Origin: Micromonospora yangpuensis
GTDB lineage: Bacteria; Actinomycetota; Actinomycetes; Mycobacteriales; Micromonosporaceae
Length of the DNA: 64,000 bases
NCBI RefSeq assembly: GCF_900091615.1
Contig: NZ_FMIA01000002.1
Location: 5,580,001-5,644,000 of the forward strand
Direction: 5' to 3'
Both the position numbers and the translations under genes were made by a program. Below, one piece after another: positions 1-64,000 of the stretch (the first letter of the stretch is position 1; the number at the start of each line of letters is the position of its first letter). Below the pieces are notes generated by a model that was not told the DNA's origin, searched no databases, and saw only the letters and a program-made list of their open reading frames with translations.

Positions 1-874
1 GGATCCCGTCGCGCAGCACCGGGTGGGCCCGTTCGGCGAGCAGCGCGACGACGGCCGTGGTGCGTACCGCGCCGGCCAGGGCGGCCAGCGTGCCGAAGAC
101 GGCCAGGGTGCCGCCGGCCCGTACCGGCGACACGGTGAGCCCACCGGTGCCGGCGAGCAGCGCGGCGAGCACGCCCAGCAGGCCGTACCAGCTGCCCACC
201 GCGACCGCCGCGGTGAGCGCCTGCCCCGGCGCGCGGGCGTTGCGGGCGCCGATCGCCCGGCTGGTGTGTACGCCCGCCCGGGCCAGCCGCCAGACCGCCA
301 GCACGGTCAACGCCAGCGGGACCAGGCGCAGCGAACCGGTACCGGTCTCCAGGGGCACCCCGTGGCCGAGCAGCCAGCCGGCGAGCCCGGCGGAGAGCGC
401 CTTGGTGACCGCGGCGGCGTCCTCGCTGAGCTGGGCCAGCCCGAGCACCAGCGCGACCGGCAGGTACGAGGTGAGCGCCGCCCAGCCGGCGGCGACCCCG
501 GCGGCGACGACGAGCGGTGCCCGCCGTGGCCGCCCGCCAGCGGAACCGGATCCACCGGACCGGCCCGCCCCGCTCCTCGACGGCGCTCCGGCGGACCGGG
601 GTGCCACGCCGGACCGGGCCCGGTCACCGGCACGGGGTACGCCACCGGAACGGGCGGCACCGGAACGGGCCGCATCGGAACGGGTGACGTCGGAACGGGC
701 GGCATCGGAACGGGCCGCATCGGAACGGGCGGCGTCGGAACGGGTGGCGTCGGAACGGGTGGCGTCGGAGCGGGCGGCCGGCACCTGTCGGCCCCGACCG
801 GCACGCTCGGTCGGCCGGGCACCGGCACCGGAGCCGGCGGGGCGGCGTGGCTGATCAGGGGGGACGGAGGACAT
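1..874 (-). CDS. DUF6350 family membrane protein, partial (C-terminus off the window)
   Basis: The minus frame with codon first bases at positions 1 mod 3 stays open to the left edge. It reads as a polytopic membrane protein from about residue 115 onward, with alternating Ala/Leu/Val helices and short polar loops. This matches the DUF6350 (PerM-like) family, which in actinobacteria commonly lies between sucCD and purN/purH, and sucCD is next door here. The ATG at 874 opens a long hydrophilic N-terminal tail of about 110 residues. That tail includes nine near-identical 5-residue units of the type R-S-D-A-A/T. Function is unproven; the family is thought to be a transporter or cell-envelope protein. 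The tail is probably cytoplasmic. Confidence 0.8.
   Translation of the reverse strand, partial: MSSVPPDQPRRPAGSGAGARPTERAGRGRQVPAARSDATRSDATRSDAARSDAARSDAARSDVTRSDAARSGAARSGGVPRAGDRARSGVAPRSAGAPSRSGAGRSGGSGSAGGRPRRAPLVVAAGVAAGWAALTSYLPVALVLGLAQLSEDAAAVTKALSAGLAGWLLGHGVPLETGTGSLRLVPLALTVLAVWRLARAGVHTSRAIGARNARAPGQALTAAVAVGSWYGLLGVLAALLAGTGGLTVSPVRAGGTLAVFGTLAALAGAVRTTAVVALLAERAHPVLRDGI
646..780. repeat. 15-bp tandem repeat, nine units, inside the DUF6350 gene
   Basis: Nine consecutive 15-bp units begin with CGGAACGGG or a close variant, differing mainly in the last bases of each unit. On the minus strand they encode a pentapeptide array rich in Arg, Ser, Asp, Ala and Thr. Because each unit is a whole number of codons, copy-number change would keep the frame. 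Confidence 0.9.
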
Positions 875-1070
875 CGCGTCTACTCTGGCATGCCGCGCCC
901 GTACTGGCAGTCCGGTATCTCGGTGCGACGGTGGCGAGTTCCGGCGGGACCGGCCGGTACGGGGACGGTGGCGAGTTCGGCGAACCACCGGTACGGCGTA
1001 CCGGATCCGGTTTAGCCTCGGCCCAGGACGCGACCGTCACCGTCGCGGCACCGACCGCTCGGAGGAAGCC

Positions 1071-1331
1071 GTGAACGCTCCGTACGCACCGCCACCGCCG
1101 GCCCCCGCAGGCCGCGACCGTACGATGCTCTATGGGATCCTGGGGATCGTCCTCGGCCTCATCTGCTGCGGCATCCTCGGCATCGTCCTCGGTTACCTCT
1201 CGATCCGCGACGCCAAGCGGTTCGGTCAGTCCCCGGTGCTCGGCTACCTGGCAATCGCCTTCGGCGTGATCAACATCATCGGCAGCGGCATCCTCCGGGC
1301 CACCGGGAACTACCCGTTCTGGAACGACTGA
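1071..1331 (+). CDS. Small two-helix membrane protein (DUF4190-like)
   Basis: An 86-residue protein with a Pro-rich N-terminus (residues 4-12) and two hydrophobic helices (about 19-43 and 56-76). The first helix has the Gly/Cys/Ile-rich pattern seen in DUF4190-type proteins. GTG start preceded by GGAGGAAG at good spacing. Function unknown; similar proteins are common next to housekeeping genes in actinomycetes. The TGA stop is part of the terminator hairpin that separates it from convergent sucD. Confidence 0.75.
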   Translation: MNAPYAPPPPAPAGRDRTMLYGILGIVLGLICCGILGIVLGYLSIRDAKRFGQSPVLGYLAIAFGVINIIGSGILRATGNYPFWND

Positions 1332-1359
1332 GGGAGCCGACCGCCGGTCGGCTCCCTCA
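1329..1359. terminator. Bidirectional hairpin between DUF4190-like gene and sucD
   Basis: A perfect 14-bp stem (1329-1342 with 1346-1359) with a 3-nt loop. It starts in the stop codon of the plus-strand gene and lies just past the sucD stop on the minus strand, so it can serve both convergent transcripts. There is no long T tract, which is usual in high-GC actinomycetes. Confidence 0.75.
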
Positions 1360-1371
1360 GATGTCGTCCGG

Positions 1372-2259
1372 TCAGCGGGCGGACATGATCTCCCGCATCA
1401 GCTTGGCGGTCTCGGTAGGCGTCTTGCCGACCTTGACGCCGACCGCCTCCAGCGCCTCCTTCTTGGCGTCGGCGGTGCCCGCCGAGCCGGAGATGATCGC
1501 GCCGGCGTGCCCCATGGTCTTGCCGGGGGGCGCGGTGAAGCCGGCGATGTAGCCGACCACCGGCTTGGTCACGTTGGCCTTGATGAACTCGGCGGCCCGC
1601 TCCTCGGCGTCGCCGCCGATCTCACCGATCATCACGATGGCGTCGGTCTCCGGGTCGGCCTCGAAGGCCGCCAAAGCGTCGATGTGGGTGGTCCCGATGA
1701 TCGGGTCACCGCCGATGCCGACGCAGGTGGAGAAGCCGATGTCCCGCAGCTCGTACATCATCTGGTAGGTGAGCGTGCCGCTCTTGCTGACCAGGCCGAT
1801 GCGGCCGGCCGGCGTGATGTCGGCCGGGATGATGCCGGCGTTGGAGGCGCCCGGCGAGGCGATGCCGGGGCAGTTCGGACCGATGATCCGGGTCTGCTCG
1901 CCCTTGGCGACGTTGTACGCCCAGAAGGCGGCGGTGTCGTGCACCGGCACCCCCTCGGTGATCACCACGGCCAGGTCGATGCCGGCGTCGATCGCCTCGA
2001 CCACCGCGGCCTTGGTGAACTGCGGCGGCACGAAGATGACCGTGACGTCGGCCCCGGTCTCCTTCATCGCGTCCGTGACGGAGGCGAAGACCGGCAGCTC
2101 GGTGCCGTCGAAGTCGACCGTGGTGCCGGCCTTGCGCGGGTTGACGCCGCCGACGACGGTGGTGCCCGCGGCGAGCATCCGCCGGGTGTGCTTGGAACCC
2201 TCGGAACCGGTCATCCCCTGGACGATGACCTTCGAGTCCTTGGTCAGCCAGATAGCCAT
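1372..2259 (-). CDS. sucD: Succinyl-CoA synthetase (succinate-CoA ligase) alpha subunit
   Basis: A 295-residue protein beginning [11 protein letters not shown] with the CoA-binding Rossmann segment (MTGSEG, about residues 15-20). Near the C-terminus is the GHAGAIISG loop with the phosphorylated histidine (H251). With SucC it converts succinyl-CoA, ADP/GDP and phosphate to succinate, CoA and ATP/GTP in the TCA cycle. The ATG lies 2 nt after the sucC stop, so the two are translationally coupled. A longer open frame continues upstream into sucC but is not coding. Confidence 0.97.
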
Positions 2260-2261
2260 TG

Positions 2262-3440
2262 TCAGACCCCCGCAGCTGCCAGCTCGGCGGCCCGCTCGGC
2301 CGCGCCGTCCATGGTGTCGACCCGCTGGATCAGCGGGTTGTTCGCGTCGTCGAGGATCGCCCGACCGGCCTCGGCGTTGTTGCCGTCGAGGCGGACCACG
2401 AGCGGCTTGGTCGCCTTCTCGCCGCGCTGCTCCAGCAGGGCCAGCGCCTGCACGATGCCGTTGGCCACCGCGTCGCACGCGGTGATGCCGCCGAAGACGT
2501 TGACGAAGACGCTCTTCACGGCGGGGTCGGAGAGCACGATCTCCAGGCCGTTGGCCATCACCTCGGCGCTCGCGCCACCGCCGATGTCGAGGAAGTTGGC
2601 CGGCTTGACGTTGCCGTGCCGCTCTCCGGCGTACGCGACCACGTCGAGCGTGGACATGACCAGCCCGGCGCCGTTGCCGATGATGCCGACCTCACCGTCG
2701 AGCTTGACGTAGTTGAGGTGCTTCTCCTTGGCGGCCTGCTCCAGCGGGTCCACCGCGGCCTGGTCGACCAGGGCCTCGTGGTCCGGGTGCCGGAAGGCGG
2801 CGTTCTCGTCCAGGGTGATCTTGGCGTCCAGCAGCAGCAGCTTGCCGTCCTTGGTGGTGGCCAGCGGGTTGACCTCGACCAGCGTGGCGTCCTCGGCGAC
2901 GAAGGCCTTCCACAGCCCCACCGCGACCTCGACGACCTGGTCGGCGACCTCGGCCGGGAAGCCGGCGGCGGTGACGATCTCGCGCGCCTTGGCCTCGTCC
3001 ACGCCCTTGACGGCGTCGATCGGGGCCTTCACCACCTTGTCCGGGGTGTCGGCCGCGACCTGCTCGATGTCCATCCCGCCGGCGACGCTGGCGATGCACA
3101 GGAAGGTGCGGTTCGCCCGGTCGAGCAGGTACGAGAAGTAGTACTCCTCGGCCACGTCCGCGGTCACGGTGATCATGACCTTGTGGACCGTGTGGCCCTT
3201 GATGTCCATGCCGAGGATGTCGGTGGACCGGTCCACCGTCTCCTGGGCGCCCTCGGCCAGCTTCACGCCGCCGGCCTTACCCCGGCCGCCGACCTTCACC
3301 TGCGCCTTGACGACCACGCGACCGCCGAGGCGTTCGGCGATCGCGTGGGCCTCTTCGGGGGTCGTGGCTACGCCGCCGGCGAGCACGGGCAACCCGTGCC
3401 GCTCGAACAGGTCCCGCCCCTGGTACTCGTACAGGTCCAC
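2262..3440 (-). CDS. sucC: Succinyl-CoA synthetase beta subunit (ADP-forming type)
   Basis: A 392-residue protein of normal family length, starting GTG-GAC-CTG ([13 protein letters not shown]). It has an N-terminal ATP-grasp domain and a C-terminal subunit-interface domain with the GGGASAE and FGGITACD segments. The GTG at 3440 fits the conserved N-terminus; the frame is open further upstream, but that extra sequence does not resemble the family. First gene of the sucC-sucD operon. Confidence 0.96.
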
Positions 3441-3848
3441 GATTGCGCGTCCCGTCCCGTCTCCGCGGCGCGCCGTCGCGCCGCCACCAGCGTTGTGGAA
3501 AACATCTTGACGCCTGTCATCAGTTGAAACAGGCCATTGGGCGCAGCCTAGCGAGATGGACGACGTCGGCAACCGAGCGGGTACGCGTTGTGCCCTACTG
3601 CACACCGGCGTTGTTCGGCGTGGGTGCGTAACCCCTGATCGGGGGCGTCGTTGAGTCAGATGTCAGAACGCTGGAGCTCACCGAATTTCGGGGTTCACCG
3701 AACGGCGGTGCTCAGCGGGACGACGGGTGACGGCCGATGCCCTGTCGGTCGAGGGGTGGCGGCGGGGCATCGTGCATAGAGGGGCCGGGCGTGTGAGGGG
3801 TGCGCTCGGCCCCTCCCCCATGCGCTTTTCCAGGTCGGGGCCGATGGC
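3441..3848. other. Intergenic region upstream of sucC
   Basis: About 400 bp with no convincing gene. It must hold the sucCD promoter; I could not assign -35/-10 boxes with confidence. Its left side contains the hairpin downstream of the cobalamin-binding gene. Confidence 0.6.
3780..3816 (-). terminator. Hairpin downstream of the cobalamin-binding gene
   Basis: Imperfect stem in which GAGGGGCCGGGCG faces CGCTCGGCCCCTC with one G-T pair, loop about 10 nt. It lies just past the stop of the minus-strand mutase subunit gene. No T tract. Confidence 0.5.
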
Positions 3849-4253
3849 TCAGCCGACCGGTTGGGCGACGTTCTGCCGGACCCACTCGACGATCGACGCG
3901 GTGGTCGCGCCCGGGGTGAAGATCTTGGCCACGCCGAGCCGCTCCAGCTCGGGCAGGTCGGCCTCCGGGATGATGCCGCCACCGAAGACGACGATGTCGC
4001 GCGCGTCGCGGGCGTCGAGCAACTCCAGCACCCGCCGGAAGAGCGTCATGTGCGCGCCGGAGAGGACGGAGAGGCCGACCGCGTCGGCGTCCTCCTGGAT
4101 CGCGGTCTCCACGATCTGCTCCGGCGTCTGGTGCAGGCCGGTGTAGATGACCTCCATGCCGGCGTCCCGCAGGGCCCGGGCGACGACCTTGGCCCCCCGG
4201 TCGTGGCCGTCGAGGCCCGGCTTGGCGACGACGACCCGGATACGAGAGCTCAT
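3849..4253 (-). CDS. Stand-alone cobalamin (B12)-binding subunit of an acyl-CoA mutase
   Basis: A 134-residue protein consisting of one B12-binding domain, matching the C-terminal domain of methylmalonyl-CoA mutase. The DxHxxG motif is intact (D15, H17, G20), so H17 should ligate cobalt base-off; the SVLSGAH and GGGIIP segments of the domain follow. It needs a separate catalytic subunit (methylmalonyl-, isobutyryl- or ethylmalonyl-type), which is not in the window. Proximity to sucCD suits methylmalonyl-CoA/succinyl-CoA traffic. ATG with AAAGGTG upstream. Confidence 0.92.
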
Positions 4254-4546
4254 CAGCGCACACCTTTCACCGGTTCCGCGGCACTCACCTTAACGAACGG
4301 TAACCCGAGGGCCCCGGACCAGGAAATCCGGGCGGCCGACCGACCGTCCGGCGGGACGGCCGAGGTGGTGGCCGACCGGGCGGTCGATCCTCGCATTGCC
4401 CCGGGTGACGGCGAAAGAGACAAAGGGGTGGTGACGGTCACGCTGTGCGACAGACGGCGACAACGAGGGCGGTTGGTAAAGGTGACGAGATACCACACTA
4501 GCGGACGAATATGGACAGAAACCACCAAGGATTTCGGCGCTCCCGC

Positions 4547-4575
4547 TTGTGACTCCTCTGGCGGTTGGCTACCGT
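4547..4575 (+). promoter_or_regulatory. Candidate housekeeping promoter for the first M23 peptidase
   Basis: TTGTGA (4547-4552), a 17-nt spacer and TACCGT (4570-4575) fit the actinomycete TTGNNN/TANNNT pattern. This predicts a 5' leader of about 108 nt. I looked in that leader for the conserved blocks of a c-di-AMP (ydaO) riboswitch and did not find them. Confidence 0.45.
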
Positions 4576-4689
4576 GTCCACGGTTGTCATCAGGTCTTAG
4601 GACGGGTGACGACGCGGAGCACCGACGTTCACGAGCCCCCGCTCGACCGCCGGTCGACCGCTTCGGATCCCCGACAACGGAGGGTGTGC

Positions 4690-5406
4690 GTGCGCCAGCG
4701 CCTGTCGTCTGAGCCCGATAGATATCGCGGTCGTCGCCGCGTACCCACCCCCCCACGCAGCCGCTACGCGGCCGTCGTCACCACCGCCTTCGTCGGCGCC
4801 GGTGTGGTGGCCCTCGGCGCGAGCGCGCTGCCGGACGCCAAGAGCGTCAGCCCGTCCGTGCTGGACGAGCTTCGTCAGTCCTCCGCCCTCAGTGAGGACC
4901 TGGCCGCCCGTGGTGAGTCCGCCGAGCGGGCCTCCCGCGACAGCGGCCGCGGCGGTGCCGACCAGGCCGCCGAGGAGGAGGTCTGGCTCCTGCCCCTGCA
5001 GGGCTACGACTTCAACTCCCCGTACGGCGTGCGCTGGGGCAAGCTGCACACCGGGGTGGACCTGGTCGCCCCCGAGGGCACCCCGTACGTCGCCATCCAC
5101 GCCGGCAAGGTCACCAAGGCCGGCTGGTTCGGCGGGTACGGCCACGCGGTGATCGTCCAGCACGCCGACGGCAGCGAGGCGATCTACGGTCACTCCTCGG
5201 CGGTGAGCGTCAAGGAGGGCCAGCAGGTCAAGGCGGGCGACCAGCTCGGCCTGGTCGGCAACACCGGCCACTCCTACGGCTCCCACCTGCACCTGGAGGT
5301 GCATGTCAAGGGCGAGCCGCTCGACCCGGTGCCGTGGCTGCTGGAGCGCGGAGTGGACATCAAGCTGCAAATCGAGGCGTTCTACAGCGACGTGGCGAAC
5401 TCCTGA
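4690..5406 (+). CDS. Secreted or membrane-anchored M23 metallopeptidase (LytM type)
   Basis: A 238-residue protein: basic N-terminus, one hydrophobic segment (about 27-47) acting as signal or anchor, a short charged linker, then an M23 domain from about residue 100. Zinc ligands are visible: H120 and D124 (HxxxD) and the HLHLE motif with H199/H201. It should hydrolyse peptidoglycan cross-links outside the membrane. GTG at 4690 was chosen because GGAGG ends 6 nt upstream; the frame is open earlier without an SD. A strong terminator follows, and a second M23 gene lies 274 bp downstream. Confidence 0.9.
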   Translation: MRQRLSSEPDRYRGRRRVPTPPRSRYAAVVTTAFVGAGVVALGASALPDAKSVSPSVLDELRQSSALSEDLAARGESAERASRDSGRGGADQAAEEEVWLLPLQGYDFNSPYGVRWGKLHTGVDLVAPEGTPYVAIHAGKVTKAGWFGGYGHAVIVQHADGSEAIYGHSSAVSVKEGQQVKAGDQLGLVGNTGHSYGSHLHLEVHVKGEPLDPVPWLLERGVDIKLQIEAFYSDVANS

Positions 5407-5425
5407 CGCTGCGTATCGACCGATG

Positions 5426-5457
5426 ACCGCCCGGATCCGCGGATCCGGGCGGTTTTT
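5426..5457 (+). terminator. Strong intrinsic terminator after the first M23 gene
   Basis: A 13-bp perfect stem (5426-5438 with 5441-5453) with a 2-nt loop, running into TTTTT. One of only two classic hairpin-plus-T-tract terminators I found in the window. Confidence 0.92.
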
Positions 5458-5680
5458 CGTGGCCCGCAACCGAGCGATGTGTTCCCGGTCACTACGCCGA
5501 ATGTGAGCAGCGACACGGTAACCCATGATCACTTATCGGGGCAGAAGCGTATTCACTCGGACATAGCCGGACGGCGACCGCTTACCCCCCGCCACTTCTC
5601 CCCCGCCCCGTACCCGGGACCGCTCCGCCCCAACCCCCAGTATTTCCCGGTCCACGCCCCCGACCGGGAAGGTCACCGCC

Positions 5681-6514
5681 ATGCCGGAAGACACCCCCGT
5701 CCCGCACGACCAGCTCGACATCAACCCGGCCCGGCACCGGCGGCCCCGGTGGCATCCCGGTAACCGCTGGCTGATCACCGGAGCGGCCGCCCTGGTCGGC
5801 CTCGGCCTGACCGGCGTCGCGGTCACCGCCAACCGCGCCGACGAGCCGCAGCAGCCCACCGCAGTCGTGCTCGACGCCGACGCCCGCGCCGAGGCCGACG
5901 CCCGCGCCGACCGATCGGTACGCGAATCCGCTCCACCGGCCAGTCCCACGCCCAGCCCCACCACGGCCAGCCCGTCCCCGAGCGCCACGACGGCCGCCCC
6001 CTCGGCCAGCGCCAGCACCCCGGCCCCCACCCGCAAGGCCACCCGGAAGGCCACCGCCACGGCGAAGCCCAAGCCGGAGCCGACCCGGGCGAAGACCGCC
6101 AGCGCGCCGAAGCCCAGCTGGGTCAACCCGATGCCCGGGGCCTCCGTCACCTCCTGCTACGGACCGCGGTGGGGCGTCCTGCACGCCGGCATCGACCTGG
6201 CCGCGCCGGCCGGCACCCCGGTCCGGGCCGCCGCCGCCGGCACGGTCGTCAACGCCGGCTGGGACTTCGCCGGGTACGGCATCTCGGTGGTCCTCGACCA
6301 CGGCAACGGCTACCTGACCCACTACGCCCACCTCAGCGAGGCGACGGTCGCCGTGGGAGCCTCGGTCGACGCCGGCCAGCGGATCGGCAGCGAGGGCTCG
6401 ACCGGCGACTCCACCGGCCCGCACCTGCACTTCGAGGTACACCAGGGACAGTTGTGGAACCAGCTCGACCCCGCCCCGTTCATGCGCGAACGCGGCGTGG
6501 ACCTCGGCTGCTGA
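5681..6514 (+). CDS. Membrane-anchored M23 metallopeptidase with Ser/Thr/Pro/Ala linker
   Basis: 277 residues: a cytoplasmic N-terminus, one transmembrane helix (about 30-48), a long low-complexity Ala/Ser/Thr/Pro/Lys linker (about 60-145) that could span the cell wall, then an M23 domain. The domain keeps HAGID and HLHFE zinc motifs. ATG with GGGAAGG upstream. It is a paralogue of the preceding gene but has an unrelated, much longer linker. Likely a peptidoglycan endopeptidase acting further from the membrane. Confidence 0.9.
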   Translation: MPEDTPVPHDQLDINPARHRRPRWHPGNRWLITGAAALVGLGLTGVAVTANRADEPQQPTAVVLDADARAEADARADRSVRESAPPASPTPSPTTASPSPSATTAAPSASASTPAPTRKATRKATATAKPKPEPTRAKTASAPKPSWVNPMPGASVTSCYGPRWGVLHAGIDLAAPAGTPVRAAAAGTVVNAGWDFAGYGISVVLDHGNGYLTHYAHLSEATVAVGASVDAGQRIGSEGSTGDSTGPHLHFEVHQGQLWNQLDPAPFMRERGVDLGC

Positions 6515-6544
6515 CCGTCGCGGGCCCGGCCCTCGACGGAGCGG

Positions 6545-8980
6545 TCAGAGCTTGTCGATCGGCGCGTGCCGGAGCACCAGCCAGATCTTCTGGTCACCGA
6601 AGTCGATCTGGGCTCGGGCACCCGCGCCGTGCCCCTCGACGGCGAGCACCCGGCCCAGGCCGTACCGCTGGTGGTTCACCCGGTCCCCGGTCGCGACCTT
6701 GGGGCCCTGGGGCAGCTCGCTGGCCGTGGCCAGCCGGCTGCCGTCGACCCCGAGCCGCTTGGCCAGCTGCGCCGCCTTCGGGGTGCCCCCGGCGAAGCCG
6801 CCGGTGCGCTCGCCGAAGCCGCCGGGGCGGTCCGCCCGGCCGCCGACCCCACCGCCGCCACCACCCCAGGCGGTGTACGACCCCTCGGTACGCTCCCAGC
6901 GGACCAGCTCCGGCGGCAGCTCCTCCAGGAACCTCGACGGCGGGTTGTAGGCCGGCTGACCCCAGGCCGACCGGGTCACCGCCCGGGACAGGTAGAGCCG
7001 CTGCCGGGCCCGGGTGATGCCGACGTACGCCAGCCGGCGCTCCTCCTCCAACTCCCGGGTGTCGCCCAGCGAGCGCAGGTGCGGGAAGACGCCGTCCTCC
7101 AGCCCGGTCAGGAAGACCACCGGGAACTCCAGCCCCTTGGCGGTGTGCAGGGTCATCAGGGTGACCACACCCTGGTGGGGGGTGTCGTCGTCGGCCTCGG
7201 TGCCCTCGGGCGGCTTGGGGATCTGGTCGGCGTCGGCGACCAGGGCGACCTGCTCCAGGAAACCGGCCAGGGTGGCCCGCTCGTCCTCGGCGCCGCTGGC
7301 CTCGACCCGCTCGGTGTACTCCCGGGCAACGCTCACCAGCTCCTGGAGGTTGTCCACCCGGCCGGCGTCCTGCGGGTCCAGGCTCTCCTCCAGCTCGGTC
7401 AGATAGCCCGAACGGGTGAGCACCGACTCCAGCACCTCCTCCGGGGTGCCGGTCTCGGCCAACTCCCGGGCGGCGTCGAGCAGGGCGACGAAGTCGGCGA
7501 TGCCGTTGGCGGCCCGGCTGGAGATCCCCGGTGCCTCCCGGGCCCGGCGCAGCGCCGCGCCGAAGGAGATCCGGTCCCGGCCGGACAGCGCCTCCACGCA
7601 CGCCTCGGCCCGGTCACCGATGCCCCGGCGTGGGGTGTTGAGCACCCGGCGCAGACTCACCGTGTCGTCGTCGTTGACCACCGCACGCAGGTACGCCAGC
7701 GCGTCGCGGACCTCCTTGCGCTCGTAGAAGCGCACCCCGCCGACCACCTTGTACGGCAGGCCGACCCGGATGAACACCTCCTCGAAGACCCGCGACTGGG
7801 CGTTGGTGCGGTAGAAGACGGCCACGTCACCGGGGCGGGCGGCGTGCTCGTCGACCAGTCGGTCGACCTCCCGCCCGACCCAGTCCGCCTCGGCGTGTTC
7901 GGTGTCGGCGACGTACCCGACGATCTGCTCGCCGGCCCCGGCGTCGCTCCACAGGCGCTTGGGCTTGCGGGAGGTGTTCCGGTCGATCACCGCGTTGGCC
8001 GCGCTCAGGATGGTCTGGGTGGAGCGGTAGTTCTGCTCCAGCAGGATCGTCCGGGCGTCGGTGAAGTCCCGCTCGAACTCCAGGATGTTGCGGATCGTCG
8101 CACCCCGGAACGCGTAGATCGACTGGTCGGCGTCGCCGACCACGCAGAGCTCGGCCGGCTCGATCCCCTCGGTGCCGGCGACCAGCTCCTTGATCAGGGT
8201 GTACTGGGCGTGGTTGGTGTCCTGGTACTCGTCGACCAGGACGTGCCGGAAACGGCGGCGGTAGCCCTCCGCGACGTGCGGGTGCGACTGGAGCAGGTGC
8301 ACCGTCGTCATGATCAGATCGTCGAAGTCCAGCGCGTGCGCCTCACGCAGTCGCCGCTGGTAGAGCGTGTACGCCTCGGCGAGAGCCCGCTCGTTGGGGC
8401 CCTTGGCCCGCCCGGCGAACTCCTCCGGATCGACCAACTCGTTCTTGAGGTTGGAGACCTGGGCGGCCAGCCCGCGCGCCGGGTAACGCTTCGGGTCGAG
8501 ATCCAACTCGCGGGTGACCAACTGCATCAGCCGCCGGGAGTCGTCGGCGTCGTAGATCGAGAAGGTCGACTTCAGGCCGGCGTGCTGGTGCTCGGCGCGC
8601 AGGATGCGTACGCAGGCGGAGTGGAAGGTGGAGACCCACATCAGCCGGGCGCGCGGACCGACCAGGTCGGTGACCCGTTCCTTCATCTCGCCGGCGGCCT
8701 TGTTGGTGAAGGTGATCGCGATGATCTCGCCGGGATGCACCTGGCGCGCGGCGAGCAGGTACGCGATCCGGTGGGTGAGCACCCGGGTCTTGCCCGACCC
8801 GGCCCCGGCCACGATCAACAGCGGTGAGCCGGCGTGCGTGACCGCGTCACGCTGGGGCCCGTTGAGGCCCTCGACCAGGGCCTGTGGATCAAGCCGGGCG
8901 GGCGGCCCGGACCGGCGCGGCGGCATGGGCTCGGGCGCTGGCGCGGACGGGGACGCGGGAATGTCGAAGAGAGGATGCAT
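6545..8980 (-). CDS. pcrA: UvrD/PcrA-type superfamily 1 DNA helicase
   Basis: An 811-residue 3'-5' helicase. Visible motifs: Q motif region LNGPQRDAV, Walker A GAGSGKT (about residue 60), motif II VDEYQDTNHAQ, motif IV LEQNYRST, and motif VI VGITRARQRLYLS. The C-terminus ends in a compact domain (GDRVNHQRYGLGRVL) typical of PcrA's polymerase-interacting domain. It acts in nucleotide-excision repair, replication restart and clearing of transcription complexes. A -10-like TAGACT lies 9 nt upstream of the ATG on the minus strand, suggesting a very short leader, and its promoter is back to back with that of the chorismate mutase leader. Confidence 0.96.
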   Translation of the reverse strand: MHPLFDIPASPSAPAPEPMPPRRSGPPARLDPQALVEGLNGPQRDAVTHAGSPLLIVAGAGSGKTRVLTHRIAYLLAARQVHPGEIIAITFTNKAAGEMKERVTDLVGPRARLMWVSTFHSACVRILRAEHQHAGLKSTFSIYDADDSRRLMQLVTRELDLDPKRYPARGLAAQVSNLKNELVDPEEFAGRAKGPNERALAEAYTLYQRRLREAHALDFDDLIMTTVHLLQSHPHVAEGYRRRFRHVLVDEYQDTNHAQYTLIKELVAGTEGIEPAELCVVGDADQSIYAFRGATIRNILEFERDFTDARTILLEQNYRSTQTILSAANAVIDRNTSRKPKRLWSDAGAGEQIVGYVADTEHAEADWVGREVDRLVDEHAARPGDVAVFYRTNAQSRVFEEVFIRVGLPYKVVGGVRFYERKEVRDALAYLRAVVNDDDTVSLRRVLNTPRRGIGDRAEACVEALSGRDRISFGAALRRAREAPGISSRAANGIADFVALLDAARELAETGTPEEVLESVLTRSGYLTELEESLDPQDAGRVDNLQELVSVAREYTERVEASGAEDERATLAGFLEQVALVADADQIPKPPEGTEADDDTPHQGVVTLMTLHTAKGLEFPVVFLTGLEDGVFPHLRSLGDTRELEEERRLAYVGITRARQRLYLSRAVTRSAWGQPAYNPPSRFLEELPPELVRWERTEGSYTAWGGGGGGVGGRADRPGGFGERTGGFAGGTPKAAQLAKRLGVDGSRLATASELPQGPKVATGDRVNHQRYGLGRVLAVEGHGAGARAQIDFGDQKIWLVLRHAPIDKL

Positions 8981-9106
8981 CGCACGGCGAGTCTATGCCG
9001 ACCCCCGGACACTTCCCGGACAAGGCGGCTGCCACCGCCCGGCGACGCCACCGCGGCAGTACCCGGGCCGCCCGCGTCCCGGCTGGTGGACCGGGTCGGG
9101 GGCTGC

Positions 9107-9135
9107 TTGCGCCGGACCGGCGGCGACGGCATACT
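9107..9135 (+). promoter_or_regulatory. Candidate promoter of the chorismate mutase leader
   Basis: TTGCGC (9107-9112), a 17-nt spacer and CATACT (9130-9135). A start site about 7 nt after the -10 would fall on or next to the GTG at 9143, so the leader ORF would be leaderless; no SD precedes that GTG. Confidence 0.5.
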
Positions 9136-9142
9136 CGACGAC

Positions 9143-9208
9143 GTGTTGGGTCAGCGCTTCTACTTTTACTACGGCACCGGGAGTCCGGCAGCCGTGGGTC
9201 GCGCCTGA
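9143..9208 (+). CDS. Leader peptide with Phe/Tyr control codons
   Basis: A 21-codon ORF plus TGA reading V-L-G-Q-R-F-Y-F-Y-Y-G-T-G-S-P then a short tail. Codons 6-10 are TTC TAC TTT TAC TAC, five aromatic residues in a row in a region where Phe and Tyr are scarce. It ends 15 nt before a perfect terminator and 95 nt before chorismate mutase, the branch-point enzyme of Phe/Tyr synthesis. This is the arrangement of classical amino-acid attenuators such as the enterobacterial pheA leader. The start is inferred; GTG at 9143 coincides with the predicted transcription start, and TTG at 9146 is possible. Confidence 0.65.
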   Translation: MLGQRFYFYYGTGSPAAVGRA

Positions 9209-9258
9209 TCAACCAGACCTACGAAAAGCCCCGGGCTCACAGGAGCCCGGGGCTTTTT
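9181..9258 (+). promoter_or_regulatory. Attenuator: antiterminator/terminator switch before chorismate mutase
   Basis: Three mutually interacting pairings are visible. The terminator is a perfect 15-bp stem (9224-9238 with 9243-9257). The antiterminator pairs 9181-9188 with 9231-9238 (8 bp, one G-U), consuming the terminator's 5' arm. A third 8-bp stem pairs 9193-9200 with 9216-9223 and encloses the leader stop codon. A ribosome stalled on the aromatic codons at 9158-9172 would leave 9181-9188 free to form the antiterminator. The pairings are read from sequence; the mechanism is inference. Confidence 0.6.
9224..9258 (+). terminator. Intrinsic terminator in the chorismate mutase leader
   Basis: A 15-bp perfect stem with an ACAG loop, followed by TTTTT (9254-9258). 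It sits upstream of, not downstream of, a gene on this strand, which points to attenuation. The A run on its 5' side would also let it work on the minus strand, but no gene ends there. Confidence 0.88.
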
Positions 9259-9303
9259 GTTCCGGGATCCGGACACCGGGCCCGACGTCCGAGGGGTACG
9301 ACG

Positions 9304-9666
9304 ATGATGACAGACGTGGTGGAGCAGAACGGCGGCGTGGCACGCGCGGCGGCTGACACGCCGGACGCGGCACCGACGCAGACCGATCCGGCGAGCCCGG
9401 GCACCGGCACCGACGAGCCGGCGGCCGCAGCCCGGATCGTCGAGATCCGGGAACGGATCGACCAGATCGACCGGACCCTGATCGAGCTGTGGCAGGAGCG
9501 GGCCGGCCTGTCGCAGCAGGTCGGCGCGACCCGGATCGCCTCCGGCGGCACCCGGCTGGTGCTCTCCCGCGAGCGGGAGATCCTGGAGCGCTTCCGGCTC
9601 GCCCTCGGCGCCGACGGCACCCAACTCGCCCTGCTCCTGCTCCGCGCCGGCCGCGGCCCCCTGTAA
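9304..9666 (+). CDS. Chorismate mutase (AroQ class)
   Basis: A 120-residue protein with a disordered N-terminal tail of about 45 residues, then an all-alpha chorismate mutase type II domain: IREKIDQID-like helix (IRERIDQIDRTLIELW), the R-x-L-V-x-S-R-E-R-E segment, and the terminal helix. It converts chorismate to prephenate, first committed step to Phe and Tyr. ATG-ATG start with GAGGGG upstream. The TAA stop is supplied by the 54-bp repeat that begins at its last codons. Regulation by the upstream leader is likely. Confidence 0.88.
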   Translation: MMTDVVEQNGGVARAAADTPDAAPTQTDPASPGTGTDEPAAAARIVEIRERIDQIDRTLIELWQERAGLSQQVGATRIASGGTRLVLSREREILERFRLALGADGTQLALLLLRAGRGPL

Positions 9667-9716
9667 GGAAGGGCCCCCTGTTAACGCTTTCGGTATAGAA
9701 GGGCCCCCTTCTAACC
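9663..9716 (+). repeat. 54-bp interspersed repeat, copy A
   Basis: Begins GTAAGGAAGGGCCCC, has a central CGGT, and ends in TAACC. Same length and order of blocks as copies B, C and E. The stop codon of chorismate mutase lies inside it. Confidence 0.9.
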
Positions 9717-9870
9717 GACCCCGCACCGGCGGGGCGAGGCGGGCAGGGGCCGACGGCCGGGCGACGTGAATAAGGCGGTGCCGACGCGGGCCGGGCGGAC
9801 GATGTGGGCCGGGCGGGCCGGGCGGACGACACGGGCCGGGCGGGCCACGGGGGCCGGGTCGGAAACGGGC

Positions 9871-9913
9871 GAGCCGCCGTCCGGGCGTCAGGGGTGACGT
9901 CGGACGGCGGCTC
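9871..9913 (-). terminator. Hairpin downstream of the peptide ABC operon
   Basis: A 13-bp perfect stem (9871-9883 with 9901-9913) beyond the stop of the last importer gene. The segment 9717-9870 between it and repeat copy A has no gene; it is an array of degenerate GGGCCGGGCGG units. Confidence 0.7.
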
Positions 9914-9934
9914 GACAGACGGCCGTGGCGTGGG

Positions 9935-10940
<1,006 letters not shown>

Positions 10941-10948
<8 letters not shown>

Positions 10949-11978
10949 GGCTCACCAGCTCCTCGGCGAAGTGGCAGGCGCTGGCCCGGGTCGGGCCGAG
11001 CTGCAGCAGCGGCGGGACCTTCTCCCGGCACACCGGCTGCACCATCGGGCAGCGCGGGTTGAACGGGCAGCCCGGCGGGATGTTCATCAGGTTCGGCGGA
11101 AGACCCTTGATCGTACGGAGCTGCTGGCCCCGTTCGTCCATCCGCGGGATGGAGTCGAGCAGGCCGAGGGTGTACGGGTGCGCCGGCTTGGCGTACAGCT
11201 CGTACACGTCGGCTTCCTCGACGATCCGGCCCGCGTACATGACGGCGATCCGGTCGGCGACGTCGGCGACCACGCCGAGGTCGTGGGTGATCAGGATCAG
11301 GCCCATCTGCCGTTCCCGCTGGAGTTCGGCGAGCAGGTCCATGATCTGGGCCTGCACGGTCACGTCCAGCGCGGTGGTCGGCTCGTCGGCGATCAGCACC
11401 TCCGGGTCCAGCGCCAGCGACATCGCGATCATCGCGCGCTGCCGCATGCCGCCGGAGAACTGGTGGGGGTACTGGTTGAACCGGCTCGCCGCGTTCGGGA
11501 TCTTGACCTGGTCGAGCATCTCGATGGCGCGCTTCTTGGCGTCGCCGCGGCTCATGCCCCGGCGGAACCGGAACTGCTCGGCGATCTGGAACCCGACGGT
11601 GAAGACCGGGTTCAGCGCGGAGAGCGCGTCCTGGAAGATCATGGCGATGCCCTCGCCACGGATCTTCCGGCGCTCCTCGAAGGACATGGCCAGCATGTCC
11701 TTGCCGTGGAAGCGGGCCTGACCGCCGGTGACGAAGCCGGGCGGGGTGTCGAGGATGCCCATGACGGCCTGCGCGGTGACGCTCTTGCCGGAGCCGGACT
11801 CGCCGAGCACGGCGAGGGTCTCCCCCGCGTCGACGTGGTACGTCACCCCGTTGATGACCTTGGCAACGCCGTCCCGGGTACGGAATTCCACCCGCAGGTC
11901 TTCGACCTCCAGGAGGCGGCCCGACGGGCGCTCGCCGGCTCCCGGCGTGGACTGCTCGGACACGAGAATGTCGGACAA
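10941..11978 (-). CDS. Oligopeptide/dipeptide ABC importer ATPase (DppD/OppD type)
   Basis: 345 residues: Walker A GESGSGKS, signature FSGGMRQRAM, Walker B VLIADEPTTALDVT, H-loop THD, and a C-terminal Cys-containing extension (GCPFNPRCP). The pair of non-identical ATPases is usual for peptide importers. Separated by 11 nt from the upstream permease. Confidence 0.93.
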
Positions 11979-11989
11979 CTCAACCTCCC

Positions 11990-12973
11990 CTAGCGGAGTT
12001 TCGGATCGAAGGCCTCACGGACCGCCTCGCCGAGCATCACGAAGCTCAGTACGGCGGTGACGAGGAACCCGGCGGGGAAGAAGAGCAGGAACGGTGAGAC
12101 CCGAAGGTAGTTCTGCGCCTCACTGATCATGATTCCCCAGGAGACCACCGGACTCTTCAGGCCGACGCCGAGGAAGGAGAGGGTGGCCTCGGCACCGATG
12201 AAGGAGCCGACCATGATCGTCCCGTAGACCAGCAGCGGGGCGAGACAGTTCGGCAGCAGGTGCTTGAAGATGATCCGTCCGGTGCTCGCGCCGAGGGCGC
12301 GGGCCGCGACGATGTAGTCCGCCTCCTTGGTGGCCAGCACCGAGGAGCGCATCAGCCGCATGGAGACCGGCCAGCTCAGCACCACCAGGGAGAGGGTCAC
12401 CAGCCCCATGATCTCCCACTTGCCGTTCTCCGAGCCCACCCCGTTGAAGGTGGTCAGGATGACGATCGCACCGAGCACGAACGGCAGGCCGAAGAAGACG
12501 TCGGCGATCCGGGAGAGCACGGCGTCCACCCAGCCACCGAGGTAGCCGGCGACCATGCCCATCATCCCGCCGAGCAGCAGGGTGCCGGCCACCGCGCTCA
12601 ACGCCACGATGATCGAGGCGCGGGCACCGTAGATCACCCGGGCGTAGACGTCCCGGCCCTGCACGTCGTAGCCGAACCAGGCGTCGCCCGACGGCGGCAC
12701 CAGGCTGTTGCTCAGCGCGCCGTTGACCGCGTCCTTCGAGGTGAACAGCCAGGGGAAGGCCGCGAGTACCAGGAAGAAGACGATAAGCGTCGAGGAGATC
12801 CAGAAGATCGGCTTGCGGCGCAGGTCGCGCCAGGCGTCACCGAACAGCCCGCGCGGCTTGTTCTTGCGGGCGTTCTCCGGCAGGCCGGCGTCGGTCGGAG
12901 CACCGGAGCCGGCCTCCGTCGGGGCGGTCGACGGCGGGGTGGAGACGATGGGTGCGGAGTGCGGGTCGCTCAT
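11990..12973 (-). CDS. Peptide ABC importer permease (DppC/OppC type)
   Basis: 327 residues with a disordered N-terminus of about 45 residues, an N-terminal OppC_N helix, then a binding-protein-dependent permease domain with the EAA-like segment (EADYIVAARALGASTGRIIFKHLLPN). About six transmembrane helices. GAGGTGG precedes the ATG. Forms the transmembrane channel with the DppB-type protein. Confidence 0.92.
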   Translation of the reverse strand: MSDPHSAPIVSTPPSTAPTEAGSGAPTDAGLPENARKNKPRGLFGDAWRDLRRKPIFWISSTLIVFFLVLAAFPWLFTSKDAVNGALSNSLVPPSGDAWFGYDVQGRDVYARVIYGARASIIVALSAVAGTLLLGGMMGMVAGYLGGWVDAVLSRIADVFFGLPFVLGAIVILTTFNGVGSENGKWEIMGLVTLSLVVLSWPVSMRLMRSSVLATKEADYIVAARALGASTGRIIFKHLLPNCLAPLLVYGTIMVGSFIGAEATLSFLGVGLKSPVVSWGIMISEAQNYLRVSPFLLFFPAGFLVTAVLSFVMLGEAVREAFDPKLR

Positions 12974-13036
12974 GCCGCCACCTCACTGCGCTCGGCGTCG
13001 GCACGGGGCCCGACGACGACGGTTCGTTCGCGGAAC

Positions 13037-13963
13037 TCACTCATAGCGGATCCTCGGGTCCAGGGCTGCGTAGAGCAGGTCCACCAGCAGGTTCATCACC
13101 AGGTAGATGACCACCAGGACGACCACGATGGAGACCACGGTGGCACTCTCCTTGGTGGTGATCGCCCGGTAGACCTGCCGGCCGATGCCGTTGACGTTGA
13201 AGATGCCCTCGGTGACGATGGCACCGCCCATCAGCGCACCGAGGTCGGTGCCGAGCAGGGTGACCACCGGGATGAGCGAGTTGCGCAGCAGGTGCACACC
13301 GACCACCCGGCGCATCGGCAGGCCCTTGGCGATGGCGGTCCGCACGTAGTCGGCCCGGCGGTTCTCCGCGATGCTGGTGCGGGCCAGCCGGGCCACGTAC
13401 GCCATGGAGGCGCTGCCGAGCACGAAGCCCGGCACGATGAGCTCGGAGAACTTCACCTCGGACGAGACCGTGGTGCTGATGAGTTTCAGCTGGAACCCGA
13501 GCACCCACTGCAGCACGAAACCGATGACGAAGATCGGCAGGGCGATCAGGAACATGGTGGAGACCAGGACCAGGTTGTCCAGGAAGCCGTTGCGGCGCAG
13601 ACCGGTCAGCACGCCGGCGACGAGGCCGATGACCGCCTCGATCGCCAGGGCGACGAGCGCCAACTTCAGCGTGTTCGGGTACGCCGTGGCGATGATGTCG
13701 TTCACCGACCGACCACTGAAGGTCTCCCCGAAGTCGCCCGTGAGCAGGTTGCGCATGTAGTTCGCGTACTGCACCAGGAGCGGCTGGTCGAGATGGAACT
13801 TCTCGGTCATGTAGGTGACGTACTGCTCGGGGCAGCGCCGTTCGCCGCACTTGCCGGCGAACGGGTCACCGGGCACGGACCAGACGAGCCAGTAGATCAG
13901 GAACGTCGTCCCGATGAAGACCGGTACGAGTTGGAGCAGCCGCCTCACCAGATAACGGCCCAT
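13037..13963 (-). CDS. Peptide ABC importer permease (DppB/OppB type)
   Basis: 308 residues from the ATG at 13963, which has GGAGGA at ideal spacing; the open frame extends 18 codons further but without an SD. The N-terminus MGRYLVRRLLQLVPV is typical of the family, and the EAA loop (RADYVRTAIAKGLP) precedes the last helices. A large periplasm-facing insertion with two Cys (KCGERRC) follows helix 1. Confidence 0.92.
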   Translation of the reverse strand: MGRYLVRRLLQLVPVFIGTTFLIYWLVWSVPGDPFAGKCGERRCPEQYVTYMTEKFHLDQPLLVQYANYMRNLLTGDFGETFSGRSVNDIIATAYPNTLKLALVALAIEAVIGLVAGVLTGLRRNGFLDNLVLVSTMFLIALPIFVIGFVLQWVLGFQLKLISTTVSSEVKFSELIVPGFVLGSASMAYVARLARTSIAENRRADYVRTAIAKGLPMRRVVGVHLLRNSLIPVVTLLGTDLGALMGGAIVTEGIFNVNGIGRQVYRAITTKESATVVSIVVVLVVIYLVMNLLVDLLYAALDPRIRYE

Positions 13964-14051
13964 GGGGTGGTCCTCCAAGGAAGGAACGCGTCGGACGGCC
14001 GACACGGGTGGTGACAACGCGCGGGAGCGGGATGGTGTCCCGCGCGGAACG

Positions 14052-14093
14052 GCCCCGGGCCGGGCTCACGGATATGTGAGCCCGACCCGGGGC
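14052..14093 (-). terminator. Strong hairpin between binding-protein gene and permease genes
   Basis: An 18-bp stem with one G-U pair (14052-14069 with 14076-14093), 6-nt loop. It lies inside the operon directly after the solute-binding-protein gene, where partial termination or 3'-end protection would give more binding protein than membrane components. Confidence 0.75.
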
Positions 14094-14107
14094 TTGAGGT
14101 GCTGGGA

Positions 14108-15745
14108 TCAGAGCTCGACCGAGGTGATGTCGAGTTCACCGACCGCGGTGACCTCGAGCTTCTTGATCTTCTCGGAGTGTCCGCCCTGGTTGGCGTAGTA
14201 GTAGATCGGCAGACTCGGCACGTCCTGGTCGATCAGCTTGACGGCCTCGGCGAACTTGGCGTGCGAGGCGTTGATGTCGGCCTGCCCGCCCGCGTCCTTG
14301 GCCAGCGCGTCGACCTGCGGGTTGCTGTAGCCACCGTCGTTCGAGGAACCACCGGTCACGAAGAGCGGGTTGATCCAGTTCTCGATGTCCGGGTAGTCCT
14401 GCTGCCACGCGGCGCGGTACGGGCCCTTCATCTGCTTGGCGTTGATCGCCTGGCGGAAGACCGCGAAGGTCGGCATGCCCTCGGCCCGGGCCTCGATGCC
14501 CAGGGTGGTCTTGACCTGCTGGGCGACGGCCTCCATCCACTCCTTGTGGCTGGAGTCGGCGTTGTAGTAGAAGACCATCTCGCCCTCGAAGCCGCTGGAG
14601 GCGGCGAAGAGCCGCTTGGCCTCGTCGGGGTTGTAGTCGCAGACGGTGCAGTTGCCGTCAACGGTGCCCGGGGCGAGCGGGTTGGCCCAGCTCTTCGCCG
14701 GCGGCCGGGTGCCGAAGAAGATCTTGTCGACGATCTCCTGGCGGTTGATCGAGAGCGAGACCGCCTTGCGGAGGTTGACGTCCTTGTACCGCGCGTCGTA
14801 GATCGGGAAGGCGATGAACGCGGTGATCGGGGTGGTGGTGGTGATGGCCCGCTCGCCGAGGTCGCCCTTCCACTTGTCGCCCGCCAGCGCGGAGACCGGG
14901 ACCTGCTCGGTCCAGTCGAGGTTGCCCGAGACCAGGTCGGCGTAGGCGCTGTCCTCGCTCTGGTAGAGCTTGACGTCGACGTCCTTGATCTTCATCTTGT
15001 CGCGCAGGTTGTAGTCGTCGAAGCGCGTCAGCTTGATCAGGACGTCGTCTTCCCAGGACACGAACTTGACCGGGCCGTTGCCGATCGGCTTGCGTCCGAA
15101 GTCCTCGGCCTTCTGGGTGAAGAAGGCGTCCGGCAGCGGCATGTACGCCGAGTAGCCGAGCTTGGTCGGCCAGACGGCGGTCGGCGCGGCCAGGGTGACC
15201 TCGAAGGTCCAGTCGTCGACGACCTTCAGGCCGGACATCGTCTCGGCGGTCGGCTCGGGGGCCTTCTGCGGGCCCTCGCCGTCCGGGTCCTGCTTGTTGA
15301 CGTCGTCGAAGCCCTGGATGTCGGCGAAGAACGAGCCGTTCTGGGCGCCGTTGGGCGAGTACGCGGCCCAGTTCCAGGCGTCGACGAAGTTCTTGGCCTT
15401 GACCACGGTGCCGTCGTGGAACTTGGTGTCCTGCTTGATCTTGACCGTGTAGACCTTGGAGTCGGTGGTGTCGATCGACTCGGCCACGGCGTTACGCGGG
15501 GCGCTGCCGTCGTTCGGGTACTCCACCAGGCCGGTCCAGAGCCAGTCGACGACCTTGCCGCCGCCGGTCTCGGTGGTGTTCGACGGCACCAGCGGGTTCT
15601 CCGGCTGGACGCCGTGGATGGTGATCGCGCCGTCGGCGCTGTTGCCGCCCTCGCCGCTATCGCTGTCGCTGGAGCAGCCGGACGCGACGAGCGCGAAAGC
15701 CGCGCCCACCGCGACCACGCTGCTCGCCCGCTTCGAGACTCTCAT
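14108..15745 (-). CDS. Peptide ABC importer substrate-binding lipoprotein (family 5)
   Basis: 545 residues with a lipoprotein signal peptide: basic start, hydrophobic core and lipobox A-S-G-C with lipid-modified C24. The rest matches SBP family 5 (DppA/OppA), including the AVAESIDTTDSKVYTVKIK-type strand near residue 85. It captures peptides outside the membrane and hands them to the permeases. First gene of the five-gene importer. SD AGGAGG lies upstream of the ATG. Confidence 0.95.
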   Translation of the reverse strand: MRVSKRASSVVAVGAAFALVASGCSSDSDSGEGGNSADGAITIHGVQPENPLVPSNTTETGGGKVVDWLWTGLVEYPNDGSAPRNAVAESIDTTDSKVYTVKIKQDTKFHDGTVVKAKNFVDAWNWAAYSPNGAQNGSFFADIQGFDDVNKQDPDGEGPQKAPEPTAETMSGLKVVDDWTFEVTLAAPTAVWPTKLGYSAYMPLPDAFFTQKAEDFGRKPIGNGPVKFVSWEDDVLIKLTRFDDYNLRDKMKIKDVDVKLYQSEDSAYADLVSGNLDWTEQVPVSALAGDKWKGDLGERAITTTTPITAFIAFPIYDARYKDVNLRKAVSLSINRQEIVDKIFFGTRPPAKSWANPLAPGTVDGNCTVCDYNPDEAKRLFAASSGFEGEMVFYYNADSSHKEWMEAVAQQVKTTLGIEARAEGMPTFAVFRQAINAKQMKGPYRAAWQQDYPDIENWINPLFVTGGSSNDGGYSNPQVDALAKDAGGQADINASHAKFAEAVKLIDQDVPSLPIYYYANQGGHSEKIKKLEVTAVGELDITSVEL

Positions 15746-16541
15746 TCGGAGGGGCCTCCTCTTTCTGACCTGGTGCCGTCGTGGGTTTCACGCACGTTGT
15801 GGGGGGTATACCGCCCGGCGATCCCATACCACACCGGTCGCCGGTTTTCCGCTGGAAATCGGGACACCCCTGATGCTCCGATCCGCCGGGCCACTGCCCC
15901 CGTTCACGGTCGACGCCGCACAGGACAGACGGCCACGAAGCGCTTCGATCAGGAGCGTTCCGCGGCCGGCATGCCGAGTGAGGCGCCTCGCGCAAGGGGG
16001 CCGAGGTGTTGCAACTGTGACACCCACCTGCCGCTTCCGTGAAGGTGCCGTTATCAAGACGTTAGTTGGTCGGCACGCGTCCGATACTTGAAAAAAGATC
16101 ATGAAACCCCCTAAGACACCCCCTCTGAGCTGGGAAAACTCGGTCAGATCGGACCGCCTCAGCGGGTCGCCAAGCGGCACCGAAGGGTGACCTACTCCTC
16201 AGTACGAGGCCTCCTCAGCCGCCGCCGAGCCAGGAATTAATGTCCGTCCGGTGGAGCAACGACGCGCCGAGCGGTCATGGTCGACTCACCGGCAGAGGGA
16301 TAGGGGTGGCGGCCGATGGTGCCGCTGGGCGGAACTACCGGAACTCGGGCGGCCACGCTGAGCGACAGCACCTCCGGCAAGACCACCGTCGCCCCCCGCC
16401 CGCCCCGACCTCGGCCGCATCGACAGGCGTGGAACGGGTCCGGCCCCGGCATCCACGTGCGGATGCCGGGGCCGGAGGCCGTCGGACGGTACGACGGTGG
16501 TTGACCGCCGCCAGGCGGTACTACAGGTACTACAGCCGCCG
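15746..16541. other. Long intergenic region between the importer operon and the surface protein
   Basis: About 800 bp with no credible gene. It should hold the importer promoter on the minus strand. An imperfect dyad GGTGTTGCAACTGTGACACC (16005-16024) and a low-GC patch around 16085-16110 are the only notable features apart from the terminator at 16441-16474. Confidence 0.6.
16441..16474 (-). terminator. Terminator of the thioester surface protein gene
   Basis: A 14-bp perfect stem (16441-16454 with 16461-16474), 6-nt loop, about 70 bp past the stop of the minus-strand gene. Confidence 0.8.
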
Positions 16542-17753
16542 TCAGGCGGTGAAGCGCAGCTTGCGACGACGCAGCAGCAGGACGGTGAGCCCGCCCACCG
16601 CGAGCAGCAGCACCCCGGCGCTGGCCGCCACCGCGATCGGCGAACCGGTAAGCGGCAGGTCACTGCCGCCGCTCACCGGCGAGGTCGACGGGGCCGGGCT
16701 CGCCACCGGGGCCGAGGGGGACGCGGACTCCGACGGCGAGGCCGAGGTCGACTCCGACGGGGTCGGCGACGGGACCGGCGACTCCGACGGCGACTCGCTC
16801 GGCGTCGGAGAGGGCGACTCCGACGGCGCGGCGGTGAAGGTCGCCTCCGCCTTGGCGGTGATCTTCGAGCCGGCGCTGCCGCCGAGGATCAACTTCTGGT
16901 GCTTGTTCTTGTCACCGGGGAAGAGGAACACCCGGCCGAAGGAGACCGACTCGTCGGCGGAGGCGGTGACGGAGACCTTCCCGGCGTCGTCGCGGGTCAG
17001 CCAGAACTGACCCTCGTTGGCCACCGAGGTGACCGGCTTGCCCTCGGCGTCCACGGCGGTGCCGCCGTCGACCGCGAGCGTGATGTCACCGGCCGGACCA
17101 CGCACCGTGAACGGACCCGCCTTCGCTCCGGCGGTCGCCTCGGCGTCCTTCGGGTCGATGCTCAGCTCGGCCTTCGGCTCGGGCTGGTCGGTGGCGTTGG
17201 TGATCAGGTAGTCGTAGATCTTCTTGATCGCGGTGTACTCGATCGGCCGGGTCAGCTCCGGACGGTTGGCCCGGTTGGCCAGCCGGATGCCGTCACTGAA
17301 GTGCCAGACGGCGGTCTGGGTGCCGAAGTACAGCACCGTCTGGCGACGTACCGGGCTGAGGTCGGCGGGCAGTTCGGCGCCGGCCGCCGCGAGCAGCGCG
17401 TCGGCGTCGGCGTTCGGGTAGCCGTGGGTGAGCACCCACTGCACCTTGCCGAGGTTCTTCACCTGGGACTCGTCCCAGGTGCCCTCCTCGTAGTTCTTGT
17501 TCAGGGCGACCGGGGTGTGGAAGTCGATGCAGAAGACCGGGACCGTCTGCTCCCCGATCTTCAGCTCCAGCGCGGAGGTGGTCTCCGGCTTGCTGTTGAG
17601 CTGGAGGGTGACCTCGGTGCGGGGTACCTGCTTGGCCTTGCCGGTGACCGGCTCCTCGGCGGCGGCGGGGCTGGCCGCGCCGAGCGCGAGCGCACTGCCG
17701 ACGACGGTCGCGGCGGCGACCCGCGCCCAGCGCAGTCCTCGTTGTCCGAACAT
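16542..17753 (-). CDS. Sortase-anchored surface protein with Cys-Gln thioester domain
   Basis: 403 residues. Signal peptide (1-32, ends A-A-A), then a thioester (TQXA) domain in which the conserved Cys (VFCIDF, C75) and Gln (GTQTA, Q146) are both present, so an internal thioester can form. An Ig-like beta domain follows (about 190-310), then a Ser/Pro/Glu repeat stalk, an LPLTG sortase motif (366-370), a hydrophobic helix and RRRK tail. Proteins of this type attach covalently to surfaces; in actinomycetes a role at the hyphal or spore surface is plausible. Confidence 0.9.
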   Translation of the reverse strand: MFGQRGLRWARVAAATVVGSALALGAASPAAAEEPVTGKAKQVPRTEVTLQLNSKPETTSALELKIGEQTVPVFCIDFHTPVALNKNYEEGTWDESQVKNLGKVQWVLTHGYPNADADALLAAAGAELPADLSPVRRQTVLYFGTQTAVWHFSDGIRLANRANRPELTRPIEYTAIKKIYDYLITNATDQPEPKAELSIDPKDAEATAGAKAGPFTVRGPAGDITLAVDGGTAVDAEGKPVTSVANEGQFWLTRDDAGKVSVTASADESVSFGRVFLFPGDKNKHQKLILGGSAGSKITAKAEATFTAAPSESPSPTPSESPSESPVPSPTPSESTSASPSESASPSAPVASPAPSTSPVSGGSDLPLTGSPIAVAASAGVLLLAVGGLTVLLLRRRKLRFTA

Positions 17754-17935
17754 CAGATTCGTGTACCTCTCCCGCAGGGGTGACCCGCTCGGGCGGGTTG
17801 AGCGACGCCGCCGTCCCCGCGGGGATGCACCCGCACGCGAGAACGCGACGGGGCATTATCGACCGCCCGAGGGACGCTTGTCAGCCCCGGAAGTAGAGGT
17901 ATCTCACCTTTGCCCGGATCGTACGCCAAAAACGA

Positions 17936-18622
17936 TCACACGAGACGCCGGTCGGCGGCCCATCGTGACAGCTCGTAGCGGTTCGACATCTGGAGTTTGC
18001 GCAGCACGTTCGACACGTGCGTCTCCACCGTCTTGATCGAGATGAACAACTCCTTGGCGATCTCCTTGTACGCGTACCCCCGGGCCAGCAGCCGCAGCAC
18101 CTCGCGCTCCCGGTTGGTGAGCTGGTCCAGCTCGGGGTCGGCGACCGGGGCGTCCGGCCGGGCGGCGAAGGCGTCCAGCACGAAACCGGCCAGCCGGGGG
18201 CTGAACACCGCGTCACCGTCGGCCACCCGACGGATCGCGGCGGTCAACTCGTCCGGCGAGATGGTCTTGGTGACGTACCCCCGCGCCCCGGCCCGGATCA
18301 GACCGATCACGTCCTCGGCGGCGTCCGAGACGCTCAACGCCAGGAAACGCACCTGGGGATGGGTACGGCGCATCGCCTCCAGCACGGCCCGGCCACCACC
18401 GTCGGGCATGTGCACGTCGAGCAGGACCACGTCCGGCGCGGTGGCCGCGATCCGGCTGACCGCCTCGGCGACCGTGCTGGCCTCTCCGACCACCTCGACG
18501 TGCACGCCCAGCTCGGCCCGGACACCGGCCCGGAACATCGCGTGGTCGTCGACCAGGAAGACCCGTAGCCGCTCGGGGCGGGCCTCCGCCTGCTCGACCG
18601 GTTCCATCGGCTGATCCGCCAT
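17936..18622 (-). CDS. LuxR/NarL-family response regulator
   Basis: 228 residues from the ATG at 18622. Receiver domain with the acidic pair (VDDH), phosphoacceptor Asp in LLDVHMPD and conserved Lys in VTKT; C-terminal LuxR HTH (LTNREREVLRLLARGYAYKEIAKELFIS...). It follows the sensor kinase gene with the stop 2 nt upstream of the ATG, so the two form a two-component pair. A TTG two codons earlier is a less likely start. Confidence 0.93.
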   Translation of the reverse strand: MADQPMEPVEQAEARPERLRVFLVDDHAMFRAGVRAELGVHVEVVGEASTVAEAVSRIAATAPDVVLLDVHMPDGGGRAVLEAMRRTHPQVRFLALSVSDAAEDVIGLIRAGARGYVTKTISPDELTAAIRRVADGDAVFSPRLAGFVLDAFAARPDAPVADPELDQLTNREREVLRLLARGYAYKEIAKELFISIKTVETHVSNVLRKLQMSNRYELSRWAADRRLV

Positions 18623-18624
18623 GG

Positions 18625-19890
18625 TCAACTGTCCCTCTCCGCTGGTGACGAGTCCCGGGACATCGGCATGATCAACCGGACCTCGGTGCCTTCTCCCGGC
18701 CCGGTACGGATCTCCGCCCGGCCGCCGTGCCGCTTCATCCGTCCGATGATCGAACCCCGGACCCCGTGCCGATGATTCTCCACGCCGTCGAGGTCGAAGC
18801 CCGCGCCCCGGTCCCGGACGAAGGCGCTCACCTGCTCCGGCTCCACCTCGGCGTAGAGCGAGACGGTCTGCACCCCGGCGTGCCGGGCGGCGTTAACCAA
18901 CGCCTCCCGGGCCGCCGCCACCAGCGCCGCCACCTTCTCGTCGGTCGCCCGGTCCCCCACCACCACCGTCTCCACGGTGATCGCGAAGGTGTCCTCCACC
19001 TCGGCGGCGGCCTGTTCCAGGGCGGCGGCGAACCGTTCGCTCGGCGACGCCGTCGGCTTGTAGAGCCAGCTGCGCAGGGACCGCTCCTGCCCGCGGGCCA
19101 ACCGCTGCACCATCTTGGTGTCGGTGGCGTTGCGCTGGATCAACGCCAGCGTGTGCAGTACCTGGTCGTGCACCATGGCGGCCAGCTCGGCGCGTTCCTG
19201 CTCCCGGATCCGGCCCTCGCGCTCGGAGCGCAGCTGGTTGAACGTACGCCAGAGCACCGGCGCCGCCACCACGCCGACCCCGGCCAGCCCGACCAGGGCG
19301 AAGATCACGCCGTTGAGCACCGCGTCGAAGTTCTGCGCCGGGGAGTAGACCGCGGCCACCCCGATGATGCCCACCGCGACCAGGACCCCGCCGCCGATGA
19401 AGCGCAACACGAAGGCCCGCCGGTCGGTCTCCTCCACCACCGCGCCCAACCACGGCACCGGCATCGAATCGCCCCACTGGCGGCGTCGCTCCGGGGCGGA
19501 CTGGTGCCAGATCACCCCGGCCCCGACCGCGATGATCGCCACCAGCCAGCCGGCGGTGCCGGCCGCGCCGACCGAGTCGAAGACGAACACCTGGACCATC
19601 AGGACCAACAGGCCGATCAGTACGAACGGCAGGAGCTGGTGGAGGTCGCGTCGAGCCGGTACGGCGGTGTCACCGGGCCGCAGCGGCACCACCGCCCAGA
19701 AGGCGGCGTAGAGCAGCAGGCCGAGCCCGCTCAGCCCGAGCAGCAGCATGAACGCGATCCGGACCCGCAGCACCGAGATGCCGAGGTGGTCGGCGAGGCC
19801 GGCGGCCACCCCGGCGGCCATCCGGTGCTCCGGTGCCCGGTACAGGCGCGGTGGCTGGGTCACGGTAGTGATCGGAAACTCCCTGGTCAC
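18625..19890 (-). CDS. NarL-type histidine kinase with N-terminal PspC domain
   Basis: 421 residues: PspC domain (about 15-70, RLYRAPEHRMAAGVAAGLADHLG), several transmembrane helices up to about 225, a HisKA_3 dimerisation helix with phospho-His in MVHDQVLHTLAL, and a C-terminal HATPase (NAARHAG N-box, DRGAGFD G-box, GEGTEV). It likely senses membrane stress and phosphorylates the adjacent regulator. GTG start at 19890; a second GTG nine codons later is possible. It is divergent from a PspC/LiaF-like pair that is the probable target. Confidence 0.92.
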   Translation of the reverse strand: MTREFPITTVTQPPRLYRAPEHRMAAGVAAGLADHLGISVLRVRIAFMLLLGLSGLGLLLYAAFWAVVPLRPGDTAVPARRDLHQLLPFVLIGLLVLMVQVFVFDSVGAAGTAGWLVAIIAVGAGVIWHQSAPERRRQWGDSMPVPWLGAVVEETDRRAFVLRFIGGGVLVAVGIIGVAAVYSPAQNFDAVLNGVIFALVGLAGVGVVAAPVLWRTFNQLRSEREGRIREQERAELAAMVHDQVLHTLALIQRNATDTKMVQRLARGQERSLRSWLYKPTASPSERFAAALEQAAAEVEDTFAITVETVVVGDRATDEKVAALVAAAREALVNAARHAGVQTVSLYAEVEPEQVSAFVRDRGAGFDLDGVENHRHGVRGSIIGRMKRHGGRAEIRTGPGEGTEVRLIMPMSRDSSPAERDS

Positions 19891-20048
19891 GGGTACGCCG
19901 TCCGAGCGGCGCGTGCTCCGATCGTCACACGCCCGGACGACCGGCTACCACGGGGACGTCCCCGACATTCGCCCTCGGCGGATATCAGGGTGGGGTCAGG
20001 GTCGCCACCGGAGGCCGCCCGGCCTCCCCGGCGAGCAGGATCGTGGCT

Positions 20049-21962
20049 ATGACCGAGGAAGCCGCTCCGTCCTCCCACCCCGGGACGACACCGCCGCCCG
20101 GCCCGCCGCCGTCACCCGGCCCACCGCCACCCGGGTACGGCGCGCCGGGGCCCGGCGACGACCGGTCCGTCCCCCCGTTCGGCACTGCCGGCTTCACCTC
20201 CCGGTACGGCCTGGTCCGCCCGCACGACGGGCGTTACCTGGCCGGGGTCTGTGCGGCGGTCGGCCGGGCCACCAACACCGACCCGGTGCTCTGGCGGGTA
20301 CTGCTGGCGGTGCTCGGCTTCTTCGGCGGCATCGGCATCCTGATCTACGTCGCGGCCTGGTTGGTCATCCCGGGCGAGGGCGACACCGCCAGTCCGGTCG
20401 AGTCGATGCTGGGCCGCGGCCGCTCCGCGATGTCCCCGGTCACCGTGATCGTGTTGAGCATCCTGGTCGCGGTGAGTTTCGGGTACATCGTCACCGACGC
20501 GTTCCGGGCCGTGCTGCTCGGCGCGACGATCCTGGTCGGCGGGGCGCTGCTGCTCAACCGGGACCGACGCGGGGCCGCCCCGCCGGAGTACCCGGTGGGT
20601 CACCCGGCACCGTTCGCCCCGGCGACGACCGCCCCGGGCCCACTGCCCCGGCACACCCCCGTGCCCACCGGCGACCCGACCGCCTTTCCCACGAGCGGGT
20701 CGCACCCACTGCCCCCAGGCGGAGCCGCCATGCCCTCGACAGGTCCTGCGCACCCCTTCGGCCAGCCCGCCGGCACGGCGCCGGCATGGCCACCGCGGCC
20801 ACCGGCACGTGGCCGTCCGGGAACTCCACCGCTGCCGCAACCGGGGGGTTGGTCGGCATCTCCGGGTGGTTATCCGCCACCGCCGCACCCGCCGGCCGGG
20901 CACCGGCCGTCGCTGCCGGGTGCGTACGGTCCGGCGGCGTACCCCTCGCCACCGCCGGCCGATGGTCCTGGTCGCCCACCACTGCCAGCGGCCGTCGGCT
21001 CCGGAGCGCCCTCACCTGCCGGCGGTTCCGGATCAGCGCTGCCGGCTTCCGGCGGCCACGGACCAGCGGTGCCCGCCGGCGGTTCCGGATCAGCGCTGCT
21101 GGCTCCCGGTGGTCAGGGACCAGCGGTGCCCGCCGGCGGCTACGGGCCACCGCCACCTCCCGGTGGCTACGGACCACCATCGTCTCCCGGTGGCTACGGA
21201 CCACCACCGCCACCTTCCGGTGGCTACGGGCCACCACCGCCACCTTCCGGTGGCTACCGGCCGCCGTTCGCGCCGCACGGGCCGTACGCCGGGCCGTACC
21301 CGGGGGCACCCCGACCCGCCGCACCACCGCCCCGCCGGCCGAAACGGCCCCGGGAACGGTCCCGGCTGGGCGCCGCCACCTTCTCGCTGATCTTCCTCGC
21401 GTTGGGTGTGGTGGGTGTGCTCGACCTGGCCGGGGCCATCGAGGTCGGCGCGTCGGCGTACTTCGCGGCCGCCCTGACCACCATCGGCGGCGGCCTGCTG
21501 GTCGGCACCTGGTTCGGCCGGGCCCGCTGGCTGATCGCTCTCGGGCTGGTCACCGCGGCAGCGCTCGGCTTCGTCACCCTCGCCGAGTCCTACGACCGGA
21601 TCCGCGGTGTCGACGGGAACGTCACCTGGTCGCCCGCCGACCACCGCGAGCTGGCCAACCGGTACGAGAACAGCTTCGGCGACGCCGTGCTGGACCTACG
21701 CGCGATCGACTTCGAGGGGCGGGACACGGAGGTCACCATGTCGATCAATTTCGGTGAGGCCACGGTGGTGGTGCCACCGGAGGTGGACGTCACGGTGGTG
21801 GCCGACGTGAAGGCCGGGGACGCCGTCGTCTTCGGGCAGCGCTCCGCCGGGGTGAACGGCCGCCCCCGGGAGACGACCGACCTCGGCGGGGACGGCGCGG
21901 GCGGCGGCACGCTGCGCCTCTACGTGCACGTCAACGCCGGCAATCTGGAGGTGACCCGGTGA
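20049..21962 (+). CDS. PspC-domain membrane protein with long Pro/Gly/Tyr-rich linker
   Basis: 637 residues. A Pro-rich N-terminus, PspC domain (about 60-110, SRYGLVRPHDGRYLAGVCAAVG), membrane helices, then a 200-residue low-complexity stretch with repeated GGYGPP-type units (about 300-410), more helices, and a beta-rich C-terminal domain resembling LiaF/YvqF. ATG at 20049 has AGGA 8 nt upstream. Divergent from the PspC kinase, so probably part of the same envelope-stress module. Confidence 0.85.
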   Translation: MTEEAAPSSHPGTTPPPGPPPSPGPPPPGYGAPGPGDDRSVPPFGTAGFTSRYGLVRPHDGRYLAGVCAAVGRATNTDPVLWRVLLAVLGFFGGIGILIYVAAWLVIPGEGDTASPVESMLGRGRSAMSPVTVIVLSILVAVSFGYIVTDAFRAVLLGATILVGGALLLNRDRRGAAPPEYPVGHPAPFAPATTAPGPLPRHTPVPTGDPTAFPTSGSHPLPPGGAAMPSTGPAHPFGQPAGTAPAWPPRPPARGRPGTPPLPQPGGWSASPGGYPPPPHPPAGHRPSLPGAYGPAAYPSPPPADGPGRPPLPAAVGSGAPSPAGGSGSALPASGGHGPAVPAGGSGSALLAPGGQGPAVPAGGYGPPPPPGGYGPPSSPGGYGPPPPPSGGYGPPPPPSGGYRPPFAPHGPYAGPYPGAPRPAAPPPRRPKRPRERSRLGAATFSLIFLALGVVGVLDLAGAIEVGASAYFAAALTTIGGGLLVGTWFGRARWLIALGLVTAAALGFVTLAESYDRIRGVDGNVTWSPADHRELANRYENSFGDAVLDLRAIDFEGRDTEVTMSINFGEATVVVPPEVDVTVVADVKAGDAVVFGQRSAGVNGRPRETTDLGGDGAGGGTLRLYVHVNAGNLEVTR

Positions 21963-22426
21963 AGGCACACCGTACCGATCTGATCAGTCTCGCCTTCGGG
22001 CTGATCTTCCTGGGTGTCGCGGCCTGGTGGCTGCTCGCCCAGCTGCTCGGCTTCGCGGTACCGGCGATCGGTTGGTTCCTGGCCGGGGCGTTGCTGCTGA
22101 TCGGCGTGCTCGGCCTGATCGGGGCGCTGCGCTCGGGGCGCCCCCAGGCAGCCCCACCGGCTCCGGCCTCTCCGGCGGCGCCTGGAGTCGAGGACGGGGC
22201 CGACCCGACGGAGGGCGGTGACGCCACCGGACCGACGGGGGTCGGTGACGGCACCGGACCGACGGCGGACGGCGGACCGACGGCAGACGGTGATCCAGTG
22301 GCGGACGGTGATCCGGTCGCGGACGGTGATCCGGTCGCGGCCGTAACCGCCGATCCGTCCACCGGGGCCCCGGACCACCGGCCGGGCCAGGACCACCGGC
22401 CGGGCCAGGACCGACCGGGTGGCTGA
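21959..22426 (+). CDS. Small two-helix membrane protein with disordered acidic repeat tail
   Basis: 155 residues. GTG start overlaps the stop of the PspC gene (GTGA), so translation is coupled. Two transmembrane helices (about 8-27 and 34-55) are followed by a disordered tail with tandem DGDPVA units encoded by 18-bp repeats and a second short repeat near the end. I do not recognise a function; the coupling suggests it is a partner of the PspC protein. Confidence 0.75.
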   Translation: MKAHRTDLISLAFGLIFLGVAAWWLLAQLLGFAVPAIGWFLAGALLLIGVLGLIGALRSGRPQAAPPAPASPAAPGVEDGADPTEGGDATGPTGVGDGTGPTADGGPTADGDPVADGDPVADGDPVAAVTADPSTGAPDHRPGQDHRPGQDRPGG

Positions 22427-22558
22427 CCACGGCGGTACTGCCGCTGTCCCGAGCCGCCTATGCTGGCCTGAGGAGATCTCGCCGCAGTCCCTCGGTGCGC
22501 GTCACCGGGCCGCACCGCCCCGATCGCCCTCCGCTACCCCGTCAGGAGCCCGTCCACG

Positions 22559-23812
22559 ATGACCCAGTTCCCCGCCGTGCCCACCTCCGGCCGGTCCGGT
22601 CCGGTCCGTGTCGGCGAGCGAGCCGCCCGTACCCTCGTCACCGAGCTCGCCCGCCGCAACGACCCGAAGCCCGCCCTGCTGGTCGGCGCGACCCCGGGAG
22701 CCGCGGTTCTCGCCGCCGCGTTCGAGTCGCTGCTCCCCGGCGACCAGCTCACCGTCGTACCCGCCGCCACGGTCACCGGTGCCGAGCTGCGCGAGCACGT
22801 GGCGGCCCAGGGCCGCTGGGTCGCCGACCGGGTACGCGTCGTGGACACCCTCGCCGAGGCCGACGCCGCCGAGGTGGTCATCGCGGCCGAGCCGCTGACC
22901 GGCACCGCCGACGAGGCCCGCGGTGTCGTCGACAGCCTGACCAAGTACCTGGCCGACGGGGCGGTGCTCTGCCTGGCGGTGCCCGCCGGGCCGGGACGTA
23001 CCGACGGTGCGGCCGACGAGCTGGACCGGCAGGGCGTCCTCTTCGGCGTCGGCGTCGACCTGGTGCTGCGCAACCCGCCGCCGGTACGGGTGTACCGGTT
23101 GCGTTTCACGCCTGCCGCGGTCGGTCAGGCCGCCCAGCTCGCCCCGGCGTACCGACCGTCGAGCGTGCCGCTGACCCGCGGCATGCACCTGGACTCCAAC
23201 GGGGTGGCGGCGGCCGGGATCGCCCTCGGGTTGGCGGCGGTGGCCCGGCTGACCCGGCCGAAGTCGAAGCTGTGGCTGGTGCCGGCGCTGGCCGCCGGGC
23301 CGGTGGCCGCCTTCTTCCGGGATCCGGAGCGGGACGTGCCGGAGGATCCCACCGCCGTGGTGGCCCCCGCCGACGGCCGGGTCCTCTCGGTACAGCGGCT
23401 GCACGACGAGCGGTTCGGCCCGGGCGAGTGGCTCCGGGTCGCGGTCTTCCTGTCGGTGCTGGACGTGCACGTCAACCGTTCCCCGGTGGCCGGCAAGGTG
23501 GTCGACTACTTCGTCGCCGACGGCGGTTTCGCCAATGCCATGAAGCCGGAGGCGGAGCACAACGTCGCCGCGTACACGGTGCTTGACACCGAACGCGGCA
23601 CGGTGGTGGTGGCGCAGCGTACCGGCCTGATCGCCCGTCGGATCGTGCAGCGGGCCCCGGTCGGCGCGCTGCTGGCCCGGGGTGAGCGGTTCGGGCTGAT
23701 CCGGTTCGGCTCCCGGACCGACGTCTACCTGCCGGTGGAGGCCGCCGAGCCGCTGGTCGGCCCCGGCGACAAGGTGATCGGCGGATCCACGGTCGTCGCC
23801 CGCTGGCGCTGA
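22559..23812 (+). CDS. psd: Phosphatidylserine decarboxylase proenzyme with N-terminal methyltransferase-like domain
   Basis: 417 residues. The C-terminal half (about 205-417) is a short-form phosphatidylserine decarboxylase: FFRDP, ADGRV, FLSVLDVHVNR and the self-cleavage site F-G-S-R with S385 expected to become the pyruvoyl group. The N-terminal part (about 10-180) reads like a Rossmann/SAM-methyltransferase domain (LLVGATPGAAVLAAAFESLLPG), which short Psd enzymes lack. It makes phosphatidylethanolamine from phosphatidylserine. The synthase gene is convergent next door. Confidence 0.92.
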   Translation: MTQFPAVPTSGRSGPVRVGERAARTLVTELARRNDPKPALLVGATPGAAVLAAAFESLLPGDQLTVVPAATVTGAELREHVAAQGRWVADRVRVVDTLAEADAAEVVIAAEPLTGTADEARGVVDSLTKYLADGAVLCLAVPAGPGRTDGAADELDRQGVLFGVGVDLVLRNPPPVRVYRLRFTPAAVGQAAQLAPAYRPSSVPLTRGMHLDSNGVAAAGIALGLAAVARLTRPKSKLWLVPALAAGPVAAFFRDPERDVPEDPTAVVAPADGRVLSVQRLHDERFGPGEWLRVAVFLSVLDVHVNRSPVAGKVVDYFVADGGFANAMKPEAEHNVAAYTVLDTERGTVVVAQRTGLIARRIVQRAPVGALLARGERFGLIRFGSRTDVYLPVEAAEPLVGPGDKVIGGSTVVARWR

Positions 23813-23821
23813 GACCGCGAG

Positions 23822-23865
23822 GACGCCGAAGGGGGCACCGCTCGCGCGGTGCCCCCTTCGGCGTC
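23822..23865. terminator. Bidirectional terminator between psd and pssA
   Basis: A 20-bp perfect stem (23822-23841 with 23846-23865) with a TCGC loop, located 10 bp after psd. The longest perfect hairpin in the window. Confidence 0.85.
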
Positions 23866-23880
23866 AGGGTCGTCGTCGGC

Positions 23881-23938
23881 TCAGGCCGCCCGGCGCTGGC
23901 GCAGCCGGGTGCTCAGGCCGCCCGGCGCTGGTGCAGCC
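23881..23938. repeat. 26-bp direct duplication at the 3' end of pssA
   Basis: Two copies of a 26-bp segment (23881-23906 and 23913-23938) with one mismatch, period 32 bp. The inner copy contains the functional TGA and last codons of pssA; the outer copy repeats stop and tail beyond the gene. Confidence 0.85.
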
Positions 23939-24779
23939 AGAGCAGCGGGCCGCTGGCCAGGTAGCCCACCACGATCAGGGCGAAGGTGAGCCGGACATCG
24001 ATCAGCGCACCGGTCACCGGCACCAGCAACACCCACGGCGGCAGCTTGACCAGCCGGGCGAGCTTGGCGTACGGGAAGCTGGAGACCATCGTGAACGCCA
24101 GCACCGCCACCCCGGCCACCTGCACCACGGCCGGCACCGGCAGGCCGATCAGGACCGCGAGCGCCATGACGGCGGCGGCCATCGTGGTGGGCACCCCGCA
24201 GAAGAACCGGCCGTCCTTCGGCGAGACGTTGAACCGGGCGAGCCGGATCGCCGCGCAGGCGGCGACGAGAGCGGCGGCCACCGCGGCGGCCGGCATGGGC
24301 GCCGAGCCGGCCAGCGAGGCGTAGACCACCACGGGCGCGGCGAGACCGAAGGAGCACATGTCGGCCAGCGAGTCCATCTGAGCGCCGAACGGGCTGGCGA
24401 CACCGAGCTTGCGGGCCAGCATCCCGTCGAGGCCGTCGAAGGCCACGCAGGCGATCAGGAGCGCCGCCGCGATGCGTACGTCGCCCTGCATGGCCACGAA
24501 GATGGCGGTGATGCCGAGCATCAGGCTGGCCAGGGTGCACGCGTTGACAAGCGCGAACTTCATCCGACGGCTGGTGGTGCGGGCACCGGGCAGCAGCGGG
24601 ATCGAGATCGCGGGCGACTCGTCGTCGACCGGTGTGCTGGGCGCGAGGGCCGGGCTGACCGGCGCGACGGCTGTCGCCTCGGTGTCCAGCGGCGGGACGG
24701 TTGTGGTCTCGGTCCGCGGGTAGCGGCCCAGACCGTAGCGGCGACGTGACCGTTCGAGATGACGCGGCTCGGGCAGCAT
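23913..24779 (-). CDS. pssA: CDP-diacylglycerol-serine O-phosphatidyltransferase (phosphatidylserine synthase)
   Basis: 288 residues from the ATG at 24779. A disordered N-terminus (1-68) is followed by a membrane CDP-alcohol phosphatidyltransferase domain whose signature is complete: D118-G119-x2-A122-R123-x8-G132-x3-D136-x3-D140. About six to eight helices. It makes phosphatidylserine, the substrate of the neighbouring Psd. No clear SD precedes this ATG; the upstream open frame is not family-like. Confidence 0.9.
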   Translation of the reverse strand: MLPEPRHLERSRRRYGLGRYPRTETTTVPPLDTEATAVAPVSPALAPSTPVDDESPAISIPLLPGARTTSRRMKFALVNACTLASLMLGITAIFVAMQGDVRIAAALLIACVAFDGLDGMLARKLGVASPFGAQMDSLADMCSFGLAAPVVVYASLAGSAPMPAAAVAAALVAACAAIRLARFNVSPKDGRFFCGVPTTMAAAVMALAVLIGLPVPAVVQVAGVAVLAFTMVSSFPYAKLARLVKLPPWVLLVPVTGALIDVRLTFALIVVGYLASGPLLWLHQRRAA

Positions 24780-25216
24780 CAGGTCCGTGCTGCCGGACGG
24801 GTCACCGTTCTGACGACCGACCCGTACCAGCAGCACCTGTCGGGCGAACGTGCTGCTGCGGCGCAACGGGCCCGCCCAACGACGTCCTGCGGGGCGCGGA
24901 CTGTCAGTCGTACGACGCCGGCGCCAGGGGGCTCTCGGCACTGTTCCTCCATCACCGGATCGGCTCACCGCCACGGGGGGCGGGTGTCCGGCTGTCTCGT
25001 GCCGGACCTTCTTCTGGCCCGGCAGCCGTTTCAGCGGAGTACACAATCGCACAGGGAACGGCGGTTGGCGATAGCTGCCGGCGGTACTTATACCTCCCGT
25101 AACCGCACGAACCGCTCAGTTCTTCCCCTGTCGGGCAACCTGCCCGGTTTTCCCGCTGGTGTCCACGGTGATCGGACCGATGTTCGCGGCAAAAAGCCCG
25201 TTTTCACCAACAACTT
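24780..25216. other. Intergenic region upstream of pssA
   Basis: About 440 bp, same-strand gap between the NUDIX gene and pssA. No coding sequence supported. It contains lower-GC patches (25050-25230), and TATAAG is readable on the minus strand near 25088, possibly part of the pssA promoter; I could not pair it with a convincing -35. Confidence 0.5.
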
Positions 25217-26182
25217 TCACCTGCCGACTCTACCGGAGGTGGGCCAGATCGGCCTGTCGGGTGTACGCCGGGTCCGGTGTCCCCCGATCGCCCGGCTGGC
25301 GACTCCGGTCAGCCGCAGCCCGCCCACCTGCTGCGGGGTGAACCAGGCGGCCCGGGCCGTCGAGCCGCCGGCCGCCTCGGTCACCATCGCCTCGGTCGGG
25401 GTGTCGATGATCACTCGGAAGACCACCCGGACGCCGTGCCAGTCCAGCGGCCGGCCCTCGGGACCGACCGCCGCCGGGTCGTGCAGATTGTCCACGTCCA
25501 ACAGCTCCAACACCCGCCCGAACTGGCCGGTCTCCTCGACCAACTCCCTCAGCAGCGCGGTGACCGGCTGCTCGCCGTGATCGGTACCGCCACCGGGCAG
25601 GTGCCAACGGCCGGCACTCGGGTACCCCTCGGCGATCATCGTGAGCAGGATCCGTCCGGCCGGGTCGGTGACCAGCCCGTACGCCGCGAAACGCTGCCGT
25701 TGGTCGGCCACGTCCCGCCCCGCCCCGGCACTCACCGGCACCGGCGGTGGCAGTGGCACCGGCGGTGGCAGCGCGGTGACGGGCAGGCCGAGCAGGTCGG
25801 CGGTGAACGGCATCAGCGGCACCCGGCCCGCCTCGTCCGGGGTGAACCAGGCGGCCTCGGCCACCCCGCCGTCGGCATCCACGCGCAGTACGCCGGGGCC
25901 GGCCTCGGCGTCGAAGAGGATCCGGTCGACGTGGCAGGTGCGGTCCGGCAGCCGGACGAGGTCCGCGACGGCGGCCCGGGGCCCGAGCACGTGGACGGTG
26001 AGGCCGGTTTCCTCCGCGACCCTGCGGACCAGCGCGTGCGCCGGGTGCTCGGCGTGCCGCGGTCCACCACCGGGCAGCTGCCACACGCCGGGAAAGTGGC
26101 ACCGGGCCGAGCCCCGGACCAGCAGCACCCGGTCACCGTCGCGTACCAGCCCGTACGCCCCGATCCGCCGAACCGACTCCAT
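25217..26182 (-). CDS. Double-NUDIX hydrolase, paralogue 1
   Basis: 321 residues with two NUDIX domains (about 5-140 and 165-300). The second Nudix box is intact (G-x5-E-x7-R-E-L-V-E-E-T-G). The first reads R-R-V-A-E-E, replacing the conserved Glu after Arg, so it may be non-catalytic. Pro-rich linker between domains. Likely hydrolyses a nucleoside-diphosphate derivative; substrate unknown. ATG at 26182 has GGGGAGGG upstream; the longer open frame upstream is not NUDIX-like. Adjacent to paralogue 2. Confidence 0.85.
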   Translation of the reverse strand: MESVRRIGAYGLVRDGDRVLLVRGSARCHFPGVWQLPGGGPRHAEHPAHALVRRVAEETGLTVHVLGPRAAVADLVRLPDRTCHVDRILFDAEAGPGVLRVDADGGVAEAAWFTPDEAGRVPLMPFTADLLGLPVTALPPPVPLPPPVPVSAGAGRDVADQRQRFAAYGLVTDPAGRILLTMIAEGYPSAGRWHLPGGGTDHGEQPVTALLRELVEETGQFGRVLELLDVDNLHDPAAVGPEGRPLDWHGVRVVFRVIIDTPTEAMVTEAAGGSTARAAWFTPQQVGGLRLTGVASRAIGGHRTRRTPDRPIWPTSGRVGR

Positions 26183-26307
26183 CGGTGCAACCCTCCCCGC
26201 CCGTCCCGCCCCGTCGCTCAAGAGGCTAACCAGGGTCGAGGCCGGCGTGCCGCCCGGTCCGCTCCCCGACCGGCGGGCAGGGAGGGTGGGGACGGGCGGG
26301 GAGGGGG

Positions 26308-27255
26308 TCAGGTGAGCTGCGCGGCCTGGACGGCCTCGGCGGTGACCTCGGTCAGGCTGGTGGTGGGCAGCGCACCCAGCTCCTCCCGGGCGAACCAGCG
26401 CGCCTCGCAGGTGGAGCCACCGACGTCGGTGACGGCGCAGGGCGCCGGCTGGTCGACCATCACCCGGTAGAAGGCGCGGACGCCGTGCCAGTCGATCGGG
26501 TAGCCCTCCGGGCCGAGTGAGGCGGCGTCCCGGTGGCTGGCGACCCCGAGCAGCTCCACGAGTCGTCCGGTCTGCCCGGTCTCCTCGACCAGCTCCCGGA
26601 TCAGCGCGGCACCCGGCTGCTCGCCGTAGTCCGTGCCGCCGCCGGGCAGGTGCCAGCAACCGGCGCCGGGGTAACCGTCGGAGACCCGGGTGAGCAGCAC
26701 CCGGCCCGCCGGGTCGGTGGCCACCGCGTACGCGGCGAAACGCTGCGCCCGGTGCAGCCCGTCGGGGCCGGGCACGGCGTAGAAGGAGGGGAACTCGGGG
26801 GCCTCGTCGGGCACCACGTCGGCCGAGGAGGCGGGCAGGCCCAGCGCGCGGGCGGTGAACGACCGTAGCGGGAGCAGCCGGGCCTCGTCGAGGGTCACCC
26901 AGCGGACCAGGTCGGTCGGGCGGTCCACCCGCTCGGTGAGCGTGCCGCCGCGCACCGAGACGCGGTAGATCAGCCGGTCGGTGTGGATGGTGATGCCGCG
27001 GTCGGCCAGCGCCCGCATGTCGGCCAGCACGTCGGCCAGGCCGGAGACGGCGACGGAGAGGCCGGTCTCGGCGGCGGTCTCCCGGACGACCGTGTGGTTC
27101 GGGTCCTCGCCGTGGTCGACGGCTCCACCGGGCAACGACCAGGTGCCGGGGGTGCCGGAGCGCTCCGATGCGCGGACCAGCAACACTCGGCCGAGGGAAT
27201 CAGCACAAACTGCGTATGCCGCGATCCTGCGGAGCGGCTCCAGCAAGGTGGTCAC
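26308..27255 (-). CDS. Double-NUDIX hydrolase, paralogue 2
   Basis: 315 residues, same architecture as the gene downstream. The second Nudix box is complete (R-E-L-V-E-E-T-G). The first reads R-E-T-A-A-E-T-G, losing the first Glu of the EE pair, a different substitution from paralogue 1. GTG start with GGGGAG upstream. Most likely arose by duplication with paralogue 1; both may bind one substrate class with a regulatory N-terminal domain. Confidence 0.87.
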   Translation of the reverse strand: MTTLLEPLRRIAAYAVCADSLGRVLLVRASERSGTPGTWSLPGGAVDHGEDPNHTVVRETAAETGLSVAVSGLADVLADMRALADRGITIHTDRLIYRVSVRGGTLTERVDRPTDLVRWVTLDEARLLPLRSFTARALGLPASSADVVPDEAPEFPSFYAVPGPDGLHRAQRFAAYAVATDPAGRVLLTRVSDGYPGAGCWHLPGGGTDYGEQPGAALIRELVEETGQTGRLVELLGVASHRDAASLGPEGYPIDWHGVRAFYRVMVDQPAPCAVTDVGGSTCEARWFAREELGALPTTSLTEVTAEAVQAAQLT

Positions 27256-27424
27256 GGGGGGAAATTCTCCCCGGATGGCGTTACCGCAGCGGAACAGAGT
27301 CGGATTCCTGACTCAAACCTCGGCATTGAGGATCATTCAGGGTATGGCACGTCGGGGACCACTCAGGGTCGGGATCCGGGCCTTCACCGAGGTCGGCCCG
27401 GCTGCCGGCGTGGACCGTGGAGAC

Positions 27425-27811
27425 ATGACCTCGACGCACGCACCTCAGCCCCCGTACAAGCAACTCCGACGCCCGACGACCGACCGCATGCTGGCCGGGG
27501 TGGCCAGCGGGGTCGGCCGCTACTTCGCCGTCGACCCGACGCTGATCCGAGTGGTCTTCGCCGTGGCGACCCTGCTCACCGCCGGTGTCGCGGCGCTCGC
27601 GTACCCGGTGATGTGGTTCCTGATGCCCGAGGAGCCGGCGGGCGCGCCCGCCTGGCCGCACCAGACGGGCACCGCGCCACACCCGACGGGCCCGCCGCAG
27701 TGGCCCACCCCGGGCCCGTTCGGGCAGTCACCGCACGACCCGCCGGCCGCGCCGCCGGCAGCCACCACCCCACCGTCGGCGGCTACCGCGCCGGTGCCGC
27801 CGGCCGGCTGA
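27425..27811 (+). CDS. Small PspC-domain membrane protein
   Basis: 128 residues: PspC domain at 12-72 (RRPTTDRMLAGVASGVGRYFAVDPTLIR, then hydrophobic helix ending MWFLMPEE), followed by a Pro/Ala/Thr-rich disordered tail. Third PspC-type protein in the window. ATG at 27425 with GGAG close upstream. Convergent with guaA, 6 bp apart. Presumed membrane-stress protein. Confidence 0.87.
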   Translation: MTSTHAPQPPYKQLRRPTTDRMLAGVASGVGRYFAVDPTLIRVVFAVATLLTAGVAALAYPVMWFLMPEEPAGAPAWPHQTGTAPHPTGPPQWPTPGPFGQSPHDPPAAPPAATTPPSAATAPVPPAG

Positions 27812-27817
27812 CGGTGG

Positions 27818-29374
<1,557 letters not shown>

Positions 29375-29565
29375 GGCGAGAAAGCCTACCCACAGCCGTT
29401 CCCCGGGTGGCGGGTGGCGTCGGATCGGGGAAACGGTGGCGTCCTGACCCTGGTTCTGCGAAAGCAGCACCCCACCGTGGCGGTTTTCGGGCGATCATGT
29501 CGGTTGGGCGCGGGGGAACCTCGACGCCGGGGGCGCTGCCGCGCCCGTACCGGAGAGGAGGCCCG

Positions 29566-30678
29566 GTGGCGTACCAGGTCTGGTCGTCCCACCGGCGGTG
29601 GTGGGTGGGGCTCGCGGCGTTGGCCGTGGTCGCCCTGCTCGCGGCCGGCACGGTGGTCACCGCCCGGCTGGTCGGCGGGCCCGGCGACAGCACCGCCCGG
29701 CCCACCGTCGGCCCGGGTGGTACCCCGACGCCGTCACCCACGCCCAGCCCGACGCCGCCACCGGGTGCCGACCTGACCGGGCCGTTGACGTTCCTGATCG
29801 TCGGGGTGGACACCCGGGTCAGCGTGCCCGACTGGGAACCGCACGCCGACGCCGTGCTCTTGCTGCACGTCGAGCGGGCACTCGACCGGGCGTACCTCTT
29901 CTCGCTCCCCCGCGACCTGCTGGTCGACATCCCGGCCTACCCGGTCGCCGGCTACCGGGGCGGGCGGACGAAACTCACCCACGCGATGAGCTACGGCAGC
30001 CGGGTGCCGGGCAGGCGCGAGCGACCCGACACCGCCCAGGGGTACGAGCTGCTGCGCCGGACGGTCACCGACTACACCGGGTTGCGCGTCGACGCCGGGG
30101 CGGTACTGACCTTCAACGGCTTCGACAAGCTGGTGGACTCCCTCGGCGGGGTGGACCTCTACATCGACCAGCGGACCGTCTCGCTGCACCGCAAGCCCGA
30201 CGGCAAGCACCGGGATCCCGGTCCCGGCGGGTACGTCGGCCCGCAGATGGTCTACGAGAAGGGTGAGCGGCACCTCAACGGCTGGCAGGCGATCGACTAC
30301 GCCCGCCAGCGGTACATCACCGGTGGCGACTACGCCCGGCAACGCCACCAGCAGCAGCTGATCCGGGCCCTGGTGACCAAGATCTACGACCAGGGCCTGG
30401 CCCGGCAGCCGGACCGGGTGGAGCAGGTGGTCGCCGCCCTCGGCGACACCCTGATCTACACCGGCGGCCCGCGGATCGTGGACGTGGCGTACGCCCTGGG
30501 TGCGCTGCCGCCCGACGCGCTGACCCTGGTCGGGCTGCCCGGCGACTCGGTCGGCAAGGGCAGCGGCTACCGGGGCGAGCAGCTCACCGACGTCGGCCGG
30601 TCGTTCCTCACCGAGCTGCGCGCCGGCCGGGTCCAGGAGTACCTCGCCGACCATCCGAAGCTGCGGGTGACCAACTGA
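29566..30678 (+). CDS. LytR-CpsA-Psr (LCP) family cell-wall glycopolymer ligase
   Basis: 370 residues from GTG at 29566, chosen because GGAGAGGAGG lies 5 nt upstream; an ATG 24 codons earlier has no SD. One N-terminal transmembrane helix (about 12-32), a Thr/Pro linker, then the LCP domain with the conserved Asp/Arg residues (GVDTRV, DAVLL, SLPRDLLVDIP, YARQRY). Transfers secondary polymers such as teichoic acid or arabinogalactan-like glycan from lipid carrier to peptidoglycan. Convergent with the M1 peptidase; repeat copy B separates them. Confidence 0.9.
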   Translation: MAYQVWSSHRRWWVGLAALAVVALLAAGTVVTARLVGGPGDSTARPTVGPGGTPTPSPTPSPTPPPGADLTGPLTFLIVGVDTRVSVPDWEPHADAVLLLHVERALDRAYLFSLPRDLLVDIPAYPVAGYRGGRTKLTHAMSYGSRVPGRRERPDTAQGYELLRRTVTDYTGLRVDAGAVLTFNGFDKLVDSLGGVDLYIDQRTVSLHRKPDGKHRDPGPGGYVGPQMVYEKGERHLNGWQAIDYARQRYITGGDYARQRHQQQLIRALVTKIYDQGLARQPDRVEQVVAALGDTLIYTGGPRIVDVAYALGALPPDALTLVGLPGDSVGKGSGYRGEQLTDVGRSFLTELRAGRVQEYLADHPKLRVTN

Positions 30679-30687
30679 GCCCCCGAC

Positions 30688-30741
30688 GGTGAGCGGGGTT
30701 CCCCTCTCGACCGTAGGCGTTAAGCGGGGGCCCTTCCTTAC
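30688..30741 (-). repeat. 54-bp interspersed repeat, copy B
   Basis: Inverted relative to copies A, C and E. On the minus strand it reads GTAAGGAAGGGCCCCCG, then a central CGGTCGAG, ending in CTCACC. Its TAA is the stop codon of the M1 peptidase. Confidence 0.9.
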
Positions 30742-32210
30742 TTCGGGGGTGGGGGGCGTTGGGTGCCGTAGAGCCAGGCGTCGAAGAGGTCGTCGAGCTG
30801 CTTGCCGGAGATCCGCTCGGCAAGCGCCACGAACTCGTCGGTGGTGGCGTTGCCGTCGCGCTTCTCCTCCGGCCAGGCCTTGAGGATCCGGAAGAAGGCG
30901 TCGTCGCCGACGGCCAGCCGCAGCGCGTGCACGGTCATCCCGCCGCGCTGGTAGACCGACTCGCTGAACAGGTTCTCCGGGCCGGGCCGGCCCGGCGGGG
31001 TGCGCCAGACCTGGGCGGACGCCCCGGCGTACCGGGCGTCGAAGGTCTGCTGCGCGCTGCGTCCGCCGTCGTGCTCCACCCAGAGCCACTCCGCGTAGGT
31101 GGCGAAGCCCTCGTTGAGCCAGATGTCGGACCACCTGGCCAGCGCCACGCTGTTGCCGAACCACTGGTGGGCCAGCTCGTGCGCGACGACCTCGGTGTTC
31201 TCGCCCCGGTTGAAGAAGCTCGCCCCGTACACCGGGCGGCTCTGTGTCTCCAGCGCGTAGCGGATCCGCTCGTCGGCGACGACCACCCCGCCGTACGCCT
31301 GCACCGGGTACGGCCCGAAGACGGTCTCCAGGTAGTCGGCGACCTCGACGGTGGCCGCGATCGACCGGTCGGCCGCGCCCTTGGGCAGCTTGGTGCTGAC
31401 CGCGTGGTACACCGGGCGTCCCTTGTGTTCGCCGGTGGTCAGCCGGAATTTGCCGATCACCACCGTGCTCAGGTAGCTGGCCATCGGCACCCGCTCGGCC
31501 CACTTCCAGGTGGTCCAGCCGTCCGCGCTGGTCCTGCCCCCGGGCACGCCGTTGCTGACCGCGGTCAGCCCGTCCGGCACGGTGATCTCGAAGTCGTACG
31601 TCGCCTTGTCCGACGGGTGGTCGTTGACCGGGAACCAGGTGCTCGCCGACTCGGGCTGGCCGAGGGCGATGGCACCGTCGGAGGTGTGCAGCCAGCCACC
31701 CTCGCCGAGGACCTCGTTGTCGATCGGGGCCGGCTTGCCGTCGTAGCTGATCTCGGCGACGAAGCCGTTACCGGCGGTCAACCCGGTGGCCGGGGTGACG
31801 ACCAGCTCGTTGTCGGTGCGGGAGTGCTTGGCCTCGGCACCGTCCACGGTCACCTTCCGGACCGTCAGGCCGGCCAGGTCGAGGTTGAACGCGGAGAGGT
31901 TGGCGCTGGCGGTGGCCTGCACGGTGGTGGTGCCGCTCAGCTCGTCCCGCGACGGGTCGTAGCGGACCCGCACGGTGTACTTCCCGACGTCGTACCCGCC
32001 GTTGCCGTACGTGGGGAAGTAGTCGTCGCCGGCCCCGGCGGCACCGGGTTCGAAGTCCCGCGACGCAGCCGACGAGGTGGTCGGGGCCGGTCGCTCGTCC
32101 TGCTCGGGGGCCGAGTCACAGCCGCTCAGGACGAGCGCGCCGACCAGCAGCAGGGCGCACCCGCGCTTCGCGGGTGCGTCGGGGCTGCCGTCCAGCCGTG
32201 GAACTCCCAT
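30738..32210 (-). CDS. Secreted M1-family aminopeptidase lipoprotein
   Basis: 490 residues. Lipoprotein signal with lipobox L-S-G-C (C31), an N-terminal beta domain, then the gluzincin catalytic domain: HELAHQWFGN and the downstream Glu in LNEGFATYAEW give the HExxH-x18-E zinc site. It lacks the long C-terminal helical domain of PepN, as secreted actinobacterial homologues do. ATG at 32210 with GGAGG. The stop codon TAA belongs to repeat copy B, so the last residues (PPPPK) may derive from an insertion event. Confidence 0.92.
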   Translation of the reverse strand: MGVPRLDGSPDAPAKRGCALLLVGALVLSGCDSAPEQDERPAPTTSSAASRDFEPGAAGAGDDYFPTYGNGGYDVGKYTVRVRYDPSRDELSGTTTVQATASANLSAFNLDLAGLTVRKVTVDGAEAKHSRTDNELVVTPATGLTAGNGFVAEISYDGKPAPIDNEVLGEGGWLHTSDGAIALGQPESASTWFPVNDHPSDKATYDFEITVPDGLTAVSNGVPGGRTSADGWTTWKWAERVPMASYLSTVVIGKFRLTTGEHKGRPVYHAVSTKLPKGAADRSIAATVEVADYLETVFGPYPVQAYGGVVVADERIRYALETQSRPVYGASFFNRGENTEVVAHELAHQWFGNSVALARWSDIWLNEGFATYAEWLWVEHDGGRSAQQTFDARYAGASAQVWRTPPGRPGPENLFSESVYQRGGMTVHALRLAVGDDAFFRILKAWPEEKRDGNATTDEFVALAERISGKQLDDLFDAWLYGTQRPPPPK

Positions 32211-32782
32211 CGAATCCTCCCCTGGCGGCACACCCGCGTCGGCGGTGACGTCGGTCCGGGTCAGCCTAGTGACCCCGGTGCCGGCTGCGGCGCGGGACCG
32301 GCCAGGCCGGGGCCGGTTTCCACCGGCAGCCGCCGGGTGCGGTGACGGAGCCGTCACGCGGCATAGTCGACGGTCCGATTCGTGGCAGTCGTCAGCATCC
32401 GTACCACCGGTGAACAGGCTTTCGTCAGGAAAGACAAAAGTTTGCTCCAATGGAGCCTTTCTTTTCGCAGCCGGCCGTGGCTATGGTCTGTCCCCAAGAT
32501 GTAACGCGGACGCAACACTCTACTCGGACGCGCTACGACGACCTGGTTCACCGACCTGGTCGCCCCATCCCCCGGGGCGGCGAGCGTCCACCCGTGGCGG
32601 CGGCGTGGACCACCACCTTGTCAACCACATCGCGGACCGATGGTCCCCACCGGACACCTCCAGGGACCGGACGGCGCTCGGCGGCGCCTTCGACCTGTCC
32701 GCCGTACAGCTGCTGAACACCCCTCGACGGCTCCGGCCGTCACGGACGCTCGACGGCTCTGGCCGTCACGGAAGGTGCAGAA
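32211..32782. other. Intergenic region between M1 peptidase and TIM-barrel protein
   Basis: About 570 bp between divergent genes; no supported gene. A lower-GC patch at 32420-32520 contains TATGGT (32482-32487), a possible -10 for the plus-strand gene. A near-repeat of CGGCTCTGGCCGTCACGG type occurs at 32727-32774. Confidence 0.5.
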
Positions 32783-33925
32783 ATGCCGGACCAGCCCGCT
32801 CACGACCCGTTCACCACAACCCCCGACGGCCGGCTCAGCCGCCGCCGGCTGCTGGCCGCCTCCGCCGGTGCCGCCGCCGCGATCGGCGCCGTCGGCCTGC
32901 CGGTCCTCGGCACCGCCGCCCCCGCCCTCGGCGCCGCCAAGGGCAGCGACCCGGACGCCGGCAGCAGCGGTCTGCGGGCCGCGCCGCTGATCCCGCCGAC
33001 CAACCGGGGCATCATCCTCTACTCGGTGCGGGACCGGATCTCCGCCGCACCTGACGACAGCGGCGTGCCGTACGGCTTCGAGCGGGTCCTCGCCCGGCTG
33101 GCCGAGATCGGCTACAAGGAGATCGAGTTCGCCGGCTTCAACCAGAGCACCGAGATCCTGGGCCGGCAGATCACCCCGGCCGAGATCCGCAAGATCCTGG
33201 ACGACAACGGCCTGGTCGCCAACGGCTGCCACACCTCCATCAACGCGACCAGCTTCCAGCAGCAGCTCGACATCGCCGAGACGCTGGGCATGAAGAACAT
33301 CGGCACCGGCAGTGCCCCGACCAACAGCGCCTACAAGGCCGACTGGGACGCCGCCGCCGACGTCTGGAACGAGCTGGGCCGCCAGGCCAAGGCCCGAGGC
33401 ATGCGGCTGTACACGCACAACCACGACGCGGAGTACAGCTTCCTGCTCGACGCCGGCCCCCGGGACTCCTCGGGCCGCCAGACCCGGTCCTCCGGCATCC
33501 GCCGGCTGGAGTACTTCTTCGGCCAGACCGACCCGCGCTACGTCTTCTTCGAGCTGGACATCTACTGGGCCTACGTGGCCCGGTTCAAGCACACCAAGTT
33601 CATCAACGCGAACGGGGTGGAGAAGACCAGCCTCTTCGACCCGATCCTCAACGTGGCCGACCGGACCAAGCGGTTCCCGCTGTTCCACGCCAAGGACGGC
33701 GACCGCCGTACCGACCTGGCCAACGGGTACGAGATGACGCCGCTCGGCGACGGCGACATCAACTTCCAGCAGTTCTTCCAGACCATCGGCGAGCGGCACT
33801 TCCACCACGCCAACTGGGAGATGGACACCGCCCCGGGCGGTACCGAGAACCGGGGTCAGTCGCTGGACTTCGCGGCCAAGAGCTACGAGAACATGGCCGA
33901 CCTGAGCATCTACCTGCAGAAGTGA
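32783..33925 (+). CDS. Tat-exported sugar phosphate isomerase/epimerase-like TIM-barrel protein
   Basis: 380 residues. A twin-arginine signal (SRRRLLAAS, about 19-27) with hydrophobic stretch and Ala cleavage region, then an AP-endonuclease-2/xylose-isomerase-like barrel (ILYSVRD, IGYKEIEFAGF, HNHDAEY, FFELDIYW, LFHAKDGD, NWEMD). Metal-binding His/Glu/Asp positions of the family are present. Probably acts on an oligosaccharide or oxidised sugar outside the cell with the next gene. Confidence 0.88.
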   Translation: MPDQPAHDPFTTTPDGRLSRRRLLAASAGAAAAIGAVGLPVLGTAAPALGAAKGSDPDAGSSGLRAAPLIPPTNRGIILYSVRDRISAAPDDSGVPYGFERVLARLAEIGYKEIEFAGFNQSTEILGRQITPAEIRKILDDNGLVANGCHTSINATSFQQQLDIAETLGMKNIGTGSAPTNSAYKADWDAAADVWNELGRQAKARGMRLYTHNHDAEYSFLLDAGPRDSSGRQTRSSGIRRLEYFFGQTDPRYVFFELDIYWAYVARFKHTKFINANGVEKTSLFDPILNVADRTKRFPLFHAKDGDRRTDLANGYEMTPLGDGDINFQQFFQTIGERHFHHANWEMDTAPGGTENRGQSLDFAAKSYENMADLSIYLQK

Positions 33926-34026
33926 CGTCCCGGCGGGGGTCGGCGCACGCCGGCCCCCGCCCGGGTGACCGGTCGGCCCAGCCACCGGTACGGATCCGCG
34001 CCGTCGGCGGCACGCGTGGGTCCTGT

Positions 34027-34088
34027 CCCGTGCCGCACGGCGGCGGCACCGAACCACACCCCGTGCCGCACGGCGGCGGCACCGAACC
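34027..34088. repeat. 29-bp tandem duplication in an intergenic spacer
   Basis: Two exact copies of a 29-bp unit (34027-34055, 34060-34088), period 33 bp, between the TIM-barrel gene and the ThuA gene. No other function seen. Confidence 0.85.
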
Positions 34089-34172
34089 CCATCCGAGGTT
34101 CACCCCTCTCGCACCCGCGCCACCGGCGGTATCGCCGGTGATCCCGCGCGCCTGCCGACCCCCGGAGGAACC

Positions 34173-37100
34173 ATGAAACACACGACCGGCCGACGATGGC
34201 TCGCCATCGCCGCTGGGTTCATGCTCACCGCCTCACTCGTCCCGCCCAACGCCGCCGCCGCCAACCCGGAGGCCGCCACGCCGCCGGAGGACATGGTCGC
34301 CGCCGAGAACGGCCCGGCCGCGCTCCGCTCCGACGTCCGGCAGCCGGCAGAGGACTTCCAGGTCCTGGTCTTCACCAAGACCGCCGGTGAGCGTCGCGCG
34401 TCCATCAAGGACGGCTCGCTCCTGCTGCGCAACCTGGGCAAGAACAACGGCTTCACCACCACGGTGAGCGAGGACGCCGCCCTCTTCACCACCGAGGAGC
34501 TGAACAAGTACCGCGCGGTGGTCTTCCTCAACACCACCGGTGACATCCTGAACTCCACGCAGGAAGCGGCGTTCGAGGAGTACATCAAGACCGGTGGTGG
34601 CTTCGTCGGCGTACACGCCGCCGCCGAGACCGAGCCTGACTGGGAGTTCTACCAGAACCTCGTCGGGGCCAAGGCCACCGGCGCGTCGGCGGTCGCCGAG
34701 GCGCTGATCGACGTCGACGACCGGGCGCACCCGGCCACCGAGACGCTCCCGCGCCAGCTCCAGCACACCGACCGGTGGTACAACTTCTCCGCCAACGTCC
34801 GGGGCAAGGCACACGTGCTGGCCACCGTCGACGAGAAGAGCTACACCGGTGGCTCGATGGGCTTCGACCACCCGATCACCTGGTGCCAGGACTACCAGGG
34901 CGGACGCTCGTTCTACACCGGGCTCGGCCACACCCCCGAGACCTACCGGTACAACCCGTTCCGCAAGCAGATCCTCGGCGGCATCCGCTGGGCCGCCGGC
35001 GTGGTCGAGGGCGACTGCGGTGCCACCGTGTACGGCAACTACGAGAAGGTCGTCCTCAACGACCAGCCCGGCGAGCCGATGAACCTGTCGGTGCTGCCCG
35101 ACGGCCGGGTGCTGCACAGCACCCGTGGCGGTGAGGTCCGGCTCTACGACCCGGCCACCGGCGCCAGCCCGGTGATCACCACCATCCCGGTGTACACCCA
35201 CGACGAGGACGGTCTCCAGTACGTCACCATCGGTCCGGACTTCGCCAAGGACAAGTGGGTCTACATCTACTACGCGCCCAAGATCCCGGGCACGAACGAG
35301 GGCACCGCGCCGGCCACCTCCGACGATCCGACGACCTGGGACCCGTACAAGGGCTACAACCAGCTCTCCCGGGTCAAGTGGGTGGAGGACCCGACCCCGC
35401 GCCTCGACCTGACCACCGAGCAGCAGATCCTGCGGGTGGACACCGACCGGGGCGCCTGCTGCCACGTCGCCGGTGAGATCAAGTTCGACGGCAAGGGCCT
35501 GCTGTACCTGGTCACCGGTGACGACACCAACGCCAGCGGATCGGACCAGTACTCCCCGATCCTGGAGATGCCCACCCAGGGCCCGGCGTACGACGCCCAG
35601 CGCTCCTCGGCCAACACCAACGACCTGCGCGGCAAGGTCATCCGGATCAAGATGAAGGACGACGGGACGTACAGCATCCCGCGCGGCAACCTCTTCCCGC
35701 CGGGCACCGAGAAGACCCGCCCGGAGATCTTCCTGATGGGTCTGCGCAACCCGTTCCGGTTCGACGTCTCCGCCGAGGGCTTCCTGTACATCGGCGACTA
35801 CTCCCCGGACGCCCGGCTCCCCAACCCGGACCGTGGCCCGGAGGGCACCGGCCGGTGGATCGCCACCAACAAGGCGGGCAACTACGGCTGGCCGTACTGC
35901 AACAGCCCGGACCTGCCGTACATCGACTTCGACTTCGCCACCCGTACCCCCAAGGGCGCCTTCGACTGCGCCGCGCCGATCAACGACTCGCCGCGCAACA
36001 CGGGTCTGCGGGAGCTGCCGAAGGTCGAGCCGGTGCAGTTCTGGTACACCTTCAACGCCACCACCCCGTGCCCCGAGGCGTACCTGCAGACCCCGGCCCA
36101 GGCCTGTGACTTCAAGTGGCCGGTGATCGGCACCGGCGGCGTCGGCCCGATGGGCGGGCCGATCTACTCCTACGACAAGGACCTGGAGTCCGAGGTCAAG
36201 TTCCCCGAGTACTACGACAACGCCGTGGTCTTCGGTGAGTTCACCCGCGACAAGATCTACATGATGCGGACCAACGGCCGGGACCGGCTGTTCGACGTGG
36301 AGGAGTTCCTCCCGGGCGTCGTCTTCGACAACCCGATGGACATGGAGTTCGGTCCGGACGGCTCGCTCTACGTCCTGGAGTACGGCGACGGCTTCTTCCG
36401 GGCCAACCCGGACGCCGCGCTCTCGGTGGTCCGGTACGTCAAGGGCACCCGGGCCCCGGTGGCCGATCTCGAGGCCAGCCCGACCTCGGGTCAGGCCCCG
36501 CTGACGGTGAACTTCGACGCGACCGAGAGCTACGACCCGGACCCGGGTGAGTCGATCTCCTACGCCTGGGACTTCACCAGCGACGGCACTGTCGACTCGG
36601 CCGACCCGGTCACCTCGTTCACCTACACCCAGAACGGCACCTACACGGCCCGCCTGACGGTGACCGACTCCAGCGGCAAGACCGCGGTGCTGACCCGGCA
36701 GATCACGGTCGGCAACACCGCGCCCACGGTGACGGTCACCTCGCCGGTGTCGGGCAGCTTCTTCTCCTGGGGTGACGACATCCCGTTCGTGGTCACCGTC
36801 ACCGACCCGGAGGACGGCGAGATCGACTGCAGCCGGGTCACCGTCACCTTCGTCCTCGGCCACGACGACCACGGCCACCCGGACGGCTCCACCACCGGCT
36901 GCACCGGCACCATCCCCAGCCCGGCCGACGGCGCCGACCACGCCGGTGGTTACCTGTACGGCGGAATCAGCGCCTCCTACACCGACCTCGGTGGCGGCGG
37001 CCAGGGCGCGTTGACCGAGGTGGGTCAGGCGATCGTCCAGACCAACCGTCAGCAGGCCGAGTTCGCCCAGATCAAGCAGGGCGTCACGCTGGCCAACACC

Positions 37101-37457
37101 AACGACACCGGTGGTGGGCAGCACGTCAACGGGATCGACCCGGGCGACCACATCGCCTTCCGGCCGATCAACCTGGGTGACGTCAACTCCGTGACGCTGC
37201 GCCACTCCGGTGGCTCGGCCGCCACCGCCGGCCAGCCCCGGGCCGCGGTGGAGCTGCGGCTCGACGCGCCGGACGGGCCGCTGGTCGGCTCGGCGACGCT
37301 GAACGCGACGGCGGGTAACAACGCGTTCGTCGAGACCAACGTCGCGGTGGACCAGCCGACCGGATCGCACACGCTGTACCTGGTCTTCCGCAGTGTCGAG
37401 GGCGGACCGACCAGTGCCCTGTTCAACCTGAACTGGGTCAACTTCAACGAGGGCTGA
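34173..37457 (+). CDS. Secreted ThuA / glucose-sorbosone dehydrogenase / PKD multidomain protein
   Basis: 1094 residues. Sec signal peptide (1-29), ThuA-like domain (about 55-275: VLVFTKTAG, GFVGVHAAAE, RSFYTGLGHT), a PQQ-dependent sugar dehydrogenase-type beta propeller (about 290-755, with EDGLQYVTIGPDF, GEIKFDGKGLLYLVTGD and LRNPFRFDV), a PKD domain (about 765-850), and a C-terminal beta domain similar to carbohydrate-binding modules (about 960-1094). GGAGGA precedes the ATG. It likely binds and oxidises polysaccharide-derived sugars outside the cell. Confidence 0.9.
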   Translation: MKHTTGRRWLAIAAGFMLTASLVPPNAAAANPEAATPPEDMVAAENGPAALRSDVRQPAEDFQVLVFTKTAGERRASIKDGSLLLRNLGKNNGFTTTVSEDAALFTTEELNKYRAVVFLNTTGDILNSTQEAAFEEYIKTGGGFVGVHAAAETEPDWEFYQNLVGAKATGASAVAEALIDVDDRAHPATETLPRQLQHTDRWYNFSANVRGKAHVLATVDEKSYTGGSMGFDHPITWCQDYQGGRSFYTGLGHTPETYRYNPFRKQILGGIRWAAGVVEGDCGATVYGNYEKVVLNDQPGEPMNLSVLPDGRVLHSTRGGEVRLYDPATGASPVITTIPVYTHDEDGLQYVTIGPDFAKDKWVYIYYAPKIPGTNEGTAPATSDDPTTWDPYKGYNQLSRVKWVEDPTPRLDLTTEQQILRVDTDRGACCHVAGEIKFDGKGLLYLVTGDDTNASGSDQYSPILEMPTQGPAYDAQRSSANTNDLRGKVIRIKMKDDGTYSIPRGNLFPPGTEKTRPEIFLMGLRNPFRFDVSAEGFLYIGDYSPDARLPNPDRGPEGTGRWIATNKAGNYGWPYCNSPDLPYIDFDFATRTPKGAFDCAAPINDSPRNTGLRELPKVEPVQFWYTFNATTPCPEAYLQTPAQACDFKWPVIGTGGVGPMGGPIYSYDKDLESEVKFPEYYDNAVVFGEFTRDKIYMMRTNGRDRLFDVEEFLPGVVFDNPMDMEFGPDGSLYVLEYGDGFFRANPDAALSVVRYVKGTRAPVADLEASPTSGQAPLTVNFDATESYDPDPGESISYAWDFTSDGTVDSADPVTSFTYTQNGTYTARLTVTDSSGKTAVLTRQITVGNTAPTVTVTSPVSGSFFSWGDDIPFVVTVTDPEDGEIDCSRVTVTFVLGHDDHGHPDGSTTGCTGTIPSPADGADHAGGYLYGGISASYTDLGGGGQGALTEVGQAIVQTNRQQAEFAQIKQGVTLANTNDTGGGQHVNGIDPGDHIAFRPINLGDVNSVTLRHSGGSAATAGQPRAAVELRLDAPDGPLVGSATLNATAGNNAFVETNVAVDQPTGSHTLYLVFRSVEGGPTSALFNLNWVNFNEG

Positions 37458-37479
37458 TCCTCCTGAGGTAAGCCGCAAA

Positions 37480-37511
37480 GAGCCGGCCCCGCCGAAAGGC
37501 GGGGCCGGCTC
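37480..37511. terminator. Bidirectional hairpin between the ThuA protein gene and guaB3
   Basis: A 14-bp perfect stem (37480-37493 with 37498-37511) capped by a GAAA tetraloop, between convergent genes. Confidence 0.85.
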
Positions 37512-37555
37512 CTTCGTGTCGCGGTCCGCCCGGCCGACGCCCGGCGGACCTGCGG

Positions 37556-38674
37556 TCAGCGGTCCAGGACCAGGCTGACCTTCTGGAACTCCTTCAGGTC
37601 GCGGTAGCCGCACTTGGCCATCGCCCGCCGGACCGCGCCGAAGAGGTTGAGCTGGCCGTCCGGCTCGTCGGCCGGGCCGAAGAGCACCCGCTCCATCTCC
37701 CCGAGCGGCTCACCGGCCACCTCGAACGCACCCCGGGGCAGCGACGGGTGGCTGGCCGCCGAGTGCCACCAGGCACCACCGGCCGGGGCCTCCGCGCAGA
37801 GCGACAACGGCTCACCGAGCATCACGGCGTCGGCGCCGCAGCCGAGCGCCTTGGCGATGTCGCCGGAGGTCCGCAGGTCACCGTCGGCGATCAGGTGGAC
37901 GTACCGACCACCGGTCTCGTCGAGGTAGTCCCGGCGGGCCGCCGCCGCGTCGGCGATCGCGGTGGCCATCGGCACCCGGATGCCGAGCACCGACTCGGTG
38001 GTGGACCACTCGTCGCCGCCGATGCCGATGATCACCCCGGCCGCGCCGGTCCGCATCAGGTGCAGCGCGGTCTTGTAGTCGGTGCAGCCGCCGACGATGA
38101 CCGGCAGGTCCAGGTCGGCGATGAACTCCTTGAGGTTCAGCGGCTCGTCGGTGGTGGAGACGTGCTCGGCGGAGACCAGGGTGCCCTGGATGACCAGGAT
38201 GTCCACGCCGGCGTCCAGGATCACCGGGGCCAGGGCCAGGGTGTGCTGCGGGGAGACCCGGACGGCGACCGTACCGCCACCGGCCCGCAGCTCGCGGACC
38301 CGCTCGGCGATCAGGTCGGGGCGGATCGGCTCGGCGTAGACCTCCTGGAGGCGCTTGGTGGCGCGGGCCTCCTCGTCGAGGCCGGCCAGCTCCTCCAGCA
38401 CCTTGGTCGGGTTCTCGTACCGGGTCCAGAGCCCTTCGACGTTGAGTACGCCGAGCCCGCCGAGCTGGCCGAGCCGGACCGCCGAGGCCGGGCTCATCGT
38501 CGCGTCCGAGGGGTGCCCGACACAGGGGATGCCGAACGGGTACGCGTCGAGCTGCCAGGCGGTGGAGACGTCGTCGACGTCCCTGGTACGCCGGCTCGGC
38601 ACGATGGCGATGTCGTCCAGGTGGTAACCGCGCTGCGCGGTCTTGCCCAGCCCGATCTCGACCACGTCACGCAT
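37556..38674 (-). CDS. guaB3: GuaB3-type IMP dehydrogenase family protein
   Basis: 372 residues, an IMPDH/GMPR-like TIM barrel without CBS domains (DIAIVPSRRTRD, GHPSDATMS, VIVGGCTDY, GVIIGIGGDEWSTTESVLG, GDIAKALGCGADAVMLG). The GAICTT active-site loop of true IMPDH is replaced by GGDEWSTTE, so it is not a standard IMP dehydrogenase. It follows guaB by about 30 bp in one operon, as guaB2-guaB3 do in mycobacteria. ATG with GGAG 5 nt upstream. Confidence 0.9.
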   Translation of the reverse strand: MRDVVEIGLGKTAQRGYHLDDIAIVPSRRTRDVDDVSTAWQLDAYPFGIPCVGHPSDATMSPASAVRLGQLGGLGVLNVEGLWTRYENPTKVLEELAGLDEEARATKRLQEVYAEPIRPDLIAERVRELRAGGGTVAVRVSPQHTLALAPVILDAGVDILVIQGTLVSAEHVSTTDEPLNLKEFIADLDLPVIVGGCTDYKTALHLMRTGAAGVIIGIGGDEWSTTESVLGIRVPMATAIADAAAARRDYLDETGGRYVHLIADGDLRTSGDIAKALGCGADAVMLGEPLSLCAEAPAGGAWWHSAASHPSLPRGAFEVAGEPLGEMERVLFGPADEPDGQLNLFGAVRRAMAKCGYRDLKEFQKVSLVLDR

Positions 38675-38704
38675 GGGGACTCCAGGTGGTTGGGGGTGGT
38701 GGGG

Positions 38705-40297
<1,593 letters not shown>

Positions 40298-40452
40298 TCA
40301 GCGAGGTGGCGCGCGGGCGGTACGGGCCCGCAGCGGCGGCGACACGTCGGTTCATCGTACCCAGTGACCTGCGGGCCCCGGGCCGGCGGCGGGGTGCCGG
40401 CACTCCACGTCGCCGTACCTGCCCGGGGAGAGCATCGAGCCGAGGTTGGGTC

Positions 40453-40458
40453 TACGGT
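40453..40458 (+). promoter_or_regulatory. -10-like element placing the DUF5319 gene as leaderless
   Basis: TACGGT ends 6 nt before the GTG start codon, so the transcription start would be the start codon itself. No good -35 is visible. Confidence 0.4.
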
Positions 40459-40464
40459 GAGGAG

Positions 40465-40875
40465 GTGCACGAGGAGCCCATCGACCCGTTCAACGGCGAC
40501 CCGGCCGATCCCGCTGCCGGGCTGCACGATCCGGGCGACGACGCCCCGCTCGACCCGCTGACCGAGGTCGAGCGGCAGGACGTGCTGGAGGACCTGGCCG
40601 ACCTGGAGATCTACCAGGCGCTGCTGGCGCCGATCGGGGTCCGTGGGCTGGTCATCGAGTGCGAGGACTGCCGCGAGCCGCACTACTTCGACTGGGACCT
40701 GCTCCGGGGCAACCTGCGGCACCTGCTCAGCTCGGGCCGGCCCCGGGTGCACGAGCCGGCGTTCGACCCCGACCCGGACCACTACGTCACCTGGGACTAC
40801 GCCCGGGGCTACGCCGACGGCGTGCACGACACGTTGACCGAGGGCACCGACGACGAGCCGGAGAGCACCGACTGA
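40465..40875 (+). CDS. DUF5319 family protein
   Basis: 136 residues, very acidic at both ends, with the conserved central block ECEDCREPHYFDWDLL whose two Cys may bind metal. This family sits beside guaB in many actinomycetes; function unknown. GTG start: GAGGAG touches the start codon, too close for an SD, while a -10-like TACGGT 6 nt upstream fits leaderless translation. Confidence 0.85.
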   Translation: MHEEPIDPFNGDPADPAAGLHDPGDDAPLDPLTEVERQDVLEDLADLEIYQALLAPIGVRGLVIECEDCREPHYFDWDLLRGNLRHLLSSGRPRVHEPAFDPDPDHYVTWDYARGYADGVHDTLTEGTDDEPESTD

Positions 40876-40978
40876 TCCGTCCCGGCCCGGCCGACGGTGA
40901 GCTGAGCCGCCCTCGCGGGCTGTGGGGCTGAGCCGCCCCGGCCGACCGTGGGCTGACAGCGCCCCCCGGTTGACAGTG

Positions 40979-41050
40979 TCCGCCGGGTGACGGGTGTCCG
41001 CCGGGTGACGGGTGTCCGCCGGGTGACGGGTGTCCGCCGGTTGACGGGCG
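40979..41050. repeat. 18-bp tandem repeat, four units
   Basis: Units of TCCGCCGGGTGACGGGTG: three exact copies and a diverged fourth, between convergent DUF5319 and the BldM-like regulator. Each unit contains GTGAC. Also the only notable content of the spacer. Confidence 0.9.
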
Positions 41051-41064
41051 CGGCCGTTGTCGGG

Positions 41065-41907
41065 TCAGGCGACCAGGCCGGCACGGAAGCCGGCGGCCAC
41101 CGCATGGGCCCGGTCCCGGGCACCCAGCTTGCGGAACAGCCGGCGGGCGTGGGTCTTCACGGTGTCCTCGGAGACGAACAGCTCCCGGCCGATCTCGGCG
41201 TTGCTCTTGCCCTCGGCCATGCCGAAGAGCACCTGCAGCTCCCGCTCGGTGAGCCCCACCGGGTTCCGGGCCGTCCGCCCCGTCGACCCGGGCCGCTGCC
41301 GGCTTGGCGTCGCCTCCCCCTGGGTGCCCTCCTCGGCGGCCTCGCCCTCGTCGTCCCCCCGCTGCACGGGTACCACGCCGGGGCTGCCGGCCGGGTTCTC
41401 ACCCGGCCTCGACTGGGTAGGCCCGGTGCCGGCAGCCGGCGGCGGCGCGGCCGTCGGGCCCCGGCCGTCGACCCGGGTCGAGCCGCCGACGGTCGCGGTG
41501 TCCCGGACCGGATCGGTCACCCGGCTACGGGTCGCCCGACCAGGTACGGAGAGCAGCAGCAACGCCTTGGTCACCGCGCTGGTCAGATCGTGGTCGGTGC
41601 CCTGGATCAGGCCCCGGGCTCCGGCGCTGATGGTGGCCGCCGCCGCCTCCGCCTCCTCGGCACCGAGCAGCAGCACGGCGGCCTGCGGGGCACGGGCGAG
41701 CACCCGGCGGACGAAGCCGGCGCTGTCCGGTCGGGTAAGCGCCGTGTCGGCCAACACCACGTCCGCCGGCCGCTCGGCGAGCCGCAGCATCGCCTCGGAA
41801 TCGGAGACGGCGGTCCGGACGATCGAGGTCAGGCCGAGACGCGCCGCGGCGGCGATCAGATGCTGGGCGGCGAGCGGTGTCCGAACGCACACGAGAACGG
41901 TACGCAC
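41065..41907 (-). CDS. BldM-like atypical response regulator
   Basis: 280 residues from the GTG at 41907 (GGAGA 5 nt upstream). The LuxR HTH (LTERELQVLFGMAEGKSNAEIGRELF, then VSEDTVKTHARRLFRKLGARDRAHAVA) closely matches, as I recall it, Streptomyces BldM, a development regulator; the guaB/WhiB neighbourhood agrees. The N-terminal receiver is degenerate: the acidic pair is C7-V8-R9, D54 is kept, and the conserved Lys is Gln. A disordered linker of about 90 residues separates the domains, making it longer than BldM. Probably works without phosphorylation. Confidence 0.85.
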   Translation of the reverse strand: MRTVLVCVRTPLAAQHLIAAAARLGLTSIVRTAVSDSEAMLRLAERPADVVLADTALTRPDSAGFVRRVLARAPQAAVLLLGAEEAEAAAATISAGARGLIQGTDHDLTSAVTKALLLLSVPGRATRSRVTDPVRDTATVGGSTRVDGRGPTAAPPPAAGTGPTQSRPGENPAGSPGVVPVQRGDDEGEAAEEGTQGEATPSRQRPGSTGRTARNPVGLTERELQVLFGMAEGKSNAEIGRELFVSEDTVKTHARRLFRKLGARDRAHAVAAGFRAGLVA

Positions 41908-42157
41908 TGTGTCTCCTCTCCGCACACGAGCAGACCATGGCGGGGTCGCCTCGGGAGGAGGTTCCCGGCAATCCTCCCAACTTTTCGGACTTATCGGTCA
42001 TATGCCGCAAGTCGTTTCGGGTTTTCGATCACAGACGTGTGAGTGGTGAGTCATTCGGGTACCGGTGGTGTCAAGCCGGGGACGGTGCGCCAGCGCGGCC
42101 CGCCGCCCGGGGCCCGGCAGAAGGAACGCGCGGTGCCGCGCGGAAGGAGGGGTGCTG

Positions 42158-42667
42158 ATGTCCAACGTACGTAGACTGCCCGGACCCATCGTCGATCTGT
42201 GGGACTGGCAGCGACTCGGCTCCTGCCGAGGACGGGACAGCGCCCAGTTCTTCCACCCCGACGGTGAACGTGGCTCGTCCCGCCTGCGGCGCGAGTCCGG
42301 TGCCAAGTCGGTCTGCCGGGCCTGCCCGGTCCGCGCCGAGTGCGCCGCGCACGCCCTGTCGGTGCGCGAGCCGTACGGCGTCTGGGGCGGGTTCAGCGAG
42401 TCCGAGCGGCTGCGCCTGCTCGCGATGGGCTGGGAGGACCTGGCCGACCGCCGGCACGCGCGGGTCGACGTCGCCCGGCTGGAGGCCCGCCTCGGCAGCG
42501 CCCACAAGTCGACCGTGCCGGCCCAGGCCACGCTGCCCGGCCAGTCCTCGCTCGCCAACGCGGCACCGCTGCCGGGCCCGACCCCACTGCCCAACCAGGC
42601 CACGCTGCCCAACCAGGCCAACCTGTCAGGCCAGGCCACCGTGCCCAGCCAGCGCAGCGTCGCCTGA
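42158..42667 (+). CDS. WhiB-family iron-sulfur transcription factor
   Basis: 169 residues. Four cluster cysteines C23, C53, C56 and C62 (C-x29-C-x2-C-x5-C), the G-V-W-G-G turn (75-79) and a basic C-terminal helix. After residue 120 comes an unusual tail of degenerate N-Q-A-T-L-P units. WhiB proteins bind a [4Fe-4S] cluster and partner with the primary sigma factor or BldM-type regulators; the divergent BldM-like gene is the obvious candidate. ATG with GGAGG; the longer upstream frame is rejected. Confidence 0.93.
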   Translation: MSNVRRLPGPIVDLWDWQRLGSCRGRDSAQFFHPDGERGSSRLRRESGAKSVCRACPVRAECAAHALSVREPYGVWGGFSESERLRLLAMGWEDLADRRHARVDVARLEARLGSAHKSTVPAQATLPGQSSLANAAPLPGPTPLPNQATLPNQANLSGQATVPSQRSVA

Positions 42668-42690
42668 CCGACCACCCACCCGCCCCACCT

Positions 42691-42744
42691 GTAAGGAAGG
42701 GCACCTTGTTAACGCCTTCGGTAGAGAAGGGAACCCCTCTCACC
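42691..42744 (+). repeat. 54-bp interspersed repeat, copy C
   Basis: Same 54-bp layout as copies A and E (GTAAGGAAGGGCACC, central CGGT, CTCACC end). It lies just after the WhiB stop and is extended by an inverted half copy. Confidence 0.9.
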
Positions 42745-42774
42745 GCAGGCCGTTAACAAGGGGCCCTTCCTTGC
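42745..42774 (-). repeat. Inverted half copy of the 54-bp repeat
   Basis: Read on the minus strand it is GCAAGGAAGGGCCCC followed by TTGTTAACGGCC, matching the left half of the element. Its GTTAACAAGGGG pairs with CCTTGTTAAC of copy C, so the pair can fold into a large hairpin that could terminate whiB. Confidence 0.85.
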
Positions 42775-42855
42775 GTCCAGGGTTGCCGGCGCTGGACTCG
42801 GTCCGAACCCACCCCGCCCGTCCGGTGGCGGGTGACGCCTGCCAGGATCCGGCGG

Positions 42856-44175
42856 ATGCGGATCGACATCGCGGCACCAGACCTGCTCTGGGCACGTTGG
42901 GGCGCGCTCGCCGCCGCCCTGACCGCCCTCGGCCACCCCGATGTGTACTGGTGTGACGCCGACGGCGCCCACCATGACGACCACGGCGGCAACTGGGCCC
43001 GGTTGGTGCTCGTCGAGGGTGGCCGGGCGGTCCTCTTCGGCTACGACCACGAGTACAGCGACACCGCCGGCCTGAGTCCACCCCTGGACCTGCTCGCCGG
43101 GGCGCCCGGCTGGCTGCCCTGGCCGGAGCTGGTCCGGCACGCCGCCGACGACCAGCTCGGCTACGTCTACTGGTACGACGGCGGCCACTGGTCCCGGGTG
43201 CCGTACCCCGAGTCGCAGGTGGCCGACGGCCTGCCGGAGACCGCCGGTGCCGTCCTCGACGATGCCCGCGCCCGGCAGGAACTGGGCGAAGTGGTCTTCT
43301 CCTGGGGCGGTCACCAGCCGGCGGACCTCCCGACGGAGCGGGCCGAGGTGGCGGTGGCGGCCGGTCGCCTGCTCGACGCCGCTGCCGGCGGCGTACTCGA
43401 CGGGGTGGTGCTGGCCGGGCTACTCGGCCGGATCGATCCGACCGGCCCGGCTGACGGCGGACCTGGGGCGACCGGCCCGGCCGACAGCGGACCTGGGGCG
43501 ACCAGCCCGGCCGACAGCGGACCTGGGGCGACCGGCGGGGTTGACCTGGCCGCCGGTCTCGCGGTGGCCGCCCGCGCCGGGCTCCGGGCGGACGGTGTCC
43601 GGCCGGTGGTGCCGGCGGCGGCCGGGCCTCCACCCCGGCGGATCCGGCGGCTCAGCGAGGACCAGCACGACCGCCTGGTATGGACGGCGATGCGGCAGGC
43701 CGAGGAGACCCCCCGCCCGGTCCCCGCGCCCACCCCGGAGCTGACCGCGCTGATCGAATGGGCCCGCGATCGCGCCCCGTCCACGCTGTCCTTCCAGGTC
43801 ACCGACACCTCACTGAGCCAGCACCGGGACGGGGCGACACCCGCTGGCCGGCCCGGCGACGACGACTGGGCGGCCTTCCGAAAGGCCGGTGACCTGGTCC
43901 GTCGGCTCCGGCAGGCCGAGGCCGACCCGGCGTACGGCTGCTGGATCTTCCTCCGCGTCGCCGCCAGCGCCGACGGGGTCACCGTGACCCGGTGCTACGA
44001 CTCGTGGCCCCGCTGGATCCCGCACGAGGACCGGGGCGGGCCCTGGCGCAGCCACCTGCGACCCGAGGTGGAGCGTCGGGCGGCGGCCTACCGACCGGCC
44101 TGGTCGGTGCTGCTGGATCCGGAGGTCGCCTACCTCGGCCCGCCGCCGCCCTTCGACACACTCCCCGTCGACTGA
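42856..44175 (+). CDS. Uncharacterised protein with internal decapeptide repeat
   Basis: 439 residues; I do not recognise the family. An N-terminal domain rich in Trp, Tyr, Asp and His (about 1-130) and a C-terminal domain (about 280-439) flank a flexible middle. The middle holds three copies of a 10-residue unit (T-G-P-A-D-S-G-P-G-A type, about 196-225) encoded by 30-bp tandem repeats. No signal peptide or membrane helix, so likely cytoplasmic. ATG at 42856 with AGGA 8 nt upstream; a GTG eight codons earlier is possible. Codon usage is typical of the window. Confidence 0.8.
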   Translation: MRIDIAAPDLLWARWGALAAALTALGHPDVYWCDADGAHHDDHGGNWARLVLVEGGRAVLFGYDHEYSDTAGLSPPLDLLAGAPGWLPWPELVRHAADDQLGYVYWYDGGHWSRVPYPESQVADGLPETAGAVLDDARARQELGEVVFSWGGHQPADLPTERAEVAVAAGRLLDAAAGGVLDGVVLAGLLGRIDPTGPADGGPGATGPADSGPGATSPADSGPGATGGVDLAAGLAVAARAGLRADGVRPVVPAAAGPPPRRIRRLSEDQHDRLVWTAMRQAEETPRPVPAPTPELTALIEWARDRAPSTLSFQVTDTSLSQHRDGATPAGRPGDDDWAAFRKAGDLVRRLRQAEADPAYGCWIFLRVAASADGVTVTRCYDSWPRWIPHEDRGGPWRSHLRPEVERRAAAYRPAWSVLLDPEVAYLGPPPPFDTLPVD

Positions 44176-44227
44176 ACCGGCCAGCCGCCCCGCTACTCGG
44201 CCGGGCTTGTCGGCCGGCCTGGTTCGG

Positions 44228-44331
44228 CGGCCTGGTTCGTCGGCCTGGCCCATCGGCCTGGCCCGTCGGCCTGGCCCGTCGGCCTGGCCCGTCGGCCTGG
44301 CCCGTCGGCCTGGCCCGTCGGCCTGGCCCGT
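44228..44331. repeat. 13-bp minisatellite, eight units
   Basis: Seven near-identical units CGGCCTGGCCCGT (44241-44331) plus one diverged unit in front. A diffuse array of related CGGCTGGTCCGT motifs continues to about 44494. The whole 44176-44494 gap between convergent genes is repetitive and holds no gene. Period 13 is not a codon multiple. Confidence 0.9.
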
Positions 44332-44494
44332 CGCTTGGTCCGGCGGCCCGGCCCGGCGCTTGGTCCGTCCGCGTCGGTTGGTCCGTCGGTTGGTCAGCGC
44401 CCGCCGGCTGGCCTGGCCGGTTGGCCTGCCCGTCGCTCGGACCGTCCGCGTCGGCTGGTCCCTCGGATGGTTCGTCGGCTGGTCCGTCGGATGG

Positions 44495-46165
44495 TCAGCG
44501 GACGGTCACCCGGACCGTGTGCCAGCCGGTGGCCCCGTCCGGGGCGACCGGCCGGCGACGCTCGGTCTGGGTCTCCCCGGCGCTGTCGGTGGCCCGTACC
44601 TGCAGGGTGTGCTCGCCCACGGTGGCCGTCCAGCGCCACGACCACTGCACCCAGGTGTCCACCGACACGGCCGGGGCCAGCTCCGCCTCCTGCCACTGAC
44701 CCTCGTCGAGGCGTACCTCCACCCGGCTGATGCCCCGGTGCTGCGCCCAGGCCACCCCCGCCACCGTCACCTGTCCGGCGGTAAGCCGGTTGCGCGGGCG
44801 GGGCGTGTCGATGCGCGACTGGGTCTTCACCGGCCCCTGCGCCGACCAGCCCCGCGGCACCCAGTACGCGTCGAAGTCGGCGAAACTGGTCAGCTCCAGC
44901 TCGGTGACCCACTTGCAGGCCGAGACGTAGCCGTACAGGCCCGGCACCACCATCCGGACCGGAAAGCCGTGCTCGACCGGCAACGGCTCGCCGTTCATCC
45001 CCACCGCCAGCAGCGCGTCCCGCCCGTCGCGTAGCACCGCGGTCGGGGTGCCGCAGGTCCATCCGTCGACCGAGCGCCCCACCACCTGGTCCGCACCCTG
45101 CTCCGGTTGCGCCTCGTCGAGCAGCTCCCGGATCGGCACCCCGAGCCACCGGGCGTTGCCGACCAGGTCCCCACCCACCTCGTTGGAGACGCAGGCCAGG
45201 GTGACGTACCGCTCGACCATCGGTCGGGCCAGCAACTCGGCGAAGCTCAACTCGATCGGGTTGCGGACCCGGCCGTGGATACGCAGCCGCCAGGTGTCCG
45301 GGTCGACCTGCGGCACCACCAGCGCGGTGTCGATCCGGTAGAACCCGATGTTCGGCGTGACGTAGGGGGCGAGTTGCGGCACCGACAGGTCCGCTCCCGC
45401 CGGTACCGCCGGCGCGGGCCCCACCGGCGCCGGTAGCACCACCGCCGCCCGGGCCTCCGACACCCCCCGCTGGCCGGCCAGCCACCGCCCGGCGAGCCCA
45501 CCGACGGTCGCCGTGCCGATCAGCCAGCCCGCCCCGGTCAGGAAACGCCGCCGCCCCTCCACCGACATTCCCGCCGGGGCGGCCGGGGTCGCCGCGTCCG
45601 GTGGGGGTGCTGTCGCCGGTGACGAGGTCATCGCCGGTGGAGGTGTCGCCGTCGGTGACGATGTCGCCGCAGGTGGAGGTGCTGTCGCCGGTGGGGGTGC
45701 TGTCGCCGGTGGGGACCAGGGCCAGGGGTCGGGTTGCAGCGGGCCGGCGATCAGCAGCCAGAGCGCCAGCGCGCCGAGCCCGCCGCCGAGCAACGACGGC
45801 AGCGCGTCGGCCGGGCCCGCACCGGCCCGGGCCACCGCCGCGCCCACGCCGAGGGCGGCGAACACCCCGATGCCGGCGAGGCCGGCCACCAACCACCGGA
45901 CCGCCAACACCCCGATCAGCGCGGCGAAGACGCCGAGCAACAGCGCCGTCCCCACCAACAGAGCGATCTTGTCGTACGTGCCGAAGAGCGCGATGCCGAA
46001 CTGTTTCGCCGGCTCAGGGACGTGGTCCACCACCAGGCCCCCGACCGCGACCAGCGGAGCCGACCGGGGACCGGTGACCACCGCCACCAGTTCCGCCGAG
46101 CCGATCGCCACGACGGCGGCGGTGATCCCGGCCAGGGCCGCGTACCCGCGGGAGATGACAGTCAC
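44495..46165 (-). CDS. Membrane-anchored sulfite-oxidase-family molybdopterin oxidoreductase
   Basis: About 556 residues. The N-terminal 140 residues contain four to five transmembrane helices, then a Pro/Ala/Thr repeat linker, an internal Tat-like segment (RRRFLTGAG, 205-213) with a hydrophobic stretch, and a molybdopterin domain with Mo-ligand Cys in LACVSN (C325) plus the C-terminal dimerisation domain. The catalytic part should face outside. Start uncertain: GTG at 46165 or 46186, neither with a strong SD. The substrate is unknown. Confidence 0.85.
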   Translation of the reverse strand: MTVISRGYAALAGITAAVVAIGSAELVAVVTGPRSAPLVAVGGLVVDHVPEPAKQFGIALFGTYDKIALLVGTALLLGVFAALIGVLAVRWLVAGLAGIGVFAALGVGAAVARAGAGPADALPSLLGGGLGALALWLLIAGPLQPDPWPWSPPATAPPPATAPPPAATSSPTATPPPAMTSSPATAPPPDAATPAAPAGMSVEGRRRFLTGAGWLIGTATVGGLAGRWLAGQRGVSEARAAVVLPAPVGPAPAVPAGADLSVPQLAPYVTPNIGFYRIDTALVVPQVDPDTWRLRIHGRVRNPIELSFAELLARPMVERYVTLACVSNEVGGDLVGNARWLGVPIRELLDEAQPEQGADQVVGRSVDGWTCGTPTAVLRDGRDALLAVGMNGEPLPVEHGFPVRMVVPGLYGYVSACKWVTELELTSFADFDAYWVPRGWSAQGPVKTQSRIDTPRPRNRLTAGQVTVAGVAWAQHRGISRVEVRLDEGQWQEAELAPAVSVDTWVQWSWRWTATVGEHTLQVRATDSAGETQTERRRPVAPDGATGWHTVRVTVR

Positions 46166-46408
46166 CCGACCGAGTCTGACCCACACTCCGCCGAGCGTCG
46201 ACTCCCCGGAACGGCCGGTGATGACCCGCTCGCCCCGGTCACCGCGCCCCTGGTCCGCAACCGACCAGATTCTGGCCCATCCGAGAGCTGGACCAGGCAG
46301 CGGCGACCCGGCCCGGTGAGAGCCGCCCTGATCCGTCGAACGCCCCGACCCCCGCCGTCGTTTCGCGGCTGAGGCGCGTTGCTGTCTCCGTACCCGACCG
46401 GCTTGGAG

Positions 46409-46453
46409 ATCTTGGACACTTACCGTTCTATTTGGACGGTAAGTGTCCAAGAT
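46409..46453. repeat. Perfect 18-bp inverted repeat with 9-nt loop
   Basis: Arms ATCTTGGACACTTACCGT (46409-46426) and its exact complement (46436-46453). Upstream of the oxidoreductase gene and far from groEL, so not an obvious terminator. AT content is higher than in its surroundings. Confidence 0.9.
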
Positions 46454-46645
46454 TCACCTCGGGGCCCGCTTCGGGCGGTGACGAGGGTACGTGCGTCGGT
46501 GGGGTGGCCGGGCAATAGAGCGGTTCTGCACTGATTTGCCCCTTTTTTTACGCTTATGGGGTCTCTGCGCAACAAGAGTGACCTGGAAGAAGCCGGCCGC
46601 TGGAGGGGCACTTTGCTTCCAAGATCTTTGCACCGCCCGCCCGCG

Positions 46646-46704
46646 GTGCAAGGAAGGGCCCCTTCCTAACCGGATGAGCGTTAAGAAGGGGCCCTTCCTT
46701 GCAC
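46646..46704. repeat. Inverted pair of repeat half-units, copy D; likely groEL terminator
   Basis: A 25-bp stem with one G-U pair (46646-46670 with 46680-46704), 9-nt loop. Each arm contains AAGGAAGGGCCCCTTC, the left block of the 54-bp element. It lies 36 bp past the groEL stop. Confidence 0.88.
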
Positions 46705-46739
46705 CTGCGGCGGGTGTTGGGTGCCGGGGTGCGGGTGGA

Positions 46740-48771
<2,032 letters not shown>

Positions 48772-48906
48772 ACCCTCCTGGGGTATTGGTTTCGTAGCCG
48801 GTCGAGAATCCGACCAGCGTCAATCTGCCTCATGCCACCGGGCGGGACCGTCGTCGCGGGTGCCGGTCCGCCTGGCGTGAGCACCCGTGCCGGGAAGGCC
48901 CGGGAG

Positions 48907-48933
48907 CTGGCACCCTCATGGCGAGAGTGCTAA
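48907..48933 (-). promoter_or_regulatory. CIRCE element 1 (HrcA operator, one degenerate arm)
   Basis: CTGGCACCC, 9-nt spacer, GAGTGCTAA. The second arm is perfect against the TTAGCACTC-N9-GAGTGCTAA consensus, the first has three mismatches. Confidence 0.75.
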
Positions 48934-48951
48934 TCGCAGGTTATTCCTCGG

Positions 48952-48978
48952 CTAGCACTCCGTCAAGGAGAGTGCCAA
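48952..48978 (-). promoter_or_regulatory. CIRCE element 2 (HrcA operator)
   Basis: CTAGCACTC, 9-nt spacer, GAGTGCCAA: one mismatch per arm. Two CIRCE elements 45 bp apart indicate heat-shock repression by HrcA, as at other actinobacterial groES operons. Confidence 0.9.
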
Positions 48979-49099
48979 TCCGCCACGGTCGTGTCCGCCA
49001 CTGTTCCCCCGCCGGCCACCCGCTGCGGAGATCCGAGGACCGGGCCCGGCAACGGTGGGAATCGGCGACGGCCGGCTCGGCGGTCATGGGACAGCCCGC

Positions 49100-49105
49100 G
49101 ACAAT
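49100..49105 (+). promoter_or_regulatory. -10-like element of the methyltransferase gene
   Basis: GACAAT ends 6 nt before the GTG start codon, consistent with a leaderless transcript; no -35 seen. Confidence 0.35.
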
Positions 49106-49111
49106 GGCCGG

Positions 49112-50395
49112 GTGGATCTGGAACAGCTCGCCGCGCTGCGTACCCCCGAGGGGTCGGCGGCACTGGCCACGGCCGCGCGACTGGCCGGCGGTGACCCGCT
49201 GCGCGCGGCGGGTGCGCTGCGGGCCACCGGCGTACCCGCCGGGTTGGCCGCCGCCGCGCTGACCCAGGCGGAGCTGCGCCGCCGGGCGGTCGGCAAGTTC
49301 GGCCCGGTCGCCGCCGGGATGTTCTTCACCCGGGCCGGTCTGGAGCAGGCCACCCGGTCGGTAGTCGCCCGACGACGGGCCGAACGGTTACGGGCCGTCG
49401 GGGTGGACACCCTGGCCGATCTGGGGTGCGGCCTCGGTGCCGACGCGCTCGCCGCCGCCCGTGCCGGCATCCGGGTGTACGGCGTGGAGGCCGACCCGCT
49501 CACCGCCGCGCTGGCCGCCGCCAACGCCGAGGCCGCCGGGCTGGCCGACCTGTTCACCGTGACCTGCGGCGACGCCACCGCCTTCGACGTGTCCGGGGTG
49601 GACGCGGTCTTCTGCGACCCGGCCCGTCGGCGGGCCGGCACCGGCCGACGGATCTTCGACCCGAACTCCTACTCGCCGCCCTGGGACTTCGTCACCGGTC
49701 TGGCGCACCGGGTGCCGAACACGGTGGTCAAGGTGGCCCCCGGCCTCGACCACGCGCTGATCCCGGCCGACGCGGAGGCGGAGTGGGTGAGCGTCGACGG
49801 CGACCTGGTCGAGGCCGCCCTCTGGTGTGGCCCGCTGGCCCACCTCCCCCGCCGCGCCACCCTGCTGGGTAAGGAAGGGCCCCCTGTTAACGCATACGGT
49901 CGAGAAGGGCACCCTTCTCACCCCAGCGAGCGCGAGGCCGCGCGGCAGCACGGCGGGGGCGAGGCCGCGCGGCAGACGGTGCACCAGTTGGGCGGTAGCG
50001 GCATGGCGGAGGCGGCGGTCGGGCCGGTACGGCGGTTCCTCTACGACCCGGACCCGGCGGTGGTCCGCGCCCACCTGGTCGCCGAACTCGGCGCCGAACT
50101 GGATGCCACGCTGGCTGACCCGAGCATCGCCTACCTGTACGCCGACACCGCCACGGTGACCCCGTTCGCCCGCTGCCTGGAGGTGACCGACGTGCTGCCG
50201 TTCTCGTTGAAACGGCTGCGTGCGCTGCTGCGGGAGCGACGGGTCGGCCGGGTGGAGATCCTGAAGCGTGGTTCCGCGTTGGAGCCGGAGCAGCTCCGCC
50301 GCGATCTGCGGCTCACCGGGGACCAGCCGGCGAGCCTGGTGTTGACCCGGGTGGCAGGTGCCCCGACCACCCTGTTGTGCCGCCCAGTGACCTGA
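49112..50395 (+). CDS. THUMP-like class I SAM-dependent methyltransferase with repeat insertion
   Basis: 427 residues from GTG 49112. A Rossmann methyltransferase domain with the SAM loop DLGCGLGADAL (about 109-119), acidic E-A-D after strand 2, and the FCDPARR motif (about residue 172); C-terminal THUMP-like domain with FSLKRLRALLRERRVGRVEILKRG. Likely an RNA or small-molecule methyltransferase. The interdomain linker contains an in-frame copy E of the 54-bp repeat, adding 18 codons, followed by a short duplicated E-A-A-R-Q segment. The frame remains open, so the enzyme may be functional. Confidence 0.88.
   Translation: MDLEQLAALRTPEGSAALATAARLAGGDPLRAAGALRATGVPAGLAAAALTQAELRRRAVGKFGPVAAGMFFTRAGLEQATRSVVARRRAERLRAVGVDTLADLGCGLGADALAAARAGIRVYGVEADPLTAALAAANAEAAGLADLFTVTCGDATAFDVSGVDAVFCDPARRRAGTGRRIFDPNSYSPPWDFVTGLAHRVPNTVVKVAPGLDHALIPADAEAEWVSVDGDLVEAALWCGPLAHLPRRATLLGKEGPPVNAYGREGHPSHPSEREAARQHGGGEAARQTVHQLGGSGMAEAAVGPVRRFLYDPDPAVVRAHLVAELGAELDATLADPSIAYLYADTATVTPFARCLEVTDVLPFSLKRLRALLRERRVGRVEILKRGSALEPEQLRRDLRLTGDQPASLVLTRVAGAPTTLLCRPVT
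49869..49922 (+). repeat. 54-bp interspersed repeat, copy E, inside a coding sequence
   Basis: GTAAGGAAGGGCCCCC start, central CGGTCGAGAAGGG, CTCACC end; exactly 54 bp like A, B and C. Read in the host frame it encodes K-E-G-P-P-V-N-A-Y-G-R-E-G-H-P-S-H; the TAA of the element is out of frame. Confidence 0.92.
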
Positions 50396-50475
50396 CCGGC
50401 GACCCAGGGTTGATCGCGCCGGGATGACATCCATGCTGCCCTTCCCATCACTCCCGGGATGGCGCACCCCCGGCT

Positions 50476-50554
50476 TTGATCCACTCGGTTGGGACGACAT
50501 GGCGGTATCCGGGCCCGGCTGACCCCGCCATATCGCCCCAACCGAGTGGATCAA
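50476..50554. repeat. 30-bp inverted repeat with 19-nt loop
   Basis: Arms 50476-50505 and 50525-50554 match at 28 of 30 positions; the loop contains CCGGGCCCGG. It lies between the methyltransferase gene and ybaK. Too long and without T tract for a typical terminator, though it could act as one. Confidence 0.88.
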
Positions 50555-50638
50555 CCGGCCACGCCACCCGCCGGGCGCGCCACCCGCCGGGCGGGTCGAT
50601 CGAGGCGGAATCGGCGAGCGGCGGCAGGTCCACCGGTC

Positions 50639-50644
50639 TAGCCT
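50639..50644 (+). promoter_or_regulatory. -10 element giving a leaderless ybaK
   Basis: TAGCCT, seven nt before the ATG; no SD before the gene. Confidence 0.5.
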
Positions 50645-50651
50645 GTCGGGC

Positions 50652-51125
50652 ATGGCGGGACAGGGCACCCCGGCGACGGCGCTGCTGACCCGGCGGCGGA
50701 TCGCTCACCGCACCCACGCGTACCGGGTCGCGCCGGATGCGCCGAACTACGGCGCGGTGGTCGCGCGGGCCCTCGGGGTGCCACCGGAGCGCCTGTTCAA
50801 GACCCTGGTCACCGAGGTCGACGGCGCGCTGGTGGTGGCGGTCGTACCGGTCACCGGCGAGCTGAGCCTCAAGGCCCTCGCGGCGGCGGTGGGCGGCAAG
50901 CGGGCCGGGCTGGCCGAGCGTACGGTCGCCGAGCGGGCCACCGGTTACGTGCGTGGCGGGATCAGTCCGCTCGGCCAACGCAGGCAGCTGCCCACGGTGG
51001 TGGACTCCTCCGCGCTGACCTTCGACACGGTCTACGTCAGTGCCGGCCGGCGCGGGCTGCAACTCGAACTCGCCCCCGCCGACCTGGTCGCCCTCACCGG
51101 GGCCACCATCGCCCCGCTCGGCTGA
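50652..51125 (+). CDS. ybaK: YbaK/EbsC-family Cys-tRNA(Pro)/aminoacyl-tRNA deacylase
   Basis: 157 residues, single YbaK domain: FKTLVTEVDG with the conserved Lys, the VVPVTGELSLKALA segment, GYVRGGISPLGQ and the C-terminal strand. Hydrolyses mischarged tRNA in trans. The ATG sits 7 nt after a -10-like TAGCCT with no SD, so it is probably leaderless. Its 3' end including the stop is tandemly duplicated downstream. Confidence 0.93.
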   Translation: MAGQGTPATALLTRRRIAHRTHAYRVAPDAPNYGAVVARALGVPPERLFKTLVTEVDGALVVAVVPVTGELSLKALAAAVGGKRAGLAERTVAERATGYVRGGISPLGQRRQLPTVVDSSALTFDTVYVSAGRRGLQLELAPADLVALTGATIAPLG

Positions 51126-51192
51126 CCGTCGCCCAGGGCCACCATCGCCCCGCCCGGCTGACCGTCGTCCAGGGCCACCAACGCCCCGCCGG
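51101..51192. repeat. 36-bp tandem duplication of the ybaK 3' end
   Basis: GGCCACCATCGCCCCGC-type units start at 51101, 51137 and 51173 (2.6 copies). The first contains the last codons and TGA of ybaK. Further diverged GCAGCC-rich copies run to about 51290; the rest up to 51420 shows nothing else. Confidence 0.88.
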
Positions 51193-51420
51193 GCAGCCGG
51201 GCAGCCGCCAGCGCCCCGCCCGGCAGCCAGGCAGCCGGCAACGCCCCGCCCGGCAGCCATCTACACCCCGCTCAGCTGACCGCAGCCAAGGCCGCCAGCG
51301 CCCCACGGCATGGCCCCCACGCTCCGGCCGGCCCGGTCGGGGGCCTGAGCAGGGCGCCGCGACGCCGGGAGCGACCCGGTTAGCTGGGTGGTTTCCGGGG
51401 CACGGCGGTGGCGTTGCTGA

Positions 51421-51443
51421 ATTGTTACCGCCGCCAACAAATT
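51421..51443. promoter_or_regulatory. Candidate ROK-repressor operator
   Basis: TTGTT, 9-nt spacer, AACAA, flanked by A/T pairs, about 100 bp upstream of the sugar-binding protein gene. Resembles XylR/NagC-type dyads; the operon encodes a ROK repressor. Confidence 0.4.
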
Positions 51444-51543
51444 CATGACCTCGGCGGTCTTGTGCGTGACGTGTGACGCGAAATACGTTGCCGGACACAA
51501 CAAACCACACCCGGCAACCCCACCCCCGAAAGGAACCCCGCAG

Positions 51544-52641
51544 ATGCGCAGAGGGATCCTCACCATCGCCGCCGTGGGCCTACTCGCCACCGGCGGTCTC
51601 ACCGCCTGTGGCGACGACTCCGGCGACACCGAGGCCGGCGGCAACGAGAAGAAGCCGAAGATCGGCGTGATCCTGCCGGACAGCAAGTCCTCCGCCCGCT
51701 GGGAAACCGCAGACCGCAAGTTCCTCCAGGCCGCCTTCGAGGCCGCCGGTGTTGATTACGACATCCAGAACGCGCAGAACGACAAGAACGCCTTCCAGAC
51801 CATCGCCGACCAGATGATCACGCAGGGGGCGACCGCCCTGATGATCGTCAACCTGGACTCCGGCACCGGCAAGGCCGTGCTGGACAAGGCCAAGGCGCAG
51901 GGCGTGGCGACCATCGACTACGACCGGCTCACCCTGGGCGGCTCCGCGCAGTACTACGTCAGCTTCGACAACGAGGCCGTCGGCAAGCTCCAGGGTGAGG
52001 GCCTGAGCAAGTGCCTGGCCGACCAGGGCACCAAGAACCCGGTCATCGCCTACCTGAACGGCTCGCCTACCGACAACAACGCCACCCTGTTCAAGAACGG
52101 GTACGACTCGGTGCTCAAGCCGAAGTTCGACTCCAAGGAGTTCGTCAAGGGCCCCGAGCAGTCGGTGCCGGACTGGGACCCGGCCCAGGCGACCACGCTG
52201 TTCGAGCAGATGCTGACCCAGACCAGCGGCAAGATCGACGGGGTGCTCAGCGCCAACGACGGCCTCGGCAACGCGGCCATCTCGGTGCTGAAGAAGAACA
52301 AGCTCAACGGCAAGGTGCCGGTGACCGGCCAGGACGCCGACCTGCAGGGTCTGCAGAACATCCTCGCCGGCGACCAGTGCATGACCGTCTACAAGGCGGT
52401 CAAGCAGGAGGCCGACGCCGCGGCCGAGCTGGCCATCGCGGTGGCCAAGGGTGAGCGGAAGGAAACCGGGCAGACGGTCAAGGACCCGGAGAGCGGTCGG
52501 GACGTTCCCGCCCGGCTGCTGGAGCCGAAGCTGATCTACAAGGAGAACGTCAAGGACGTGGTGGCCGACGGCTACGTCGAGAAGGACAAGCTCTGCGCCG
52601 ACTCGTACGCCAAGCTCTGCGCCGACGCCGGCATCAGCTGA
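51544..52641 (+). CDS. Xylose-type sugar ABC importer substrate-binding lipoprotein
   Basis: 365 residues with lipobox L-T-A-C (C22) and a periplasmic-binding-protein family 1 fold typical of XylF/ChvE (KIGVILPDSKSSARWETADRKF, VDYDIQNAQND, GVATIDYDRL, VPVTGQDADLQG). Binds a monosaccharide, most likely xylose or a related pentose. Followed by the ATPase, permease and regulator. Its stop codon lies in a 29-bp tandem repeat. Confidence 0.94.
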   Translation: MRRGILTIAAVGLLATGGLTACGDDSGDTEAGGNEKKPKIGVILPDSKSSARWETADRKFLQAAFEAAGVDYDIQNAQNDKNAFQTIADQMITQGATALMIVNLDSGTGKAVLDKAKAQGVATIDYDRLTLGGSAQYYVSFDNEAVGKLQGEGLSKCLADQGTKNPVIAYLNGSPTDNNATLFKNGYDSVLKPKFDSKEFVKGPEQSVPDWDPAQATTLFEQMLTQTSGKIDGVLSANDGLGNAAISVLKKNKLNGKVPVTGQDADLQGLQNILAGDQCMTVYKAVKQEADAAAELAIAVAKGERKETGQTVKDPESGRDVPARLLEPKLIYKENVKDVVADGYVEKDKLCADSYAKLCADAGIS

Positions 52642-52701
52642 CCGTACGCCCAGCCTCGCACCGAGGCTGACCGTACGCCCAGCCTCGTACCGGGGCTGAC
52701 C
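52637..52701. repeat. 29-bp tandem duplication spanning the stop of the sugar-binding gene
   Basis: Two units of GCTGACCGTACGCCCAGCCT plus nine more bases (52637-52665, 52666-52694) and the start of a third. The first unit contains the gene's last Ser codon bases and TGA. Confidence 0.88.
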
Positions 52702-52801
52702 ACCCTTCGACGCAGCGCCGCCCGGCACGGTCACCCCGTGCCGGGCGGCGCCCCGCCGGAGGGCTCTGGAAGACCTCCCCTCCGTGACGAAGGAGACCCC
52801 C

Positions 52802-53626
52802 GTGTCCGCGACCCCCCTGCTGGAGCTACGCGGGATCGACAAGAGCTTCGGTCCCGTCCAGGTCCTGCGTGACGTCGCCCTCTCCGCCCACGCCGGGGAG
52901 GTGACCGCACTGGTCGGCGACAACGGCGCCGGTAAGTCCACGCTTGTCAAGTGCATCAGCGGCATCTACCCCACCGACGCCGGCGAGTTCCTCTTCGACG
53001 GCCGGCCGGTGAGCATCAACAGCCCTCGGGACGCCGCCGGGCTGGGCATCGAGGTCGTGTACCAGGATCTCGCGCTCTGCGACAACCTCGACATCGTGCA
53101 GAACATGTTCCTCGGTCGGGAGAAGCACAGCGGTCTGGTGCTCGACGAGCCGACCATGGAACAGATGGCCGCCGAGACCCTCGCCGGACTGAGCGTCCGG
53201 ACGGTCAAGTCACTGCGTCAGCACGTCTCCAGCCTCTCCGGCGGGCAGCGGCAGACCGTGGCGATCGCCAAGGCGGTGCTCTGGAACAGCAGGTTGGTGG
53301 TCCTGGACGAGCCGACCGCGGCGCTCGGCGTGGCGCAGACCGCCCAGGTGCTGGAGCTGGTCCGCCGGCTGGCCGACAACGGCCTGGCCGTGGTGCTCAT
53401 CTCGCACAACATGAACGACGTCTTCGCCGTCTCCGACCGGATCGCCGCGCTCTACCTCGGCCAGATGGTCGCCCAGGTCAGGACCACCGACATCACCCAC
53501 TCCCAGGTGGTCGAACTGATCACCGCCGGCCGCTCCGGCAACCTCGGGCTCACCGCCGACGCGGCCCCGGGCGGCAACGGCACCGGCGCCCAGCCCGTCG
53601 CCACGAACCCAGGAGCCACGCGATGA
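52802..53626 (+). CDS. Sugar ABC importer ATPase (single-domain XylG/RbsA-like)
   Basis: 274 residues with one ATPase domain: Walker A GDNGAGKST, signature SLSGGQRQT, Walker B LVVLDEP, H-loop SHN. XylG and RbsA normally have two tandem domains; only one is encoded here, as in the FrcA-like subgroup. GTG at 52802 has AAGGAGA upstream; a GTG six codons earlier is less likely. The stop overlaps the permease ATG (ATGA). Confidence 0.92.
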   Translation: MSATPLLELRGIDKSFGPVQVLRDVALSAHAGEVTALVGDNGAGKSTLVKCISGIYPTDAGEFLFDGRPVSINSPRDAAGLGIEVVYQDLALCDNLDIVQNMFLGREKHSGLVLDEPTMEQMAAETLAGLSVRTVKSLRQHVSSLSGGQRQTVAIAKAVLWNSRLVVLDEPTAALGVAQTAQVLELVRRLADNGLAVVLISHNMNDVFAVSDRIAALYLGQMVAQVRTTDITHSQVVELITAGRSGNLGLTADAAPGGNGTGAQPVATNPGATR

Positions 53627-54882
53627 CCACCACCGTCGTCAAGCAGGAAGGCCCGGCGGCGGTCACCCCCGCACCGACCGTCGGCGCCCACGTCCGCAAC
53701 TACCTGAGCCGGGTACGCGGTGGCGACATCGGCGCGCTGCCCGCCGTACTCGGGTTGGTGGTGCTCTGCACCGTCTTCTCGATCATGCGTCCCACCTTCC
53801 TCACCGCGGGCAACTTCGCGAACCTCTTCACCCAGGGCGCGGCGGTCACCCTGATCGCGATGGGGCTGGTCTTCGTCCTGCTGCTCGGTGAGATCGACCT
53901 CTCCGCCGGCTTCGCCAGCGGGGTCTGCGCGGCGATCCTGGCAAACGTCGCTACCGTGCTCGGCTACCCCTGGTACGTGGCGGCGCTGGCCGCCGTCGCC
54001 ACCGGCGTGGTGATCGGCACCGTCCTCGGCTTCCTGGTCTCCAAGATCGGGATCCCGTCCTTCGTGGTCACCCTCGCCGGCTTCCTGGCCTTCCAGGGCA
54101 TCGTGCTGCTCCTGATCGACCAGGGCAGCAACATCGCGGTACGCGACGACGTGCTGATCGCCATCGCCAACCGCAACCTCACCCCGCTGCTCGGCTGGGT
54201 GCTGTTCGCGGTGGCGGTCGCCGGGTACGCGGCGGTGCAGCTCAACCGGTACCGCAGCCGGGCCGCCCGGGGTCTGGTCACCGACCCGATGCCGGTGGTA
54301 CTCGCCCGGATCGGGGCGGTGGCGCTGGTCCTCGGCATCGCCGTGTTCATCCTCAACCAGGAGCGCAGCCGCAACGTCCTGGTCACCTCGCTCAAGGGCG
54401 TGCCGATCGTGGTACCGATCATCGCGGTGCTGCTGATCTTCTGGACCTTCGTGCTCCAGCGCACCAGCTACGGACGGCACGTCTACGCCGTCGGTGGCAA
54501 CAAGGAGGCGGCGCGCCGGGCCGGCATCAACGTGGACCGGATCCGGATCTCGGTCTTCATGATCTGCTCCGGGATGGCCGCCGTCGGCGGTATCGTGGCC
54601 GCGAGCCGGGCCAACTCGGTCGACCCCAACACCGGCGGAAGCAACGTGCTGCTCTACGCCGTCGGCGCGGCGGTGATCGGCGGCACCAGCCTCTTCGGTG
54701 GCAAGGGCCGGGTGCTCGACGCGGTGCTCGGCGGTGCGGTGGTCGCCGTCATCGACAACGGCATGGGTCTGCTGGGCTACAGCGCCGGGACGAAGTACGT
54801 GGTGACCGGGGTGGTGCTGCTGCTCGCCGCGAGCGTCGACGCGCTGTCGCGGCGCCGCTCGGCCGCCACCGGCACCCGCTGA
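53623..54882 (+). CDS. Sugar ABC importer permease (XylH-like)
   Basis: 419 residues, BPD_transp_2 family with about ten transmembrane helices (LLLGEIDLSAGF, GYGRHVYAVGGNKEAARRAGINV-like segment, GGTSLFGGKGRV). ATG overlaps the ATPase stop and is preceded by AGGAGCC. Forms the channel of the sugar importer. Confidence 0.93.
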   Translation: MTTTVVKQEGPAAVTPAPTVGAHVRNYLSRVRGGDIGALPAVLGLVVLCTVFSIMRPTFLTAGNFANLFTQGAAVTLIAMGLVFVLLLGEIDLSAGFASGVCAAILANVATVLGYPWYVAALAAVATGVVIGTVLGFLVSKIGIPSFVVTLAGFLAFQGIVLLLIDQGSNIAVRDDVLIAIANRNLTPLLGWVLFAVAVAGYAAVQLNRYRSRAARGLVTDPMPVVLARIGAVALVLGIAVFILNQERSRNVLVTSLKGVPIVVPIIAVLLIFWTFVLQRTSYGRHVYAVGGNKEAARRAGINVDRIRISVFMICSGMAAVGGIVAASRANSVDPNTGGSNVLLYAVGAAVIGGTSLFGGKGRVLDAVLGGAVVAVIDNGMGLLGYSAGTKYVVTGVVLLLAASVDALSRRRSAATGTR

Positions 54883-54913
54883 CCACCGGCGAACCCGAAA
54901 GTACCCCAGAGCG

Positions 54914-56095
54914 ATGCGCACCGGACCAAGTCAGGACGAGATCCGTCGACAGAACCTCGGTGCCCTGCTGCGGTACGTGCACGTCCACGGCGCGACCAGT
55001 CGAGCCGAGCTGACCAGCCGGTTGGGCCTGAACCGCAGCACCATCGGCGCGCTCACCGCCGACCTGGCCGGGGCCGGGCTGGTCAGCGAGGGAGCGCCCA
55101 AGGAGACCGGCCGGGCCGGACGACCGTCGCTGGTCGTCCGGCCCGAGTCGGCCCGGGTCTACGCGTACGCGTACTCGATCGAGACGGACCGGCTGCGGGC
55201 CGCGCGGGTCGGTCTCGGCGGTGAGCTGCTCGACCGCCGGGAGCTGGACCGACCACCCGGCCTGCTCGTCGACGAGGTCGTGCCGCTGCTCGCGGCGGCG
55301 GTCAAGGAGATGCAGCAGAGCGTGCCGGCGGGCTCGATCCGGGTCGGTACCGGGGCGGCGGTCTGCGGGATGGCCCGCCGCGACGACGGGCTGGTCCGGC
55401 TCAGCCCGCACACCGGCTGGTCGGACGAGTCGCTGACCACCCGGCTCCGCGACGAACTCGGCGGCGGCCTGCCCGTGGTGACCGGCACCATCGCCGACCT
55501 GTCCGCCCTGGCCGAGCACGTCCGGGGCGTCGCGGCCGGCTACCACAACGTCATCTACCTGTACGGCGACGCCGGGATCGGCGCGGGCATCATCGCCGGC
55601 GGCCGGCGCATCACCGGCCACGGTGGACACGGCGGCGAGGTCGGCCACATGGTGGTCAACCCCGGCGGCCGGGTGTGCAGCTGCGGTTCCCGGGGCTGCT
55701 GGGAGACCGAGGTCGGCGAACTGGCCCTGCTGCGGGCCGCCGGCCGCGCCGGCCTCTCCGGCCAGGCCGCGGTGCTGGCCGTGGTGGACCCGGCGGCCCG
55801 CGGCGACGCCAACGCCCAGTCCGCGGTACGTCAGGTAGGCGACTGGCTCGGCTTCGGCGTCGCCAACCTGGTGAACATCTTCAACCCGGAGTTGGTCATC
55901 TTCGGTGGCACCATGCGCGACCTCTACCTCGCCGCGGCGGCGCAGGTCCGCAGCCGGTTGAACTCCAACGCGCTGGCCGCCTGCCGGGAACACGTCCGGC
56001 TGCGCACCCCGAAGCTCGGTGACGACGGCGCGTTGATCGGCGCCGCCGAACTCGCCTTCGAACGGCTCCTCACCGACCCGCTCGACGTGGGTTGA
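54914..56095 (+). CDS. ROK-family transcriptional repressor
   Basis: 393 residues: N-terminal winged HTH (about 14-60), then a ROK sugar-kinase-like fold with the zinc motif C255-x-C257-G-x2-G-C262 and His245. XylR/NagC-type repressor, presumably released by the sugar imported by the preceding genes. It lies 31 bp after the permease in the same operon, giving autoregulation; the candidate operator is at 51421-51443. Confidence 0.93.
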   Translation: MRTGPSQDEIRRQNLGALLRYVHVHGATSRAELTSRLGLNRSTIGALTADLAGAGLVSEGAPKETGRAGRPSLVVRPESARVYAYAYSIETDRLRAARVGLGGELLDRRELDRPPGLLVDEVVPLLAAAVKEMQQSVPAGSIRVGTGAAVCGMARRDDGLVRLSPHTGWSDESLTTRLRDELGGGLPVVTGTIADLSALAEHVRGVAAGYHNVIYLYGDAGIGAGIIAGGRRITGHGGHGGEVGHMVVNPGGRVCSCGSRGCWETEVGELALLRAAGRAGLSGQAAVLAVVDPAARGDANAQSAVRQVGDWLGFGVANLVNIFNPELVIFGGTMRDLYLAAAAQVRSRLNSNALAACREHVRLRTPKLGDDGALIGAAELAFERLLTDPLDVG

Positions 56096-56213
56096 CACCC
56101 GATCGCCGGACGCTGAACCTCTCGGCCCTCTGGTGCGTACCACTGGGCGGACGGCAGCCGGCGGCTGCCCGGACACCCCGCGTTTCGGTCCGGACCGAGG
56201 AGGCACCGCAGAC

Positions 56214-56954
56214 ATGGCACCGCTGGAATCCGCACACCGTCGGCCAGGACACCGGACCCACCGGGTGGCGGTGCTTCTCATCGCGCTCGTGGCGGGCATC
56301 GCTGTGCTACCCGGGGTCGCGGTCGCCGTACCCGCGCCGCAGCAGGCCCTCAACGCCGCCGACCAGGCCCTACTGGTCGGGGTCCGGCTCGCCGGCCTCT
56401 GGGAGATGCCGGCCGGACAGATGGCCGCCGACAAGGGCCAGTCCCCGGTCGTCCGGGAGATCGGCGCCGAGATCGCCAAGCAGCACGAGGAGCTGGACCG
56501 GCTCACCGTGGAGGCGGCCAACAAGCTGGGCGCGACGATCCCCTCCGACCCGACGGCCCAGCAGAAGGCCTGGCTGCTGGAGATGCAGAACAACAGCGGG
56601 GCCCGCTTCGACCAGATCTTCGTCACCCGGCTCCGGGAGGCCCACGGCAGCATCTTCCCGGTGATCGGCGCGGTCCGGGCCGCCACCCGCAACGCCACCA
56701 TCCGCAAGCTCGCCGACGACGCCAACAAGTTCGTCTCGGCGCACATGGAGATGCTGGAGCGCACCGGCCTGGTCCGCTGGGAGCAACTGCCGCCCGCCGT
56801 GCTGCCCGCCTCGGGCAACGACTCGCTGATCGCACGGGCGTCGGCGAACACCGGCACCGGGATCGGGGTCAGCAGCACCGTGGTCTGGCTGGTCTTCCTG
56901 GCCGCCCTGGCCACCGGCGGCATCGCCACCTGGCGGGTGCTACGCCGCAACTGA
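56214..56954 (+). CDS. DUF4142 (ferritin-like) exported protein with C-terminal anchor
   Basis: 246 residues. Signal peptide (about 15-42), a helical DUF4142 domain (ALNAADQALLVGVRLAGLWEMPAGQMAADKG, later HEELDRL), and a C-terminal transmembrane helix (about 222-241) with RRN tail. The domain is predicted ferritin-like; its function is unknown. ATG at 56214 with GGAGG upstream. Confidence 0.87.
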   Translation: MAPLESAHRRPGHRTHRVAVLLIALVAGIAVLPGVAVAVPAPQQALNAADQALLVGVRLAGLWEMPAGQMAADKGQSPVVREIGAEIAKQHEELDRLTVEAANKLGATIPSDPTAQQKAWLLEMQNNSGARFDQIFVTRLREAHGSIFPVIGAVRAATRNATIRKLADDANKFVSAHMEMLERTGLVRWEQLPPAVLPASGNDSLIARASANTGTGIGVSSTVVWLVFLAALATGGIATWRVLRRN

Positions 56955-56985
56955 CGAACCGCACGTCACCAGACCACACTCCGGG

Positions 56986-57022
56986 CCGGGCCCCGGCGCG
57001 ATTCGGGCGCGCCGGGGCCCGG
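56986..57022. terminator. Bidirectional terminator
   Basis: A 15-bp perfect stem (56986-57000 with 57008-57022), 7-nt loop, between the convergent DUF4142 gene and the tsa operon. Confidence 0.85.
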
Positions 57023-57065
57023 TCGCGTCCGGGCCAACCGGGCCGGCGGGCCGGGAGCCCGACGG

Positions 57066-57320
57066 TCAGCGGTCGACCTGGGTGAAGTCCCAGGAGTGTG
57101 GCGGGCGGGCCACCAGCCGTGCCGGCGGCTCCGGCAGGCCCCGGGGGCTGCTGCGCCACTTCGAGATCACCACCACCCGGTGGTCGGTGGAGGAGAAGAC
57201 CTCGCTGGCCACGTGCAGTGGATCGTGCTCGAACTCGGGCAGGGCGGTGTCGCAGACCCAGGTGATCAGGTCGGCGACGCCGTACGGCTCGGCCCGTGCC
57301 TCCCACATCCGGACGATCAC
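57066..57320 (-). CDS. Small conserved-looking protein at the end of the tsa operon
   Basis: 84 residues from GTG 57320 (GGAGGAG upstream). I do not recognise the family. It has a compact alpha/beta look (VADLITWVCDTALPEFEHDP, HRVVVISKWR) and a Pro-rich C-terminus. It follows tsaD by 17 bp on the same strand and is probably cotranscribed. Confidence 0.7.
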   Translation of the reverse strand: MIVRMWEARAEPYGVADLITWVCDTALPEFEHDPLHVASEVFSSTDHRVVVISKWRSSPRGLPEPPARLVARPPHSWDFTQVDR

Positions 57321-57337
57321 GTCGGCTCCTCCTCCGT

Positions 57338-58384
57338 TCACACGCTGACCACGGTCAGTGGCATGGCCGAATCGGCCGGCAGGTCCAGCCGGCTCGGCGC
57401 GACACCGGCGGCCACCAGGTGCGAGCCGAGCGCCGCGACCATCGCCCCGTTGTCGGTGCAGAGCTTCGGCCGGGGCACCCGTACCCGGATGCCGTGCCTG
57501 GCGGCCCGTTGCTCGGCGAGGGCCCGCAGCCGTGAGTTGGCCGCCACTCCCCCGCCGATGACCAGGGTGTCGATGCCGTGGGTCCGGCAGGCGTCCAGCG
57601 CCTTGCTGGTCAGCACGTCGCAGACCGCCTCCTGGAAGGACGCCGCCACGTCGGCCACCGGCACCGGCTCACCGGCGCGCTGCCGGGCCTCGACCCACCG
57701 CGCCACCGCCGTCTTCAGGCCGGAGAAGGAGAAGTCGTACCGGTGCGCGGCCAGGTCCTTCGGGGCGGTCAGGCCGCGCGGGAAGCGGATCGCCTCGGCG
57801 CTGCCGACGCGGGCCTCCCGGTCGATCGGGGGGCCACCCGGGAACGGCAACCCGAGCAGCCGGGCCACCTTGTCGAAGGCTTCGCCGGCGGCGTCGTCGA
57901 TGGTCGCGCCGAGCGGGGTGACGCCCCGGGCCAGGTCGTCGACGAGCAGCAGGGACGAGTGCCCGCCGGAGACCAGCAGGGCGATCGCCGGCTCCGGCAG
58001 CGGGCCGTGCTCCAGGGTGTCCACGGCGACGTGCGCGGCCAGGTGGTTCACCCCGTACACCGGCTTCTCGGCGGCCACCGCGTAGCCCTTGGCGGCGGCC
58101 ACCCCGACCAGCAGGGCGCCGGCCAGCCCGGGACCGGAGGTCACCGCGATCGCGTCGATGTCGGCGATGGTCACCCCGGCGGAGGTCAACGCCCGGTCCA
58201 TGGTCGGCACGATGGCCTCCAGGTGGGCGCGGCTGGCCACCTCGGGCACCACCCCGCCGAACCGGGCGTGCTGCTCCACGCTGGAGGCCAACGCGTCGGC
58301 GAGCAGGGTGTGCCCGCGCACGATGCCGACCCCGGTCTCGTCGCAGGAGGTCTCGATGCCGAGGATCAGCGGTTCGTCAGCCAT
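57338..58384 (-). CDS. tsaD: tRNA threonylcarbamoyladenosine synthase component TsaD
   Basis: 348 residues, ASKHA fold. Metal-binding HLAAH and the N-terminal [17 protein letters not shown] and [11 protein letters not shown] motifs are intact. With TsaB (and TsaE elsewhere) installs t6A37 on ANN-decoding tRNAs. ATG overlaps the rimI 3' end by 8 nt. The long open frame joining it to rimI is a read-through artefact. Confidence 0.96.
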
Positions 58385-58862
58385 GCCCGTCGGTCCCTTC
58401 CCCGGTCGGTGTGGCGACCCGCTGCATGACCAGCGCGTCGGTGTTGCTCGGTTGGTAGTAGCCCCGGCGTACGCCGATCGGCTCGAACCCGTACCGGGCG
58501 TAGAGCCGCTGCGCGGGCGCGTTGTCGGCGGCGACCTCCAGCAGCGTGCTGCGGGCGTCCCGGCGGGCCGCCTCGGCGAGCAGCGCCTCCAGCAGGAGCC
58601 GGCCCACGCCCCGCCGCTGCGCCCGGCGGCGTACCGCGATGTTCTGCACCCAGGCCTCGTCGGGTGGGGCGACGGCGAGCCCGGCGTAGCCGAGCAGCCC
58701 GTCGTCGTCCACGGCGACCAGGTAGTGGTGGCCGTTGGCCAGCTCGCCCCAGAACATCCCGGCCGACCACTGCTCCGGGCCGAAGAGGTCCGCCTCGATC
58801 GACAACACCTCGTCGATGTGCCACCAGCGGAACCGGCCCAGGCGTACGCCGGTGGCACTCAC
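58377..58862 (-). CDS. rimI: Ribosomal protein S18-alanine N-acetyltransferase
   Basis: 161-residue GNAT enzyme with acetyl-CoA loop R-R-G-V-G-R ([14 protein letters not shown]), a beta-4 strand VQNIAVR and C-terminal YYQP segment. Acetylates the N-terminus of S18. Lies between tsaB and tsaD with short overlaps, the usual actinobacterial order. Confidence 0.94.
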
Positions 58863-59536
58863 GGCAGGACCGGCTTGCGGCTGGCCGCCGCCACCGCGTC
58901 CGGGCGGCGCAGGTAGAGCGGGGTGAGGCGCTCACCTTCCGTGCCGGCGCGGATCCGCTCGGCGGCCAGCAGCGCCAACGTGGTGGCGTCCGGGTAGCGC
59001 GGCTCGGCGCGTACCGGCAGGCCGAGCGCGTCGGCGTAGCGGTGCGCGCCGTCGCCGGCCGCCAGGCTCACCCCGAGGTCGCGGGCGTGGGCGGCGGCGA
59101 CGGTGGGGGTGTCCACCGCCGGCCCGGCGATCCGCTCGCCGGTGCCGTCGTAGACCGCCCAGTAGATCTCCCGCCGGCGCGCGTCGCTGGCGGCCAGCAC
59201 CGGCTCGCCGGTCGCCGCCGGGTGCCCGATGCCGTCCAGCGAACAGACCCCGTAGGTGGGCACGCCGAGCACCTGACCCATGGTGGCGGCGGTGACCAGG
59301 CCGACCCGCAGCCCGGTGAACGGCCCGGGGCCGAGCCCGGCGACGATCGCGCCGAGGTCGGCCGGGCGGGCGCCGGCCTCGGCCAGCACCGCGTCGACCT
59401 GCGGCGCGAGCAGCTCACCGTGCGCCCGGGCGTCGACCGCACACCGCGACGCCCGGGACGCGACACCGTCCGCCGAGACCTCCACCAGCGCCGCGGTCAC
59501 CGCGGGGGTCGAGGAATCCACCACCAGTACGAGCAC
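58859..59536 (-). CDS. tsaB: tRNA threonylcarbamoyladenosine modification protein TsaB
   Basis: 225 residues; ASKHA domain starting LVLVVDSSTP, with GLGPGPFTGLRVG and VCSLDGIGH. Non-catalytic partner of TsaD. GTG start is 7 nt after a -10-like TAGGGT on the minus strand and has no SD, suggesting leaderless translation. Overlaps rimI by 4 nt (ATGA). Confidence 0.94.
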   Translation of the reverse strand: MLVLVVDSSTPAVTAALVEVSADGVASRASRCAVDARAHGELLAPQVDAVLAEAGARPADLGAIVAGLGPGPFTGLRVGLVTAATMGQVLGVPTYGVCSLDGIGHPAATGEPVLAASDARRREIYWAVYDGTGERIAGPAVDTPTVAAAHARDLGVSLAAGDGAHRYADALGLPVRAEPRYPDATTLALLAAERIRAGTEGERLTPLYLRRPDAVAAASRKPVLP

Positions 59537-59543
59537 GGCTGCA

Positions 59544-59549
59544 ACCCTA
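59544..59549 (-). promoter_or_regulatory. -10 element of the tsaB-rimI-tsaD operon
   Basis: TAGGGT on the minus strand, seven nt before the GTG; consistent with a leaderless operon start. Confidence 0.45.
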
Positions 59550-59597
59550 GCCGGCCCACCGCCGCCCCCGGTGACGCCCCACGGCGTTGCCGGGTGG

Positions 59598-60299
59598 TCA
59601 GCCGGCGGAACGGGCCCAGTCGACGGTCGGCAGACCGGCGTCGGCGAGGGCCTTGTTGGTCGCGCTGAACGGACGACTGCCGAGGAACCCGCGCGGATTC
59701 ATCGGGCTGGGGTGGCCGGCCTCCAGCACCACGTGCTGCGGGTTGCCGACCAGGGTGGCCTTCTTGCGCGCGTACCCGCCCCAGAGCAGGAAGACCACCC
59801 GGTGCTCCAGCGCGTCCAGGGCCCGGATGGTGGCGTCGGTGAACTCCTCCCAGCCCTTGCCACCGTGCGAACCGGGCTTGGCCTGACGCACGGTGAGCAC
59901 GGAGTTGAGCAGCAGCACCCCCTGCGCCGCCCAACCGCTCAGGTTGCCGCTGGTCGGCTTCGGCACGCCCAGGTCCTCGCCCAACTCCTTGAAGACGTTA
60001 CGCAGCGACGGCGGCACCGCGACGCCGTCGCGCACACTGAAGCTGAGCCCGTGTGCCTGCCCGGCCTTGTGGTAGGGGTCCTGGCCGAGGATCAGCACCC
60101 GGCAGTCCTGCGGCGCGCAGAGCCGGTACGCCGAGAAGAGGTCCTCCACCGGTGGGAAGACCGTCTCGGTGGCGTACTCGTCGGCCACGAACCGGCCCAA
60201 CGCGGCGGTGCCCGCCGGGTCGAGGTGCGGGGTCAGGACGGACTGCCAGGCCTCGGGGAGGTGCGCCGGCAGGTCGAGGGGCGGGACGTCGTCGGGCAT
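59598..60299 (-). CDS. ung: Uracil-DNA glycosylase family 1
   Basis: 233 residues with the catalytic loop GQDPYH, LLLNSVLTV and the HPSP...GSRPFS leucine-loop segment. Removes uracil from DNA in base-excision repair. ATG with AAAGGTGG upstream. Confidence 0.96.
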   Translation of the reverse strand: MPDDVPPLDLPAHLPEAWQSVLTPHLDPAGTAALGRFVADEYATETVFPPVEDLFSAYRLCAPQDCRVLILGQDPYHKAGQAHGLSFSVRDGVAVPPSLRNVFKELGEDLGVPKPTSGNLSGWAAQGVLLLNSVLTVRQAKPGSHGGKGWEEFTDATIRALDALEHRVVFLLWGGYARKKATLVGNPQHVVLEAGHPSPMNPRGFLGSRPFSATNKALADAGLPTVDWARSAG

Positions 60300-60442
60300 G
60301 GGCCACCTTTCGCGCGAACGGTTCGGCTACTTCCTACCAGCCGGGTCCGACACCGTTACGCGGGGCGGTTGAGTACCCGTACCCAGGAAATTGGGTTCAT
60401 CAGCGGATGCGCCGACCGCTCCGAGCTGGCCAAATGGACGGC

Positions 60443-62419
60443 ATGACTCTCCAGGTGCACATCACCGGCTGCGCCTCGTACCTGCCCGGCGAGCCGGTGG
60501 GCAACGACGAACTGGTCGGGCTGCTCGGCGACGACGGCAGTTCCGCCGCGGCGGCCGTACGACGTCGGGTGCTCGCCGCCAACGGCATCCGGTCCCGGCA
60601 CTACGCCCTCGACGCCGCCGGCCGGACCACCATGCTCAACGAGGAACTGGCCGCCGAGGCGGTGCTGCGGGCCGTCAAGTCCAGCGGTCGGGACGTCCGG
60701 GAACTCGGTCTGCTCGCCACCGGGACCACCCAGGGCGACGTGCTGGTGCCGGGCTTCGCCTCGATGGTGCACGGTCGGCTGGACGCCGGTCCGCTGGAGA
60801 CCCTCTCGGCGGCCGGGGTCTGCGCGTCGAGCATGGCCGCGTTCCGGTCGGCGGTGGCCAGTGTCCGCCTCGGTGAGCACGACCTGGCCGCCGTCGTCGG
60901 CTCCGAGCTGATCAGCCGGGCCCTCAAGCAGAGCCGGTACGCCGCCGGCGCGTCCGGGCAGCGGGTCGGCTACGACGCCCAGTTCCTGCGCTGGACCCTC
61001 TCCGACGGCGCCGGGGCGGTGATCCTCGAACCGGGTCCCCGACCGGACCGACCGAGCCTGCGGGTCGACTGGACCCACCTGGTCTCGCACGCCCACGAGC
61101 ACGCCACCTGCATGCGCGCCGGGCTGGCCGACCGGCCCGGCGGGCAGCCGGCGGCCGGTGACACCTGGCTGGACCGGGCCACCGCCGCCGAGGCCGAGCA
61201 GGCCGGCCTGCTCCGGCTCCGCCAGGACGTACGGGCCCTGCCGGACCTCTTCACCGCCGGCGTCGGCGAGTACGTGCGGCTGGTCCGGGCCGGCCGGTTC
61301 GATCCACGCGAGGTCGACCACGTGCTCTGCCACTACAGCTCCGAGCACTTCCGGGCGGACATCTTCCGGCTGCTGCGCGAGGCGGACCTGATGATCGACG
61401 AGAAGCGCTGGTTCAGCAACCTGTCCACCCGGGGCAACACCGGCGCGGCGAGCATCTTCGTGATGCTCGACGAGGCGTGGCAGAGCGGGCGGTTCGCGCC
61501 CGGCGACCGGATCCTGCTGGTGGTACCCGAGTCCGGCCGGTTCTCGTTCGCCTTCGCCCACCTGACCTGCGTCGGCCCCGCCGACCGTCCGACCCCCACG
61601 TCCCGTTCCGGCCGTACCGGGCAGACGGTGTCCGGGGCGACGGTGTCCGGGGCGACGGTGGACCGACCGGTGGCGACCGGCCAGACGGTCGGCCAGACGG
61701 GGACGGTCGAGGCGGGCGCGGTCGAGTCGCCGCTCGGGTCGCCTCGGGCCGACGACGACGAGGTCGTCCGGTGGACCGTGCTGGAGCTGGCCGGGGTCTG
61801 GGCCGACCTGGAGTCCCGGCTGCGCCGGGTGCCGGTGCTGCGCCGCCTCGACACCGGCACGGCCACCCTGGCCGACTACCGCCGGCTGCTGCTCACCCTG
61901 CGCCCCCAGGTGGTGGAGGGCGGCCGGTGGATCTCCCGGGCCGCGTCGAACTTCTCCGAGGAGTTGTTCGAGCTGCGCAGCGCCGCCATGCACCACGCCC
62001 TGGAGGAGCACCGCGACTTCCGGCTGCTGGAGGAGGACTTCCAGTCCGTCGGCGGCGACCTCACCGAGATCCGTACCGCGTCGAAGAACGTCGGCTCGGA
62101 GGCACTCTCGGCCTTCATGTTCCACCAGGCCAGCCAGCCAGACCCGGTGGACCTGCTGGGCGCGATGTTCGTCATCGAGGGCCTCGGCACGGCCAAGGCG
62201 GCACGCTGGGCGGGACAGCTGCGGGAACAGCTCGGGCTCGCCGAGGAGCAGTTGCGTTTCCTGCTCTACCACGGCGCCAACGACGACGACCACTTCGCCG
62301 CCCTGCGGGACGTACTCCGCTCGGGGTTGATCGACCGGCCCCGGGCCGAGCGGATCGTCCGGACGGCCCGGGTGGTGGCCCGGCTCTACGCTCTGCAGCT
62401 GGAGGAGATCGATGACTGA
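60443..62419 (+). CDS. Ketosynthase III-like / heme-oxygenase-like diiron oxidase fusion protein
   Basis: 658 residues. N-terminal half (1-378) is a KAS III/thiolase fold with a full triad: C127 (AGVCASS), H297 (LCHYSS) and N332 (RGNTGAAS). A low-complexity linker (about 380-440, repeated V-S-G-A-T) leads to a helical C-terminal domain of the iron-containing heme-oxygenase-like (HDO) type, with Glu-rich first helices, E579 and H610-x3-D614-x2-H617. Inference: an acyl condensation product is oxidised by the fused domain. No ACP or other biosynthetic gene is near. Overlaps the next gene by 8 nt. Start could also be ATG 60434; no clear SD. Confidence 0.85.
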   Translation: MTLQVHITGCASYLPGEPVGNDELVGLLGDDGSSAAAAVRRRVLAANGIRSRHYALDAAGRTTMLNEELAAEAVLRAVKSSGRDVRELGLLATGTTQGDVLVPGFASMVHGRLDAGPLETLSAAGVCASSMAAFRSAVASVRLGEHDLAAVVGSELISRALKQSRYAAGASGQRVGYDAQFLRWTLSDGAGAVILEPGPRPDRPSLRVDWTHLVSHAHEHATCMRAGLADRPGGQPAAGDTWLDRATAAEAEQAGLLRLRQDVRALPDLFTAGVGEYVRLVRAGRFDPREVDHVLCHYSSEHFRADIFRLLREADLMIDEKRWFSNLSTRGNTGAASIFVMLDEAWQSGRFAPGDRILLVVPESGRFSFAFAHLTCVGPADRPTPTSRSGRTGQTVSGATVSGATVDRPVATGQTVGQTGTVEAGAVESPLGSPRADDDEVVRWTVLELAGVWADLESRLRRVPVLRRLDTGTATLADYRRLLLTLRPQVVEGGRWISRAASNFSEELFELRSAAMHHALEEHRDFRLLEEDFQSVGGDLTEIRTASKNVGSEALSAFMFHQASQPDPVDLLGAMFVIEGLGTAKAARWAGQLREQLGLAEEQLRFLLYHGANDDDHFAALRDVLRSGLIDRPRAERIVRTARVVARLYALQLEEIDD

Positions 62420-63365
62420 GCGAACCGGTACCCGCCGGAGGGAACCCTCGGTGTGGCAGGCGATCATGGCCGATCCCACCGTGCCGATCGGCCGGCGCAC
62501 CCTGGAACTCGTCGTCGCCGACCAGCGGCGCTGGTCGCGGAGCTGGCTCTACCCGTGGGTACGGATCATGTCCCGGCTCGCGGTCACCCTGATCGGCGTG
62601 GTGAAACGGCTGCTGCCCTGGCAGCTACGCGCGCACGCCACGATGGACACCCTGTGCGTCTGGTTCCTCCGCCGGTTCGTCTCCCCGGAAGCCGGTGAGC
62701 TGCTGATCCGGCACTTCGTGGTGGAGACCCGCCTGCTCAACTTCGTGGTCCGCAACGCGGGCGTACCCGGGCTGCGGGAGGTGGAACTACTCCCGACCAA
62801 CCTGCGGCAGCTGGGCGACCGGGCGGTGATCGAGCACGACCTCAACGTCTACGACGTGCTGATCGGCCTCGGCGACGCGGCGACCCCCCAGGGCGGACTC
62901 CTCCGCTACCTGGACCGACGCGGCGGCCCGCTGGACACCTCGATGCTCACCGTGCCGCCGCTGGACGCCGAGCCCGGCCGGCGTCGCCTGCTCAACCTGG
63001 ACATCCAGACCGCGCTCTGCCTGATGAACATCCCGTTCGCGCTCTGCCTCACCCGGTCCGAGTACCGCCGGGCGGTGCACTCGATGCGGCTGGACACCTC
63101 GCTGCTGGCCCTGCTCACCCAGATCACCGGTGATCCGACGTTCCTGTCCTGGCGGCCGGCCGGCCCGGTGCTGCGGGTCGACTCCACGATCGACGTGCCG
63201 CAGGCGGTCTACGAGCACGCGGTGATCTGCGAGTACGCCTTCGCCCGGCTGATCGCCCTGGACACCGAGGTCACCGCGGCACCGACGACCCGCCCCACCC
63301 GCCGGCAGCGACCGTCGGAGCCGGGCCTGCGCAGTCGGCCGGTCCACACCCGGCACCGGGGCTGA
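62412..63365 (+). CDS. Uncharacterised partner protein of the KSIII-HDO fusion
   Basis: 317 residues; family not recognised. Mostly helical, with an amphipathic or membrane-associating stretch (about 45-75, IMSRLAVTLIGVVKRLLPW) and three helices carrying Glu/His pairs: LLIRHFVVETR, VIEHDLNVYD and VYEHAVICEY, a pattern that could bind two metals. C-terminal Arg/Thr tail disordered. ATG lies within the last codons of the fusion gene (8-nt overlap), implying a stoichiometric partnership. Confidence 0.8.
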   Translation: MTERTGTRRREPSVWQAIMADPTVPIGRRTLELVVADQRRWSRSWLYPWVRIMSRLAVTLIGVVKRLLPWQLRAHATMDTLCVWFLRRFVSPEAGELLIRHFVVETRLLNFVVRNAGVPGLREVELLPTNLRQLGDRAVIEHDLNVYDVLIGLGDAATPQGGLLRYLDRRGGPLDTSMLTVPPLDAEPGRRRLLNLDIQTALCLMNIPFALCLTRSEYRRAVHSMRLDTSLLALLTQITGDPTFLSWRPAGPVLRVDSTIDVPQAVYEHAVICEYAFARLIALDTEVTAAPTTRPTRRQRPSEPGLRSRPVHTRHRG

Positions 63366-63528
63366 CTCCCGCCGACGGCTGCGGCTGCGGCTGCGGCTAG
63401 ATCCCGGCTCCAGTACCGCCTCGCGGCCGGTCGGCTACACCGCAACACCCCGTCCGCCTCGGTGTGACCCGGCACGGTGAGGTCGTTGAGTAGGATGGCC
63501 TGGTCGATCGGATTGTCGCGGAGGCAGC

Positions 63529-63741
63529 ATGATTCGCACGCTCACCGCCGCTGTGCACCAGGAAGAGGACTGGTACGTCGCCCGCTGTCTGGAGCTCGAC
63601 GTCGCCAGCCAGGGTGAGACGCTGGACCACGCGCTGACGAACCTACGCGAGGCAGTCGAGGTGTACCTCGACGAGGTCGCCCAACCGACCATCGAAACGA
63701 CTCCGCTGGTCACCTCGTTCCAGGTCGGTCGGGCGGCGTGA
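63529..63741 (+). CDS. hicB: HicB-family antitoxin
   Basis: 70 residues with the HicB partial RNase-H fold (WYVARCLELDVASQGETLDHALTNLREAVEVYLDE). It is the short form without a C-terminal DNA-binding domain. ATG with GGAGG. Its TGA overlaps the GTG of hicA (GTGA). Confidence 0.88.
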   Translation: MIRTLTAAVHQEEDWYVARCLELDVASQGETLDHALTNLREAVEVYLDEVAQPTIETTPLVTSFQVGRAA

Positions 63742-63961
63742 GCCCCGCCCTCGCTGACCTTCCGCTACGGAAGGTCGTAGAGGCCTGAAGAACGCGGGCT
63801 TCGACCACGTACGCACAAAGGGCAGTCACGCGGTGTATCGAAACGGTGCCGGGAACGTCGTGGTGGTGCCACAGCACGCAACGATCAAAAGCGGCACTCT
63901 GGCGTCGATCCTCCGTCAGGCCGGACTGACGCCGCATGAGTTCATCGGTCTGATCCGCTGA
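63738..63961 (+). pseudogene. hicA: Frameshifted hicA toxin gene
   Basis: From GTG 63738 the frame reads M-S-P-A-L-A-D-L-P-L-R-K-V-V-E-A then TGA (63786-63788). The HicA sequence resumes in the -1 frame at 63785 (L-K-N-A-G-F-D-H-V-R) with the conserved catalytic G-S-H and the VVVPQH segment, ending at TGA 63959-63961. One missing base in a C run (GAGGCC-TGAAG) explains it. Either a dead toxin or a sequencing error. Confidence 0.85.
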
Positions 63962-64000
63962 CGTCAGGGCACTTGACGCAGTGGTAGGGCTCGCGTCGGC

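Follow-up and report, generated by a model that had tools for sequence, protein, structure and literature searches.

The leader preceding the chorismate mutase gene of Micromonospora yangpuensis is most probably a classical ribosome-mediated transcription attenuator, a reading to which we give a probability of about 0.87 on comparative and modelling grounds. Chorismate mutase is the enzyme at the phenylalanine/tyrosine branch point, and the layout of the leader suggests that its gene is switched on when phenylalanine or tyrosine is short. A Phe/Tyr-responsive switch of this kind had been proposed in an initial annotation of the region, and both the comparison of relatives and the folding models support it. 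The attenuation mechanism itself is already known, being that of trp and pheA. The reach of the attenuator across actinomycetes is unexpectedly wide: relatives lie ahead of the mutase in many of these bacteria, so that this form of pathway control may be widespread. If the switch works, charged tRNA would control the Phe/Tyr branch point in many actinomycetes, including antibiotic producers, and the leader would provide a codon-level handle for engineering aromatic precursors.

The features of the region are collected in Table 1, where positions refer to the window, that is, the whole stretch of 64,000 nucleotides that was analysed. The gene downstream of the terminator is a chorismate mutase, as annotated, since its product exceeds the cut-offs of NCBIfam NF005894 and TIGR01808 in addition to matching Pfam CM_2. 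The neighbouring helicase gene is encoded on the opposite strand and, because of this, the terminator does not serve it. By eye, a UvrD/PcrA-type helicase gene seemingly adjoins the mutase in some loci of group f8 as well.

Table 1. Features of the chorismate mutase leader and its surroundings (positions in the window).
Feature	Position	Strand	Basis or remark
UvrD/PcrA-type helicase, divergent from leader	6545-8980	-	upstream neighbour
Promoter-like element TTGCGC (9107-9112), 17-nt spacer, CATACT (9130-9135)	9107-9135	+	sequence
Leader ORF VLGQRFYFYYGTGSPAAVGRA*	9143-9208	+	21 codons; sequence and homologues
Control codons TTC TAC TTT TAC TAC (Phe-Tyr-Phe-Tyr-Tyr)	9158-9172	+	sequence, positional conservation
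1:2 protector hairpin	9169-9197	+	7+4 bp, -17.0 kcal/mol
Antiterminator 5' strand (segment 2)	9181-9188 (GAGTCCGG), partner 9231-9238 (CCGGGCTC)	+	8 pairs, one G-U
Second antiterminator ("stop") stem	9193-9200 with 9216-9223	+	8 pairs, one G-U
Intrinsic terminator	stem 9224-9238/9243-9257, loop 9239-9242, T-run 9254-9258	+	sequence, fold, alignment
Ribosome-binding-like GAGGGG, 7 nt ahead of mutase ATG	9291-9296	+	sequence only
Chorismate mutase (AroQ type), 120 aa, proposed regulated gene	9304-9666	+	Pfam CM_2

The elements on which the initial annotation had built its case are all in place. The leader ORF runs from a GTG at 9143 to a TGA at 9206-9208 and holds the five consecutive aromatic codons ascribed to it; the perfect 15-bp terminator with its T-tract is located as claimed, with 15 unbroken Watson-Crick pairs and a stability of -30.3 kcal/mol; and both 8-bp stems (the antiterminator, which recruits the terminator's 5' arm, and the stem surrounding the leader stop) are present, each with one G-U among its pairs. 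The stop stem, which encloses the leader stop codon, is nested within the other. The protector hairpin consists of an outer stem of 7 bp with one G-U (CTACGGC at 9169-9175 with GCCGTGG at 9191-9197) and an inner stem of 4 bp (CCGG at 9177-9180 with CCGG at 9185-9188). Its 5' arm contains the last Tyr codon, it overlaps both antiterminator strands of segment 2, and it is mutually exclusive with the antiterminator. The 1:2 protector, the 2:3 antiterminator with its two nested stems and the 3:4 terminator make up the full set of an attenuator.

The stretch of 184 nt at 9120-9303 folds with z = -4.75 and none of 200 shuffles is as stable; the part before the terminator, taken alone, folds unremarkably (z = -0.39, 64 of 200 shuffles). 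A stock terminator scan did not list the hairpin at 9224-9258, apparently since the T-run is taken up in the A-T pairs of its stem. An Rfam scan of the region gave no match at the gathering score and nothing useful at either threshold; the best amino-acid leader family below threshold was Thr_leader, with 28.7 bits against 55. A search of the same genome for a second copy of the attenuator returned only the terminator palindrome and weak matches. A few nucleotides past the terminator lies a CCGGG block (9262-9266), one G of which is invariant across 68 aligned leaders, with the bases flanking it nearly so.

From this layout we infer leader translation, ribosome stalling, termination and the direction of the response. 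RNA polymerase would start at or beside the GTG, and the ribosome would follow on the presumably leaderless ORF. When Phe-tRNA and Tyr-tRNA are ample, the ribosome would clear the five aromatic codons and depart, upon which the protector hairpin would form and lock segment 2; the terminator could then form, ending transcription ahead of the mutase. Under a shortage of Phe- or Tyr-tRNA, the ribosome would wait at the aromatic codons, covering the 5' arm of the protector, and the freed segment 2 (here both 9181-9188 and 9193-9200) would pair with 9231-9238 and 9216-9223. This would remove the 5' arm of the terminator and let the polymerase continue into the chorismate mutase gene.

This switch was modelled by folding the nascent transcript as far as the last base of the terminator 5' arm while keeping the footprint of the ribosome unpaired, the footprint being assumed to reach 18 nt upstream and 12 nt downstream of the first base of the A-site codon. 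The RNA of the window without a ribosome gives 0.97 for the protector and 0.01 for capture of the terminator arm; when any of the five aromatic codons occupies the A site, modelled capture is 0.82-0.90. Across 190 leaders a modelled stall lifts capture from 0.08 to 0.75, against 0.39 to 0.49 in shuffled controls, and the rise exceeds 0.4 in 155 of them. The 35 leaders whose modelled capture does not rise this far comprise 16 of 48 of the Pseudonocardiaceae type, 6 of 75 of the Micromonosporaceae type, 1 of 23 of the Streptomycetaceae type, 5 of 6 from group f31, 4 of 4 of the mycobacterial type and one each from groups f10, f50 and f32; misplaced terminators may contribute to these cases. With the modelled ribosome placed on the stop codon, capture still reaches 0.81, by way of a weaker structure (-16.9 versus -26.0 kcal/mol), so the off state needs either release of the ribosome or a terminator that wins the competition.

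The pairing between segment 2 and its partners was also compared with dinucleotide shuffles. In Micromonosporaceae the region of 9181-9188 is no more complementary to the terminator arm than shuffled sequence (z = -0.01); elsewhere the same pairing gives z = -1.24 in Streptomycetaceae-like leaders and z = -1.53 in group f31. For the stop stem the values are z = -2.63 in Micromonosporaceae and z = -2.00 in f31, with no such effect in Streptomycetaceae-like and Geodermatophilaceae-type leaders. The combined 2:3 pairing reaches z values of -1.75 to -1.93 in the three largest groups, -0.65 in the Geodermatophilaceae type and -0.18 in group f2. Swapping antiterminator strands between families did not discriminate, because GC-rich partners pair almost equally well; in this swap, named loci were assigned to groups by their peptide, and the group names are labels rather than taxonomy.

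The run of aromatic codons is, on its own, weak evidence, because a run of four has 18 matches in the genome (6.5 Mb) and the reversed control pattern has 22. What counts is its conservation ahead of chorismate mutase. In the larger set of 184 or 190 leaders, a Tyr codon before GG is required and aromatic neighbours are preferred, so that Tyr at position -1 in 184 of 184 holds by construction; positions were instead taken from 68 aligned leaders of the Micromonosporaceae, retrieved by a search that did not require aromatic residues. In assembling the larger set, 18 loci that ran into stretch ends or failed the anchor rule were left out, and 14 leaders sharing an identical 130-nt core were merged (204 to 190). 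Among the 68, an aromatic residue is found at position -1 in 68, at -2 in 57, at -3 in 68, at -4 in 64 and at -5 in 33; past the Gly, it is found in two at +1 and in none from +2 to +10.

Codon choice is uneven as well. TTT accounts for 58 of the 60 Phe codons at position -3 in the 68 leaders of the family, and for 55 against 2 TTC in 65 distinct leaders found via the mutase protein, in which position -5 has TTC 19 times versus TTT 3 times. Named loci, whose search pattern has TTT and TAC built in, are excluded from the TTT count. Across 31 genes of the window, the counts are 5 for TTT and 353 for TTC. A rare TTT is thus kept at -3, whether as a slow step or for some RNA-level reason. Codons ending in A or T make up 34% of the 11 leader codons from the Gly onward versus 7.1% in the genes of the window, which points to an RNA-level constraint on the leader. 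Pairing of the leader UUUU with the AAAA of the terminator was considered as a candidate and rejected, UUU persisting where AAAA is absent.

A search with the mutase protein gave a match in 198 of 200 genomes of the Micromonosporaceae, a family that includes the genus Actinoplanes. The 70 loci examined consisted of 30 from the genus Micromonospora, the window's own included, and 40 picked from 32 genera among the better listed matches. All 70 carry an aromatic leader. The leader motif was present in 30 of 30 genus loci, and a peptide search recovered 68 of the 70; in the two that it missed (L066 and L070) a leader was recognized by eye, that of L070 having lost the YG pair. For the genera with weaker matches, inspection covered g11 and g4, through the RNA model, and their leaders are altered (L172, L173). 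The initial annotation had named homologous leaders lacking the aromatic codons or the terminator as the finding that would speak against it; the relatives instead display the codons in every examined locus and terminator pairing in 97.7% of cells across the 68 leaders.

Compensatory changes in the alternative stems, also anticipated by the initial annotation, were found for part of the structure. The terminator has 32 double-change cells, a number reached in 0 of 500 shuffles. For the 1:2 hairpin, 98.8% of cells over the 68 leaders show pairing, and a change from C-G to U-A occurs in 4 cells (1 of 500 shuffles). The expectation did not hold for the antiterminator, which is paired in 93.8% of cells in the same alignment: its double changes are not above chance, because 67 of 500 shuffles reach the 3 cells observed, and two of its pairs have changed on both sides, as happens in 196 of 500 shuffles. 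The case for this candidate stem comes from conserved pairing more than from its covariation, which is thin. Over 184 leaders, with the best-fitting pairing partner counted, the outer stem of the protector is fully paired in 136 versus 4 for a control arm, and two of its pairs alternate between C-G (142) and U-A (29) and between C-G (113) and G-C (60). In four leaders (L073, L074, L077 and L081), TAC has become TAT together with a change of the partner from GTA to ATA, which replaces Val with Ile; the substitution is compensatory and follows the hairpin rather than the peptide. Ten more TAT leaders retain the hairpin pair as U-G. The T-run is absent from some relatives (L067, L075 and L078).

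Given that the -10-like hexamer of the promoter-like element ends 7 nt ahead of the GTG at 9143, transcription and the leader ORF probably begin at the same point; the leader would then be leaderless, the first nucleotide of the mRNA being that of the start codon. In 153 of 184 leaders, versus 2 of 184 for a control window, a hexamer of this type ends 6-8 nt (allowed range 4-9) ahead of the start codon, and a [CT]ATACT box lies just upstream of the leader start in all 30 genus loci. Seven of eight attenuator leaders of Streptomyces lividans are described as leaderless in the available part of PMC8079986. A start of mutase transcription beyond 9258 would be at odds with attenuation, as the initial annotation recognized; judged by sequence only, no -10-like site (TANNNT) occurs in the 60 nt past the terminator in any of the 30 genus loci. 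A stock promoter scan based on the Escherichia coli consensus listed no promoter here. The initial annotation did not include the 1:2 hairpin, the occurrence beyond the Micromonosporaceae or the probable leaderless start.

Other explanations of the leader have to be weighed against attenuation. One is that the leader peptide itself acts, by nascent-chain arrest in response to an aromatic metabolite or in trans, with no role for hungry codons. A trans-acting leader peptide, peTrpL of Sinorhizobium, is reported in the accessible literature, and the C-terminal SPAAVGRA is strongly conserved in Micromonosporaceae; between families, however, the C-terminal half varies (PAPVIA, VSVTAG, AGCHGRAA) while the hairpin is kept, and both the exchange of TAC for TAT with Val to Ile and the U-G pair of the other TAT leaders track the RNA, which makes an acting peptide quite improbable. 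We consider it just as improbable that a constitutive terminator simply follows a small protein gene and that the mutase is expressed through leakage. The great stability of the terminator would suit such an arrangement, as would the fact that the antiterminator strand alone does no better than shuffles in Micromonosporaceae, but a lone terminator would not call for three mutually exclusive stems conserved across 68 leaders, the modelled switch far exceeds that of shuffled controls, and a second promoter-like site ahead of the mutase is missing from all 30 genus loci.

The least probable of the alternatives, in our estimation highly unlikely, is a riboswitch or a protein-binding leader in which the ORF is secondary. 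The primary sequence of segment 2 is indeed conserved unusually strongly, but no Rfam family matches at threshold, the aromatic codons are held at fixed positions, and the Trp codons added ahead of DAHP synthase (see below) would not be explained by an RNA that binds a ligand. Attenuation by a ribosome at the aromatic codons remains the preferred reading, and its distribution was followed beyond the family.

The strongest single result is a scan of named genomes with a pattern of the leader core, because this pattern carries no information on the mutase. It found at least 119 stretches, and a mutase ORF lies within 900 nt downstream in 116 of these 119; in the other three (L240, L278, L303) the sequence ends no more than 146 nt from the match. 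Counting the titled stretches among the matches listed, a mutase ORF follows in 78 of 80. The genera among the matches listed include Micromonospora, Amycolatopsis, Saccharopolyspora, Saccharothrix, Lentzea, Pseudonocardia, Dactylosporangium, Geodermatophilus, Blastococcus, Modestobacter, Rhodococcus, Jatrophihabitans and others. A contig labelled Candidatus Melainabacteria (L214, CAJCJE010000173.1) carries an actinomycete-type leader, RPCYEFFYGNRIPAPVAA, with a mutase; it perhaps comes from a mislabelled or contaminated bin.

An RNA model built from the 68 leaders likewise matched well beyond the Micromonosporaceae; outside the class Actinomycetes, all its matches were weak. Its tallies at E <= 0.001 (237 of 298, 117 of 296 and 37 of 198) overstate the number of members, because many weak matches cover just the terminator part. 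From outside the genus, 40 matches, mostly stronger ones, were fetched: 35 are aromatic leaders and 5 are false (L175, L190-L193). A DAHP synthase follows five of the 35; for 29 of the other 30 a mutase ORF can be read by eye, L171 being the exception. A further 27 loci from the class search, 23 of them in group f33, which we infer to be Streptomycetaceae, have leaders that mostly read TFxFTYGxRPxGCHGRAA; the printed ORF is the mutase in 16 and another longer frame in ten, and L148 precedes a DAHP synthase. Thirty extra genomes, chosen mostly because the RNA model was weak or silent in them, gave a mutase match in 25; of 22 loci inspected from this sample, nine hold a clear aromatic leader, among them four of the mycobacterial type (RFFYGYRxAVPV). 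In six f8 genomes no leader was seen in about 420 nt by the mutase. Two loci of group f31 (L340 and L341) have a different leader-like ORF (MTRRYHVFSQPT... and MFHRYRLFSEPA...) upstream of a weak chorismate mutase match; this ORF may represent another, unrelated kind of aromatic leader.

The codon content of these leaders differs with the gene that follows. Among 184 distinct mutase leaders, 4 contain Trp, whereas it is present in 6 of 6 leaders of group f31 ahead of DAHP synthase and in 3 of 3 ahead of another DAHP synthase. The nine Trp-bearing leaders (L148, L184-L187, L189, L347-L349), which are few and partly related, also contain Phe or Tyr, their motifs being FWFWYG, WSFWYG, FWRFYG, WRFYFEWG and YWRFTEAP; the DAHP synthase was identified with Pfam for L148 (PF18152, PF00793) and L184 (PF18152) and by eye for the rest. 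This difference fits the pathway, because the mutase feeds Phe and Tyr and DAHP synthase feeds all three aromatic amino acids. We lean, with some reserve, towards one ancient attenuator family across Actinomycetes whose codon content would be set by the gene (Phe/Tyr for the mutase, with Trp added for DAHP synthase), with UUU at -3 tuning the response as a slow step. If this is true, the codon content of related leaders appears to track the position of the enzyme in the pathway.

From what the available descriptions convey, the closest known system is aroR of Corynebacterium glutamicum, which lies ahead of aroF, a DAHP synthase gene, and for which Neshat 2014 is said to be the primary paper. 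The accessible parts of two sources cover this attenuator: it figures as a prediction in PMC4046766, and in PMC11802643 its leader is reported to have Phe-Tyr-Phe and to respond to limitation for Phe but not for Tyr. Like the leader of the window, aroR is, on these descriptions, an actinobacterial case of ribosome-mediated attenuation of an aromatic-pathway gene; unlike it, aroR controls the first step and not chorismate mutase, the two having been compared by description only. A 2.7-Mb genome of group f8 has a DAHP synthase leader, MRNWRFYFEWGSGR*, which may, as a guess, be of the aroR kind.

In E. coli, according to the available text of PMC11802643, pheA (with PheL) and pheST have leader peptides with Phe codons and are controlled by charged Phe-tRNA, and the pheA product is a chorismate mutase-prephenate dehydratase. 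No relation in sequence between these leaders and that of the window was detected with Rfam. In contrast to pheA, the leader of the window uses Tyr codons too and is probably leaderless; the last Tyr codon also lies inside the 1:2 hairpin. The Trp, Leu, Ile/Val and other attenuators of Streptomyces and Corynebacterium have, in the accessible parts of PMC8079986 and PMC1262725, mostly leaderless leader peptides and partly GC-rich terminators.

The initial annotation knew of no described attenuator at an actinomycete chorismate mutase, and a search of the open-access literature, as far as its texts were available, found none either. In the available part of PMC1262725 (Seliverstov 2005), a conserved RNA structure was not seen upstream of phenylalanine/tyrosine operons of Actinobacteria, and the table of eight S. 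lividans leaders in the accessible part of PMC8079986 lacks a Phe/Tyr case. Stav et al. 2019 (PMC6429828) report, in the available text, two F/Y uORF candidates tied to shikimate metabolism genes; their survey covers five genomes, of which HIMB5, C. novyi, Arcobacter and T. lienii are non-actinomycetes, and the word chorismate is absent from the main text as available. The element is not described in the accessible main-text parts of PMC13236596, PMC11550727, PMC8914203, PMC4633059 and PMC4128351, nor in those of PMC2965389, PMC3765725, PMC8632094, PMC11109978 and PMC6429828. In their accessible parts, later surveys name no conserved RNA structure at chorismate mutase.

The surroundings of the mutase also contain a dispersed palindromic repeat of the type TAAGGAAGGGCCCCnTnnTTAACGC, found in the window at 9663-9715, near 30727 and 42760, at 46652-46710 and near 49873. 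It is partly arranged in pairs, with two copies directly behind the mutase stop, and a similar pair is found upstream of the leader in L011. It has the appearance of a family of intergenic repeats in these bacteria.
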